This document shows positions 1-41,286 of a stretch of 41,286 nucleotides of DNA, piece after piece. The translations under genes were made by a program, and so were the position numbers. Within the stretch, counting starts at the first letter, position 1, and each line of letters starts with the position of its first letter. This stretch comes from a bacterium (GTDB lineage Bacteria; Sysuimicrobiota; Sysuimicrobiia; Sysuimicrobiales; Segetimicrobiaceae). The DNA lies in the NCBI GenBank assembly GCA_035295165.1, contig DATGJN010000034.1, forward strand, positions 1 through 41,286, in the 5' to 3' direction. Under the pieces are notes generated by a model. The model ran no database searches and was not told the origin of the DNA. It saw only the letters and a program-made list of their open reading frames with translations.

Positions 1-17
1 CTGTCCTCGAGGGTCAC
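1..17 (-). CDS. IS481-like transposase, first codons only
   Basis: GTG start at 17-15 on the minus strand, followed by ACC CTC GAG GAC, identical to the start at 41200 in the right-hand IS copy. A strong purine-rich ribosome site (GGAAGGAGGG) lies just upstream, at about 26-35 on the minus strand. Only five codons are present, so the identity comes entirely from the longer right-hand copy. Confidence 0.6.
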
Positions 18-140
18 GTCCGTCTCCCTCCTTCCGAAACCCGCCAGGTCTCGGTTGGAGTATTCGGAGGCTGGACTGTGACCCTCTTGCTGTCACGGGA
101 GGTAGCCCTCCAAGTGTTAACACTACGTCCAAACAGTACA
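1..140 (-). mobile_element. IS end, left copy (IS481-like, truncated by window edge)
   Basis: Positions 1-140 are the reverse complement of 41077-41216, with a single mismatch (position 72). The match stops abruptly at 140, where the outer end reads TGTACTGTTTGGAC on the minus strand, so this is taken as the IS tip. A perfect 12-bp palindrome, AGTGTTAACACT, lies at 113-124, about 16 bp inside the tip. The transposase start codon is at 17-15 and the gene runs off the left edge. The family call rests on the protein start visible in the right-hand copy. No target-site duplication can be tested because the other IS end is missing. Confidence 0.8.
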
Positions 141-160
141 CGCTAGGCCTTGCGGTGTAG

Positions 161-198
161 GATCCGGAGCGGGAAACGGGACTCGAACCCGCGACCCT
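161..198 (-). repeat. tRNA-Gly 3'-end relic (candidate attachment site)
   Basis: This 38-base stretch matches 14131-14168 in the same orientation with one mismatch (165 versus 14135) and 33 perfect bases. It covers the variable loop edge, the whole T-arm, the acceptor 3' strand and the discriminator of tRNA-Gly(CCC). The 5' half of the tRNA is absent: no GCGGGAA acceptor strand or D-arm follows at 199-280. A direct repeat of a tRNA 3' end is the usual footprint of integration by a tyrosine recombinase, but a degraded tandem tRNA copy would look similar. It lies only 21 bases from the IS tip. Confidence 0.7.
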
Positions 199-721
199 AG
201 AAGAACCTCGCCCCTCCTGCAGCCCTTGCGAATCAAGCCCTTCAGGAGGTGCGCGTCTGCCGTCGCGAGCCTCGTAGACACGACCACCATCTGCTCGAGT
301 TTGCCAGATTATCACCTATGCGCAGCTTCTCAGTCTCGGTGTCGCCGAAGTTTGCAGGAGGTCGGAGATTGCCCGAGGAGGGCATTCTACTGCGGATCCT
401 CCGGGTGCGCCGCGCGCCGCGGTGTCGGCCGCCCCGCGACTGCGCGAGAACGGTACTCAGACCATGAGCGGCCGCCATTTCGGACAATGCCTCGGGTCGA
501 ACCAGTGACAGCGATATAGGTCCTAACGTGCGGCGCGTGATAGGGACCGTTGGAGGCAAGCCCGTGGAACTGCCGTCGATACCCAGCATGCACGATCACC
601 ACCGAGAGTGGCCCGGTCTCAAAAGGGAGACGGTCGCATCCCCGGGAAAGGCCAAAGGCGCCTCGAGGAGCAGGGGGCCGGTCCCGTGGAGGCGAAGAGA
701 CCCGGGGCCGGGGGGATCACC
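199..721. other. non-coding stretch, nothing recognised
   Basis: Several overlapping short frames are open here on both strands, but none has a recognisable protein, a ribosome site or consistent codon use. I looked for an integrase remnant next to the tRNA relic: the frame reading toward the relic is broken by a TGA within about 15 codons of it. No clear promoter for the SPFH gene was found. Confidence 0.4.
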
Positions 722-1591
722 ATGGGATACGGGTTCGTGATCGCAGTGGTCGTCGTCGCCGTGATCCTGGCGTGGAACGGGGTCAAGATTGTCCGGGACT
801 ATCAGCGCCTGGTGGTGTTCCGCCTGGGTCGCAGCTTCGGCCCCAGAGGGCCGGGGCTCGTCTACCTGATCCCGATCATCGACAAGGCGGTCTGGGTGGA
901 CCTGCGGGAAGCGTTCCTCGAGATCCCCGCGCAGACGTGCATCACCAAGGACAATGCCCCGATCTCCATTGATTTCCTGATCTACTGGAAGGTGTTCGAC
1001 CCCCAGCTCAGCGTGATCCAGGTGGGCAACTTCGCCGGCGCCGCGCAGGGGATCGCCACGACCGGGCTCCGCGCGGTGATCGGCGACCTCAGCCTCGACG
1101 AGGCGCTGACGAAGCGGGACCAGATCAACCAAGTCATGCGCGCCAAGCTCGACGAGACCACGGAGCGGTGGGGAGTTAAGGTGACGACCGTGGAGATCCG
1201 CGAGATCACCCCGCCGAAGGACGTCCAGGATGCGATGACGCGGCAGATGTCCGCCGAACGCAGCCGGCGCGCGCTCGTCACGGAAGCGGACGGGAAGAAA
1301 CAGGCCGCCGTCACCATCGCGGAGGGAGAAAAACAGTCGGCCATCCTGAAGGCGGAGGGCGACCGTCAGGCCGCGATCCTCCGTGCGGAAGGGTTCTCGC
1401 TCGCCCTGGGCACGATCTTCAACGTCGCCAAGACCGTGGACACGAATACGATGAGCCTCCAGTATCTGGAGGCGTTGAAAGCGCTCGGAGCGGGCCCCGC
1501 CACGAAGTTCGTGTTTCCGATGGAGTTCACCAAACTGCTCCAACCGTTCGTGGATGGGGGACGTGGGAGACCGCCGCGGGGGACGCCGTAG
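722..1591 (+). CDS. SPFH/band-7 domain protein (stomatin/prohibitin-like)
   Basis: A 289-residue membrane-anchored scaffold of the stomatin/prohibitin family, which forms oligomers on the inner membrane and is linked to membrane microdomains and protein quality control. One N-terminal membrane segment (about residues 3-20, GFVIAVVVVAVILAW) is followed by the SPFH core, with VVFRLGR and GPGLVYLIPIID near residues 32-57. Then comes the long Ala/Glu/Lys-rich coiled coil (EGEKQSAILKAEGDRQAAIL) typical of the family. ATG 722 is chosen over an in-frame ATG at 608 because the family starts directly with the membrane segment and GGGGGGA lies just upstream. No nfeD partner is nearby, although stomatin-type genes often pair with one. 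The family call is firm; the substrate and role here are unknown. Confidence 0.9.
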   Translation: MGYGFVIAVVVVAVILAWNGVKIVRDYQRLVVFRLGRSFGPRGPGLVYLIPIIDKAVWVDLREAFLEIPAQTCITKDNAPISIDFLIYWKVFDPQLSVIQVGNFAGAAQGIATTGLRAVIGDLSLDEALTKRDQINQVMRAKLDETTERWGVKVTTVEIREITPPKDVQDAMTRQMSAERSRRALVTEADGKKQAAVTIAEGEKQSAILKAEGDRQAAILRAEGFSLALGTIFNVAKTVDTNTMSLQYLEALKALGAGPATKFVFPMEFTKLLQPFVDGGRGRPPRGTP

Positions 1592-1805
1592 CCGCTCCGA
1601 CCTGCTGCCGGCAAGCACCACTACGGACGCGCTCCACCGGGATCTGGGATCTGGACGTGGCGCCGCACCGTCGAGATGCCCCTTGGCTGCCGCGGTGGCC
1701 GCATGGAGGCCATCGTAGGGGATGCTCCAGGGTCGGCCTCGCATCGCACCTGCGGATCTTGCGCTTGCCCGAGGTCTGCGTTCCACCCTGACGGGGGGAC
1801 TGAGG

Positions 1806-2231
1806 ATGGATACGAGTCACGAACTGGCCCCGCCGCTCACGAATCTTCTGTACGCGATGGCCGAGGAAGGTGCGGATGACTGGGCGACCGGTCCGGGGGG
1901 AAATGTGTGGGCCGGGTTGCTGCGAGATGGCGCGGAGATCGCACGGCGTCTCAGGGAACAGATCGAGGCGAACGACGCTCTTGTGCGAGACGAGAACGAC
2001 CGGGAGGACTGGACAGCTCTCGGCATGGCGTTTGGTGTCATCGTGAGGCGCGACCATCGCAGAAACACCACCTCCGCTCGTGCCTTCACCGACGAGGAGG
2101 CACTGCTAGCCGAGTGGGAAGCGACCAAGGCCGAACTGGAACCGAGCGGTGGGGCGGTGGAGACCACCGAGATGGGCAACAGTACCGAGGGGCCATCGTC
2201 GGGACCGAAGCCGCCACGCGACGATGAGTGA
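1806..2231 (+). CDS. hypothetical protein, 141 aa
   Basis: An acidic soluble protein with no family I recognise. The first ~110 residues look folded (LTNLLYAMAEEG, then an amphipathic stretch AEIARRLREQIEANDALV). The last ~35 are a low-complexity Gly/Pro/Ser/Glu tail ending PKPPRDDE. There is no signal peptide or membrane segment. ATG 1806 is preferred over an in-frame ATG at 1722 because GGGGGAC sits about six bases before it and the upstream residues are Arg-rich and atypical. It lies 214 bp after the SPFH gene on the same strand; the gap shows no terminator, so cotranscription is possible. Confidence 0.55.
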   Translation: MDTSHELAPPLTNLLYAMAEEGADDWATGPGGNVWAGLLRDGAEIARRLREQIEANDALVRDENDREDWTALGMAFGVIVRRDHRRNTTSARAFTDEEALLAEWEATKAELEPSGGAVETTEMGNSTEGPSSGPKPPRDDE

Positions 2232-3224
2232 CGCGCGCCACAAGCCACCATCCGTAGAGGGAGCACGCGTTTGCTCCTTTCTGATCTGCCTTCTCGCGCC
2301 ACCGCCTCGGACCTCGTCGCGTAATCAGCCGGCACTCCCTCCGACCAAATGAGCTGTGCAGTTCATTCAGCGCTATCCCGAAACGCCGGTCGCGTTTCCG
2401 GTGGCGCTGTTCAGATCGCGCGCAGCTCGGCGTCCGACGTCCTCGACAGGCGCTGGGCAAGCATTCGGCGGGCACAAGACTCTGGTGGTCGAAGTGTATC
2501 GGTACATGACACGGCTACAGTGATTGGTCGGTTCGCCCTTCGCGCTCGTGCTTCGGTTCCTCTTGCACCGTTGACGTTGGGCGGATCCGGTGTTTTATCG
2601 CTCAGCCGCCATGCCGTACGGCCGCCTCAGGTCCGCCTCCCAGCTGGAAACACTCGATGCGGCGGCACGTCGGACAGCGAAACACCTTCACCTCGATCCC
2701 GGCCTCGTTGCCGTGCGTTGGCCTTGCGAGCGCTTACTTGCCTCACGGGGATTACGACATGCTCTCCCTCCCCCAACCGCTGCAACTCGGCCTCGCACAC
2801 GCACTTTTCCGCCCTGTGGATACACGGCCACGCGGCTCCTTCCTCATAATATGGGGCGAGTAGAGCACGGTCCGATATTGCCGGCCGCCACCTCACGGGG
2901 TACGTGTGTCCTCCAGGAGGTTGCCAGGGCGCTCGGGGATGATGTTGTCTGCGTATTCCGCGCGTTGTCCCTCGTACGACCTCGCTAGGGTTCGTGGTAC
3001 GTCTGTGGCATGGGCTGGAGAGGTGAAAGTACACTCGGCAGGAGGTAAGAGCGCAAGTGTGGGCAGTTGAGACGCCATGCGGCGTTCGCTTTTCTGTACG
3101 AACGAGGGATATACTTGAGTTGGTTCTTCTTCCTCACGTCCACGGCCCGTTTCCTCCATTCGGTCGGTTCCTCGAAGGAGAAAGCCCCATAGAACCTCCC
3201 TATTGGGAGATGGAGGGTTGGGCC
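2232..3224. other. 993-bp stretch with no convincing gene
   Basis: Several frames of 60-170 codons are open on both strands but overlap one another without a ribosome site or family resemblance. One item is worth recording: on the minus strand at 2602-2691, GTG opens a 29-codon frame containing CPTCRRIEC, a cysteine-knuckle pattern, but its ribosome site is poor. A short hairpin (3072-3076 with 3081-3085) followed by TTCGCTTTTCTG lies near the right edge. GGAGGT at 3041-3046 precedes a GTG at 3057 that is in frame with the next gene, but a better-placed start exists at 3225. Confidence 0.4.
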
Positions 3225-3530
3225 ATGTATCTGAGCACACGGTGGTACGAGAAGGTATCAAATACGCAAGAGTTGGCGCGGCACGTCCGCGAGGATTTTG
3301 TCCCCTTGATCAGTGCGGTTCCGGGCTTCATTGGATACTACTTCACGAACGCTGGCGACGGAACGGTGCTGACCACCAGCATCTTCGAGACCAAAGCGAA
3401 CGCTGAGGAATCCAATCGGGTCGCGGCCGAGTGGGTGAAGAAGAATCCCAAGGTGCTTCCCACCGCGGCGCGGGTGACGACCGGAGAAGTGATTGGGCAC
3501 AAGGTCAAGGAGACGACCGGGGTCAGGTAG
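3225..3530 (+). CDS. antibiotic-biosynthesis-monooxygenase-like (dimeric alpha-beta barrel) protein
   Basis: A 101-residue protein that fits the dimeric ferredoxin-like barrel fold: strand (MYLSTRWYEK), helix (TQELARHVREDFVPLIS), strand pair (VPGFIGYYFTNAGDG, VLTTSIFET), helix (NAEESNRVAAEWVKKN) and a final strand ending TTGEVIGHKV. Members range from quinol monooxygenases to proteins of unknown function, so the catalytic role is not assigned. ATG 3225 has GGAGGG seven bases upstream and gives the usual family length. Extension to GTG 3057 is possible (GGAGGT ten bases before it) but would add 56 residues without family resemblance. A hairpin at 3580-3608 follows the stop. Confidence 0.7.
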   Translation: MYLSTRWYEKVSNTQELARHVREDFVPLISAVPGFIGYYFTNAGDGTVLTTSIFETKANAEESNRVAAEWVKKNPKVLPTAARVTTGEVIGHKVKETTGVR

Positions 3531-3570
3531 ATCAAGTAAGCTGTCCCGGTATCGCGGGTCCGGTTGGATC

Positions 3571-3608
3571 AAGAGAAGAAGGCCGCGTCGCAGGATCGGG
3601 CGCGGCCT
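3571..3608 (-). terminator. intrinsic terminator between convergent genes
   Basis: An 8-bp GC stem, AGGCCGCG (3580-3587) with CGCGGCCT (3601-3608), and a 13-base loop. On the minus strand the stem is followed at once by TCTTCTCTT, a pyrimidine/T tract, so it best fits the small leftward gene ending at 3698. On the plus strand it is followed by GTTCGTCTGA and may also end the monooxygenase-like gene. Confidence 0.6.
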
Positions 3609-3697
3609 GTTCGTCTGAGTCACGGTCAGTAGCTGGTGCTTGCGTTGCTTCTTCATCGCTTCTCATCGACGCCGTGTTTCGTCGAGAAGGTCTTCGC

Positions 3698-3928
3698 TCA
3701 CGGTGCGGCGGATTCCGCGACTGCGGCGTCCAGTTCCACAACGGTGCGGATCACGCGGTGGTCGTCGCGGCTACGCATTCGGAGGAGCCACTCGATTTCG
3801 GTCTTGTTGCGATCTTGAATCCGAGTCGAGTCCCACGTTGTTGGTGCCGGGACAACCATTGTGGGGAGGTTGCCGTGCCTGCTGGGCGGAGATACACGGC
3901 CTGAGATCCGAGTAAACCGCCGCGCCAC
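3698..3928 (-). CDS. hypothetical small protein, 76 aa
   Basis: Not recognised. The C-terminal half reads as a helical soluble domain (NKTEIEWLLRMRSRD, then DHRVIRTVVELDAAVAES). GTG 3928 has AGAGG about six bases upstream. An internal ATG (about 3856) would give 53 residues with no ribosome site. Support for a real gene comes from the terminator oriented for it at 3571-3608 and from codon use that is less erratic than in the other frames here. Its relation to the neighbours is unknown. Confidence 0.4.
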   Translation of the reverse strand: MARRFTRISGRVSPPSRHGNLPTMVVPAPTTWDSTRIQDRNKTEIEWLLRMRSRDDHRVIRTVVELDAAVAESAAP

Positions 3929-4179
3929 TTCAACCTCTGACCATCTCTTCCGTTGGAGCCAGCACTTATCCGAACCAACGAAGCGGCTAGAGAGGGGTCT
4001 CCGGGTATATGTCCTGGGCGATCATGGGCATCGGTCGGGGCTCCGCGCCGGTGCCGTGGCATCGCGGGCTCAGCACGACTTCTCCTTGCCCCCGCGCAGC
4101 GCCCCAACCCTTGCAGTTGTGATCGGGGCAAGAGGCACCTGGGTGGCGCCGCTGTGATGTCCTCTACTCGGGCTCCCCG

Positions 4180-4389
4180 ATGAAGGTCACCCTTGTCGGA
4201 CCCACCGCCGCCGATGTACGGACTACGCGCTCGCGGCCTGGAAAGGGAACGACGGAACTGGCTTGCAGGCATTGCCAATCGGGGCGTGACTGTCTGACCC
4301 GACAGGGTCTCTCACCGAAACAGGCAGATGCTCGCGCGTGCGAGGTGCAGGGATTGACGTCCCTGTTCACCGTTGCGCGGTTGGGCTAA
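4180..4389 (+). CDS. possible small Cys-containing ORF, 69 aa
   Basis: An open frame with a cysteine cluster (ACRHCQSGRDCLT, then C again in ARACEV), suggesting a metal knuckle. It ends at TAA 4387-4389, overlapping the stop of the convergent DUF998 gene by four bases. It has no Shine-Dalgarno site and no homologue that I recognise, so it may be chance. The rest of 3929-4385 shows nothing else I can support. Confidence 0.2.
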   Translation: MKVTLVGPTAADVRTTRSRPGKGTTELACRHCQSGRDCLTRQGLSPKQADARACEVQGLTSLFTVARLG

Positions 4390-5081
4390 GACAATCTCAG
4401 CAGACGAATCGCCATCATTTCCATCCAGACACACGGAAGCGCAAACATGATCCGCTCATACAGCCCGAGCCAAGGGTGCGAGGCACTCCATAGCCCGCTC
4501 CACACCAGTAAGAGAATTAAGGTCAGCGTGCCGGTGAACGACCCGACAAGTATGCTGAAGAGAGCATAGCCCCGCCAAGCGCGATCATGTTTCACTTGTG
4601 CCCCTGTTGCGAGGCAGCTCAGCGGTAGGAGTACCACCAGTGCGCCGACGACGCTCAGGTGGATCGCGCCATGGATCGTCCAGGTGCCCACGCGGTCGGT
4701 CGGGAACACCGCGATCAGCACCAAGCCCAATCCGCTGGCCATTGCAAGGATGTTGATCGCGCCCCACACCCTGCCTGACACCGCACGCTGGATACCTGCT
4801 TGAAACACCACGACCAGGACGCCAAAGGCGGAGAAGTTCAGCGTTTGTACCCAACCGTGAGGACCCAACGCGAGCAGGCTGATGTCTGACCGCACTCCAT
4901 TGTAAGTCGGCTGTGTCTGGCCGAGCACCGTGAGGACGCTCCAGAATAAGATCGGCCCGACGATTCCAGATAGAGCCGGGCCTCGCAGACAGAAGAATTG
5001 GCGAGTGGCAGAGAAGCCGGTGAGGCGCATCGCGGAACGGATCCCGAGATCCCAGCGCCCTCGAAACCTTCCGCCACACAT
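4386..5081 (-). CDS. DUF998 family integral membrane protein
   Basis: A 231-residue polytopic protein with about six hydrophobic segments (for example GIVGPILFWSVLTVLG, FSAFGVLVVVFQAGI, AINILAMASGLGLVLIAVF, GALVVLLPLSCLA, LTLILLLVWSGLW). The spacing of GPHGWVQTLNF in the second quarter and FPTDR in the middle fits DUF998, whose function is unknown. ATG 5081 lies four bases after the stop of the glucan synthase, with GGGG eight bases upstream inside that gene's end, so translation is probably coupled. An internal Met at residue 18 is an alternative start without a ribosome site. Position suggests a role linked to glucan export or the envelope, but that is inference. Confidence 0.75.
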   Translation of the reverse strand: MCGGRFRGRWDLGIRSAMRLTGFSATRQFFCLRGPALSGIVGPILFWSVLTVLGQTQPTYNGVRSDISLLALGPHGWVQTLNFSAFGVLVVVFQAGIQRAVSGRVWGAINILAMASGLGLVLIAVFPTDRVGTWTIHGAIHLSVVGALVVLLPLSCLATGAQVKHDRAWRGYALFSILVGSFTGTLTLILLLVWSGLWSASHPWLGLYERIMFALPCVWMEMMAIRLLRLS

Positions 5082-5084
5082 CGC

Positions 5085-8000
5085 TTACCCCAACACAATG
5101 CGGACTTGATGTTCCGCGCCATCGTCAGCAAGCGGAATGGTTGCAGAGTCCAGGTGCCTACCGTCCAGTTCAGCCAGAACAACGCCTCGGCAAACGCTGG
5201 ACGGGTTTTCCACCTGGACACTGTAGACTGCAGAATGATGCCGAAAACGGATGGAGTACCCTGGCCAGGTGCGCGGGATGCAGGGGTCGATGGAGAACAT
5301 CGGTCCGCGCACGCGAACACCCAACATCCACTCGATCGCCGCACGATAGAGCCATCCGGCCGATCCAGTATACCAGGTCCAGCCGCCGCGTCCCACATGG
5401 GGCGGTTCGGAATACACATCGGCGGCCACCACGTAGGGCTCCACTTTGTACCGCTGCACGGTCGCCCGTGAGACAGCGTGATTGATCGGGTTCAGCATGC
5501 CGAACAACTCAGCCGCTTTGTCTCCGTCGCCCAGTGCCGCAAAGGCCAACACGGTCCACGCGGCCGCGTGCGTGTATTGCCCGCCGTTTTCGCGGATGCC
5601 GGGTACATACCCGTTGATATAGCCTGGGTCGTGTGCCGTCCGATCAAACGGCGGCGTGAGCAACAACACGAGCCCCTCCGGACGCCGCACTAGGGTCTGG
5701 TCGACCGCGGCCATCGCGCGCGCTCCGCGGCCCGGTTCGGCGGCCCCGCTGATGACGCCCCAGGATTGAGCAATGGAATCAATCCGGCACACCGTGTTTG
5801 TGGCCGACCCGAGCGGTGTGCCGTCGTCAAAATACGCGCGGCGATACCACTCGCCGTCCCACCCGTGCCGTTCGAGCGCGGCCTTCAGTGCGCTCACATG
5901 CAACCGCCAGGTCTCCGCACGCTGCTGCTCGCCCCGCGCATCAGCAATCTTCGCAAACTCCCACAGAATCGTATGCAGGAACCACCCCAGCCACACGCTC
6001 TCTCCCTTGCCTTGCGGCCCGACGCGGTTCAAACTGTCGTTCCAATCGCCCGTCCCGATCAGCGGCAGCCCATGACTTCCCACCGCGAGGCTCCGATCGA
6101 GCGCGCGTGCGCAGTGTTCAAAGAGGGATCCGGCAGTGTCGGAGACCCGCGGTTGGAAGTAGGATTCGTTCTGTCCCTCGGCGAGCGCTTCGCCTTCCAG
6201 GAAGGGTACGACTTCATCGAGGACGCCGCGATCGCCCGTCACCTCGATGAATTGGAGGACAGCATAGGGAAGCCATAGCAGGTCGTCCGAAATGCGCGAG
6301 CGCACTCCGCGCCCCGACGGCGGGTGCCACCAGTGTTGAACATCGCCTTGCATGAACTGGCGCGCCGCCGCACGCAAGAGATGTTGATGAGCGACGTCGC
6401 GTGCCGCCACGGCGAGCGCGATCACATCCTGCAGCTGATCACGGAAGCCATAGGCGCCACTCGCCTGATAGAATGCCGCGCGCGCCCACACCCGACAGGA
6501 CAGCGTCTGGTAAAGTAACCAGCGGTTCACCAGAATATCCATCGACCGCTCGGGGGTGGTGATTTGGACGGTACCGAGCACGTCGTCCCATCGCCGGGTG
6601 ACATTTCGTAAAATCTCGTCGAGGTTTGCGGCGCGATAGCGAGTGATCAACTCCCGCGCCGCTTCCCGGCTTTCCGCCTGACCGAGGAAAAAGACGACTT
6701 CAACCTGGCCGCCGGGACGCAATTCGAGCTGCCGTTGCATCGCCGCGCACGGATCGAGCCCCGCACCCACCCGTCCCGAAAGCGGTCCTCCTCGCTCTAG
6801 CGCCGCAGGTCGCTCAGGCACGCCATTCCGGCCCAGAAACTCGGTGCGATCGCCCGACCAGGAACTCTGGAGTCCACCAAGATCAGCAAACGCCACACGC
6901 CCGCCGAACTCGCCGCCCCATACGCTTCGCGCGAACAGCGCGCCCGTTTGCGCGTCATGCTCGGTGACAATGTACGGAGCCGTCGAACTGCGCGAATTCC
7001 CGAGAACCCACTCTGCGTATCCAGTCACGGAGAGACGCCGAGAACGCGCCGAGTGATTCTGCAGAATGAGACGGGAGATCTTGATCGGGTCTTCCATCGG
7101 AACGTACTCCAGCAGGTGTGTCAGAATCCCGCGCGAGCCATGCTGGAATCGGCTGTACCCTTGGCCGTGCCACGCCACATACGGCGACGACTCATCCCGA
7201 ACCGGCAGCGGTGTCGGACTCCAGACGTCACCCGTCTCTTCATCGCGAATGTAGAGCGCCTCACCAGGCGGATCCGTCACGGGGTCGTTGGACCAGGGCG
7301 TCAGCTGATTCTCATGGCTATTACGCGACCACGTGTAGCCCGAGCCGGACTCTGAAACGAGAAACCCGAACGAGGAGTTCGCAATCACATTGACCCACGG
7401 GGCGGGTGTACGCAGGCCCTCCCCGAGGATGGTCACATACTCTCGGCCACCGTCGGCAAAACCGCCGAGGCCGTTGAAGAGTTCGAGTTCGGGCACATTC
7501 AACGGTACGTCCGCACCGTTTCCCGGGCGAAGCGACCACGACAGGGGCGGTGCCGCAGGTTCGGCGCGCTGAGCCCGAAGCACTTGCTCAGCCAACGAGC
7601 CGTGCCGGCTGAGCAGCACCGCGCGAGCCGCCGTTTGCAACAGTGTGCGGTCCTGCGCAGAAATCAGATCTCCCCGCAGCAGAAAAATGTCTCCGTGTGC
7701 ATCGCTTGTGTCTGGAGCCATGCGCTGCCGGCGTGCGCGCACCAGCTCATCCAGGACCCTCTGCAGTTCCTGCTCATACGACGGCGGTTTCTCGTTGAGA
7801 ATGACCAGGTCAACGGATAGCCGCTTCAGACGCCAGTATTCATGCGCCCGCAGCAATTGTCTGATGATTCCTACGTCTTCCGCGTCGTCGATGCGGACCA
7901 GCACGATGGGGAGATCGCCTGAAATCCCATGCGACCAGAGTGAAGATTGTTCGAGCGCTCCTCGGCTCAGGACCTCGGGAGGCGGTCGCAACGCAGGATC

Positions 8001-11000
8001 CGAGTACAGGACAGCATTGGCCAGCCTCTGAAACAAGTGCGCTTCGTCGGGCGTGATCCCCAGATGGTACAGTTGCACTTGCGCCTGCGTCCAGGCCAAC
8101 GTCAGCGTGCGTTCGATCGTGCCCGCATCCCGGTACTTGTCCGCCAACGCCAGCACCTGCTCGCGCGCCGGCGCGACAATGGTGGAGAACACAACGCGCG
8201 CGGTCTTGCCCGGCTGGATACGCACAGCACGCCGCAGGCTCATCACAGGATCGAGGACGGCACCAACGGTGTTCGAAAGAGGCCGTCCGTCGGTAATGGA
8301 AACGGGCGCGCGCACATGATGCCCGCGTCCGAGGAACCTGGCGCGATCCGTCTCGCATTGCAGGTTCCCAACTGATTCGCCCTCCACCACCGCCACGTGC
8401 GCGATCCAGACCGCCGTATCTTTGTCGCTTTGCCGACGGCGCGTTGCCAGTAGCGCATCCGCAGCCGCGACGAACTCCGTCTCCACAAACAAATTGGAAA
8501 ACGCGGGATGCGCCACGTCAGCGGCCTGTGGTGCGAGCGACAACTCTGCGTACGACGTGATTTGCACTTCACGGGTGCGGACACCGAGATTGGTGACCGA
8601 TACGCGACGCACCTCCGCATCGTCCTCGTGCGACACGACAACCTCGAGCGTGGTGGTTAGTGCCCCATCCCGCCGCGTGATTTCGGCACGGTCTTCGGTG
8701 AACCGGGCTTCGTAGGCATCGGGGGCGACGCCGCTGGGCTGGTAGCCTGCCGACCAAACCTGACCGGTCTGCGCGTCGCGGAGAAAAATGTAGGTGCCCC
8801 AGCAATCCCGTGTGACGTCCTCACGCCAGCGCGTGATCGCGAGATCCCGCCACCGGCTTGATCCCGAGCCCGCGGTCGTCAGCATCACCCCGTAGCGCCC
8901 GTTGGAAAGGAGATGCGTCCGCGGCACTGCATCGTGCGGTGTCGTGAATCGGCGCACCGCTGGCGGAACGAGCTCCCTGACGTACGCTCCCGCAGGGACG
9001 TCTTCCGCACTCGGCCGGGCAACCAGCACGTCACGCGGCGTACGCTCCTGCAACAGCAGCTCGGTCGCCTGCACGATCGGGTCTGCGTGAAATCGCGCGC
9101 GCATGGCGCCATCGTTGAGTACGTTGGCGAGCGCGACCACCGACATGCCCTGGTGGTGCGCCAGGTACGCGCGTACGATCGCGACATGTTCCCCTTCGGG
9201 CACTCGGGCCCGCGTGTAATCGAGCGCTTCATAGAATCCGTACGTCCCCGTCCCGCCGACCTTGGCGAGGTGCGTAAAGTTCTGCGTCGCCCTGCCGGGA
9301 TCAATCATGGCCGCGAGTGCGGTGGCGTATGGTGCGATAACAAGATCCTCACTGAGCCCGCGCTTGAGTCCTAATCCCGGCACGCCAAAGCTTGTATATT
9401 GGTACGTGAGGTCTAAGTCCCGTGCGTTGTATCCCGACTCCGAGATTCCCCAGGGTACACGGCGCTCTGCGCCGTAGGCAATCTGCCGTTGTACCACCAA
9501 CTCGTACGTCTGGCTCAACAAGCTGCCGGTCGGTGACATCATCACGAGTGCCGGCATGAGATACTCGAACATGGAGCCCGACCACGACACGAGGGCGGAC
9601 CCGCGACCCACCGCCGTCAGCGCTCGGCCGAGACGAAACCAATGGGATGACAGGATATCGCCTTTGGCGATGGCGATAAAGCTCGTGAGGCGCGCCTCCG
9701 ACGCGAGCAGGTCGTAACAGTTGGGATCCAGGGTACCGTCCGTGACACGATATCCGATGGACACGAGCCTGCGCGTATGATTGAAGAGGAACCTGAAATC
9801 CATCTCGTGGAACATGGTCTCAGCCTGCCGCGTGATCGTGGTCAGGCGACGAACGAGTGCGGAGGTATCGTCCGCCGAACGTCGGATGGCCTGCGCTAAG
9901 GCATCGACACCCGCCAAGGTGTCGGCGGTCGTGGATGCATGGTCGAGCAAGCCTGCGCGCACTGCCGCAAGCTCGCGCAGTGCCCCTTCAAATCGTTCCG
10001 GAGCGTCCGCAAGCGCGGGGAGTGGGTGACACAGCGACTCGATCAATGCCCACTCGGGTGACCGGCCCCTGGGGCGGTCGGCCTTGGCTGTACTCTTGCT
10101 CGAATCCAGCCGGATCCATGGAACAAACATCGCCAGATCCCTCGCGTGACTCGCAATGCATGCCGTGACGGCATCGGCCCACGCGCACACCTCGGAGTCG
10201 GGAGCGTCCCCGCGTTCCTGGGCGAAGGCGTGGGCAATGTCAGCGACGGTGTGAGCACGCGTCTCCAGCGCGACCAACCGCGCCGCCCACTCGCCGGGGG
10301 TGACCGGCATCGGCTGCAGCGAGTTGACCAGCGCGTCGATCGCATTACTGAGCTGCTTCCGGGTGACGATGTGCGTGCGTGGCGTCTCGGCGACCTCGTT
10401 GAGCGCCTCGCGTAAGAGCGCGATCGTGTCGTTCACGCCGCCGAACGCACGCCGCCCGAGAAAGGAGTCCTGGATCAGCTCTCGGCAACCGTTCCCGAGG
10501 GCGAGCAGATGTCCGGCAAGGTTACCGCTGTCCACCGAGGAGACATACTTGGGATCGAGCGGACGAAGGTCGCGCGTCGCGTACCAGTTGTAAAAGTGCC
10601 CGCGAAACGATTCGAGCTGGCGCATGGTCCCGAGGGTGGCTTCCAATCGCTCAACGGCGTCCACCGCACCCAGCCAGCCCAGGTCGCGCGCCGCCAACGT
10701 GGACAGCAGATACAGCCCCATGTTCGTCGGCGATGTTCGATGGGCCACGACCGGCTTCGGGTCCTCCTGGAAGTTATCGGGAGGCAGCGCGTGATCTGCG
10801 ACGGTGACGAAGGCCTCGAAGAAACGCCATGTCCGGCGCGCAATCAACCGGAGGGCTCGGGTGTTTGTCGCGGAAAGCGGCTCGACCCTGGTGCGCCTCG
10901 GTGGGAGACTGATCCACCGTGCGACTGCAGGTGCGGCAATCCAAAGAACGATGAACGGAAGCGCGGCGGCCCACCCTGGGTGCCGTTCAACGGCGAGCAT

Positions 11001-13883
11001 CGCCAGCACCGCCACCGCCAGTACCACGCCACCCGCCATGCGCGCATACATGCCAGACAGCGTCAGATCGCCGCCAGACTTGGCCTGCGTCGCGGTCACC
11101 CACTCCAAGAGACGCCGACGGGTGATAAACATGCGAGCGACGGTGCGCAGAATCGCGTCGAGCATCAACCAGGTCTGGGACGCCAACAGCGTCACCGTGA
11201 TCGCCAGTTGCGACGCGCCGATCGAAAGGTCGGTGAGGGCCGCGCGAAAATAGGCGCGCCTGGAGATTCCACGACGGGGCGGTGTGATTCCGACGAAGAA
11301 GGACAGCAGCGCGGGAATCGCCATCGTCGTCAAGATGAATGTCGTCCACACCCAGGCGGCAGCGGACGGCAACAGCCAGCCCGCAGCCACCGTGAAGAAC
11401 GCCGCCGGGGCTGACAACGAGCGCCGCAGATTGTCGATCATCTTCCACCGGCCAATCGCGGGGATCGCAACCGCACGTCGCTCTCCCATCGCTGCGCGCC
11501 TGCGTCCGAAGACCCACCGCAACAGTTGCCAATCGCCGCGCACCCAGCGATGCTGCCGGGCAGCTGCCACCTCATAGTGCGCGGGGAATTCGTCGAACAG
11601 CTCGATGTCTGACGCCAGCGCGACCCGCGCGAAGATGCCTTCGAAGAGATCGTGGCTCAGCAGCGCGTTATCCGGCATCTTGCCCGCCAACGCCGTCTCA
11701 AACGCGTCGACGTCGTAGATGCCCTTGCCAGTGTACGAACCTTCGCGGAACAAATCCTGGTAGACGTCCGAAACCGCGGAGGCATACGGATCCACGCCGC
11801 TCGGGCCAGAAAAGATGGTCTGGAACAGCGATCCCTCGTGGTCGACCGGGAGCGATGGGGTGATGCGCGGTTGCACAATCCCGTAGCCTTCCACAACGCG
11901 CCCAGCGCGCGCACTGAAGCTCGGGTGGTTGAGTGGATGCGCCATGGTCCCGACCAAACGGCACGCCGCACCGCGCGGCAGACGCGTGTCTGCGTCGAGC
12001 GTGATGACGTAGCGAACACCCAACGGGGTTGGTACCGGGCGCCCGCCGACCGGCACAAACGTCGTGTTCGCGCCGCCCCGGAGCACCTGGTTCAGCTCAC
12101 GCAGCTTTCCTCGCTTGCGCTCCCACCCCATCCACGTGCCCTCGCGCTCGTTCCAGACACGCTTCCGATGAAAGAGCAGGAAGCGCTCGGCGCCGTCAGA
12201 CGTGGGGCCGTAGAGCTTGTTGAGCTTCGCGACGCCGTCCACGGCGGCCGCAAGAAGTTCGTCATCGCCCGGGAGGCTCTCGGTCGGCGCGTCCAACCAG
12301 TCAGAGAGCAGCGCAAACCGCAGTTCGTCATCCGGATTCGCCAGGTAGTGAACCTCGAGCCGCTCCACCAGCTGTTCGACATGTTGTTGGGTCGTGAGCA
12401 GCGTGGGCACCACGACGATCGTGCGCAGCTCCCGCGTCACGCCGTTGCGCAGCTCCAGCCGCGGCAACACTTGCGGCCTGAGTACGTGGGTCACCGCACG
12501 GTTGATGAACGCGATCGCCAGGTCGGACGCAGGCACCACAGCGAGGAGGCCGAGCAACACCAGCCCCCACGCGGCGACTCCAGCGTCTCGTTCGTGCAAC
12601 AGCGGCAGCAGCATAATCAGGGCGGTCGCGAGGGCAATCGTCCCAAGGTAGCCTGGCACCGCGCTTCGCAAGTATAGGCGCAAGAGCCGGCCTTGCCACG
12701 CGACGCGGTACCCGAGTTCACGCTCAAACGCCAGACGCCCCTCGGCAATCAGGTAATAGCCCGCGTCCGCGCGCCGGTCCCCACGCGGCGCGCCGTCGTC
12801 AGGTGGCTCGAGGCGCGCCTGCTTGATGCGGTCCACTACACGTCTCACGACGTCGATTTCCGAACGGTCCGACCCCCGCGAGAGGTCCTCGATCGCATGG
12901 CGGTACGAATCCCTCGTGGCAAAGTCCATCTCCGCGAAGTTGGTCGCGTTTCGGAGCATTTCGTCCGCCAAGCTGACGCTCTCAAAGAAATCGGCCCAGT
13001 CAAAATCCGTCATCAACCGCATGCTGGTGATGACGTTCCGTACCGTGACGTTCATCGCCGCCTGGGCCTGGTGCTCGGCCCGGACAATGTCGTCAGCCGT
13101 CGTCCCCTGCGCAGTCACGTGCTGATCGAGCCAACGCTGGACGACATCCATCTTCGGGCCGAGGTCACGCAGGCGCTGGACAAGCTGGACGATAAAGGCC
13201 GTTGCGAGCGGTGCTTTTTCGACGCTGCGGAGGGCCGCTTCCGGTGAGATGGGAGCGCGCCCATTTGTCCCGAGCACGCTGTCTACCAGGGTGTCAACAT
13301 TCTGACGCGCGGTACGGTTCCGCACGATGCGCTCCGCCAGCCTGCGGAGGTTTTCAACAAGCACCACGCGGAGGCTGATGGCCACGGCCCAGAGCTCACC
13401 AATGGTCAGCGGTTGCACCCGCTGGTACGCCGCCACAAACCGGCGTAACATGTCCGGATCGAATCGGCTGTCCGTGTGCGCCACATAGGCCCAGGCCATG
13501 CCAAACACGCGCGGATACCCGTGCAGGTGACCCGAGGCGAGCTTCGGGAGTTTGCGGTAATAGCCGGTCGGCAAATCGTCTTCAATCTCGCGGAGTTGTT
13601 GATCGACGATGTGGAAGTTGTCAACCAGCCACTCAGCCGCCGGGACTAACGCATACTCCTCCCGAATCGCACGAGCAATCACCCGATACGACTCCAGGAG
13701 CACGCGGCCGTTCTCTGCAACCCGCGGGATCAGCGGGCGGCCCTGGTTCGTGTCGTTCGTGACGGTCTGCGCCGCCGCGAGACTCTCGGCGTGCTGCTCT
13801 AGCCGTTCCAAGCTGAAGAGTTCCGCCCGAATGGGTTCTTCCGGATCATCGAGCGTGAAGGTTAACGGTTCCTCCCTATTCAT
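5085..13883 (-). CDS. ndvB: cyclic beta-1,2-glucan synthase (NdvB/ChvB type), giant membrane enzyme
   Basis: A 2932-residue enzyme predicted to build cyclic beta-1,2-glucan from UDP-glucose at the inner membrane for the periplasm. Domains in order: an N-terminal conserved region (FSLERLEQHAESLAAAQ, then PAAEWLVDNFHI and LPTGYYRKLPKL, residues ~20-180); membrane segments near 409-430 and 437-465; a GT84 glycosyltransferase with DAD at 630-632 and QHRWVRGDW from 777; more membrane segments near 825-865 and 950-990; a glucoamylase-like region (RTSPTNMGLYLLSTLAARDL, ~1050). The C-terminal half carries GH94/phosphorylase-type modules with GTGDWND near 2610, which control ring size. ATG 13883 gives the family-like N-terminus but has no Shine-Dalgarno; an upstream in-frame TTG at 13979 adds 32 residues. 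No frameshift was seen over 8.8 kb. It may be carried by the tRNA-bounded segment. Confidence 0.9.
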   Translation of the reverse strand: MNREEPLTFTLDDPEEPIRAELFSLERLEQHAESLAAAQTVTNDTNQGRPLIPRVAENGRVLLESYRVIARAIREEYALVPAAEWLVDNFHIVDQQLREIEDDLPTGYYRKLPKLASGHLHGYPRVFGMAWAYVAHTDSRFDPDMLRRFVAAYQRVQPLTIGELWAVAISLRVVLVENLRRLAERIVRNRTARQNVDTLVDSVLGTNGRAPISPEAALRSVEKAPLATAFIVQLVQRLRDLGPKMDVVQRWLDQHVTAQGTTADDIVRAEHQAQAAMNVTVRNVITSMRLMTDFDWADFFESVSLADEMLRNATNFAEMDFATRDSYRHAIEDLSRGSDRSEIDVVRRVVDRIKQARLEPPDDGAPRGDRRADAGYYLIAEGRLAFERELGYRVAWQGRLLRLYLRSAVPGYLGTIALATALIMLLPLLHERDAGVAAWGLVLLGLLAVVPASDLAIAFINRAVTHVLRPQVLPRLELRNGVTRELRTIVVVPTLLTTQQHVEQLVERLEVHYLANPDDELRFALLSDWLDAPTESLPGDDELLAAAVDGVAKLNKLYGPTSDGAERFLLFHRKRVWNEREGTWMGWERKRGKLRELNQVLRGGANTTFVPVGGRPVPTPLGVRYVITLDADTRLPRGAACRLVGTMAHPLNHPSFSARAGRVVEGYGIVQPRITPSLPVDHEGSLFQTIFSGPSGVDPYASAVSDVYQDLFREGSYTGKGIYDVDAFETALAGKMPDNALLSHDLFEGIFARVALASDIELFDEFPAHYEVAAARQHRWVRGDWQLLRWVFGRRRAAMGERRAVAIPAIGRWKMIDNLRRSLSAPAAFFTVAAGWLLPSAAAWVWTTFILTTMAIPALLSFFVGITPPRRGISRRAYFRAALTDLSIGASQLAITVTLLASQTWLMLDAILRTVARMFITRRRLLEWVTATQAKSGGDLTLSGMYARMAGGVVLAVAVLAMLAVERHPGWAAALPFIVLWIAAPAVARWISLPPRRTRVEPLSATNTRALRLIARRTWRFFEAFVTVADHALPPDNFQEDPKPVVAHRTSPTNMGLYLLSTLAARDLGWLGAVDAVERLEATLGTMRQLESFRGHFYNWYATRDLRPLDPKYVSSVDSGNLAGHLLALGNGCRELIQDSFLGRRAFGGVNDTIALLREALNEVAETPRTHIVTRKQLSNAIDALVNSLQPMPVTPGEWAARLVALETRAHTVADIAHAFAQERGDAPDSEVCAWADAVTACIASHARDLAMFVPWIRLDSSKSTAKADRPRGRSPEWALIESLCHPLPALADAPERFEGALRELAAVRAGLLDHASTTADTLAGVDALAQAIRRSADDTSALVRRLTTITRQAETMFHEMDFRFLFNHTRRLVSIGYRVTDGTLDPNCYDLLASEARLTSFIAIAKGDILSSHWFRLGRALTAVGRGSALVSWSGSMFEYLMPALVMMSPTGSLLSQTYELVVQRQIAYGAERRVPWGISESGYNARDLDLTYQYTSFGVPGLGLKRGLSEDLVIAPYATALAAMIDPGRATQNFTHLAKVGGTGTYGFYEALDYTRARVPEGEHVAIVRAYLAHHQGMSVVALANVLNDGAMRARFHADPIVQATELLLQERTPRDVLVARPSAEDVPAGAYVRELVPPAVRRFTTPHDAVPRTHLLSNGRYGVMLTTAGSGSSRWRDLAITRWREDVTRDCWGTYIFLRDAQTGQVWSAGYQPSGVAPDAYEARFTEDRAEITRRDGALTTTLEVVVSHEDDAEVRRVSVTNLGVRTREVQITSYAELSLAPQAADVAHPAFSNLFVETEFVAAADALLATRRRQSDKDTAVWIAHVAVVEGESVGNLQCETDRARFLGRGHHVRAPVSITDGRPLSNTVGAVLDPVMSLRRAVRIQPGKTARVVFSTIVAPAREQVLALADKYRDAGTIERTLTLAWTQAQVQLYHLGITPDEAHLFQRLANAVLYSDPALRPPPEVLSRGALEQSSLWSHGISGDLPIVLVRIDDAEDVGIIRQLLRAHEYWRLKRLSVDLVILNEKPPSYEQELQRVLDELVRARRQRMAPDTSDAHGDIFLLRGDLISAQDRTLLQTAARAVLLSRHGSLAEQVLRAQRAEPAAPPLSWSLRPGNGADVPLNVPELELFNGLGGFADGGREYVTILGEGLRTPAPWVNVIANSSFGFLVSESGSGYTWSRNSHENQLTPWSNDPVTDPPGEALYIRDEETGDVWSPTPLPVRDESSPYVAWHGQGYSRFQHGSRGILTHLLEYVPMEDPIKISRLILQNHSARSRRLSVTGYAEWVLGNSRSSTAPYIVTEHDAQTGALFARSVWGGEFGGRVAFADLGGLQSSWSGDRTEFLGRNGVPERPAALERGGPLSGRVGAGLDPCAAMQRQLELRPGGQVEVVFFLGQAESREAARELITRYRAANLDEILRNVTRRWDDVLGTVQITTPERSMDILVNRWLLYQTLSCRVWARAAFYQASGAYGFRDQLQDVIALAVAARDVAHQHLLRAAARQFMQGDVQHWWHPPSGRGVRSRISDDLLWLPYAVLQFIEVTGDRGVLDEVVPFLEGEALAEGQNESYFQPRVSDTAGSLFEHCARALDRSLAVGSHGLPLIGTGDWNDSLNRVGPQGKGESVWLGWFLHTILWEFAKIADARGEQQRAETWRLHVSALKAALERHGWDGEWYRRAYFDDGTPLGSATNTVCRIDSIAQSWGVISGAAEPGRGARAMAAVDQTLVRRPEGLVLLLTPPFDRTAHDPGYINGYVPGIRENGGQYTHAAAWTVLAFAALGDGDKAAELFGMLNPINHAVSRATVQRYKVEPYVVAADVYSEPPHVGRGGWTWYTGSAGWLYRAAIEWMLGVRVRGPMFSIDPCIPRTWPGYSIRFRHHSAVYSVQVENPSSVCRGVVLAELDGRHLDSATIPLADDGAEHQVRIVLG

Positions 13884-14034
13884 GCCGGCAATGTGGGATT
13901 CTGGCGCGGGAGGTGTGTACGAGCCGTCGTGCGCTGTCGCTGATTGGTACCCAACCGCCGGCACTTGTGGCACCGGCAATCACCGAGGGCACCGAATGGA
14001 ATGGCAGCGTGTGGTACCGGTGGAACTGCACCAA
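13876..14034 (-). CDS. possible upstream ORF/leader overlapping ndvB start
   Basis: The only strong ribosome site before ndvB is AAAGGAG (14047-14041 on the minus strand). Six bases on, it meets TTG 14034 (then GTG 14031), in a different frame from ndvB. That frame runs 52 codons and ends at TAG 13878-13876, three bases beyond the ndvB ATG at 13883-13881. The peptide is not recognisable. Possible meanings are a translated leader coupling ndvB translation, chance, or a sequence indel near the ndvB start. Confidence 0.3.
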   Translation of the reverse strand: MVQFHRYHTLPFHSVPSVIAGATSAGGWVPISDSARRLVHTSRARIPHCRHE

Positions 14035-14130
14035 CGGGTACTCCTTTCATCTATTATCCATCGCAGGGTGAGCATCTGCGTTTTCGGGCATTTCTGTCGG
14101 GACTAAATCGCGGAAACCCTTGATTTCATT

Positions 14131-14168
14131 GATCTGGAGCGGGAAACGGGACTCGAACCCGCGACCCT
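14131..14168 (-). repeat. right copy of the tRNA-Gly 3'-end direct repeat
   Basis: Matches 161-198 in 37 of 38 bases. It forms the 3' part of the intact tRNA gene plus four bases beyond its CCA, and together with the relic at the left it brackets 13.97 kb. Confidence 0.7.
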
Positions 14169-14210
14169 CTGCTTGGGAAGCAGATGCTCTACCAACTGAG
14201 CTATTCCCGC
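14135..14210 (-). tRNA. tRNA-Gly (anticodon CCC), CCA encoded
   Basis: A complete cloverleaf on the minus strand: acceptor GCGGGAA with TTCCCGC, D stem GCTC/GAGC, anticodon stem TCTGC/GCAGA around loop TTCCCAA, T stem GCGGG/CCCGT around TTCGAGT, discriminator T and an encoded CCA. Anticodon CCC reads GGG glycine codons. It has its own near-consensus promoter at 14244-14272. The gene is the intact partner of the 3'-end relic at 161-198, and the glucan synthase begins about 250 bases downstream. Confidence 0.97.
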
Positions 14211-14220
14211 TCGCCCCTAC

Positions 14221-14237
14221 TACGGTAGAGTACCGTA
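14221..14237. promoter_or_regulatory. inverted repeat at the tRNA-Gly transcription start
   Basis: TACGGTA GAG TACCGTA is a perfect 7-bp inverted repeat with a 3-base centre. It lies between the -10 box (14249-14244) and the tRNA 5' end (14210), right where transcription should begin. It could be a 5' leader hairpin removed by RNase P or an operator; the sequence does not decide. Confidence 0.45.
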
Positions 14238-14243
14238 CCAAGT

Positions 14244-14272
14244 ATTATAGCTCCTGCGCAGACCGCAGTCAA
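14244..14272 (-). promoter_or_regulatory. sigma-70 promoter of tRNA-Gly
   Basis: On the minus strand TTGACT (14272-14267) and TATAAT (14249-14244) are separated by exactly 17 bases. The predicted start is near 14237, leaving a leader of about 27 bases. This is one of the two best promoters in the window and shows that the host uses an E. coli-like sigma-70 consensus. Confidence 0.85.
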
Positions 14273-14302
14273 AGACTCGGCGACCCGCTCGAGCCTACAC
14301 CG

Positions 14303-14989
14303 CTATGGTCGTTGCCGGTCGTCACCGAAGCGACCGTTCAAACGATCGACGAGCGCGCGCGCGATGTTCTCTTTCCCCTCCGCGACGGCCTCAACAGTCC
14401 CTTCAGGATTGACGAGGTAGCCGATGTGTACTCCTCGTTCGATGTCGCGGAGATCGTTTGCGACCACGAGATCGGCCTGGTTCCGGCCGGCCCAGTCGCG
14501 CGCGATCGCGACGAGCTCCGCCTGCTGCTTGCCGACCTCCAGCTTGAACCCGATGAAGAACGTTTGCGGTGCGAGGTTTCGGACCAGCGCCGCGGCCTTG
14601 GGGGTGGGCACGAGGCGGATCACCCACTCGTCGGTGGTGCTCGTGACCTTCTCGTGGCGGGCCTGCGCTGGCGCGAAATCGAGGACCGCCATCGCGTGAA
14701 TCACAGCGTCATAACGGTGTTGTCGCAGTTCATGTTGGAAGATGACGATCAGATCCTCCACGGTGTCGATCGGCAGGAGCCGCAGATGGTCCACGCGACC
14801 GCCGCGGACCGTCGGGATCACGCTTCCTCGTCCGTACACGAACGTGACGGCGGCGCCGGCCTCGAGCGCGCCCTCGGCGATCAGCGAGCCCAACCGTCCG
14901 GTGGCCTTGTTGGTGAGGAAGCGCACAGCGTCGAGTGGCGCGCGGGTTGGTCCCGAGGTGATCAGGATCCGGCGCCCCCGAAGGCTCAT
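14303..14989 (-). CDS. phosphopantothenate-cysteine ligase-like protein (stand-alone CoaB/DFP domain)
   Basis: A 228-residue protein with the DNA/pantothenate-flavoprotein (DFP) fold of CoaB, which joins cysteine to 4'-phosphopantothenate in CoA synthesis. Seen: N-terminal ILITSGPTRAPLDAVRFLTN followed by KATGRLG (the family's TxGGTxEP...NxSSGxMG region), MAVLDFAP in place of AAVADY, FFIGFKLEV, and ADLVVAND near residue 180. The CoaC flavoprotein half found in most bacterial CoaBC fusions is missing and no coaC is adjacent, so this is either a split CoaB or a relative with another substrate. ATG 14989 overlaps the queG stop as ATGA, so translation is coupled. It is last in the leftward operon; the tRNA-Gly gene follows. 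Confidence 0.8.
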   Translation of the reverse strand: MSLRGRRILITSGPTRAPLDAVRFLTNKATGRLGSLIAEGALEAGAAVTFVYGRGSVIPTVRGGRVDHLRLLPIDTVEDLIVIFQHELRQHRYDAVIHAMAVLDFAPAQARHEKVTSTTDEWVIRLVPTPKAAALVRNLAPQTFFIGFKLEVGKQQAELVAIARDWAGRNQADLVVANDLRDIERGVHIGYLVNPEGTVEAVAEGKENIARALVDRLNGRFGDDRQRP

Positions 14990-16230
14990 GACGCGGCCGC
15001 GGTGAGGGCCTGCGCGATCTCGCCGCGGACCTCCGAATCGTGCTCTCGGTCGAGGCGCGCCTGCAGGGCGTCCCGCGACGCCTCCGTGCCGATCCGGCCC
15101 AACGCCCACGCCGCATGTGACCGCACCAGCGGTTCGTCCTCGTCGTCGAGCGCCCGGACGAGCGCGGGCACCGCGGCGGGGTCGGCGAGGTTGCCGAGCG
15201 CCACGGCGACGTTGCGGCGGAGACCCCGGCGTTTCGCGCGGGTGACCGCTGAGCCCGCAAAGCGTCGGCGAAACTCTTCCTCGCTGATGTTGAGCAATGT
15301 CACCAGCTCGGGTCGAGCGCCCACCCCGGGCCGCGGGGCAAACTCCGGATGGGTGCGTGCCAGCGTCTTCGCGTTGTGCGGGCACACAGTCTGGCAGACG
15401 TCGCAGCCGAAGATGCGGTCGCCGATCAGCGGACGCATCTCGAGGGGGATCGCGCCGCGGTGCTCGATCGTGAGGTACGAGATGCAGCGCCGCGCATCGA
15501 CCGTGTACGGCGCGACGATCGCCCCGGTGGGGCAGGCGTCGAGACAGAGCCGGCATCGGCCGCAATCACCTCGTGCGGGTGGATCGGGCGGCAGCGCAAG
15601 ATCGGTCAGGATCTCCCCGAGGAATACCCACGATCCGAATCCGGCGCGGGTGATGATGAGCGTGTTCTTCCCGTACCACCCGAGCCCGGCGCGACGGGCC
15701 GCAGCGCGGTCGATCATGGGACCGGTGTCGACATAGTACCGGGCGACCTGCGCGCCTTGCGATCTCAAGAAATCGGCGAGCCGCCGCAGTCGCGGAGCCA
15801 TGACATCGTGGTAGTCGTCCCCACGCGCGTACCGGCTGATCAGCCCCCGGGGCTCACCGGCCTCGGTACGATACTCCCGCGGGGCACCGGCGGCGCCGCG
15901 GCCCTGGCCGTCGCCGGCGGCGCTACCTTGCCGAGGCGGCGTGCGCTCGTCGCCGAGCGGCGTCGCGTCCCCATAGTAGAGGCCGACGACGACGAGGGCC
16001 TGCGCCGCCGGCTCGACCGCACGGGGACGGGGGGATCGCGGGGCGTTGCGCTCCATGTAGGCCATGCCGCCGTGGTGGTCGGCGGCGACCCAGCGCGCGA
16101 GCGCCTCGCCTTCGCGCTCGAACGGCTCGCTTGTCGTGATGCCGCACAGGTCGAACCCCGCGGCGCGGGCCTGGGCTTTGGTCGCGGCCGCGAGCGCGTG
16201 GAGGTCGACAGACGGGTCTGCGTTCGTCAC
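14986..16230 (-). CDS. queG: epoxyqueuosine reductase QueG with C-terminal HEAT-like repeats
   Basis: A 414-residue enzyme for the last step of queuosine synthesis, reducing epoxyqueuosine to queuosine in tRNAs with GUN anticodons, using cobalamin and two 4Fe-4S clusters. The ferredoxin motifs are clear: CGRCRLCLDACPTGAI (about residues 223-238) and CDVCQTVCPHN (about 275-285). The family signatures YVDTGPMIDRAAARRAGLGW and KNTLIITRAGFGSWVFLGEI precede them. The C-terminal ~100 residues carry HEAT/PBS-type repeats (VPALVRALDDEDEPLVRSHA), as in longer QueG forms. An Arg/Gly-rich insert near residues 95-125 is variable. GTG 16230 has GAGG eight bases upstream, overlapping the stop of the PP-loop gene region; the next gene overlaps by ATGA. 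Confidence 0.93.
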   Translation of the reverse strand: MTNADPSVDLHALAAATKAQARAAGFDLCGITTSEPFEREGEALARWVAADHHGGMAYMERNAPRSPRPRAVEPAAQALVVVGLYYGDATPLGDERTPPRQGSAAGDGQGRGAAGAPREYRTEAGEPRGLISRYARGDDYHDVMAPRLRRLADFLRSQGAQVARYYVDTGPMIDRAAARRAGLGWYGKNTLIITRAGFGSWVFLGEILTDLALPPDPPARGDCGRCRLCLDACPTGAIVAPYTVDARRCISYLTIEHRGAIPLEMRPLIGDRIFGCDVCQTVCPHNAKTLARTHPEFAPRPGVGARPELVTLLNISEEEFRRRFAGSAVTRAKRRGLRRNVAVALGNLADPAAVPALVRALDDEDEPLVRSHAAWALGRIGTEASRDALQARLDREHDSEVRGEIAQALTAAAS

Positions 16231-16238
16231 CGGGTGCC

Positions 16239-17387
16239 TCAGGCGGGCGCTGTCGGTCGGAACCCTACGACCTGGAACGTGCCCAGGCGATTATTCGAGG
16301 TCGGCCGCCACTCGACGGTGATCGGCGCCGCGAAGTCCGGGGCCATCCGGCCGCGTTCGATCCAGTACCGCGCGTGGGGATCGTTCAGGATAGCGGGACT
16401 GGCTTTGGCCACGAGCACCAGCGGTCCGTCGACGACGTGCACCTCATCGAGCTCGGGGATCGCGAGCAGCGCGTCGCGAAGCCGGTCGCGCACGGCGTCC
16501 GTGGGGGCGGGACGAACGTTCACGAGCCCGATGTTCCGCCCGAGGGGGCCGATGATCTTGACGTTCGCGAGTTCGGGCCTGACGCCGGCATCCCGCAGCA
16601 CGCTCAGCACCACCTCGTTGGCGCGCGCGACCGCGCGCCCGTGATACTCCGGGGCCGCGAGCGGCTTGAGGAGGTGCTTCAGCTTGCAGCCCTCGCGGCC
16701 GGGATTCTCGCCTATCCGAGGCGGCCGGACGTCCATCGCGTCCGCCAGGGCCAGGATCCGAGGTTTGTCGAGATCGAGGAGCGGAGCATAGTAGTCGTTG
16801 CAGACCTTGAGCCCCATCTGGCCCCACGTGTCGCTGCGATTGGCGCCGGTGAGGACGAGGCGGCCTCCGGACACGGCTTTGACCATGCCGAGCTTGATCT
16901 CGCGGGTGCAGCGGTTGCACGCCGGGCCGGCGGCCTGGACCCGGTGCTGCTTGAACTGCCCCAGCAGGCAGCGCTGCTGCAACCCGAGACGTTCGGCGAC
17001 CTCGAGGACGATCTCGTTGCCGCGCGTGTACGCGTACTGTCCCATGTTCACCGTGACGAGCAGGACGTGTCCGGGGCCGAGGGCGTCGCGGGCGAGGGCG
17101 GCCGTGACGGTGCTGTCGAGGCCGCCGCTGAACGCCACGACGACCGGCTCCCCGCGCGTCGTCTCGCGGATCTCCCCGAGGAGGGTGTCTCGCAGGTCCA
17201 CGCTGTAAGCGTACCCGATCCTGACCGGCTTGTCACGGACCCGGACGCCCCAGCGCCCCTGGGGCTGGCCCCGCTGGGGTCCGAGCCAGCCCGCCGCCGT
17301 CTCGGAGGGTGCGGGGCGCTCCTGTTCGCTGGCCTGAGCCTCGCGGCGGCCCCGGTCGCGCTGCCCCGTGTCTCTGCGGTTCGTCAC
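16239..17387 (-). CDS. PP-loop superfamily ATPase (ExsB/LarE-like), function unknown
   Basis: A 382-residue ATP-pyrophosphatase that activates a substrate by adenylation, as in tRNA thiolation, LarE and QueC relatives. The PP-loop is VVAFSGGLDSTVTAALA (SGGLDST at residues 87-93). A cysteine pair, PACNRCTREIK (C157, C160), plus C234 in GREGCKLKHLLK could hold a cluster or carry sulfur. The C-terminal ~130 residues (NVRPAPTDAVRDRLRDALLA, then DGPLVLVAKASPAIL) form a domain I do not recognise. The first ~50 residues are Arg/Gln/Gly-rich and probably not translated; GTG 17201 (VDLRDTLL) is a likely alternative start. It ends eight bases before queG, suggesting a shared role, but the QueC motif set is absent and the substrate is open. 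Confidence 0.75.
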   Translation of the reverse strand: MTNRRDTGQRDRGRREAQASEQERPAPSETAAGWLGPQRGQPQGRWGVRVRDKPVRIGYAYSVDLRDTLLGEIRETTRGEPVVVAFSGGLDSTVTAALARDALGPGHVLLVTVNMGQYAYTRGNEIVLEVAERLGLQQRCLLGQFKQHRVQAAGPACNRCTREIKLGMVKAVSGGRLVLTGANRSDTWGQMGLKVCNDYYAPLLDLDKPRILALADAMDVRPPRIGENPGREGCKLKHLLKPLAAPEYHGRAVARANEVVLSVLRDAGVRPELANVKIIGPLGRNIGLVNVRPAPTDAVRDRLRDALLAIPELDEVHVVDGPLVLVAKASPAILNDPHARYWIERGRMAPDFAAPITVEWRPTSNNRLGTFQVVGFRPTAPA

Positions 17388-17445
17388 TCACGGCCCGCGC
17401 GGTCAAAGGCTGACTCAGGTCTCCCCGAAGTGGGGCCGTCCGCCG

Positions 17446-18015
17446 TCAGGCGATGATGATCCGATCGCCGCTCATGTCGGTGATCGTCGCGAGTGACTCG
17501 ATCGGCACCCCGAACCGGGCGAGGGTCTGGCGGCCGCCCTCAAACGCTTTCTCGATCAGCGCCCCGATTCCGACGAGCGTCGCGCCGGCCGCCTCGGTCA
17601 GGCGTGCCAGACCGAGGATCGTCTGACCGGTGGCGAGGAAGTCGTCGACGATCAGCACACGGTCGCCCCGGGGAAGGTACTCCGGGGAGACGATCAGCTC
17701 CGCCGGCCGCCGCTTCGTGTGCGACGGTGCCACGGTCAGGAGCACCTGATCGGGCATCGTCACCGGGCGCTCGCGGCGCGCGTACACGACGGGGAGGCGG
17801 AGATGGAACGCCGTGCTTAGGGCCGGCGCGATGCCCGAGATCTCGGCGGTCAGCACGCGGGTGCCCCGCAGCCGGGCGAACCGCGACGCCAGTTCGCGCC
17901 CGCACGCATCCATCAGGACGGGGTCGATTTGGTGGTTGATGAACCCGTCGACCTTCAGGATGCCGTTGCCGAGGTTGCGGCCCTCCCTGAGGATGCGGTC
18001 CCGAAGGTCCGTCAT
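17446..18015 (-). CDS. xpt: xanthine phosphoribosyltransferase
   Basis: A 189-residue purine-salvage enzyme converting xanthine and PRPP to XMP, matching the usual length of Xpt (about 190). Visible family features: an N-terminal LRDRILREGRNLGNGILKVD then FINHQIDPVLM, the purine-side AEISGIAPAL, and the PRPP-binding loop VLIVDDFLATGQTI near residues 118-131. The C-terminus ends GDRIIIA. ATG 18015 overlaps the stop of the acetamidase gene as ATGA, so the two are translationally coupled; extension to 18111 would only add a shadow sequence. A 58-base gap separates it from the PP-loop gene. No purine riboswitch precedes the operon as far as I can see. Confidence 0.92.
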   Translation of the reverse strand: MTDLRDRILREGRNLGNGILKVDGFINHQIDPVLMDACGRELASRFARLRGTRVLTAEISGIAPALSTAFHLRLPVVYARRERPVTMPDQVLLTVAPSHTKRRPAELIVSPEYLPRGDRVLIVDDFLATGQTILGLARLTEAAGATLVGIGALIEKAFEGGRQTLARFGVPIESLATITDMSGDRIIIA

Positions 18016-19004
18016 CGGCCTTGCCGCAGATCGCGCAAGATGCGCTTCGGTACCTTGCAGACCACCGTGTACGCCGGGTTGTACACATTGCCGATCTCGT
18101 ACTCGACGCACTGACCGAGCAGCGTACTGGCTGCCCGCGCGTCGAGCCCGTGGTCCTCAGCAAGCCAGCGTACCATCTCGGTGGTCGCGTGCTGGAGTGC
18201 CTGGTCCAGCGGCCGGGCGTTGCCGAGCGCGAAGATGTATGCGTCGTTCTCGCCGCGCGGCCACTCGATCCGCCGGCCCTTGTGCACGCGCACCGTGAAC
18301 TGCACCTCGAACGACACTTCGACCCCGTTGCCGACGATTTCGCCGTCCCCTTGCGCCGCGTGGCAGTCGCCGAGGTGGAACAGCGCGCCCGGGGCGAACA
18401 CGGGGAAGAGGGCGGTCGCTCCCTCGGTGAATCCCCGGTAGTCCATGTTGCCGCCGTGGGGTCCCGATGTCGCCGTCGAGATCGCCTGCCCCCCCGCGGG
18501 CGCCACCCCAAAGCATCCCACCATCGGGGCAAAGGCGATCGCCAGGTGAGCCAGCGACGGGATCTCCGCCCGCGTCGCCGCCCGCCGGTGACGGTCGATC
18601 TCCGACAACGGCAGCGACGGACGTCCCGCCGCCGAGTCGGCGAGCGTGATCGTGCGGCGTTCCAGATCGATCCACCACTGCGTGACGGCCGTCAGCGGGA
18701 GGTCGCGCACGAACGCCGGTTCCAGCACGTTCGGTGCGATCACGGTGCCCGACCACCCGGTCGGACGGTTCGGCGCGAGGCGGTCCAGATGCACGGCCAG
18801 CGTGTCGCCCGAGTCTGCGCCCTCGACGTAGAACGGTCCGGTCTGCGGGTTGCCGCGGGGCGCGGCCGACGTTCCGGTGGCGTCAAATCCCCGGGCGTCG
18901 AGCGTCGTCGTGACGACCGTGTCTCCGTCGCGGATTCGCAATACGGGCGGATGTGATCCGAGGGTGTTGAAGTAGTGGTGCGGCGTGAAGCGATGGGTAC
19001 TCAT
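18012..19004 (-). CDS. acetamidase/formamidase family protein
   Basis: A 330-residue cytosolic amidohydrolase of the FmdA/AmdA family, which releases ammonia from formamide, acetamide or similar short amides with a Zn-type centre. Family marks: the N-terminal HYFNTLGSHPPVLRIRDGD, then TGPFYVEGADSGDTLAV, GCFGVAP, PHGGNMDYRGFTEGATALFP, and LGDCHAAQGDGEI (metal-ligand region, about residues 215-230). ATG 19004 follows GGGAGGGG six bases upstream, a strong ribosome site that rules out the longer frame to 19139. It is the first gene of a five-gene leftward operon and overlaps xpt by ATGA. The link to purine salvage (amide or formamide release from ring breakdown) is inference; the true substrate is unknown. 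Confidence 0.9.
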   Translation of the reverse strand: MSTHRFTPHHYFNTLGSHPPVLRIRDGDTVVTTTLDARGFDATGTSAAPRGNPQTGPFYVEGADSGDTLAVHLDRLAPNRPTGWSGTVIAPNVLEPAFVRDLPLTAVTQWWIDLERRTITLADSAAGRPSLPLSEIDRHRRAATRAEIPSLAHLAIAFAPMVGCFGVAPAGGQAISTATSGPHGGNMDYRGFTEGATALFPVFAPGALFHLGDCHAAQGDGEIVGNGVEVSFEVQFTVRVHKGRRIEWPRGENDAYIFALGNARPLDQALQHATTEMVRWLAEDHGLDARAASTLLGQCVEYEIGNVYNPAYTVVCKVPKRILRDLRQGR

Positions 19005-19344
19005 CGTCCCCTCCCGGCGGGGGCGCCGGGACCTGTCGGCCCCACGGTTGCAGACGCCCGATTTGCGAACGGAAAGGGTCTTCAGCGCGCCGGCGCGTGT
19101 TCCTCGCCCGCGTGACCGGTGCTGGTTGCCGCGATCCAACGAGTGCAGCGTCGCAACAAGTGCCCGGGGCGGAGCGCGCGAACCGCCGCAAGGGGGGGGA
19201 AGTACGGCCCGCGCGCCCCGGTGACCGGGCGTGGCTGAATCTCCGTCCAGCCAGAGTTCATGATAGAGTGTCCCCGTGAAGAACCGCTCAAGGACCTATG
19301 AAGATCTGATGTCACCTGAGACGAGAACGCCGGCCGGTGCATGA

Positions 19345-19357
19345 TAGATTGAATCTA
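19345..19357. promoter_or_regulatory. palindrome in divergent intergenic region, candidate operator
   Basis: TAGATTGAATCTA is a perfect 13-bp palindrome with a single central base, in an AT-rich island of the otherwise GC-rich 19005-19454 gap between divergent operons. Its size and position suit a dimeric repressor site. No regulator is encoded next to it. The rest of 19005-19454 shows no gene and no confident promoter for the leftward operon. Confidence 0.4.
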
Positions 19358-19454
19358 GTTTCTCGATAAGCGTCACGGCGCGTTTGCCTTTCGCGTGCCA
19401 TGGCTTGATCTGCACGGGCTTACGGGTGAGGCGCCGCAAAGGGTTGCGGCGATC

Positions 19455-19483
19455 TTGACAAGGGTGTGCCGGTTTGGGATAAT
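19455..19483 (+). promoter_or_regulatory. strong sigma-70 promoter for the metallo-beta-lactamase-fold gene
   Basis: TTGACA (19455-19460), a 17-base spacer, then GATAAT (19478-19483). Both boxes are at or one base from consensus. Predicted start is near 19490, which leaves about 200 bases before ATG 19691 and rules out the in-frame start at 19466. Confidence 0.8.
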
Positions 19484-19489
19484 ATACGT

Positions 19490-19690
19490 TGTAATCAAGA
19501 AGTCACCCCTCGTAAGGCTCCGATCGCTTCCAACCGACAAGAGTTCGTGCTTTCGCATGCGGCTTGGCGCGACGGCACCTCCGCGCCCCGACAGTTGGGA
19601 GGGGTGCGTCTGCTCCACCGCCTCACGGGGGACGCAGGGTCGGGCGCCGGACCTTGCGAAAGTCTCCCCGGTGTCCCTGGAGGTGGGTGG
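19490..19690 (+). other. ~200-nt GC-rich 5' leader
   Basis: Transcribed but untranslated if the promoter call is right. It contains several potential stems: GGCGCG with CGCGCC, CCCC with GGGG around 19597-19615, GCGTC with GACGC, and CCGG with CCGG near the 3' end. It ends in GGAGGTGGGTGG before the ATG. I matched it against the riboswitch and SRP RNA motifs I know (purine, TPP, SAM, cobalamin, guanidine, fluoride, c-di-GMP, ZTP) and found no fit. Confidence 0.4.
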
Positions 19691-20500
19691 ATGTTCTACG
19701 GCATCTGCACCACGTGCGGGACGCAGCTTGCTCCGTCGGACCGCCGGCCTGTTCGTTGTCCGATCTGCGACGAGGAGCGCCAGTATGTCAACTGGCACGG
19801 GCAGGCTTGGGTCACCATGGAAGATCTGCGTCGCGACCACCGGAACGTGATCGGCGAAGAGGAACCGGGTCTGACCGGGATCCGAACCGAGCCGAGCTTC
19901 GCGATCGGCCAGCGCGCCCTCCTCGTGCAGACGCCGGCCGGCAACATTCTCTGGGACTGCGTGAGCCTGATCGATGACGAGACGGCGGAGACGGTGCGAC
20001 GCCTCGGCGGCCTCGCGGGGATCGCGATCTCGCATCCGCACTACTATTCGTCGATGGTCGACTGGAGCGCGACGTTCGGGGGAGTTCCCATCTACCTGCA
20101 CACCGCCGACCGAGCGTGGGTGATGCGTGCCGACTCGTCGATCGTGTACTGGGACGGAGACACCCTCGTCCTTCCGGGTGGGCTGACGCTCCTTCGCTGC
20201 GGCGGCCATTTCCCCGGGGCCGCTGTGCTCCACTGGCCCGGAGGCGCGGGCGGCCGCGGCGCGCTCCTGACGGGAGATACCCTGCAGGTGGTGCCAGATC
20301 GCCGGTGGGTCAGCTTCATGTATAGTTACCCAAACCTCATTCCCCTCGATGCCGCGACCGTGCGGCGCATCGCCCGGGCGGTCGCAGGGTTTCGTTTCGA
20401 TCGCATCTACGGGGCATTCGCGGGGCGCGTCATCGCGAGCGGCGCCGCCGCCGCCGTGCAGCGGTCCGCGGACCGCTACGTGCGCGCGGTCGAAGGCTGA
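19691..20500 (+). CDS. metallo-beta-lactamase-fold hydrolase with N-terminal zinc ribbon
   Basis: A 269-residue soluble protein. Residues 6-26 form a zinc ribbon or rubredoxin-like knuckle (C6-x2-C9 and C23-x2-C26: CTTCG, CPIC). The rest has the MBL fold: GNILWDCVSLID, the metal-binding turn SHPHYYSS (H115, H117), GHFPGAAVLHW (H173) and LLTGDTLQVV (D196). The canonical HxHxDH is H-P-H-Y-Y-S here, so the ligands for the second metal are missing; a mononuclear or altered site is likely. Members of this variant group are uncharacterised as far as I know. GGAGGTGGG precedes ATG 19691, under a strong promoter 200 bases upstream. The STAS gene follows after 20 bases, so the two probably share an mRNA. 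Confidence 0.8.
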   Translation: MFYGICTTCGTQLAPSDRRPVRCPICDEERQYVNWHGQAWVTMEDLRRDHRNVIGEEEPGLTGIRTEPSFAIGQRALLVQTPAGNILWDCVSLIDDETAETVRRLGGLAGIAISHPHYYSSMVDWSATFGGVPIYLHTADRAWVMRADSSIVYWDGDTLVLPGGLTLLRCGGHFPGAAVLHWPGGAGGRGALLTGDTLQVVPDRRWVSFMYSYPNLIPLDAATVRRIARAVAGFRFDRIYGAFAGRVIASGAAAAVQRSADRYVRAVEG

Positions 20501-20520
20501 CGCCGCGACGGGGTGCACCG

Positions 20521-20910
20521 ATGGACACGCCGAACCTGGAGATTCGGACGCGCGAGTGCGCTCCCGGGATCGTGCTCGTCGAGCCCTTCGGAGAAGTGGA
20601 CCTCGGCAACACCGCGGCCGTCGAGATAGCGGTCCGCGACGCCGTCGGCCGCGGGCGTCACGTGATCGTGGCGCTCGGGGGTCTACGGTATCTCGACAGC
20701 ACCGGCCTGAATTCGCTGCGGCAGTGCCACGCCATGGCGGAGCGCTTGGGTCAGAGACTGGTCGTGGCGGAGCCCACCCCCGTCGTGCGGCGCGTCATGG
20801 ATGCGATTGACTTCCCGCGCCTGGTCCCGGTCTTTTCCCGGACGGCCCTCGCGATCGCGGAGCTGACGTCCGGGTCGCGCGGCCGCTCGGAAGAAGAGCG
20901 TGGAAGTTGA
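20521..20910 (+). CDS. STAS-domain anti-anti-sigma factor (SpoIIAA/RsbV-like)
   Basis: A 129-residue single STAS domain. In partner switching the unphosphorylated form binds an anti-sigma kinase (RsbW/SpoIIAB) and frees a sigma factor; the kinase inactivates it by phosphorylating a serine. The site is LRYLDSTGLNSL (Ser60, Asp59), with the flanking strands IVLVEPFGEVDL and HVIVALGGL typical of the family. The last ~25 residues are a charged tail (GSRGRSEEERGS). It lies 20 bases after the MBL-fold gene and 150 bases before the large phosphatase-kinase-STAS fusion, its likely partner. No sigma factor gene lies in the window. Confidence 0.9.
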   Translation: MDTPNLEIRTRECAPGIVLVEPFGEVDLGNTAAVEIAVRDAVGRGRHVIVALGGLRYLDSTGLNSLRQCHAMAERLGQRLVVAEPTPVVRRVMDAIDFPRLVPVFSRTALAIAELTSGSRGRSEEERGS

Positions 20911-21060
20911 CCGGACGTCAGGTTTGAATTCCACACGAGCCGGGGAAAACTACTGTTGCCCTGGAGCGGTGAGGAGGCGAGCGCCGATCGACGCCTCGCG
21001 TGGAAGAAGCCGACGAGTCACCCGCGAACATGACTGGCGCCCGCGCCTCGGCTGTCTCTG

Positions 21061-24000
21061 ATGGCGGCTGGACGCGGTTCCCACCGTTCGCACGGCGCAC
21101 GGTCCCACAATGCGACTTCGGTCGCGGTCCTGTTGGCCGCGTTGTGTGTGGGCGGCCTCGTCTGGGCGTTTCACGCCGACTTTCCCGCCGACGGATGGCT
21201 CTTCCTCTACGCGCTGCCCGTGATCGGAGCCGCCGCGTATCTCGGCGGGCGGATCCCAGGCGGTGTTGCGGGGATCTTCAGCCTGCTCGCAGCGCGGTAC
21301 TTCATCGTCTCGCCCGCGTACTCGTTCTCACTGTTCCCGGCCATCCTGCCGGTGCTCGGGTTGTTTGCCCTCTTGTCCGCGTTCGTCGTCGAGGCGTCCG
21401 TGCGGCTGCGCGATGCGGACATCGCGGCCCGGAAGCTCGCGTCGATCGTCGAGTCCTCGGACGACGCGATATTCAGCGAGACGGTCGATGGGACCATCCT
21501 GACGTGGAACGCCGGCGCGGAGCGACTGTACGGGTACGCGCCTGCGGAGGTGATCGGACGCTCCGTTTCGATGCTCGCGCCGCCGGAGCACGCGGACGAG
21601 ATCGCGGGGATCCTGACGCGCCTGCGGCGGGGGGAGCGCGTCGAGCGTCACGAGAGCGTGCGCCTGAAGAAGGACGGGACCCGCTTCGACGTGTCCCTGA
21701 CCATCTCGGCGATTCGAACTGCCTCGGGAATGATCGCGGGCGCTTCCGTAATCGCCCGCGACATTTCGGATCGCAAGCGCATCGAACGACAGCAGCAGGT
21801 GCTGACCGAAGCCAGCGAAGCCCTCGCGCGGTCGCTCGAAGTGGATGCCAACCTTGAAACCCTCGCCGGGCTGCTCGTGGCCGAACTCGCCGACTGGTGC
21901 ATCATCGATCTCGTCGGTGACGATGGGACGTTGCGCACGGCGATTACGAAACACCGGGATCCGGCCCGTATGGCGTTGATGCGCGAGGTGCAGCGTCAAT
22001 ATCCCCCCGACCTGCGGTCCGGATACGGATCGGCGAACGCGGTGCGAACGGGCAGGGCGGAAGTGTACCCGGACGTCTCGGACGCGTTGCTCGAGGAGGC
22101 CATGCCCAACGCGGCGCTGCGTTCGATCATGCGCAACCTTGGGTCGCGGTCGGCGATGGTGGTGCCGCTGACGGCCAGGGAACGGGCGTTTGGAGCGATC
22201 ACCCTCTTCTCCGCGGAGTCCGCCAGGCGGTACACCGGCAGCGATCTTGTGTTCGCCGAGGAACTTGCGCGGAGGGCGGCGCTGGCCCTGGACAACGCGC
22301 GGCTCCACCGCTCCGAGCAGCTCCAGCGGGCTGCAGCTCAGCGCGCCGTCGATCGGATCGGCCGGATGCAGGCGGTCACGGCGGCCCTTTCGGAGGCCGT
22401 GACGCCGGAGCAGGTCGCCGACGTGATCGTCACGCACGCCCTGCAGACGCTCGGCGGTACCGCGGCCGGTCTGTTCTTGATCGGGCCGGACGGGTCCACC
22501 GCAGAGCTCGTTCGGGCGGTGGGATACCCGCCGGAGATCACGCAGCGGTCGCGCCGGCTTTCGCTTGAGCAGCACCCGGTGCTCGCTGCCGCGATCCGGA
22601 CTCGGCGGGTCGCGTGGCGCGACCCCGACGACGATGCGGACGCCCCCGAGCACGAGGGGATTCCGGAAGCGTTCCGGCGGGACGCCCGCGCATCGATTCC
22701 CATGATGCTGCACGGGCGCGCGATCGGCGTGTTGAGCATGAACTTTCGCGACCGCCACAGTCCGGGGGCGGACGACCTCGAGTCCATGCTCACGCTGGGG
22801 TGGCAGTGCGGCCAGGCCGTCGAACGGGCGCGCCTGTATGCCCGAGAACATCGGGTCGCCGAAACGCTTCAACGCGCGTTCTTGCCGGGCGTGCTGCCGC
22901 AGCTTCCAGGGATCGCCGTACACGCCGCGTACCGCTCCGGAGGGGTCCGGGAATCGGACATCGGAGGAGACTGGTACGACGTGTTCCGGCTGCCGAACGG
23001 GCACCTCGCGCTTTCCATCGGGGATGTCGCGGGGCGGGGGCTGCGGGCCGCGGTGACGATGGGACAACTCCGCCAATCGATTCGTGCGGCGGCGCTTGAG
23101 CACACCGATCCTTCGATCGTGCTGAAGCATGTCAGCGACCTGCTCGCGCTCACTGACGGCGACGACACGATGGCGACGGCGTTGTTCGGAGTGCTCGATC
23201 CGAACACGTGCGTCCTGGCCTACGCCACGGCGGGCCATCCGGCCCCGATCCTGGTCGGCCATGACCTGGAGCCTGCCCGGCTCGGGTGTGGCGGATTGCC
23301 CCTCGGCTACCTGGGGGACGAGCCGCTACCGCTTCAGACGGTTGAGTTGCCCGCGGGAAGCTTGCTGGTTGTGTACACAGACGGACTCGTCGAGACCCGG
23401 TATGATCCGATTGTGGGAGAGGCTGCGGTGATCGAGGCCGCGCGGCGCGAGTTGGCGGAGGCGACCTCAGATCACGCTGAGGGCATCGTGCGGCGGGTGC
23501 TGACGCACGAACCGATTCGCGACGACATCGCCGTGATCACGTTGGCGGTCGCAGGGACACGGCTTGACCGGTTCGAGATCACCCTGCCGGCCGAGCCGCG
23601 GAACGCCGTGTTGATCCGCCAGGCGCTCCGCAGGCTCGCGCTGGACGCTGGTTTGGATCCAGACCGTCTGGCCTCGGTGACCGTGGCGGTGGGCGAAGCC
23701 GTCAACAACGTGATCGAGCACGCGTACGGCGCGAAGACCGGGCCGGTGCGCGTTCGGGCGCGGCTCGATGGGTCGGTGCTCCGCATCGACGTGGCGGACG
23801 AAGGGACGTGGCGGCCGGTGCGACCCGCCGACGGAGGGGGACACGGGCTCCACGTGATGAAGGCGCTGGTCGACGTCGTCGAGGTCGACACGACGCCCGC
23901 GGGTACAACGGTGCGCCTGGCGGTGAAGCTGCCCGACGACCGCGGCCCGGGCCGGCGGGCTCCGTCTACGGCCGACGGCTCCATCCCGGCTGCCCCGCTC

Positions 24001-24429
24001 GCGGTCTCGGGCGCGCCGCTCGCCGCGGTGGGTCCGCCGCGGGGCGTGACCGCGCTGCCGCCGGGGCACCCGGTGGCCTTGAAGATCTCCCAGATCGACG
24101 GGATTCCTGTCGTGACGGTGGCCGGTGACCTGGATCTGGAGAACACCGACGCATTCGCAGCAACACTCGACCGCGCGGCGCGTGCGGAATCCGGGACCGT
24201 GATCGTGTCGCTCGGCGACGCCACGTACCTCGACAGCCATGCTGTCGGCACCTTGTTCCGGTTTGGGCGTCGGCTCACCACCAACCGGAGGAAGTTGCTG
24301 GTCGTTGCTCCATCGTCCGGGGCGCTGCGGCGGATCGTCGATATCGCTGGAATGCAGGCGGTGCTGAGGATCTTTGATTCGCTGGCGGAGGCTGCGCGCA
24401 GCGCCCTGCCGACCATCGACGCCTCGTGA
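21061..24429 (+). CDS. membrane sensor fusion: TM-PAS-GAF-GAF-PP2C (RsbU)-HATPase (RsbW)-STAS (RsbV)
   Basis: A 1122-residue protein uniting a whole partner-switching pathway. Order: three or four membrane helices of DUF4118/KdpD type (residues ~18-110), a PAS domain (~125-240, SIVESSDDAIFSETVDGTIL), two GAF domains (~255-415 and ~435-590), a PP2C/SpoIIE phosphatase (GGDWYDVF 635-642, GDVAGRG 654-660, TDGLVE 773-778, RDDIAVI 820-826, all metal aspartates present), an RsbW-like HATPase (EAVNNVIEHAYG 879-890, GGHGLHVMKALVD ~926-938), a Pro/Ala linker (~960-1005), and a STAS domain with TYLDSHAVGTL (Ser1059). ATG 21061 is the only in-frame ATG after an upstream stop; its ribosome site is weak. 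The free STAS protein next door is a likely substrate. Confidence 0.92.
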   Translation: MAAGRGSHRSHGARSHNATSVAVLLAALCVGGLVWAFHADFPADGWLFLYALPVIGAAAYLGGRIPGGVAGIFSLLAARYFIVSPAYSFSLFPAILPVLGLFALLSAFVVEASVRLRDADIAARKLASIVESSDDAIFSETVDGTILTWNAGAERLYGYAPAEVIGRSVSMLAPPEHADEIAGILTRLRRGERVERHESVRLKKDGTRFDVSLTISAIRTASGMIAGASVIARDISDRKRIERQQQVLTEASEALARSLEVDANLETLAGLLVAELADWCIIDLVGDDGTLRTAITKHRDPARMALMREVQRQYPPDLRSGYGSANAVRTGRAEVYPDVSDALLEEAMPNAALRSIMRNLGSRSAMVVPLTARERAFGAITLFSAESARRYTGSDLVFAEELARRAALALDNARLHRSEQLQRAAAQRAVDRIGRMQAVTAALSEAVTPEQVADVIVTHALQTLGGTAAGLFLIGPDGSTAELVRAVGYPPEITQRSRRLSLEQHPVLAAAIRTRRVAWRDPDDDADAPEHEGIPEAFRRDARASIPMMLHGRAIGVLSMNFRDRHSPGADDLESMLTLGWQCGQAVERARLYAREHRVAETLQRAFLPGVLPQLPGIAVHAAYRSGGVRESDIGGDWYDVFRLPNGHLALSIGDVAGRGLRAAVTMGQLRQSIRAAALEHTDPSIVLKHVSDLLALTDGDDTMATALFGVLDPNTCVLAYATAGHPAPILVGHDLEPARLGCGGLPLGYLGDEPLPLQTVELPAGSLLVVYTDGLVETRYDPIVGEAAVIEAARRELAEATSDHAEGIVRRVLTHEPIRDDIAVITLAVAGTRLDRFEITLPAEPRNAVLIRQALRRLALDAGLDPDRLASVTVAVGEAVNNVIEHAYGAKTGPVRVRARLDGSVLRIDVADEGTWRPVRPADGGGHGLHVMKALVDVVEVDTTPAGTTVRLAVKLPDDRGPGRRAPSTADGSIPAAPLAVSGAPLAAVGPPRGVTALPPGHPVALKISQIDGIPVVTVAGDLDLENTDAFAATLDRAARAESGTVIVSLGDATYLDSHAVGTLFRFGRRLTTNRRKLLVVAPSSGALRRIVDIAGMQAVLRIFDSLAEAARSALPTIDAS

Positions 24430-24565
24430 CGGTTGCCGGCGCGCACCGACCCGATCGTCCCCGGCGCCAGGCGGTGGTTCGCTCAAGGCGGCTTCGCCAT
24501 CGGGGAGTTGCAACGATATGAGTGGAGGGCCGAAACAGCGCGGGATGGGACGCCCCGCGGGATAG

Positions 24566-24742
24566 CTAGTCGTCGTCGTCTTCGTCGTTCTTGTCCTTCT
24601 CCTTGATCTTTGCTTCCATAATGATGCGATCGGCCGTGGCAGCCACGATCTTGTAGCCCTTTGCGGCCCATTCGTTCAGCTCAACGCTGGCATCTTTGCC
24701 GTACAGGACGCGCACCTCAATATAGTGACGCCGGCCCGCCAT
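24566..24742 (-). CDS. small DUF4177-like protein, 58 aa
   Basis: A short basic-then-acidic protein: an alpha/beta core (HYIEVRVLYGKDASVELNEW, then AAKGYKIVAATADRIIMEAK) ending in KEKDKNDEDDDD. The pattern strand-helix-(GYKIVAA)-strand matches the small DUF4177-type domain, whose role is unknown. ATG 24742 has GGAGG six bases upstream, which rules out the longer frame to 24811. A 13-bp tandem duplication lies in the 5' region (24765-24790) and a perfect TTGACA is at 24858-24853 on this strand, with no equally good -10 at 17 bases. It stands alone between convergent and codirectional genes. Confidence 0.65.
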   Translation of the reverse strand: MAGRRHYIEVRVLYGKDASVELNEWAAKGYKIVAATADRIIMEAKIKEKDKNDEDDDD

Positions 24743-24764
24743 GGTATCCTCCGCAGAGTACCAT

Positions 24765-24790
24765 CGAATCGACATCCCGAATCGACATCC
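24765..24790. repeat. 13-bp perfect tandem duplication in a 5' region
   Basis: CGAATCGACATCC occurs twice back to back (24765-24777 and 24778-24790), about 23 bases before the start codon of the small leftward gene. It could be a paired protein-binding site or a recent slippage duplication; only two units are present. Confidence 0.7.
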
Positions 24791-24999
24791 ATCGGGGATA
24801 CAACTATACAATTACCCGGAGGTCCTGAATAGGCAGGTCTGCGGGAAATTCTTGTCAAGACTTTGGTTGATCTGTCCTGCAACACTCCCTGCAATGGTTA
24901 GACCATCGGCCGCTACGCAGGCCGCACGCCGGCGGCCTCTCGCCTGAGACTACGCCGGCCCGTTTGACGAACCCGCGTCATCCGACTCCGCGCTTCGGC

Positions 25000-25866
25000 T
25001 CACCCCTTGACCGCACCTGCCGTCAACCCCCGGATGAACTGCTGCGACAGCATAACGTAGAGGGCGAGCACCGGCGCCGCCGCGAGCGTCAGCCCGGCGA
25101 ACAGGAGGGCCCAGTTGGTCTGATATTCACCGAAGAACACGGTGAGCCCGAGCGGCACGGTCTTCAGCGCGTCTTCGTGGATGAACACGAGCGGGAAGAA
25201 GAAGTCGTTCCAGATCGGGATTACGTTGTAGACGGTCACGATCGCGAGCGCCGGGCGGACCAGCGGGAGCAGGACCCGGAGGAGGATCCCCACCTCGCCG
25301 GCGCCGTCGATCCGCGCCGCCTCGTCGAGTTCGTGCGGGATGGTGCGCAGGAATCCCGTCAGGATGAACACTGCGCTCGGCAGGCCCGACGCCGCGTACA
25401 CGAGGATGAGCGACCAGAGGTTGTCGAGTAGAGACAGGTCCCGCATCAGGACGAACAGCGGGATGATCGCCAAGCGGATCGGCACCATGATGCCAGCGAG
25501 GAAGTAGACAAAGATCAGATCGTTGCCGCGGAACCGGTAGCGGGCGAGCGCGTACGAGGCGAACGTGCCCGTTACCAGGATCAGGCACATGGACGCGACC
25601 GTCACGACGACGCTGTTGCGGAAGTAGATGCCGAAGTGCGCCGCGTTCCAGACCTGCGCGTAGTTGTCCCAGCGCAGCGTGCTCGGCAGGTCGAACGGCT
25701 CCTGGAAGATCTCCCGTGTCGTCTTCAACGACGACAGCACCATGAACGCCATCGGAAGGATCACGAGCAGTGTGTTGGACACGAGCAGCGCCTGCACGGC
25801 GCCGGTCGCGACCAGACCGCCCGGTCCCCGGCCAGACGCGCCCCGGCTCACGGGGGGCGCGATCAT
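25000..25866 (-). CDS. sugar ABC transporter permease, MalG/CUT1 type
   Basis: A 288-residue inner-membrane permease with six helices, starting at VQALLVSNTLLVILPMAFMV and including SVVVTVASMCLILVTGTFAS. The cytoplasmic EAA loop that docks the ATPase is present as EAARIDGAGEVGILLRVLLP (about residues 188-207). The C-terminus ends LSQQFIRGLTAGAVKG, as MalG-type proteins do (QRxFVxGLTxGAVKG). ATG 25866 overlaps the stop of the upstream permease as ATGA. It is the last gene of the transporter operon; no ATPase gene follows, so a shared MsmK/UgpC-type ATPase encoded elsewhere is expected. Confidence 0.93.
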   Translation of the reverse strand: MIAPPVSRGASGRGPGGLVATGAVQALLVSNTLLVILPMAFMVLSSLKTTREIFQEPFDLPSTLRWDNYAQVWNAAHFGIYFRNSVVVTVASMCLILVTGTFASYALARYRFRGNDLIFVYFLAGIMVPIRLAIIPLFVLMRDLSLLDNLWSLILVYAASGLPSAVFILTGFLRTIPHELDEAARIDGAGEVGILLRVLLPLVRPALAIVTVYNVIPIWNDFFFPLVFIHEDALKTVPLGLTVFFGEYQTNWALLFAGLTLAAAPVLALYVMLSQQFIRGLTAGAVKG

Positions 25867-26810
25867 CCCTCGACCTCGCGCCGGCGAAGGTACACCGCGC
25901 CCAGGCCGCTCGTCACCAGGATCAGTGCGAACATGACCACCGCGATCGCGGAGCCGATCCCGACGTCCGGGTTTCCGGTATCGATCGCGCCGAACGCTGA
26001 GCGGTAGAACAGGAGGCCCAGCACATCGGTGGAGTGGAACGGCTCTCCGGTGACGCCCTGCATCACATACGGCAACTCGAACCAGTTGAACGCCCCGATG
26101 AACGTCAAGATTACGATGATGTTCACCTGGGGAGCGAGCAGCGGGAACACGACCCTCCAGAACAACGCCCCCGGTCCGGCGCCGTCTAGCCGCGCCGCCT
26201 CGAGGTACTCGTCCGGGATCGCCTGGATGCCGGCGAGAAACACGATCGTCGGGAACCCGACCCACCGCCACGCGTTGACGAGGATGATGCTCAGAAGCGC
26301 GGTGTGGGTATCGCCGAGCCATGGCCGCGCGAGGGCGCCCGCGCCGACGAGGACGAGAAGCTTGTTGACGGCGCCCCAGACTGGGTTCAAGAACAACTCC
26401 CAGAGAAACCCGACGATCACCAGCGACAGCACCACAGGCATGAAGAAAATCGCCCGGTAGACCCCGGCGCCCCACGCCCGGCCCGCGAGCAGTACCGCGA
26501 ACAGAAGGCCGATCCCGTTCTGGATCACCATCGTGAGCACAAACGCCCAGACGTTGTGTTCGAGCGCCCCCAGCATCCGTATGCTATAGGGGTACTCGGT
26601 CAGCAGCCGCCGGAAGTTTGCCAGGCCAACGAAGCCGCCGCGCACGATCCCGTCCCACCGGTACAGGCTGTAGGCCATGGCGCCAACGATGGGATAGGCG
26701 AGGAACACGGTGAACAGGATGAACGCCGGGGCGAGAAACGCCGCCACCCATACCGCGCGCGCGCGATGGTAGGGCAGCCTCGGGCGCAGCGCGGGCGGTC
26801 TCCCGTTCAT
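25863..26810 (-). CDS. sugar ABC transporter permease, MalF/CUT1 type
   Basis: A 315-residue inner-membrane permease. The N-terminal helix VWVAAFLAPAFILFTVFLAY is followed by YSLYRWDGI and FVGLANFRRLL, both standard for the first periplasmic region of CUT1 permeases. The EAA loop is EAARLDGAGPGALFWRVVFP. It sits between the binding-protein gene, 86 bases upstream, and the second permease, overlapping by four bases. A hairpin in the upstream gap probably lowers its expression relative to the binding protein. The transported sugar cannot be told from sequence alone. Confidence 0.93.
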   Translation of the reverse strand: MNGRPPALRPRLPYHRARAVWVAAFLAPAFILFTVFLAYPIVGAMAYSLYRWDGIVRGGFVGLANFRRLLTEYPYSIRMLGALEHNVWAFVLTMVIQNGIGLLFAVLLAGRAWGAGVYRAIFFMPVVLSLVIVGFLWELFLNPVWGAVNKLLVLVGAGALARPWLGDTHTALLSIILVNAWRWVGFPTIVFLAGIQAIPDEYLEAARLDGAGPGALFWRVVFPLLAPQVNIIVILTFIGAFNWFELPYVMQGVTGEPFHSTDVLGLLFYRSAFGAIDTGNPDVGIGSAIAVVMFALILVTSGLGAVYLRRREVEG

Positions 26811-26829
26811 CGGCGGCGAGCCCTCGTAG

Positions 26830-26860
26830 AAAAGACCGGGGCGGGTCGTCGCCCGCCCCG
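26830..26860 (-). terminator. intercistronic hairpin/attenuator
   Basis: A perfect 9-bp stem, CGGGGCGGG (26837-26845) with CCCGCCCCG (26852-26860), and a 6-base loop, followed on the minus strand by GTCTTTT. It lies between the binding-protein gene and the permease genes, where partial termination or a 3'-end-stabilising hairpin commonly gives excess binding protein. Confidence 0.7.
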
Positions 26861-26896
26861 ATCAACCTGCATCCAGGTCGCCGCCCCGGCAGAGGT

Positions 26897-28150
26897 TCAC
26901 CGGCCTCGGAACGGGGCGAACCACGTGGACAGCCCGTGGGTCACGTCCGCTCCGACCTGTTCGGAGGTGAGTTTGTCGCTGAACAGCCCCTGGAGGTCGT
27001 TCTGAATCAGATCGCTGCCGGTCGGGTTCTGCCAGCGGAACCCCACGAGCATCAGGTATGGCGTCGAGTGGTGCATGAAGCCGACGGCCTGCTGGAGGAG
27101 CGGGTCGTGCACCTGGATCCCCGGGACCGCCGAGATCTGCTTCAGTTGGTCCGTGAAGGCCTGTCCCCAATCGCGCGTCGCCGTGAACCGGATGAACTTG
27201 ATCGCCGCGTCCATGTACGGGGTCTTGGCGTTCACGCCGTAGTTGCCGTCGTCGTAACTGCTAACCCACGGCGTGTCACCCGCACGCGCGACCGGGCCCG
27301 GCAAGATGCCCATTTCGAGAGACTTGTTCTGGGCCTGGAAATACCCGAGCTCGAAGATCCCGCCGATGTACATCGCCGCCTGCTCGTTGATGAACAACTG
27401 CTGCATATCCGTGTACGCCACGCCCATGTAGCCCTGGGGCATGAACGGACGGATCTGGGCGAACTTCGCGAGGGCGCCGGTGAACGCCGGGTTCCTGAAC
27501 GTGGTCTGTCCGTGGGTCACGGCGTCGTAGAACGTTGGGCCTCCGAAGAAGGTCGGACCCAACACCCCGAACGCGACTTCCAGCGTCCAGCCCTCCTTGC
27601 CGCCGTTCGCGAGGGGCGTGATCCCGTGATCCTTAAGGGTCTGAAGGGCGGCGATGAATTGGTCCCATGTGTTCGGCGGCTTGACGCCCGCGCGGTCGAG
27701 CAGTTTCTTGTTATAGAAGATAACGAGCGTCTGCGTGGCAAACGGCACGCCGTAGACCTTCTTGTCGGTCGTACTACGGGCTCCGTCGAGCCACTGCGGC
27801 GAGAACGTCTTCAGCTCGGGCACCTTGTCTTCGAGCGGGACGAGAAACTCGGGCCGGGCAAAAGGCTGCAGCGCGCCGTACGCGCGGAGCTGAATGATGT
27901 CCGGCCCTTTTCCTGCCTGCATCGCGGCCGAGAGCGCGGTGGCGTACTCCGTCGGCTTGAACGTCTGAAACGCGATCGACACGCCGGGGTTCTGCGCCTC
28001 GAACTTGCGGATCTCCCCTTCGTAGAACGCGCGGTCCTCTTCGCGCCAACTCCAGAACGTAAGCTGATTCTTCGGTTGCGCCGTCGCTCCGCCTGGCCAC
28101 AGCGCGGCCAGCAACGCGAGCAGCATGACCGCGGCCCAGATCCGTCGCAT
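26897..28150 (-). CDS. extracellular sugar-binding protein of ABC transporter (solute-binding family 1)
   Basis: A 417-residue secreted binding protein. A signal peptide (RRIWAAVMLLALLAALW, cleavage probably after ATA before QPKNQ) has no lipobox cysteine. The mature start NQLTFWSWREEDRAFYEGEI and YATALSAAMQAGKGPDIIQL are standard for family-1 binding proteins, as are GVPFATQTLVIFYNKKLL and TWDQFIAALQTLKDHG. ATG 28150 is preferred over 28165 because GGAGG lies six bases upstream of it. It is first in the operon. The 278-base gap to the MocR gene holds a possible -10 (TATCAT, about 28210) with no good -35. Ligand unknown; sugars or sugar-like oligomers are usual. Confidence 0.93.
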   Translation of the reverse strand: MRRIWAAVMLLALLAALWPGGATAQPKNQLTFWSWREEDRAFYEGEIRKFEAQNPGVSIAFQTFKPTEYATALSAAMQAGKGPDIIQLRAYGALQPFARPEFLVPLEDKVPELKTFSPQWLDGARSTTDKKVYGVPFATQTLVIFYNKKLLDRAGVKPPNTWDQFIAALQTLKDHGITPLANGGKEGWTLEVAFGVLGPTFFGGPTFYDAVTHGQTTFRNPAFTGALAKFAQIRPFMPQGYMGVAYTDMQQLFINEQAAMYIGGIFELGYFQAQNKSLEMGILPGPVARAGDTPWVSSYDDGNYGVNAKTPYMDAAIKFIRFTATRDWGQAFTDQLKQISAVPGIQVHDPLLQQAVGFMHHSTPYLMLVGFRWQNPTGSDLIQNDLQGLFSDKLTSEQVGADVTHGLSTWFAPFRGR

Positions 28151-28428
28151 GCCCCACCTCCGCATTCGCCCTGCGGGCAGGGCCGGACGAGCGGATCCCC
28201 GCCCCCACTATGATACGCTTCTGTGCGTGCCTTGTCCTTCGAGCAGTAGCGCCGCGGTCACGACGGCGGGCTGGTAGCCTACGGCGGGTATCCCCTCGCG
28301 GACTGAACGCGAGCCGCGACTGGAAATCGACACGATGGACGCGGCGGAGGGAGGGAGATTCGAGAAGCCCTGCGCGCCCGTTCACCCAAGTGTACCCGAG
28401 CTGGCTGCGACCAGAGCGGGTACAGGAT

Positions 28429-29961
28429 TCAGGATGTCGAGGAGATCCGGTGCGGTGCGAGGACGGGAAGTGCCGCGGCCATTCGGCTCACGGCCTCTTG
28501 GATATGCTGCTCGGCAAGAGAAGCAAAGCAGAGCCGGACGTACGGCGCCGGTGCCCCGTCGAACGTGTATCGACGCCCCGTGTGAAATGCCACGCCGTGC
28601 GAAAGTGCGGACGCGGCCCAGGCGTCGACATCAATCTCCGGCGTCACTTTGGCCCAAATCGCCATGCCGCCCGAGGGCGGCGAGAACGTGATGGCGCCGC
28701 GCAGCTGGGATTGGAGTATCTCAACCATCGACTCGCGCCGCTTGAGATAGATACGCCGTAGCCGATTGATGTATCGCGGCACCTCCCCGTCGTTGAGCAT
28801 CCGGGCCACCGCAGCCTCCACGACATGATCGCCGCATGCGTCCACGAAGGATCGATGCCCGGCGAGGGCCTCGATGAGCAGCTTCGGTGCGATAACGTAG
28901 CCAATGCGTAATCCTGGAGCCAGTACTTTGGACAGGGTCCCTATGTAGATCACCGCGCCATGTCGATCAAGGCTCGCCAGCGGCATGACGGGTCTGCCGT
29001 CGTAATGAAATTCATGATCATAGTCATCCTCGATAATCGCGAAGCCACGCGTCACCGCCAGATCAAGCAATGCCATGCGGCGTCCGGGTGAGAGCGTGAC
29101 GGTTGTCGGATACTGGTGGTGCGGTGTGAGGTAGACGGCCCGTAGTCGACTGGCGTCTGCGAAGTCGTTCAGGAGATCCACGCGCAACCCCTGCTGGTCC
29201 ACCGGGATGGGAACGAGTCGGAGGCCAGCCTGCCGAAAGGACTCCCACCCCGGTTGATAGCCCAGGGCTTCCACGGCGATCGTGTCACCCGGTCCGCCGA
29301 TGGAACGGCCAATGAGCGTTGCCGCCATTTGGGCGCCTCGCGTGATAAACACATTCGCAGGCGCAGCCGTAAGGCCACGCGTGGCCGAGGCCATGGCTGC
29401 GATGGCTTCCCTCAGCGCTGCATGGCCTTCGGGATCGCAGTAGCTCAGAAGATGGGGGCTGTACTGCCTTAGCGCCCGGCGATAGGCTCGACTCAGCGCG
29501 TCGATCGGGAACGCGCAGAGATCCGGGTTGCTGCTGCTCAGATCGAGACACCCCGAGGGGAGCACTTCGGGTCTGTGAGCCGTTGGCGCGGATTGAAGTC
29601 GATAGGCCAATGCAGGCGGGGCGCCTCCTGCGCTTGTGGCCGATAACCTCTTGGTCCGGACTCGAGGCTCCGGGATAGACTTGGAGACGAACGTCCCCCG
29701 GGCCGGTGATGTGATGAGCCAGCCTTCGGCGATCAGTTCTCCATAGGCCGCGAGAACGGTATTGCGGTGAACCCGCAGTTGCCGAGCAAGCGCGCGGCTG
29801 CTCGGGAGTTTGATCCCGGGTCGCAAGCGACCACGCTGAATGTCCTCGGTGATCGCACGGGCCACTTGCAGGAAGATGGGCAAATCCCCCGCCCGATTCG
29901 TCTCCAATGTAACGTCCCATGTCGGCATAGCTGGTCCAATTGTAACAACCGATTTGTCCAT
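28429..29961 (-). CDS. MocR-type regulator (GntR winged helix + class I aminotransferase-like domain)
   Basis: A 510-residue transcription factor that senses PLP or a PLP-amino acid adduct. The N-terminal GntR winged helix spans about residues 25-95 (LQVARAITEDIQRGRLRPG, LPSSRALARQLRVHRNTV, EGWLITSPARGTFV). The aminotransferase-like part keeps the PLP-site residues: SNPD, HHQYPT near 281-286, EDDYDHEF (Asp313), and the Schiff-base lysine in YIGTLSKVLAPG (Lys345). MocR proteins usually control adjacent divergent genes, here RidA and the downstream catabolic cluster. Met12 (29928) is an alternative start; an 8-bp inverted repeat brackets both starts. It is codirectional with the sugar transporter 278 bases away, so either set could be its target. 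Confidence 0.92.
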   Translation of the reverse strand: MDKSVVTIGPAMPTWDVTLETNRAGDLPIFLQVARAITEDIQRGRLRPGIKLPSSRALARQLRVHRNTVLAAYGELIAEGWLITSPARGTFVSKSIPEPRVRTKRLSATSAGGAPPALAYRLQSAPTAHRPEVLPSGCLDLSSSNPDLCAFPIDALSRAYRRALRQYSPHLLSYCDPEGHAALREAIAAMASATRGLTAAPANVFITRGAQMAATLIGRSIGGPGDTIAVEALGYQPGWESFRQAGLRLVPIPVDQQGLRVDLLNDFADASRLRAVYLTPHHQYPTTVTLSPGRRMALLDLAVTRGFAIIEDDYDHEFHYDGRPVMPLASLDRHGAVIYIGTLSKVLAPGLRIGYVIAPKLLIEALAGHRSFVDACGDHVVEAAVARMLNDGEVPRYINRLRRIYLKRRESMVEILQSQLRGAITFSPPSGGMAIWAKVTPEIDVDAWAASALSHGVAFHTGRRYTFDGAPAPYVRLCFASLAEQHIQEAVSRMAAALPVLAPHRISSTS

Positions 29962-29998
29962 AACGGAAGTACCAGGATCATGGAATCCGATGGACCAG
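29931..29998. promoter_or_regulatory. inverted repeat around the MocR start, candidate autoregulatory site
   Basis: CTGGTCCA (29931-29938) and TGGACCAG (29991-29998) are exact inverted copies 52 bases apart, five turns of DNA. A TACAAT -10-like box (29945-29940, minus strand) lies between the arms. If the site is real, the MocR start is more likely 29928 than 29961. An 8-bp match could be chance. Confidence 0.3.
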
Positions 29999-30505
29999 AT
30001 GATCGCAGAGGACCAGCGTCTCCTCTGGGCCTTGCCCGCCGATCAGCGACCCAGGCGGTTGAACGCCGCGGGCCGCGGCCCGGGGCAAACCAGCGAGGAT
30101 GGGGAATCGGAGATAGCAATACGCGCCGTGCTTTTATCGAACCCTGTCTGGCCAAGGCCCGCGGTTGTGAACTTCTTGAGCGCCAACGCGTGCCTTGAGT
30201 CTAGCACCCGCACAGCCGAGCAACGGTGCCGCTGCCTGGTCGTAGGCGACGTGGCCGGCAGGAAAGGGAGCCCGCTGGGCGAGCAGGTAGCCACTTCCGG
30301 CTAGATCGACTGCCTCTGCAGTTGCGGCTGGTCCACCACCGCTCGCGAATCTGGACCTTTCACCTCGATCGGCAATGTGCGAGTATTCATGGTGCTTGAT
30401 TCGGTCGTCCCCCGGCAGCGAGCCCATCTTGTTCAGGGGTCGGAGCGGAGACTCGGGTTACTCGGCGGACAAATGCGGCGCCTGGGAGAATGAGGGGGGG
30501 TAGCG
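29999..30505. other. intergenic region between MocR and RidA, no gene seen
   Basis: About 500 bases between divergent genes with stop-rich frames. The two short frames near 30043-30300 have no ribosome site or family. A purine-rich run (GAATGAGGGGGGG) at the right edge provides the RidA ribosome site. No confident promoter for RidA was found. Confidence 0.35.
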
Positions 30506-30907
30506 TTGGCCAAGCACGTCATCCAGACTGACAAGGGGGCGCCGCCCCGCGGAGCCTACTCGCAAGGGTGGCGAGCTGGGAACTTCATCTTTGTGACTGG
30601 GACGGGCCCCATCGGTCCAGACGGCACCGTGAAAGGCGAAACCATCGAGGAGCAAACTGAAGCCACGATTGACAATATCGAGGTGATTCTCAAATCTGAA
30701 GGGGCCACGCTGGACGACGTCGTGAAAGTGAGCGCGCATCTACTTGATACGAGCTTGTTCCCCAGGTACAACGCCGTATACGCGCGTCGGTTCCGCAAGC
30801 CGTATCCCGCTCGCACCACAGTGGGGAGCGATCTGCGACTGGTCCCCGGCATGCTGCTCGAGATAGACGCCATCGCCTACGTCGGCGAAGCCGAGCGAAT
30901 CGGGTGA
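30506..30907 (+). CDS. ridA: RidA/YjgF/UK114 family enamine/imine deaminase
   Basis: A 133-residue cytosolic protein of the RidA family, which hydrolyses reactive enamine/imine intermediates left by PLP enzymes or amine oxidations, releasing ammonia. Seen: PPRGAYSQGWRAGNFIFVTG at the start, GETIEEQTEATIDNIEVILKS, DDVVKVSAHLLD, and the conserved arginine in PARTTVGSDLRLVPGMLLEI (about residue 102). TTG 30506 is the start, with AGGGGGGG about five bases upstream. It is first of a rightward cluster with the molybdopterin oxidoreductase and hydrolases, divergent from MocR. Regulation by MocR is inferred from layout. Confidence 0.9.
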   Translation: MAKHVIQTDKGAPPRGAYSQGWRAGNFIFVTGTGPIGPDGTVKGETIEEQTEATIDNIEVILKSEGATLDDVVKVSAHLLDTSLFPRYNAVYARRFRKPYPARTTVGSDLRLVPGMLLEIDAIAYVGEAERIG

Positions 30908-31039
30908 GGTGCGCCGGGACCGGTCTTCATTCGAAGAAGGGCGCCCTGTGGCATCGAAGTCGGGTTGGCGGGGGACCTCCCGCTGGTCAACCGCCGGCAG
31001 ATGCCCATCCGGTGCGGCGGCGACCGGATCGTCGTCCGC

Positions 31040-33159
31040 ATGACCAAAGACGCGAGTACGGCCGCCCAACTGGCTGAGCCAATGACACCTGGACCCGGTG
31101 ACGGACAGGTTCGCGGCGCGTGCCCGCTTGATTGCCCGGACACGTGCAGTTGGATCGTGACCGTCAAGAACGGCGAACCGCTCGCGCTTCGCGGCGATCC
31201 CGCCCATCCGTATACTCGCGGCGCGCTGTGCAACAAGGTCGCGCACTACTTGACGTACGCGCGCTCCCCCGATCGCGTGCTGTATCCAATGCGCCGTACG
31301 GGACCGAAGGGGCGCGGCGAGTTCCGCCGGATCTCTTGGGACGAGGCACTCGAGAGGATCGCGGCGGGGCTCGGCGACGCGATCGCGACGCATGGGGCCG
31401 AGGCCATTTGGCCCTACGTGGGCAGCGGCAGCATGGGGCTGATCCAAGGCATGTACGGCGCCGGACGACGGCTGTGGAACGTGCTCGGGGCGTCGCGTTC
31501 GGTGTTCACGCTGTGCACGATCGCAGGGGGATTCGGCACCGGTTACACGCTCGGGGACAATCGCGTCGGAATGGATCCGCAGACGTTCCGATTCTCGAAG
31601 CTCGTTGTGCTTTGGGGCGCGAACGTGCTGTCGACGCATCACCATCTGTGGCGATCCATCCTGGAGGCTCGAAGGACCGGTGCGTCCGTCGTCTCCATAG
31701 ATCCGATTCGGACACGGACCGCCGCGGCGAGCGACTGGCACCTCGCGCCGATACCGGGAACAGATGCGGCGCTCGCCCTCGGCCTGCTGTATGTCGTGCT
31801 GGCCGAAGGCAAGGAAGATCAGCAATTCATCCAGGAACGCACCGTCGGCTGGGAGGCGTTTCGCCGGCGGATTCTCGAGTATCCGCCGACTCGCGTCGCC
31901 GAGATTACCGGGCTCCCCGCTGAATCGATCGTCCGGCTGGGCAAACGACTCGCCGAGACGCGGCCGACCGGGATTCGTATCGGCATCGGCCTTCAACGTC
32001 ACGGCGGTGGCGGGATGGGGTACGAGCGATCACGTGTATTCCGGGTGTTACCGGCGACTGGCGGTATCCGGGCGGCGGCGTCTTTTACGACACACGGGGC
32101 TTCTTTGGCGTGAACTGGACCGCCCTATGGCGCGATGATCTCAAGCCTCGGGAGACGCGTGCGCTGGATGCGAAACGGCTCGGTGAAGGCCTGCTCGAGA
32201 TCGACAATCCACCGGTCAGGGCGCTATTCGTGTACGGCAGTAATCCCGCGGCGAGCGTCCCAAATCAGACGAAGGTCCTGCGCGGCCTGACGCGGGACGA
32301 TCTGTTCACCGTCGCGGTCGAGCACTTTCTCACCGACACTGCACGCTACGCGGACATCGTATTGCCGGCGACGATGCAGATCGAGCACCGCGATCTGCTG
32401 ATCGCATACGGGCATCTGTACCTGGCCTGGAACGAGCCGGCCGTCCCACCTCCGGGCGAGTGCCTGCCTGCGACGGAGATGTTCCGGCGACTGGCGCGAA
32501 CGATGGGCCTCGACACACCGGCGTTGTACGACAGTGACGAGACGATCGCGCGGCAGCTGCTCGACAGTGGGCATCCGTCGTTGGCGGGTATCACGTTCGA
32601 GGAACTGAAGGCTCGCGGTTGGATGCGGCTGAACTATCCCGATCCGTTCGTCCCGTTCGGCAATGCCTTTCCGACCGCGTCCGGCAAGCTGGAATTCGTC
32701 TCCGATCGCATGGCAGGGTCTGGGTTGGATCCCATCGCGGGCTACACGCCTTCGCACGAGACGTCCCAGCGCGATACTGCCTTGGCCCGCGAATACCCGC
32801 TCGCGCTTGTTACACCCGCGAACCACTTCTTCCTGAATTCCATTTTCGCGAACGTGCCGAGCCAACAGCAGCGGGCGGGCGTCGCGACGCTGCTGATTCA
32901 TCCGGACGATGCGGGCCCGCGCCACATTGCCGCAGGGGACGAGGTGCGGGTCGCCAACGCTCGAGGTGCGTTCTTTGCCGTGGCGGACGTGAGCGATCGC
33001 ATCAGGCCTGGCGTAGTCGCCAGCACCAAAGGTCGGTGGCCGGGCTGCTCGAAAGAGAGTGCAACGATCAACGCTACTGTTGACGCGCGCGACTCGGATA
33101 TGGGCGGCGGTGCGGTTTATCACGACAATCGCGTGCGCGTCGATAGGAGCCGCCCATGA
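31040..33159 (+). pseudogene. molybdopterin oxidoreductase, broken by a -1 frameshift
   Basis: A ~706-residue molybdopterin-bis-guanine-dinucleotide oxidoreductase (BisC/FdhF-like) split into two frames. Part one has the N-terminal 4Fe-4S motif GACPLDCPDTCSWIV with the fourth cysteine in RGALCNKV, then FRRISWDEALERIA. Part two resumes with GDWRYPGGGVFYDTRG and contains LFVYGSNPAAS, YADIVLPATMQIEH and the C-terminal Mo-cofactor domain (DEVRVANARGAFFAVADVSD). The reading frame changes at ATGGGGTACGAG: one base is missing in the G run 32017-32020, after which the expected VRAITCIP continues in the other frame. No slippery heptamer is present. Either a real lesion or a homopolymer error. Start uncertain (31040 or 31082; weak ribosome sites). 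The electron partner and substrate are unknown. Confidence 0.85.
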
Positions 33160-33457
33160 CCCTTGAATGAGCGGAGCGGCGCCGGCCCCTCCATCGCTTG
33201 AGAGCGCTCGTGGAGCTCGCGAGGGGATGGCCCCACACGCGAGCGTGTGGGCGCGCCGACGCGGTCGGGATCGAGGTGGTCCGCCTGACCGCTCCGACCA
33301 GCGCAAGAGAGATCGCCATCAAAGCGACGAAGACTCGATGGCGAAAAGCCGAGATTCAGGGAGGTCGTCCAGCGAGGATGATCGCGAGAGATTCGGTTGC
33401 TCGTGTACACCGTCGCGACCGACCCGACGGTAGCGACCTCGAGGTTGCCATGAGCCC
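33160..33457. other. 298-bp intergenic region with a palindromic hairpin
   Basis: CCCACACGC (33232-33240) and GCGTGTGGG (33243-33251) form a perfect 9-bp inverted repeat with a 2-base centre and no T tract. It could be a processing hairpin or a protein-binding palindrome. A frame from 33198 to 33461 is open but unrecognised. No clear promoter was found for the next gene. Confidence 0.4.
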
Positions 33458-34189
33458 ATGAGGGTCGTTGTCTGGAACTGTAACATGGCCTTGGATCGCA
33501 AATTTGCGGCCCTGCTCGATATCGGACCGGACGTCGCGATCGTCTGTGAATGCGCCGAGCCGGAGCGCTTTCGTGCGCGCGCAAAATCAGATCGGTTGGA
33601 ACATGATCCGGTCTGGATCGGGCAGAACCCCAACAAGGGGTTGGGTGTCTTCACCTTCAACGGATACACGGCGCGCTTGTCGAAACCGTACTATCAGACG
33701 CTTCACTACATCGCCCCCGTCCACGTCTCCGGACCGGTCGAGTGCAATGTGTTAGCGGTGTGGGCCCAGAACGCAAGCGGGGGCGTCATCAGGAAGAATC
33801 AGGCGGGCCCGCTCCACATGGCGCTCACCCGATACAAGGCGTTTCTCGCCGACCAGCCGGCCGTCGTTGCAGGCGACCTCAACAGCAATGCCATTTGGGA
33901 CAAACCGGGATGGCGTATCAATCACATGGCCGCGGTGCAGACGCTGGAAGGCCTCGGGCTTGTCAGCGCCTATCACGCCGTCCGCGGCGAACCTCATGGT
34001 CGGGAGACCATTCCGACGCTGTACTGGAGGGACCGCACGAAGGACGGCCCGACATATCACATCGACTATGTGTTTCTCCCGAATCGCTGGATCGACAGAG
34101 TCAAAGGTCTTCGCCTTGGCACGTTTGAGGACTGGTGCGGGTCCGGCTTGAGTGACCACGTCCCGATCATCGTAGACATCGACGTCTGA
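33458..34189 (+). CDS. endonuclease/exonuclease/phosphatase (EEP) family protein
   Basis: A 243-residue metal-dependent phosphoesterase of the EEP fold. Catalytic landmarks are all present: WNCN (Asn7), VCECAEP (Glu31, metal ligand), AGDLNSN (Asp140, Asn142), HIDYVFLP (His201, Asp203) and the C-terminal SDHVPI (Asp233, His234). There is no signal peptide or membrane segment. Family members cut DNA, RNA ends, lipids or nucleotides, so the substrate cannot be named. ATG 33458 gives the usual immediate start on the first strand (MRVVVWNCN); GAGG lies 14 bases upstream, too far to be a good site. It sits inside the amine/amide-like cluster but has no obvious metabolic link to it. Confidence 0.85.
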   Translation: MRVVVWNCNMALDRKFAALLDIGPDVAIVCECAEPERFRARAKSDRLEHDPVWIGQNPNKGLGVFTFNGYTARLSKPYYQTLHYIAPVHVSGPVECNVLAVWAQNASGGVIRKNQAGPLHMALTRYKAFLADQPAVVAGDLNSNAIWDKPGWRINHMAAVQTLEGLGLVSAYHAVRGEPHGRETIPTLYWRDRTKDGPTYHIDYVFLPNRWIDRVKGLRLGTFEDWCGSGLSDHVPIIVDIDV

Positions 34190-34266
34190 GAAGGCGGATT
34201 CGCTCCGCCCGATGGGAGGCTGCTCCTGCTGGCACATCGTTGGCGCTCACATGTTGTGGACCGTTG

Positions 34267-35237
34267 ATGCTTCGGGTCGTTTTCGCCGGGACCTTCGCCG
34301 CCCGCCTCGAGCCACGGGTGCGAGCTCACCTCGAGATTCCGTGCGACGTCATTGTTGGTGACGAGCTGGGGATCGTCTCGCGGCTCGCCGATGTGGACGT
34401 GTTGGTGGCGCTGGAGTTCACCCGCGAGATGGGCGCCGCCGCCAGGCGACTCAAGCTTGTGCAGGTGCCGGAGCCGGACTCGACCGTATCGACAGAGCGG
34501 CGTTCCCCGCGGGCGCCCGGCTCGCGAAGATCTACGGCCACGAAGTCGGCATTGCAGAGTAGGCCATGGGCGCGATGCTGACGCTGACTCGCGGCTTTTG
34601 TGCACTCGACGCAGCCCTTCGCCGAGGAGAGTGGCAGAGCCAGTGGGCCGTGTCGACGCCACCGCCGGCGCCTTGCCCGGAGCTCGCAGGCAAGACACTC
34701 GGCATTCTCGGCTACGGCCGAATCGGACAAGCCGTCGCGCAGCGGGCCCAGGCGTTCGACATGGCGGTCTGGGCGATGCGACGCGAGGTGAGGCAGCCTG
34801 TCGCTCACGCGCTCGCGTTGCTTGGGGGACCCGATAGCCTGGACGACATTCTGCAACGGGCCGACTATCTGGCGGGTACGCTCTCGCTTACGCCAGCTAC
34901 CCGGCGCCTTCTCAGAGAACGGGAGCTTCGGTTGCTGAAGGGAACCGCCTTCCTCATCAACGTCGCTCGCGCCGAAATCATTGACGAGCACGCTCTCTAC
35001 AGGGTGCTCGCGGAGCGGGCCATCGCCGGCGCAGCCCTCGATGTCTGGTATCAGTACCCTACGGGACCCGGCCCAACTCTTCCCGCACGGTGCCCATTTC
35101 ATGAGTTGACCAATGTGCTCATGACCCCGCATGTGTCGGGCTGGACCCAGGGCACGCTCGAGGCGCGCGCCGAGCTGATCGCTCAGAACATCCATCGAGT
35201 CGCGCGAGGCGAATCTCCTGCGAATCTGGTTGCATGA
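34267..35237 (+). pseudogene. D-2-hydroxyacid dehydrogenase, one frameshift and one in-frame stop
   Basis: An NAD-dependent 2-hydroxyacid dehydrogenase. The N-terminal catalytic part reads VLVALEFTREMGAAARRLK then LVQVP, after which the frame breaks: one base appears missing at about 34470-34472 (CCGGAG for an expected CCGGGAG), and the expected GLDRIDRAAFPAGARLAKIYG continues in another frame. That frame then meets TAG at 34560-34562 inside GIAE*AMGAML, where a tyrosine codon is usual. The remainder is intact: LGILGYGRIGQAVAQRA (Rossmann GxGxxG), LINVARAEIIDEHAL, and HVSGWTQGTLEARAE with the catalytic-region His. Two independent lesions make a decayed gene likely, though poor assembly is possible. 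A downstream ATG 34566 could give only the NAD domain. Confidence 0.8.
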
Positions 35238-35427
35238 TCAAGGTACGAGGTGGGCCAGACGGGGAGGACACCTCGTGGTAGTACGTGTTCGAGGGCACGG
35301 AGGGCGCCTTTGTCGCGTGGTTCGACTATTGGGCGCCGGGGACGACACGCAAGCAGGAGGTCAACTGGCCCACCAGATTTCGCAGATCTGGATCTTTCCA
35401 GTTTGGACGACGGTGGCCATACTGTAA
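35234..35427 (+). pseudogene. possible degenerate short gene
   Basis: ATG 35234 overlaps the stop of the dehydrogenase as ATGA, the usual start of a coupled gene here. The frame reads IKVRGGPDGEDTSW, then TAG (35279-35281), then YVFEGTEGAFVAWFDYWAPG, aromatic-rich and protein-like; another frame carries IWIFPVWTTVAIL to a TAA at about 35427. I cannot name a family. It may be a third decayed gene in a row, or ordinary spacer. Confidence 0.3.
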
Positions 35428-35467
35428 CGAGGTCTCCTTGATCTCAGGGTGCAGGGAGGACGCGCCT

Positions 35468-36730
35468 GTGACCAACCCACTGGAAGCCAGCAGTCGAATC
35501 GCGGTGAAAGCGACACGCGTGCTCGAGCCCAGTTCCGGCAAAGTATTGCACGATGCATTCGTGGTTGTTCACGGAGACCGGATCGAATCGGTGACCGACG
35601 CATGTCCAGCCGACGCGTCTGTGTTGGACCTGGGCAGCCATACGCTGTTGCCGGGCTTGATCGACTGCCATACCCATATGTTGCTTCGCCCCGAGGATCA
35701 GGTCTGGCCCCCGGCGATCCTCTTCAAGACGCAGGTTTGCCGCGCGATCGAAGGGGTGGCGGCCGCGCGCACGGCTCTCGATCTCGGGTTCACGACGATT
35801 CGGGACACCGACAACGAGGGCGTCTGGCACGCCGATGTGGCGTTGCGCGAGGCCATCAACCGAGGGATTGTGGCGGGGCCGCGAATGCAGGTGGCCTCGG
35901 ATGGGATCTCCATCACTGCCGGAGACATGACGCTGCAAGGTGTTAATCCGGAGCTGAACCTGCCCGCAATGGCTGCGGTCGCCGATACGCGGGAGCGCAT
36001 GGTCTTCGAGGTCAGGCGCCAAGTGAACCTCGGAGCCGATTGGATCAAGATCTACGCCTCCAGTACTCGACGAGACGTCGATCGGACCACCATGGAGCCG
36101 TTGCATCAGATGAATCTCGAAGACGTCCAGACCATCGTTCAGGAAGCGAAGCGCTGGCGTCGAGATGTCATCGCGCACACCTACGGTGGCGAGAGCGCGC
36201 GGGCCTCCATCCTCGGCGGCGCTCGGTCCATAGAGCACGGCACGCTGTTCGATCAATCGGTGATGACGCTCCTCGTTGAACATGGTCTGTTCTGGTGTCC
36301 GACCATGGCAACTTATCACAAGCGGCAATTCACCGACTTCGACCGCGAGTTGGTGCAACGTCACAAGCGGGCCTTCCAATTGGGGTTGCGGATGGGCGCG
36401 AAGATTTGTTTTGGAACCGATGTTGGGTCGTTTCCTCACGGCGAGCAGGTGGACGAATTTGACCTGATGGTATCGTACGGAATGGAACCGTTAGAGGCGA
36501 TCCGCTCTGCCACGACACGTGCTGCAGAGCTGTTGCGGATGGAGGGGCGGTTGGGGGCGCTCACCCCCGGCGCATATGCGGACCTGATTGCTGTGGAGGG
36601 GGATCCTGTATCCAGTATCAACGCGTTGAAGCAGGTCAGGTTCGTGATGAAGGGCGGCGTGGTGTTCCGAGACAGCATCGGGGCAGGCCGACCCGAGCAT
36701 CGTGTATCGACGATTGCGCGGGCCACGTGA
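35468..36730 (+). CDS. metal-dependent amidohydrolase (imidazolonepropionase/prolidase-like)
   Basis: A 420-residue TIM-barrel hydrolase of the amidohydrolase superfamily, close to the group containing Xaa-Pro/Xaa-Arg dipeptidases and imidazolonepropionase-like enzymes. The whole binuclear site is visible: LIDCHTH (His68, His70), DWIKIYAS (Lys194, the carboxylated lysine), VIAHTYG (His237), SIEHGTL (His257) and CFGTDVGS (Asp318). The C-terminal sandwich closes with GALTPGAYADLIAVEGDP, standard for the superfamily. GTG 35468 has GGGAGG eight bases upstream; the frame is open further left but without a ribosome site. There is no signal peptide. It probably cleaves an amide, lactam or peptide bond; the substrate is unknown. 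The serine hydrolase follows after 27 bases. Confidence 0.9.
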   Translation: MTNPLEASSRIAVKATRVLEPSSGKVLHDAFVVVHGDRIESVTDACPADASVLDLGSHTLLPGLIDCHTHMLLRPEDQVWPPAILFKTQVCRAIEGVAAARTALDLGFTTIRDTDNEGVWHADVALREAINRGIVAGPRMQVASDGISITAGDMTLQGVNPELNLPAMAAVADTRERMVFEVRRQVNLGADWIKIYASSTRRDVDRTTMEPLHQMNLEDVQTIVQEAKRWRRDVIAHTYGGESARASILGGARSIEHGTLFDQSVMTLLVEHGLFWCPTMATYHKRQFTDFDRELVQRHKRAFQLGLRMGAKICFGTDVGSFPHGEQVDEFDLMVSYGMEPLEAIRSATTRAAELLRMEGRLGALTPGAYADLIAVEGDPVSSINALKQVRFVMKGGVVFRDSIGAGRPEHRVSTIARAT

Positions 36731-36757
36731 CGCGGCGATCCGGGCCCAGGTTCAAGC

Positions 36758-37732
36758 ATGGGGCGAATCGTGAAAGGGGGGCGCGTCCAGCCCCTGCTTT
36801 CCCGCCGGCTTCGCGACGCGGTGGAATGGATCGCCCAATCACTCGGCGACGCCCCACTGGGTTGCGTCATTCGCCATCACGGGAGCAGCGTTGGCCTGGA
36901 GATGTATCGAGGGATCGCTGCCGACACGTTGTTCGAGATCGGCAGCATCCGAAAGTCGTTCAACAGCGCGCTGATTGGCTGCGCCGCCGGGACGAGCGAC
37001 TTCGTCATTCACCTCAAGGCGACCGATCTTTGGCCGGAACTGATGACCATCAGCGGTGATCCGGACGATGCAAGGATCACGTTGCATCATTTGGCCAGCG
37101 GGGTTTCCGGGTGGCTGACGCCGGATCCCCCGGGTTCACGTTTTCTGTACAACAGCGCGGCCTTCACAGCCGCAGAGCGGGTGGTTGCTCGCTACTTGGG
37201 ATTGCCGCACGATGAAGTCGCCGCCGAAGTCGCACATCGTTTCAAGGTGCCCCTGGGCGCGGGTTCCTGGCGAATCTACCACTTCCCCGGCGAGTTTACG
37301 CCCGGAGATGTCGAGAATCCGGGACCCAAACTTGCCATCGACTCCACGCTTGCCGATCTCGCGACCTGGGGGGAACTTTGGTGTAACGCGGGCCGCCGGC
37401 GCGGGGAGCAGTTGATCCCGGAGACGTACGTCGCGCGGGCCACGCGCCTTGTGAATCCCGACATCCCGGGGTCCCGCTACGGGTATGGTTGGTTTGTGAA
37501 CGCTGGCCAAGCCCTGTGGCCTGGGGTCCCGGCGGATTCGTATGGTCATGCCGGGTTTGGATCGTTCCAGCCCGCGGGCGGCCCGAGCCGCGCGTTGTTA
37601 TGGATCTGTCCGTCACTTGCGGTGGTGGTCGCGATCGTTACTGATGCCGCGGCTGGCTTTGTAGGCGATTTCCTCGAGGTACCCAATGGCTCTACGGCAG
37701 CGTGCATCGCCCGAATCGCGAACGCACTCTAA
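36758..37732 (+). CDS. serine hydrolase of the beta-lactamase/DD-peptidase family
   Basis: A 324-residue class C-like serine hydrolase. The nucleophile motif SxxK is SIRK (Ser63, Lys66) in FEIGSIRKSF. The tyrosine motif is YNS (Tyr131) in SRFLYNSAAF, and the third motif is HAG (His264) in YGHAGFGSF. Other landmarks are TLHHLASGVSGW and SRYGYGWFVNAG. No signal peptide is evident, so an intracellular esterase or amidase role is more likely than a cell-wall one. It is the last gene of the rightward cluster, 27 bases after the amidohydrolase, with a weak AGG ribosome site. A genuine beta-lactamase function is not implied. The 278 bases that follow (37733-38010) show no gene. Confidence 0.85.
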   Translation: MGRIVKGGRVQPLLSRRLRDAVEWIAQSLGDAPLGCVIRHHGSSVGLEMYRGIAADTLFEIGSIRKSFNSALIGCAAGTSDFVIHLKATDLWPELMTISGDPDDARITLHHLASGVSGWLTPDPPGSRFLYNSAAFTAAERVVARYLGLPHDEVAAEVAHRFKVPLGAGSWRIYHFPGEFTPGDVENPGPKLAIDSTLADLATWGELWCNAGRRRGEQLIPETYVARATRLVNPDIPGSRYGYGWFVNAGQALWPGVPADSYGHAGFGSFQPAGGPSRALLWICPSLAVVVAIVTDAAAGFVGDFLEVPNGSTAACIARIANAL

Positions 37733-38010
37733 CAACGAAGTGCAGAGTCGGTTTTCGCGACGCGGACGGACCGCCTGCACTCGGCAGCCCTGCGGAACGT
37801 CGCGGCAGTACGAGACGTTCCAGGTCTACCTCGCTCTAGGGCCGATGCTGCGGTCATTGCAGAGCGCTGCGGATGAGTTGTCAACGGCCGGGGCATCGCA
37901 TCTCGCAACACGCCTCCATCAAGAAGCGCGGGCATACGATCCGCGAACTAACGTGGTGTTGATGCGTCTCCCTCACGCCAATCCGCGAATGCGCGCCCGC
38001 ACTGTCCTAA

Positions 38011-38202
38011 TCACTGACCGTTGCCGTCACCTTGCGCGTTCTTGTCCAAGTAGCTCGGTGTCAGCAAGTCCGCTGGCGCCAAGTCGGTACCGTTATACCC
38101 GACGCTCGTGGAGTCATCAGACATCCCTCCGTGCGCCATCGCTGCCATTGGCGTCAGCGCTACTGTCACGCCAATCGCGAGTGCCGCCAACGCTCGACGC
38201 AT
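38011..38202 (-). CDS. small secreted protein, 63 aa
   Basis: A short exported protein: RRALAALAIGVTVALTPMAA is a clear signal peptide with cleavage likely after AMA or AHG. The mature part is about 40 residues, rich in Ser, Asp, Gly and Asn (DDSTSVGYNGTDLAP, ending QGDGNGQ). ATG 38202 has GGAGG seven bases upstream, a strong site, so the 69-residue frame from 38220 is less likely. I recognise no family. It is the first of a row of small leftward genes; the function is unknown. Confidence 0.75.
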   Translation of the reverse strand: MRRALAALAIGVTVALTPMAAMAHGGMSDDSTSVGYNGTDLAPADLLTPSYLDKNAQGDGNGQ

Positions 38203-38539
38203 GTCGATCCCTCCTTTCACTTCGGGTCATCCTAATTGTACCCACGTCCTCGCGCGAGATAACCGTGCGGCTCACCGCTTGAGATGTGTCACTATTCGTG
38301 GGGCCGCCCCATGGCGCAACGGTTGTCGAGCGGCTCTATCGGAGCAGAGAGGAGTGCAGCCGTTGAGTTTCGATCGGACTACGCTCCTGTTGTGGGCAGG
38401 TCAGCTTCATGACACCCCTCTCCTTCAGTTGGTTCGTAGGAAGTGCAAGGGGCGGACCCTTTCCGGATCCGCCCCCCTGGCTAGTCAAACATCACCTGCG
38501 ACCTATCGGACGAGCGACAGTCCCTTGTTCTCATCGCTC
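38203..38539. other. 337-bp gap with a terminator-like hairpin
   Basis: GGGGCGGA (38449-38456) pairs with TCCGCCCC (38468-38475) across an 11-base loop. On the minus strand it is followed by TTGCACTTCC. It lies 65 bases after the stop of the micropeptide gene and is probably its terminator, though the T tract is poor. A plus-strand frame opening near 38363 with AGAGGAG upstream is open but unrecognised and runs through the hairpin. Confidence 0.4.
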
Positions 38540-38620
38540 TCATCGGTTGCTATTCGCAACCGCGACAGCGATGGCCGATAGTCCAAGAAATACTCCAACC
38601 GCCACCCATGGGAAGAACAC
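38540..38620 (-). CDS. 26-aa membrane micropeptide
   Basis: GTG 38620 is preceded five bases upstream by AAGGAGGTGA (38635-38626), a perfect anti-16S match. The 26-residue product is FFPWVAVGVFLGLSAIAVA followed by VANSNR after the initial Met: one hydrophobic span with a polar C-terminus, like known single-pass regulatory or stress micropeptides. It ends at TGA 38542-38540, with a hairpin 65 bases on. It stands between a secreted small protein and the DUF3096 gene, all leftward. The strength of the ribosome site is the main evidence; there is no homologue that I can name. Confidence 0.6.
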   Translation of the reverse strand: MFFPWVAVGVFLGLSAIAVAVANSNR

Positions 38621-38856
38621 GGCTGTCACCTCCTTCGTTCCGCCTTGCCCTCCCGCTCTAGCATTCTTCCCTCTGGCCTGTTCGCACTAACCTTGCATAT
38701 TCTAATAACCGTGCATAGATTTGGCGTTGCCCAGGACGGGGCGTACACATATGCCCGGCTTGCCCTTCGTGCGTGCGGGCAACGGCGGCGATTACTGGTT
38801 TTGCGTAGAAAAAGCACGGTCCGATCGAACGGCTTCGCAACCCGATGTGGCACAAT

Positions 38857-39117
38857 TCAGCGTCCGAACAACCCAACTAGGCCAATCACGATCAGATAGA
38901 GGGCCACGATGTAATTCAGCAGGCGTGGTAGTACGAGAATCAAGATGCCGGCGATTAGCGCGACCACCGGCGAGATCGCGGTGAGGCTAACGATCACTGG
39001 CGGTCTCGCAGTCTGGGCGAACGCCGGTGCTACCGCCTGACCTGCAACAATCATCAACGACAATGCCAAGTACACGGCCCACGTTAACAAGCGTCGGTGC
39101 CGCCGTCCGCGTTTCAT
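38857..39117 (-). CDS. DUF3096 family small membrane protein
   Basis: An 86-residue membrane protein. A basic N-terminus (KRGRRHRR) leads into a signal-type helix (LTWAVYLALSLMIVAGQAVA, cleavage possible after AFA). A hydrophobic hairpin follows (SPVVALIAGILILVLPRLLN, YIVALYLIVIGLVGLFG), which is the DUF3096 signature ALIAGILIL-PRLLNYIVA-YLI. The function is unknown. ATG 39117 has GGAGGT eight bases upstream, so the frame from 39144 is not needed. Typical DUF3096 proteins are only ~50 residues, so the cleavable leader is an addition here. Confidence 0.85.
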   Translation of the reverse strand: MKRGRRHRRLLTWAVYLALSLMIVAGQAVAPAFAQTARPPVIVSLTAISPVVALIAGILILVLPRLLNYIVALYLIVIGLVGLFGR

Positions 39118-39227
39118 GGGTGCCCACCTCCCACGATCGTCCACCGTTCTTTGTGGCGCCTTCGTCCCTCGCGGTTCACCCCTCGCTCTTCTCCTCAGGT
39201 CCTCGCATGTCTCGCGCCGCGAGTGGA

Positions 39228-39509
39228 CTAAGCCGATTTGGCGTTTGGTTCAGGCTGCAAACACGGGTCGTTCTGCTTGTGCATAATGGGGTGTCGGGGT
39301 GTTTTCGTCAGGCGTGAGATAGCCACCAGCGAAAACTGGGCGTCCGGCTGAGTCTCGAAGCTCGTAGGCAGAAGGTCCATGCGGACCAGTCCAGAACCAT
39401 CGTTCGTCCCGCGCATATGCTTCAAGCAATAGACTGATACGACCTCGGTTCCGTACTGGGGGTTCACCTTCGCTACGGCGTTGCATTCAGGACAATAGAA
39501 CCGTGGCAT
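39228..39509 (-). CDS. hypothetical zinc-knuckle protein, 93 aa
   Basis: The product starts PRFYCPECNAVAKVNPQYG and continues VVSVYCLKHMRG, giving cysteines at C-x2-C and a single C later with an adjacent His, a likely zinc knuckle. The middle (LVRMDLLPTSFE) and a polar C-terminal tail are not recognised. ATG 39509 is preceded by AAGGGGGTG eight bases upstream. It is probably a cytoplasmic small nucleic-acid- or metal-binding protein, but that is inference from the motif alone. The 244 bases upstream (39510-39753) hold no other gene. Confidence 0.6.
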   Translation of the reverse strand: MPRFYCPECNAVAKVNPQYGTEVVSVYCLKHMRGTNDGSGLVRMDLLPTSFETQPDAQFSLVAISRLTKTPRHPIMHKQNDPCLQPEPNAKSA

Positions 39510-39753
39510 TGTTGACACCCCCTTCACGCAAGCTGAGCGCCAACGGTAGCTCCAACTGGATCTACCGATAGTCCGGCTACGATATATGACTACCCATACC
39601 AGTGATTTTGGAATCGGGTACCGTTGATTCACACTTCTCACGCATGCCGCTCCTCCCGATCCGTGATGCTAGTGGTCCATCGCTCACGGAACACGTGGCA
39701 ACGAGACGCAGATTCTGCTTAAGCCCGGATTCGAGGTAGACGTAGGAGACCGT

Positions 39754-40011
39754 CTAACTCCGCCGTGTTTGGGTCAGAGGCCGCGCTAGGATGATGGTGT
39801 GTTGCAGAATATCATGGGCGTCTGAGATGGCGGCTTCCCGATCGGTTGCGCTCCCTTCTGCGAGTCTCGCAACACTGCCTCGTAGGAAGCCATTTTCTGC
39901 AGCCCAGTGAGTGCGAAATAGGTGCCAATCGCAGGTACTGGAACCTCGACACTCAAGGATAAGCGTATATTCGTTATCGGCTTCGCGCAGAATACCGATG
40001 CACTCACTCAT
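39754..40011 (-). CDS. hypothetical protein, 85 aa
   Basis: A small soluble protein with two cysteines, starting SECIGILREADNEYTLILEC and continuing SSTCDWHLFRTHWAAENGF; a helical C-terminal part (TDREAAISDAHDILQHTIIL) follows. I recognise no family. ATG 40011 has AAAGGTGA six bases upstream, a good ribosome site, and the product has balanced composition, which favours a real gene. It is leftward and divergent from the secreted protein at 40363. Confidence 0.55.
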   Translation of the reverse strand: MSECIGILREADNEYTLILECRGSSTCDWHLFRTHWAAENGFLRGSVARLAEGSATDREAAISDAHDILQHTIILARPLTQTRRS

Positions 40012-40362
40012 CGGTGGTCACCTTTGTGTGATGCGAGGTGGTATCTGCAGCGAGTGTGGTGCGTAACGCGGTCCCATTGAGGTTCCGTTATTAATGTTGT
40101 TCCCTGGGTGGCTCAACTCAAACGCGGACAGCCTCGTCTAGCAGCCAGGCTGTGAATGAACTGCCTGCCATCTGCCGGACACACGCCTCGCAGCCCCGGG
40201 GCACCGGACCCGCTAGTGTGACCATGGCGACTGGCCGGGGGATTGCCGCGGCGGGCAGCTCCTGGGCGCGAGGGAAGGTTTAGCGGTTTCCGCGTGAGGG
40301 TATCGACGATGGTAGTAGGGTCGTTGAATCTCGATCGTCGTGTCTCGACGGAGGTGAATGCG
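40012..40362. other. divergent intergenic region, 351 bp
   Basis: It separates two divergent small genes and should hold both promoters. An AT-rich patch (GTTATTAATGTTGTT, about 40086-40100) is the only promoter-like stretch, without a clear -35. No gene or repeat was seen. Confidence 0.35.
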
Positions 40363-40863
40363 ATGATGCGAGTCGCGGGCGCGATTTGTGCGATGCTGCT
40401 GGTCATCGTGCCAGCGGCTGCACAGGATCAGGGGCCCTACGTTGTTTCGCCGGGCGTTGGCATTGGGACAATCAAGCTCGGCATGAGCATCACAATGGCC
40501 TCCGCGATCCTCGGCACACCGAACCGCGCGGACCTGTTGCAGGAGCCTGCTGTGCCCGCGCGCAGGGGCACTCACAGCTACACTTGGCCCGACCGCCACC
40601 TCGTGGTGGAGACGGATGCGTCCGGGAGTATCTTCTACATCGGGGCCGCGATGCCTGGGGTCGCTACGGCCGATGGCCTTGGGTGCGGTTCCAACATGGA
40701 CGACGTGCAGGATCGGCTTGGCGTGCCGGCCGAGTCGTTCCCGGTTGGACATAGCGTTCGAATGATCTACGACCATCTCGGCATTCAGTTCTCGGTCTCC
40801 ATGGTTGTGGGCACGGACTTCTACCATCGGGTCGAGGCGGTCGGCGTATTCGCCCCACGCTAA
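40363..40863 (+). CDS. secreted protein with BLIP/SmpA-like repeats, 166 aa
   Basis: A signal peptide (RVAGAICAMLLVIVPAAA, cleavage before QDQ) is followed by two similar halves. Each carries a pattern of the type G-Ile-G-x2-Leu-G-Met/Asn-x-Met-x6-Leu-Gly-x-Pro: GVGIGTIKLGMSITMASAIL then GTPNR, and GLGCGSNMDDVQDRLGVPAE. This resembles the short alpha/beta repeats of SmpA/OmlA and beta-lactamase-inhibitor-like domains, which bind protein partners in the envelope; the call is by pattern only. Met 40363 (next Met 40366) has GGAGGTG six bases upstream, ruling out longer in-frame starts from 40243. It is the last chromosomal gene before the IS. Confidence 0.7.
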   Translation: MMRVAGAICAMLLVIVPAAAQDQGPYVVSPGVGIGTIKLGMSITMASAILGTPNRADLLQEPAVPARRGTHSYTWPDRHLVVETDASGSIFYIGAAMPGVATADGLGCGSNMDDVQDRLGVPAESFPVGHSVRMIYDHLGIQFSVSMVVGTDFYHRVEAVGVFAPR

Positions 40864-41076
40864 CCGTCGCGTGGGCATGCGTCCGCGACAAGAGCGCACG
40901 GCAGTATTCCCAGCTGGCAGACCGCCCCGTGGGCAGGTTCCTCCGGCCCAGCTAACTTGTGATTGCAGCGCTCCTAAGTTGCAGGCGCACCGTCACGGCC
41001 GTCGCCGCACCGACTGGGGAGGGTAGATCCTATTTCTTGCAAGCGTATCGCCGACACTTGGAATGCCTCGCTAGAA

Positions 41077-41286
41077 TGTACTGTTTGGACGTAGTGTTAA
41101 CACTTGGAGGGCTACCTCCCGTGACAGCAAGAGGGTCACAGTCCGGCCTCCGAATACTCCAACCGAGACCTGGCGGGTTTCGGAAGGAGGGAGACGGACG
41201 TGACCCTCGAGGACAGCGTTCGCCATCATCGGCTCATGCTCATGCAACGAGCGGCGCAGTTGGGCAATGTCACGCGCGCCTGCCAG
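41077..41286 (+). mobile_element. IS end, right copy (IS481-like, truncated by window edge)
   Basis: From the tip TGTACTGTTTGGAC at 41077 the sequence is the inverted copy of 140-1, with one mismatch (41145). The palindrome AGTGTTAACACT is at 41093-41104. The transposase starts at 41200 and runs off the right edge. The preceding 213 bases (40864-41076) hold no gene. Confidence 0.8.
41200..41286 (+). CDS. IS481-like transposase, N-terminal fragment
   Basis: GTG 41200 with GGAAGGAGGGAG upstream opens a 29-codon frame to the window end, reading TLEDSVRHHRLMLMQRAAQL followed by GNVTRACQ. This is the start of the helix-turn-helix (LGNVTRAC, as in AxELGNVxxAC) that begins IS481/integrase-core transposases. 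The DDE catalytic core lies outside the window. The five first codons recur at 17-1 on the other strand. Confidence 0.7.
   Translation, partial: MTLEDSVRHHRLMLMQRAAQLGNVTRACQ

Follow-up and report, generated by a model that had tools for sequence, protein, structure and literature searches.

The window, as the whole 41,286-nucleotide stretch of DNA analysed here is called, encodes a membrane protein in which a sensor part, a PP2C phosphatase, an RsbW-like kinase and a STAS domain succeed one another in one chain (Table 1). On balance, this protein is probably a membrane-anchored, single-chain partner-switching module, working like Rv1364c of Mycobacterium tuberculosis and feeding the SigB/F/G-type sigma systems of its genome in trans. 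The source genome, a MAG-like assembly in 121 contigs, is incomplete (completeness 97.9%, contamination 2.9%). Full-length syntenic orthologues of the fusion ORF, with about 60% identity throughout, are present in two genomes of the same genus and, therefore, the ORF is not an assembly chimera.

Table 1. Features of the fusion protein and the free STAS gene upstream of it (window coordinates).
Feature	Position	Strand	Details
Membrane sensor-phosphatase-kinase-STAS fusion protein	21061..24429	+	1122 aa, intact ORF; Pfam and NCBIfam domains
DUF4118-like membrane region, aa 22-118	21124..21414	+	DUF4118, 27.5 bits, slightly below the cut-off (28.4)
PAS domain, aa 126-235	21436..21765	+	PF00989, E=2.6e-18; TIGR00229, E=2.4e-27
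First GAF domain, aa 278-410	21892..22290	+	PF01590, E=4.4e-16
Second GAF domain, aa 447-588	22399..22824	+	PF13185 (GAF_2), E=3.5e-22
SpoIIE/RsbU-type PP2C phosphatase, aa 612-829	22894..23547	+	PF07228, match 645-829, E=3.4e-41
RsbW-like GHKL kinase domain (HATPase_c_2), aa 842-953	23584..23919	+	PF13581, E=5.7e-25; RsbW/SpoIIAB fold match
Disordered kinase-STAS linker, aa ~958-1003	23932..24069	+	pLDDT <50 over most of the linker
C-terminal STAS domain (RsbV-like), aa 1008-1111	24082..24393	+	PF01740, E=5.6e-14; putative phospho-acceptor Ser1059 in Y-L-D-S
Free STAS gene	20521..20910	+	129 aa, D-S site; PF01740, E=8.8e-14

The Pfam scan placed the sensor part at the N-terminus of the single ORF, followed by the SpoIIE PP2C phosphatase, the GHKL kinase and the STAS domain, and the NCBIfam scan agrees at the domain level. 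The membrane region probably forms three to four transmembrane helices; the hydropathy profile contains several strongly hydrophobic stretches between about residues 16 and 116. In the predicted model, an N-terminal helix appears to join the second GAF domain to the phosphatase. None of the NCBIfam equivalog models was reached by the fusion protein, and the fused kinase scores below the cut-offs of the curated anti-sigma equivalogs, with 44.8 bits for RsbW (cut-off 145) and 42.1 bits for SpoIIAB (cut-off 135). Elsewhere in the genome, a stand-alone RsbW-like kinase (L063 3262-4164, on contig C50 of G000) scores like the fused kinase domains, and no STAS gene turned up within an 8-kb stretch around it.

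Besides this order of domains, the layout of Rv1364c includes intact metal-binding, ATP-binding and phospho-acceptor residues, and these are found in the window protein as well. They comprise the aspartates of the PP2C metal site (D637, D655, D774 and D821/D822), the kinase motifs (E879/N883, D913-x-G915 and GxG) and the STAS phospho-site (D1058-S1059). When 17 fused proteins are aligned, the window's own among them, the PP2C aspartates, the E/N and D-x-G residues of the kinase and the D-S pair of the STAS domain are invariant (17/17), and the linker preceding the STAS domain differs in both length and sequence among the relatives. The original prediction of sensor, phosphatase, kinase and STAS in one chain, each with its catalytic motifs, is thus borne out by the Pfam matches and the invariant residues, and neither the HATPase nor the STAS domain lacks its key residues in these proteins. 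The presence of kinase, phosphatase and their putative common substrate in cis would also fit the internally cycling switch that had been proposed.

The phosphatase-kinase-STAS architecture is not new, because Rv1364c has been published as a PAS-PP2C-kinase-STAS protein. PMC9138534 and PMC7693655 describe these four domains in a single polypeptide and report both autophosphorylation and autodephosphorylation of its own STAS domain; Rv1364c is also named in PMC12143880. The best match of the phosphatase-kinase part among solved structures is Rv1364c (PDB code 3ke6, E=5e-26). In Rv1364c (653 aa; PDB codes 3ke6, 3kx0, 3k3c and 3k3d), phosphatase, RsbW-like kinase and STAS follow one another as in the window protein, with a PAS domain on the N-terminal side; the kinase activity of Rv1364c is reportedly disputed, to judge from the title of a 2008 article by Sachdeva. 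The two proteins differ in their sensor parts, which consist of a single N-terminal PAS domain in Rv1364c and of a membrane region, a PAS domain and two GAF domains in the window protein. They also differ at the STAS site, which reads H-L-G-S in an Rv1364c orthologue (L214; in frame over all three domains, E=1e-188 to 3ke6) and Y-L-D-S in the window protein. Thus, with regard to whether the architecture is common and described, the core is described, whereas the membrane region and the two GAF domains set the present protein apart. A literature search by domain names returned, among the titles and abstracts listed, no further description of the architecture beyond Rv1364c.

Two other known systems are related in their components. 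In Bacillus subtilis, RsbU/RsbP, RsbW and RsbV are separate, diffusible proteins with a linked sigma factor gene. The same three activities and the same logic of STAS phosphorylation are found there, and the folds of the solved RsbV/RsbW complex match the kinase and STAS domains of the window protein, which, unlike the B. subtilis system, is one chain without a linked sigma gene. SpoIIE-HATPase_c_2 fusions, which are widespread in Streptomyces and other actinobacteria, likewise combine phosphatase and kinase in one chain (~31-45% identity); unlike the window protein, the matches found in the contig search have no fused STAS. In several actinomycete genomes, a STAS ORF abuts or overlaps the 3' end of the phosphatase-kinase gene.

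A count of the architecture across the phylum identified 18 in-frame fusions in 7 of 43 genomes, all of them within one family and distributed over three of its genera, with three or more fused copies in each of four genomes (G004, G005, G007 and G009). Together with the published architecture of Rv1364c, these occurrences in the protein's own family make the C-terminal STAS less exceptional than had been supposed. No fusion was seen in the family's other genus, where one ORF (in L190) runs off the end of its contig, or among the 31 genomes of the same phylum outside the family. Among 198 genomes belonging to the same class as Streptomyces, at least two fusions are in frame, namely L214 and L215, the latter a more distant orthologue of Rv1364c; the scoring was limited to 12 candidates in each genome, which makes this count a minimum. 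The L190 locus itself (contig C76 of G003) spans 7 kb and contains, besides the phosphatase-kinase ORF truncated at the contig end, three free STAS ORFs as well as an RsbW-like ORF.

Outside the family, relatives often encode the STAS domain separately, in a gene that immediately follows the phosphatase-kinase gene on its 3' side. At four of these loci (L098, L099, L075 and L076), the stop codon of the phosphatase-kinase gene and the start codon of the STAS gene share a 4-nt overlap, ATGA; at four others (L091, L092, L097 and L189), the separate STAS gene overlaps or lies close to the phosphatase-kinase gene. Five of the split loci (L075, L076, L091, L092 and L189) belong to the window's own order. 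In the STAS tree, which includes L214, L215 and L217 as fused proteins, the fused STAS domains form one clade (support 99/98) with the 3'-adjacent STAS proteins of L091, L097, L098, L099 and L189 and one free STAS of L190. This clade stands apart from the genome's other free STAS proteins and from the STAS domain of Rv1364c. The fused STAS thus shares ancestry with 3'-adjacent operon genes, and most likely derives from such an operon partner by fusion, as judged from the sequence comparisons. Since the STAS gene either adjoins its partner gene or is fused to it, depending on the genome, the fused STAS would most likely be the cognate substrate.

The phosphatase-kinase tree agrees with the STAS tree in that the Rv1364c pair falls in another well-supported part (100/99), and the grouping of all fused proteins in a single clade is rejected in this tree (p-AU 1e-35). 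Orthology with Rv1364c in the sense of a common fusion origin is ruled out by this test and by the separate STAS clades. Because a common origin is so strongly rejected, the fusions of Rv1364c and of the window are regarded as convergent. A single origin of the family's own fusions, with loss in one paralogue, is not rejected (p-AU 0.31 when the contig-edge ORF of L190 is counted). This paralogue, the closest one in the window's genome (L059 3459-6911, minus strand, on contig C37 of G000), contains no STAS, and its STAS was probably lost secondarily; a free STAS gene is located directly upstream of it. Genes resembling an IS21-type transposase pair lie near the paralogue (L059 91-2153).

We infer the reactions of the module, its signal and its sigma target as follows. 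The membrane, PAS and GAF modules would sense signals and adjust how active the PP2C domain is via the helix between the second GAF domain and the phosphatase. The PP2C and RsbW-like domains would act in opposite directions on Ser1059 of the C-terminal STAS, the former dephosphorylating and the latter rephosphorylating it, either in cis or across a dimer. Once dephosphorylated, the STAS would bind an RsbW-like protein, and anti-sigma factors would be relieved either by the fused STAS or by diffusible STAS proteins modified by the same enzymes. The predicted models of the kinase-STAS part (pTM 0.73) and of the phosphatase-kinase-STAS part (pTM 0.79) have folds that match RsbW/RsbV and SpoIIAB/SpoIIAA, and their confidence values suggest a fairly ordered arrangement with a disordered linker.

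Two sigma factors of the genome score above the SigBFG cut-off, one on contig C75 and the other on contig C99, and both have an RsbW-like gene nearby, which is directly adjacent on C75; candidates for dedicated anti-sigma factors therefore exist. Contig C99 additionally carries a phosphatase-kinase fusion without a STAS domain. The original prediction had proposed looking in the full genome for an orphan sigma factor; no sigma factor over this cut-off was found to lack an RsbW-like gene in its vicinity. Because of these RsbW-like genes, relief of these anti-sigma candidates is the most likely output, and for the fused kinase a role as a STAS kinase is more probable than one as an anti-sigma factor. 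Neither a sigma nor an anti-sigma gene adjoins the fusion, and its syntenic loci contain no sigma gene; for the former reason, the sigma target is a guess at the genome level.

It is rather unlikely that the output is directed at something other than a sigma factor, with the state of the STAS controlling another effector (compare SiaABC) or the chain working as a local oscillator or timer. The lack of a nearby sigma factor would be consistent with such an output, as would the multiple fused copies in four of the family's genomes when set against the two SigB/F/G-type sigma factors in the window's genome, but the neighbourhood indicates no other effector and the surrounding genes look unrelated. 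A more radical variant, which we consider unlikely, is that this uncultured-bacterial family built, independently of mycobacteria, membrane-anchored, self-cycling STAS switches, at least three per genome in some cases, as stand-alone devices whose kinase, phosphatase and substrate would never separate and whose output would be the state of the STAS rather than the release of a sigma factor.

The original prediction had allowed for the fused RsbW-like domain itself acting as an anti-sigma factor, which would keep sigma membrane-bound as long as its own STAS carries a phosphate and free it once the dephosphorylated STAS occupies the domain. The intact kinase motifs, the match between the predicted folds and solved structures in which SpoIIAB or RsbW chains are bound to their partners, and an interaction between Rv1364c and SigF reported in PMC7693655 are consistent with this role. 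It is nevertheless unlikely, given the RsbW-like genes near both sigma factors over the family cut-off and the absence of a sigma gene beside the fusion and in its syntenic loci. In addition, Mycobacterium smegmatis provides a precedent for separate roles, with RsbW2 described as a STAS kinase and RsbW1 as the anti-sigma factor in the same article (PMC7693655). A STAS kinase that acts on sigma systems in trans is the preferred reading.

The free STAS gene that had been pointed out directly upstream of the fusion is present, but it is not a conserved partner. The gene order near the fusion (amidase, MBL-like gene, fusion and a small ORF, with ABC genes nearby) is largely kept in the two genomes of the same genus; at both syntenic loci, however, there is no STAS gene between the MBL-like gene and the fusion, which are separated by a gap of ~270 nt. 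In the STAS tree, the upstream protein groups with other free STAS proteins and not with the fused STAS, so that an origin of the fused STAS as a copy of this gene is rejected. The upstream STAS is thus a neighbour rather than a conserved part of the system, and it may serve as a diffusible extra substrate in the window's genome. It is scarcely credible that the upstream protein serves as the working substrate and that the STAS in the fusion has become a degenerate remnant: the adjacent D-S site and the C37 paralogue, with its free upstream STAS in place of a fused one, would accord with it, but D1058-S1059 and the fold residues are invariant in 17/17 fused proteins, and the free STAS is both missing from the syntenic same-genus loci and unrelated to the fused STAS. 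In one of the same-genus genomes, the MBL-like gene matches in two frames (L177 6906-7698), which may reflect a frameshift. Further away in the window, an ORF of 2964 aa on the minus strand (5085-13979) combines GH94 supersandwich, GH94 catalytic and Glycoamylase domains and resembles a cyclic beta-glucan synthase.

The layout of Rv1364c, with a whole pathway in one chain, is therefore no mycobacterial oddity and has evolved at least twice. The core layout was known; new here are the independent fusion event and the different sensor part. Relatives in which the STAS gene immediately follows the phosphatase-kinase gene, in some cases with the 4-nt overlap, likely represent the intermediate state. 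Together, the fused, split and apparently STAS-less relatives form a natural series in which partner switching in cis can be compared with switching through a diffusible STAS.
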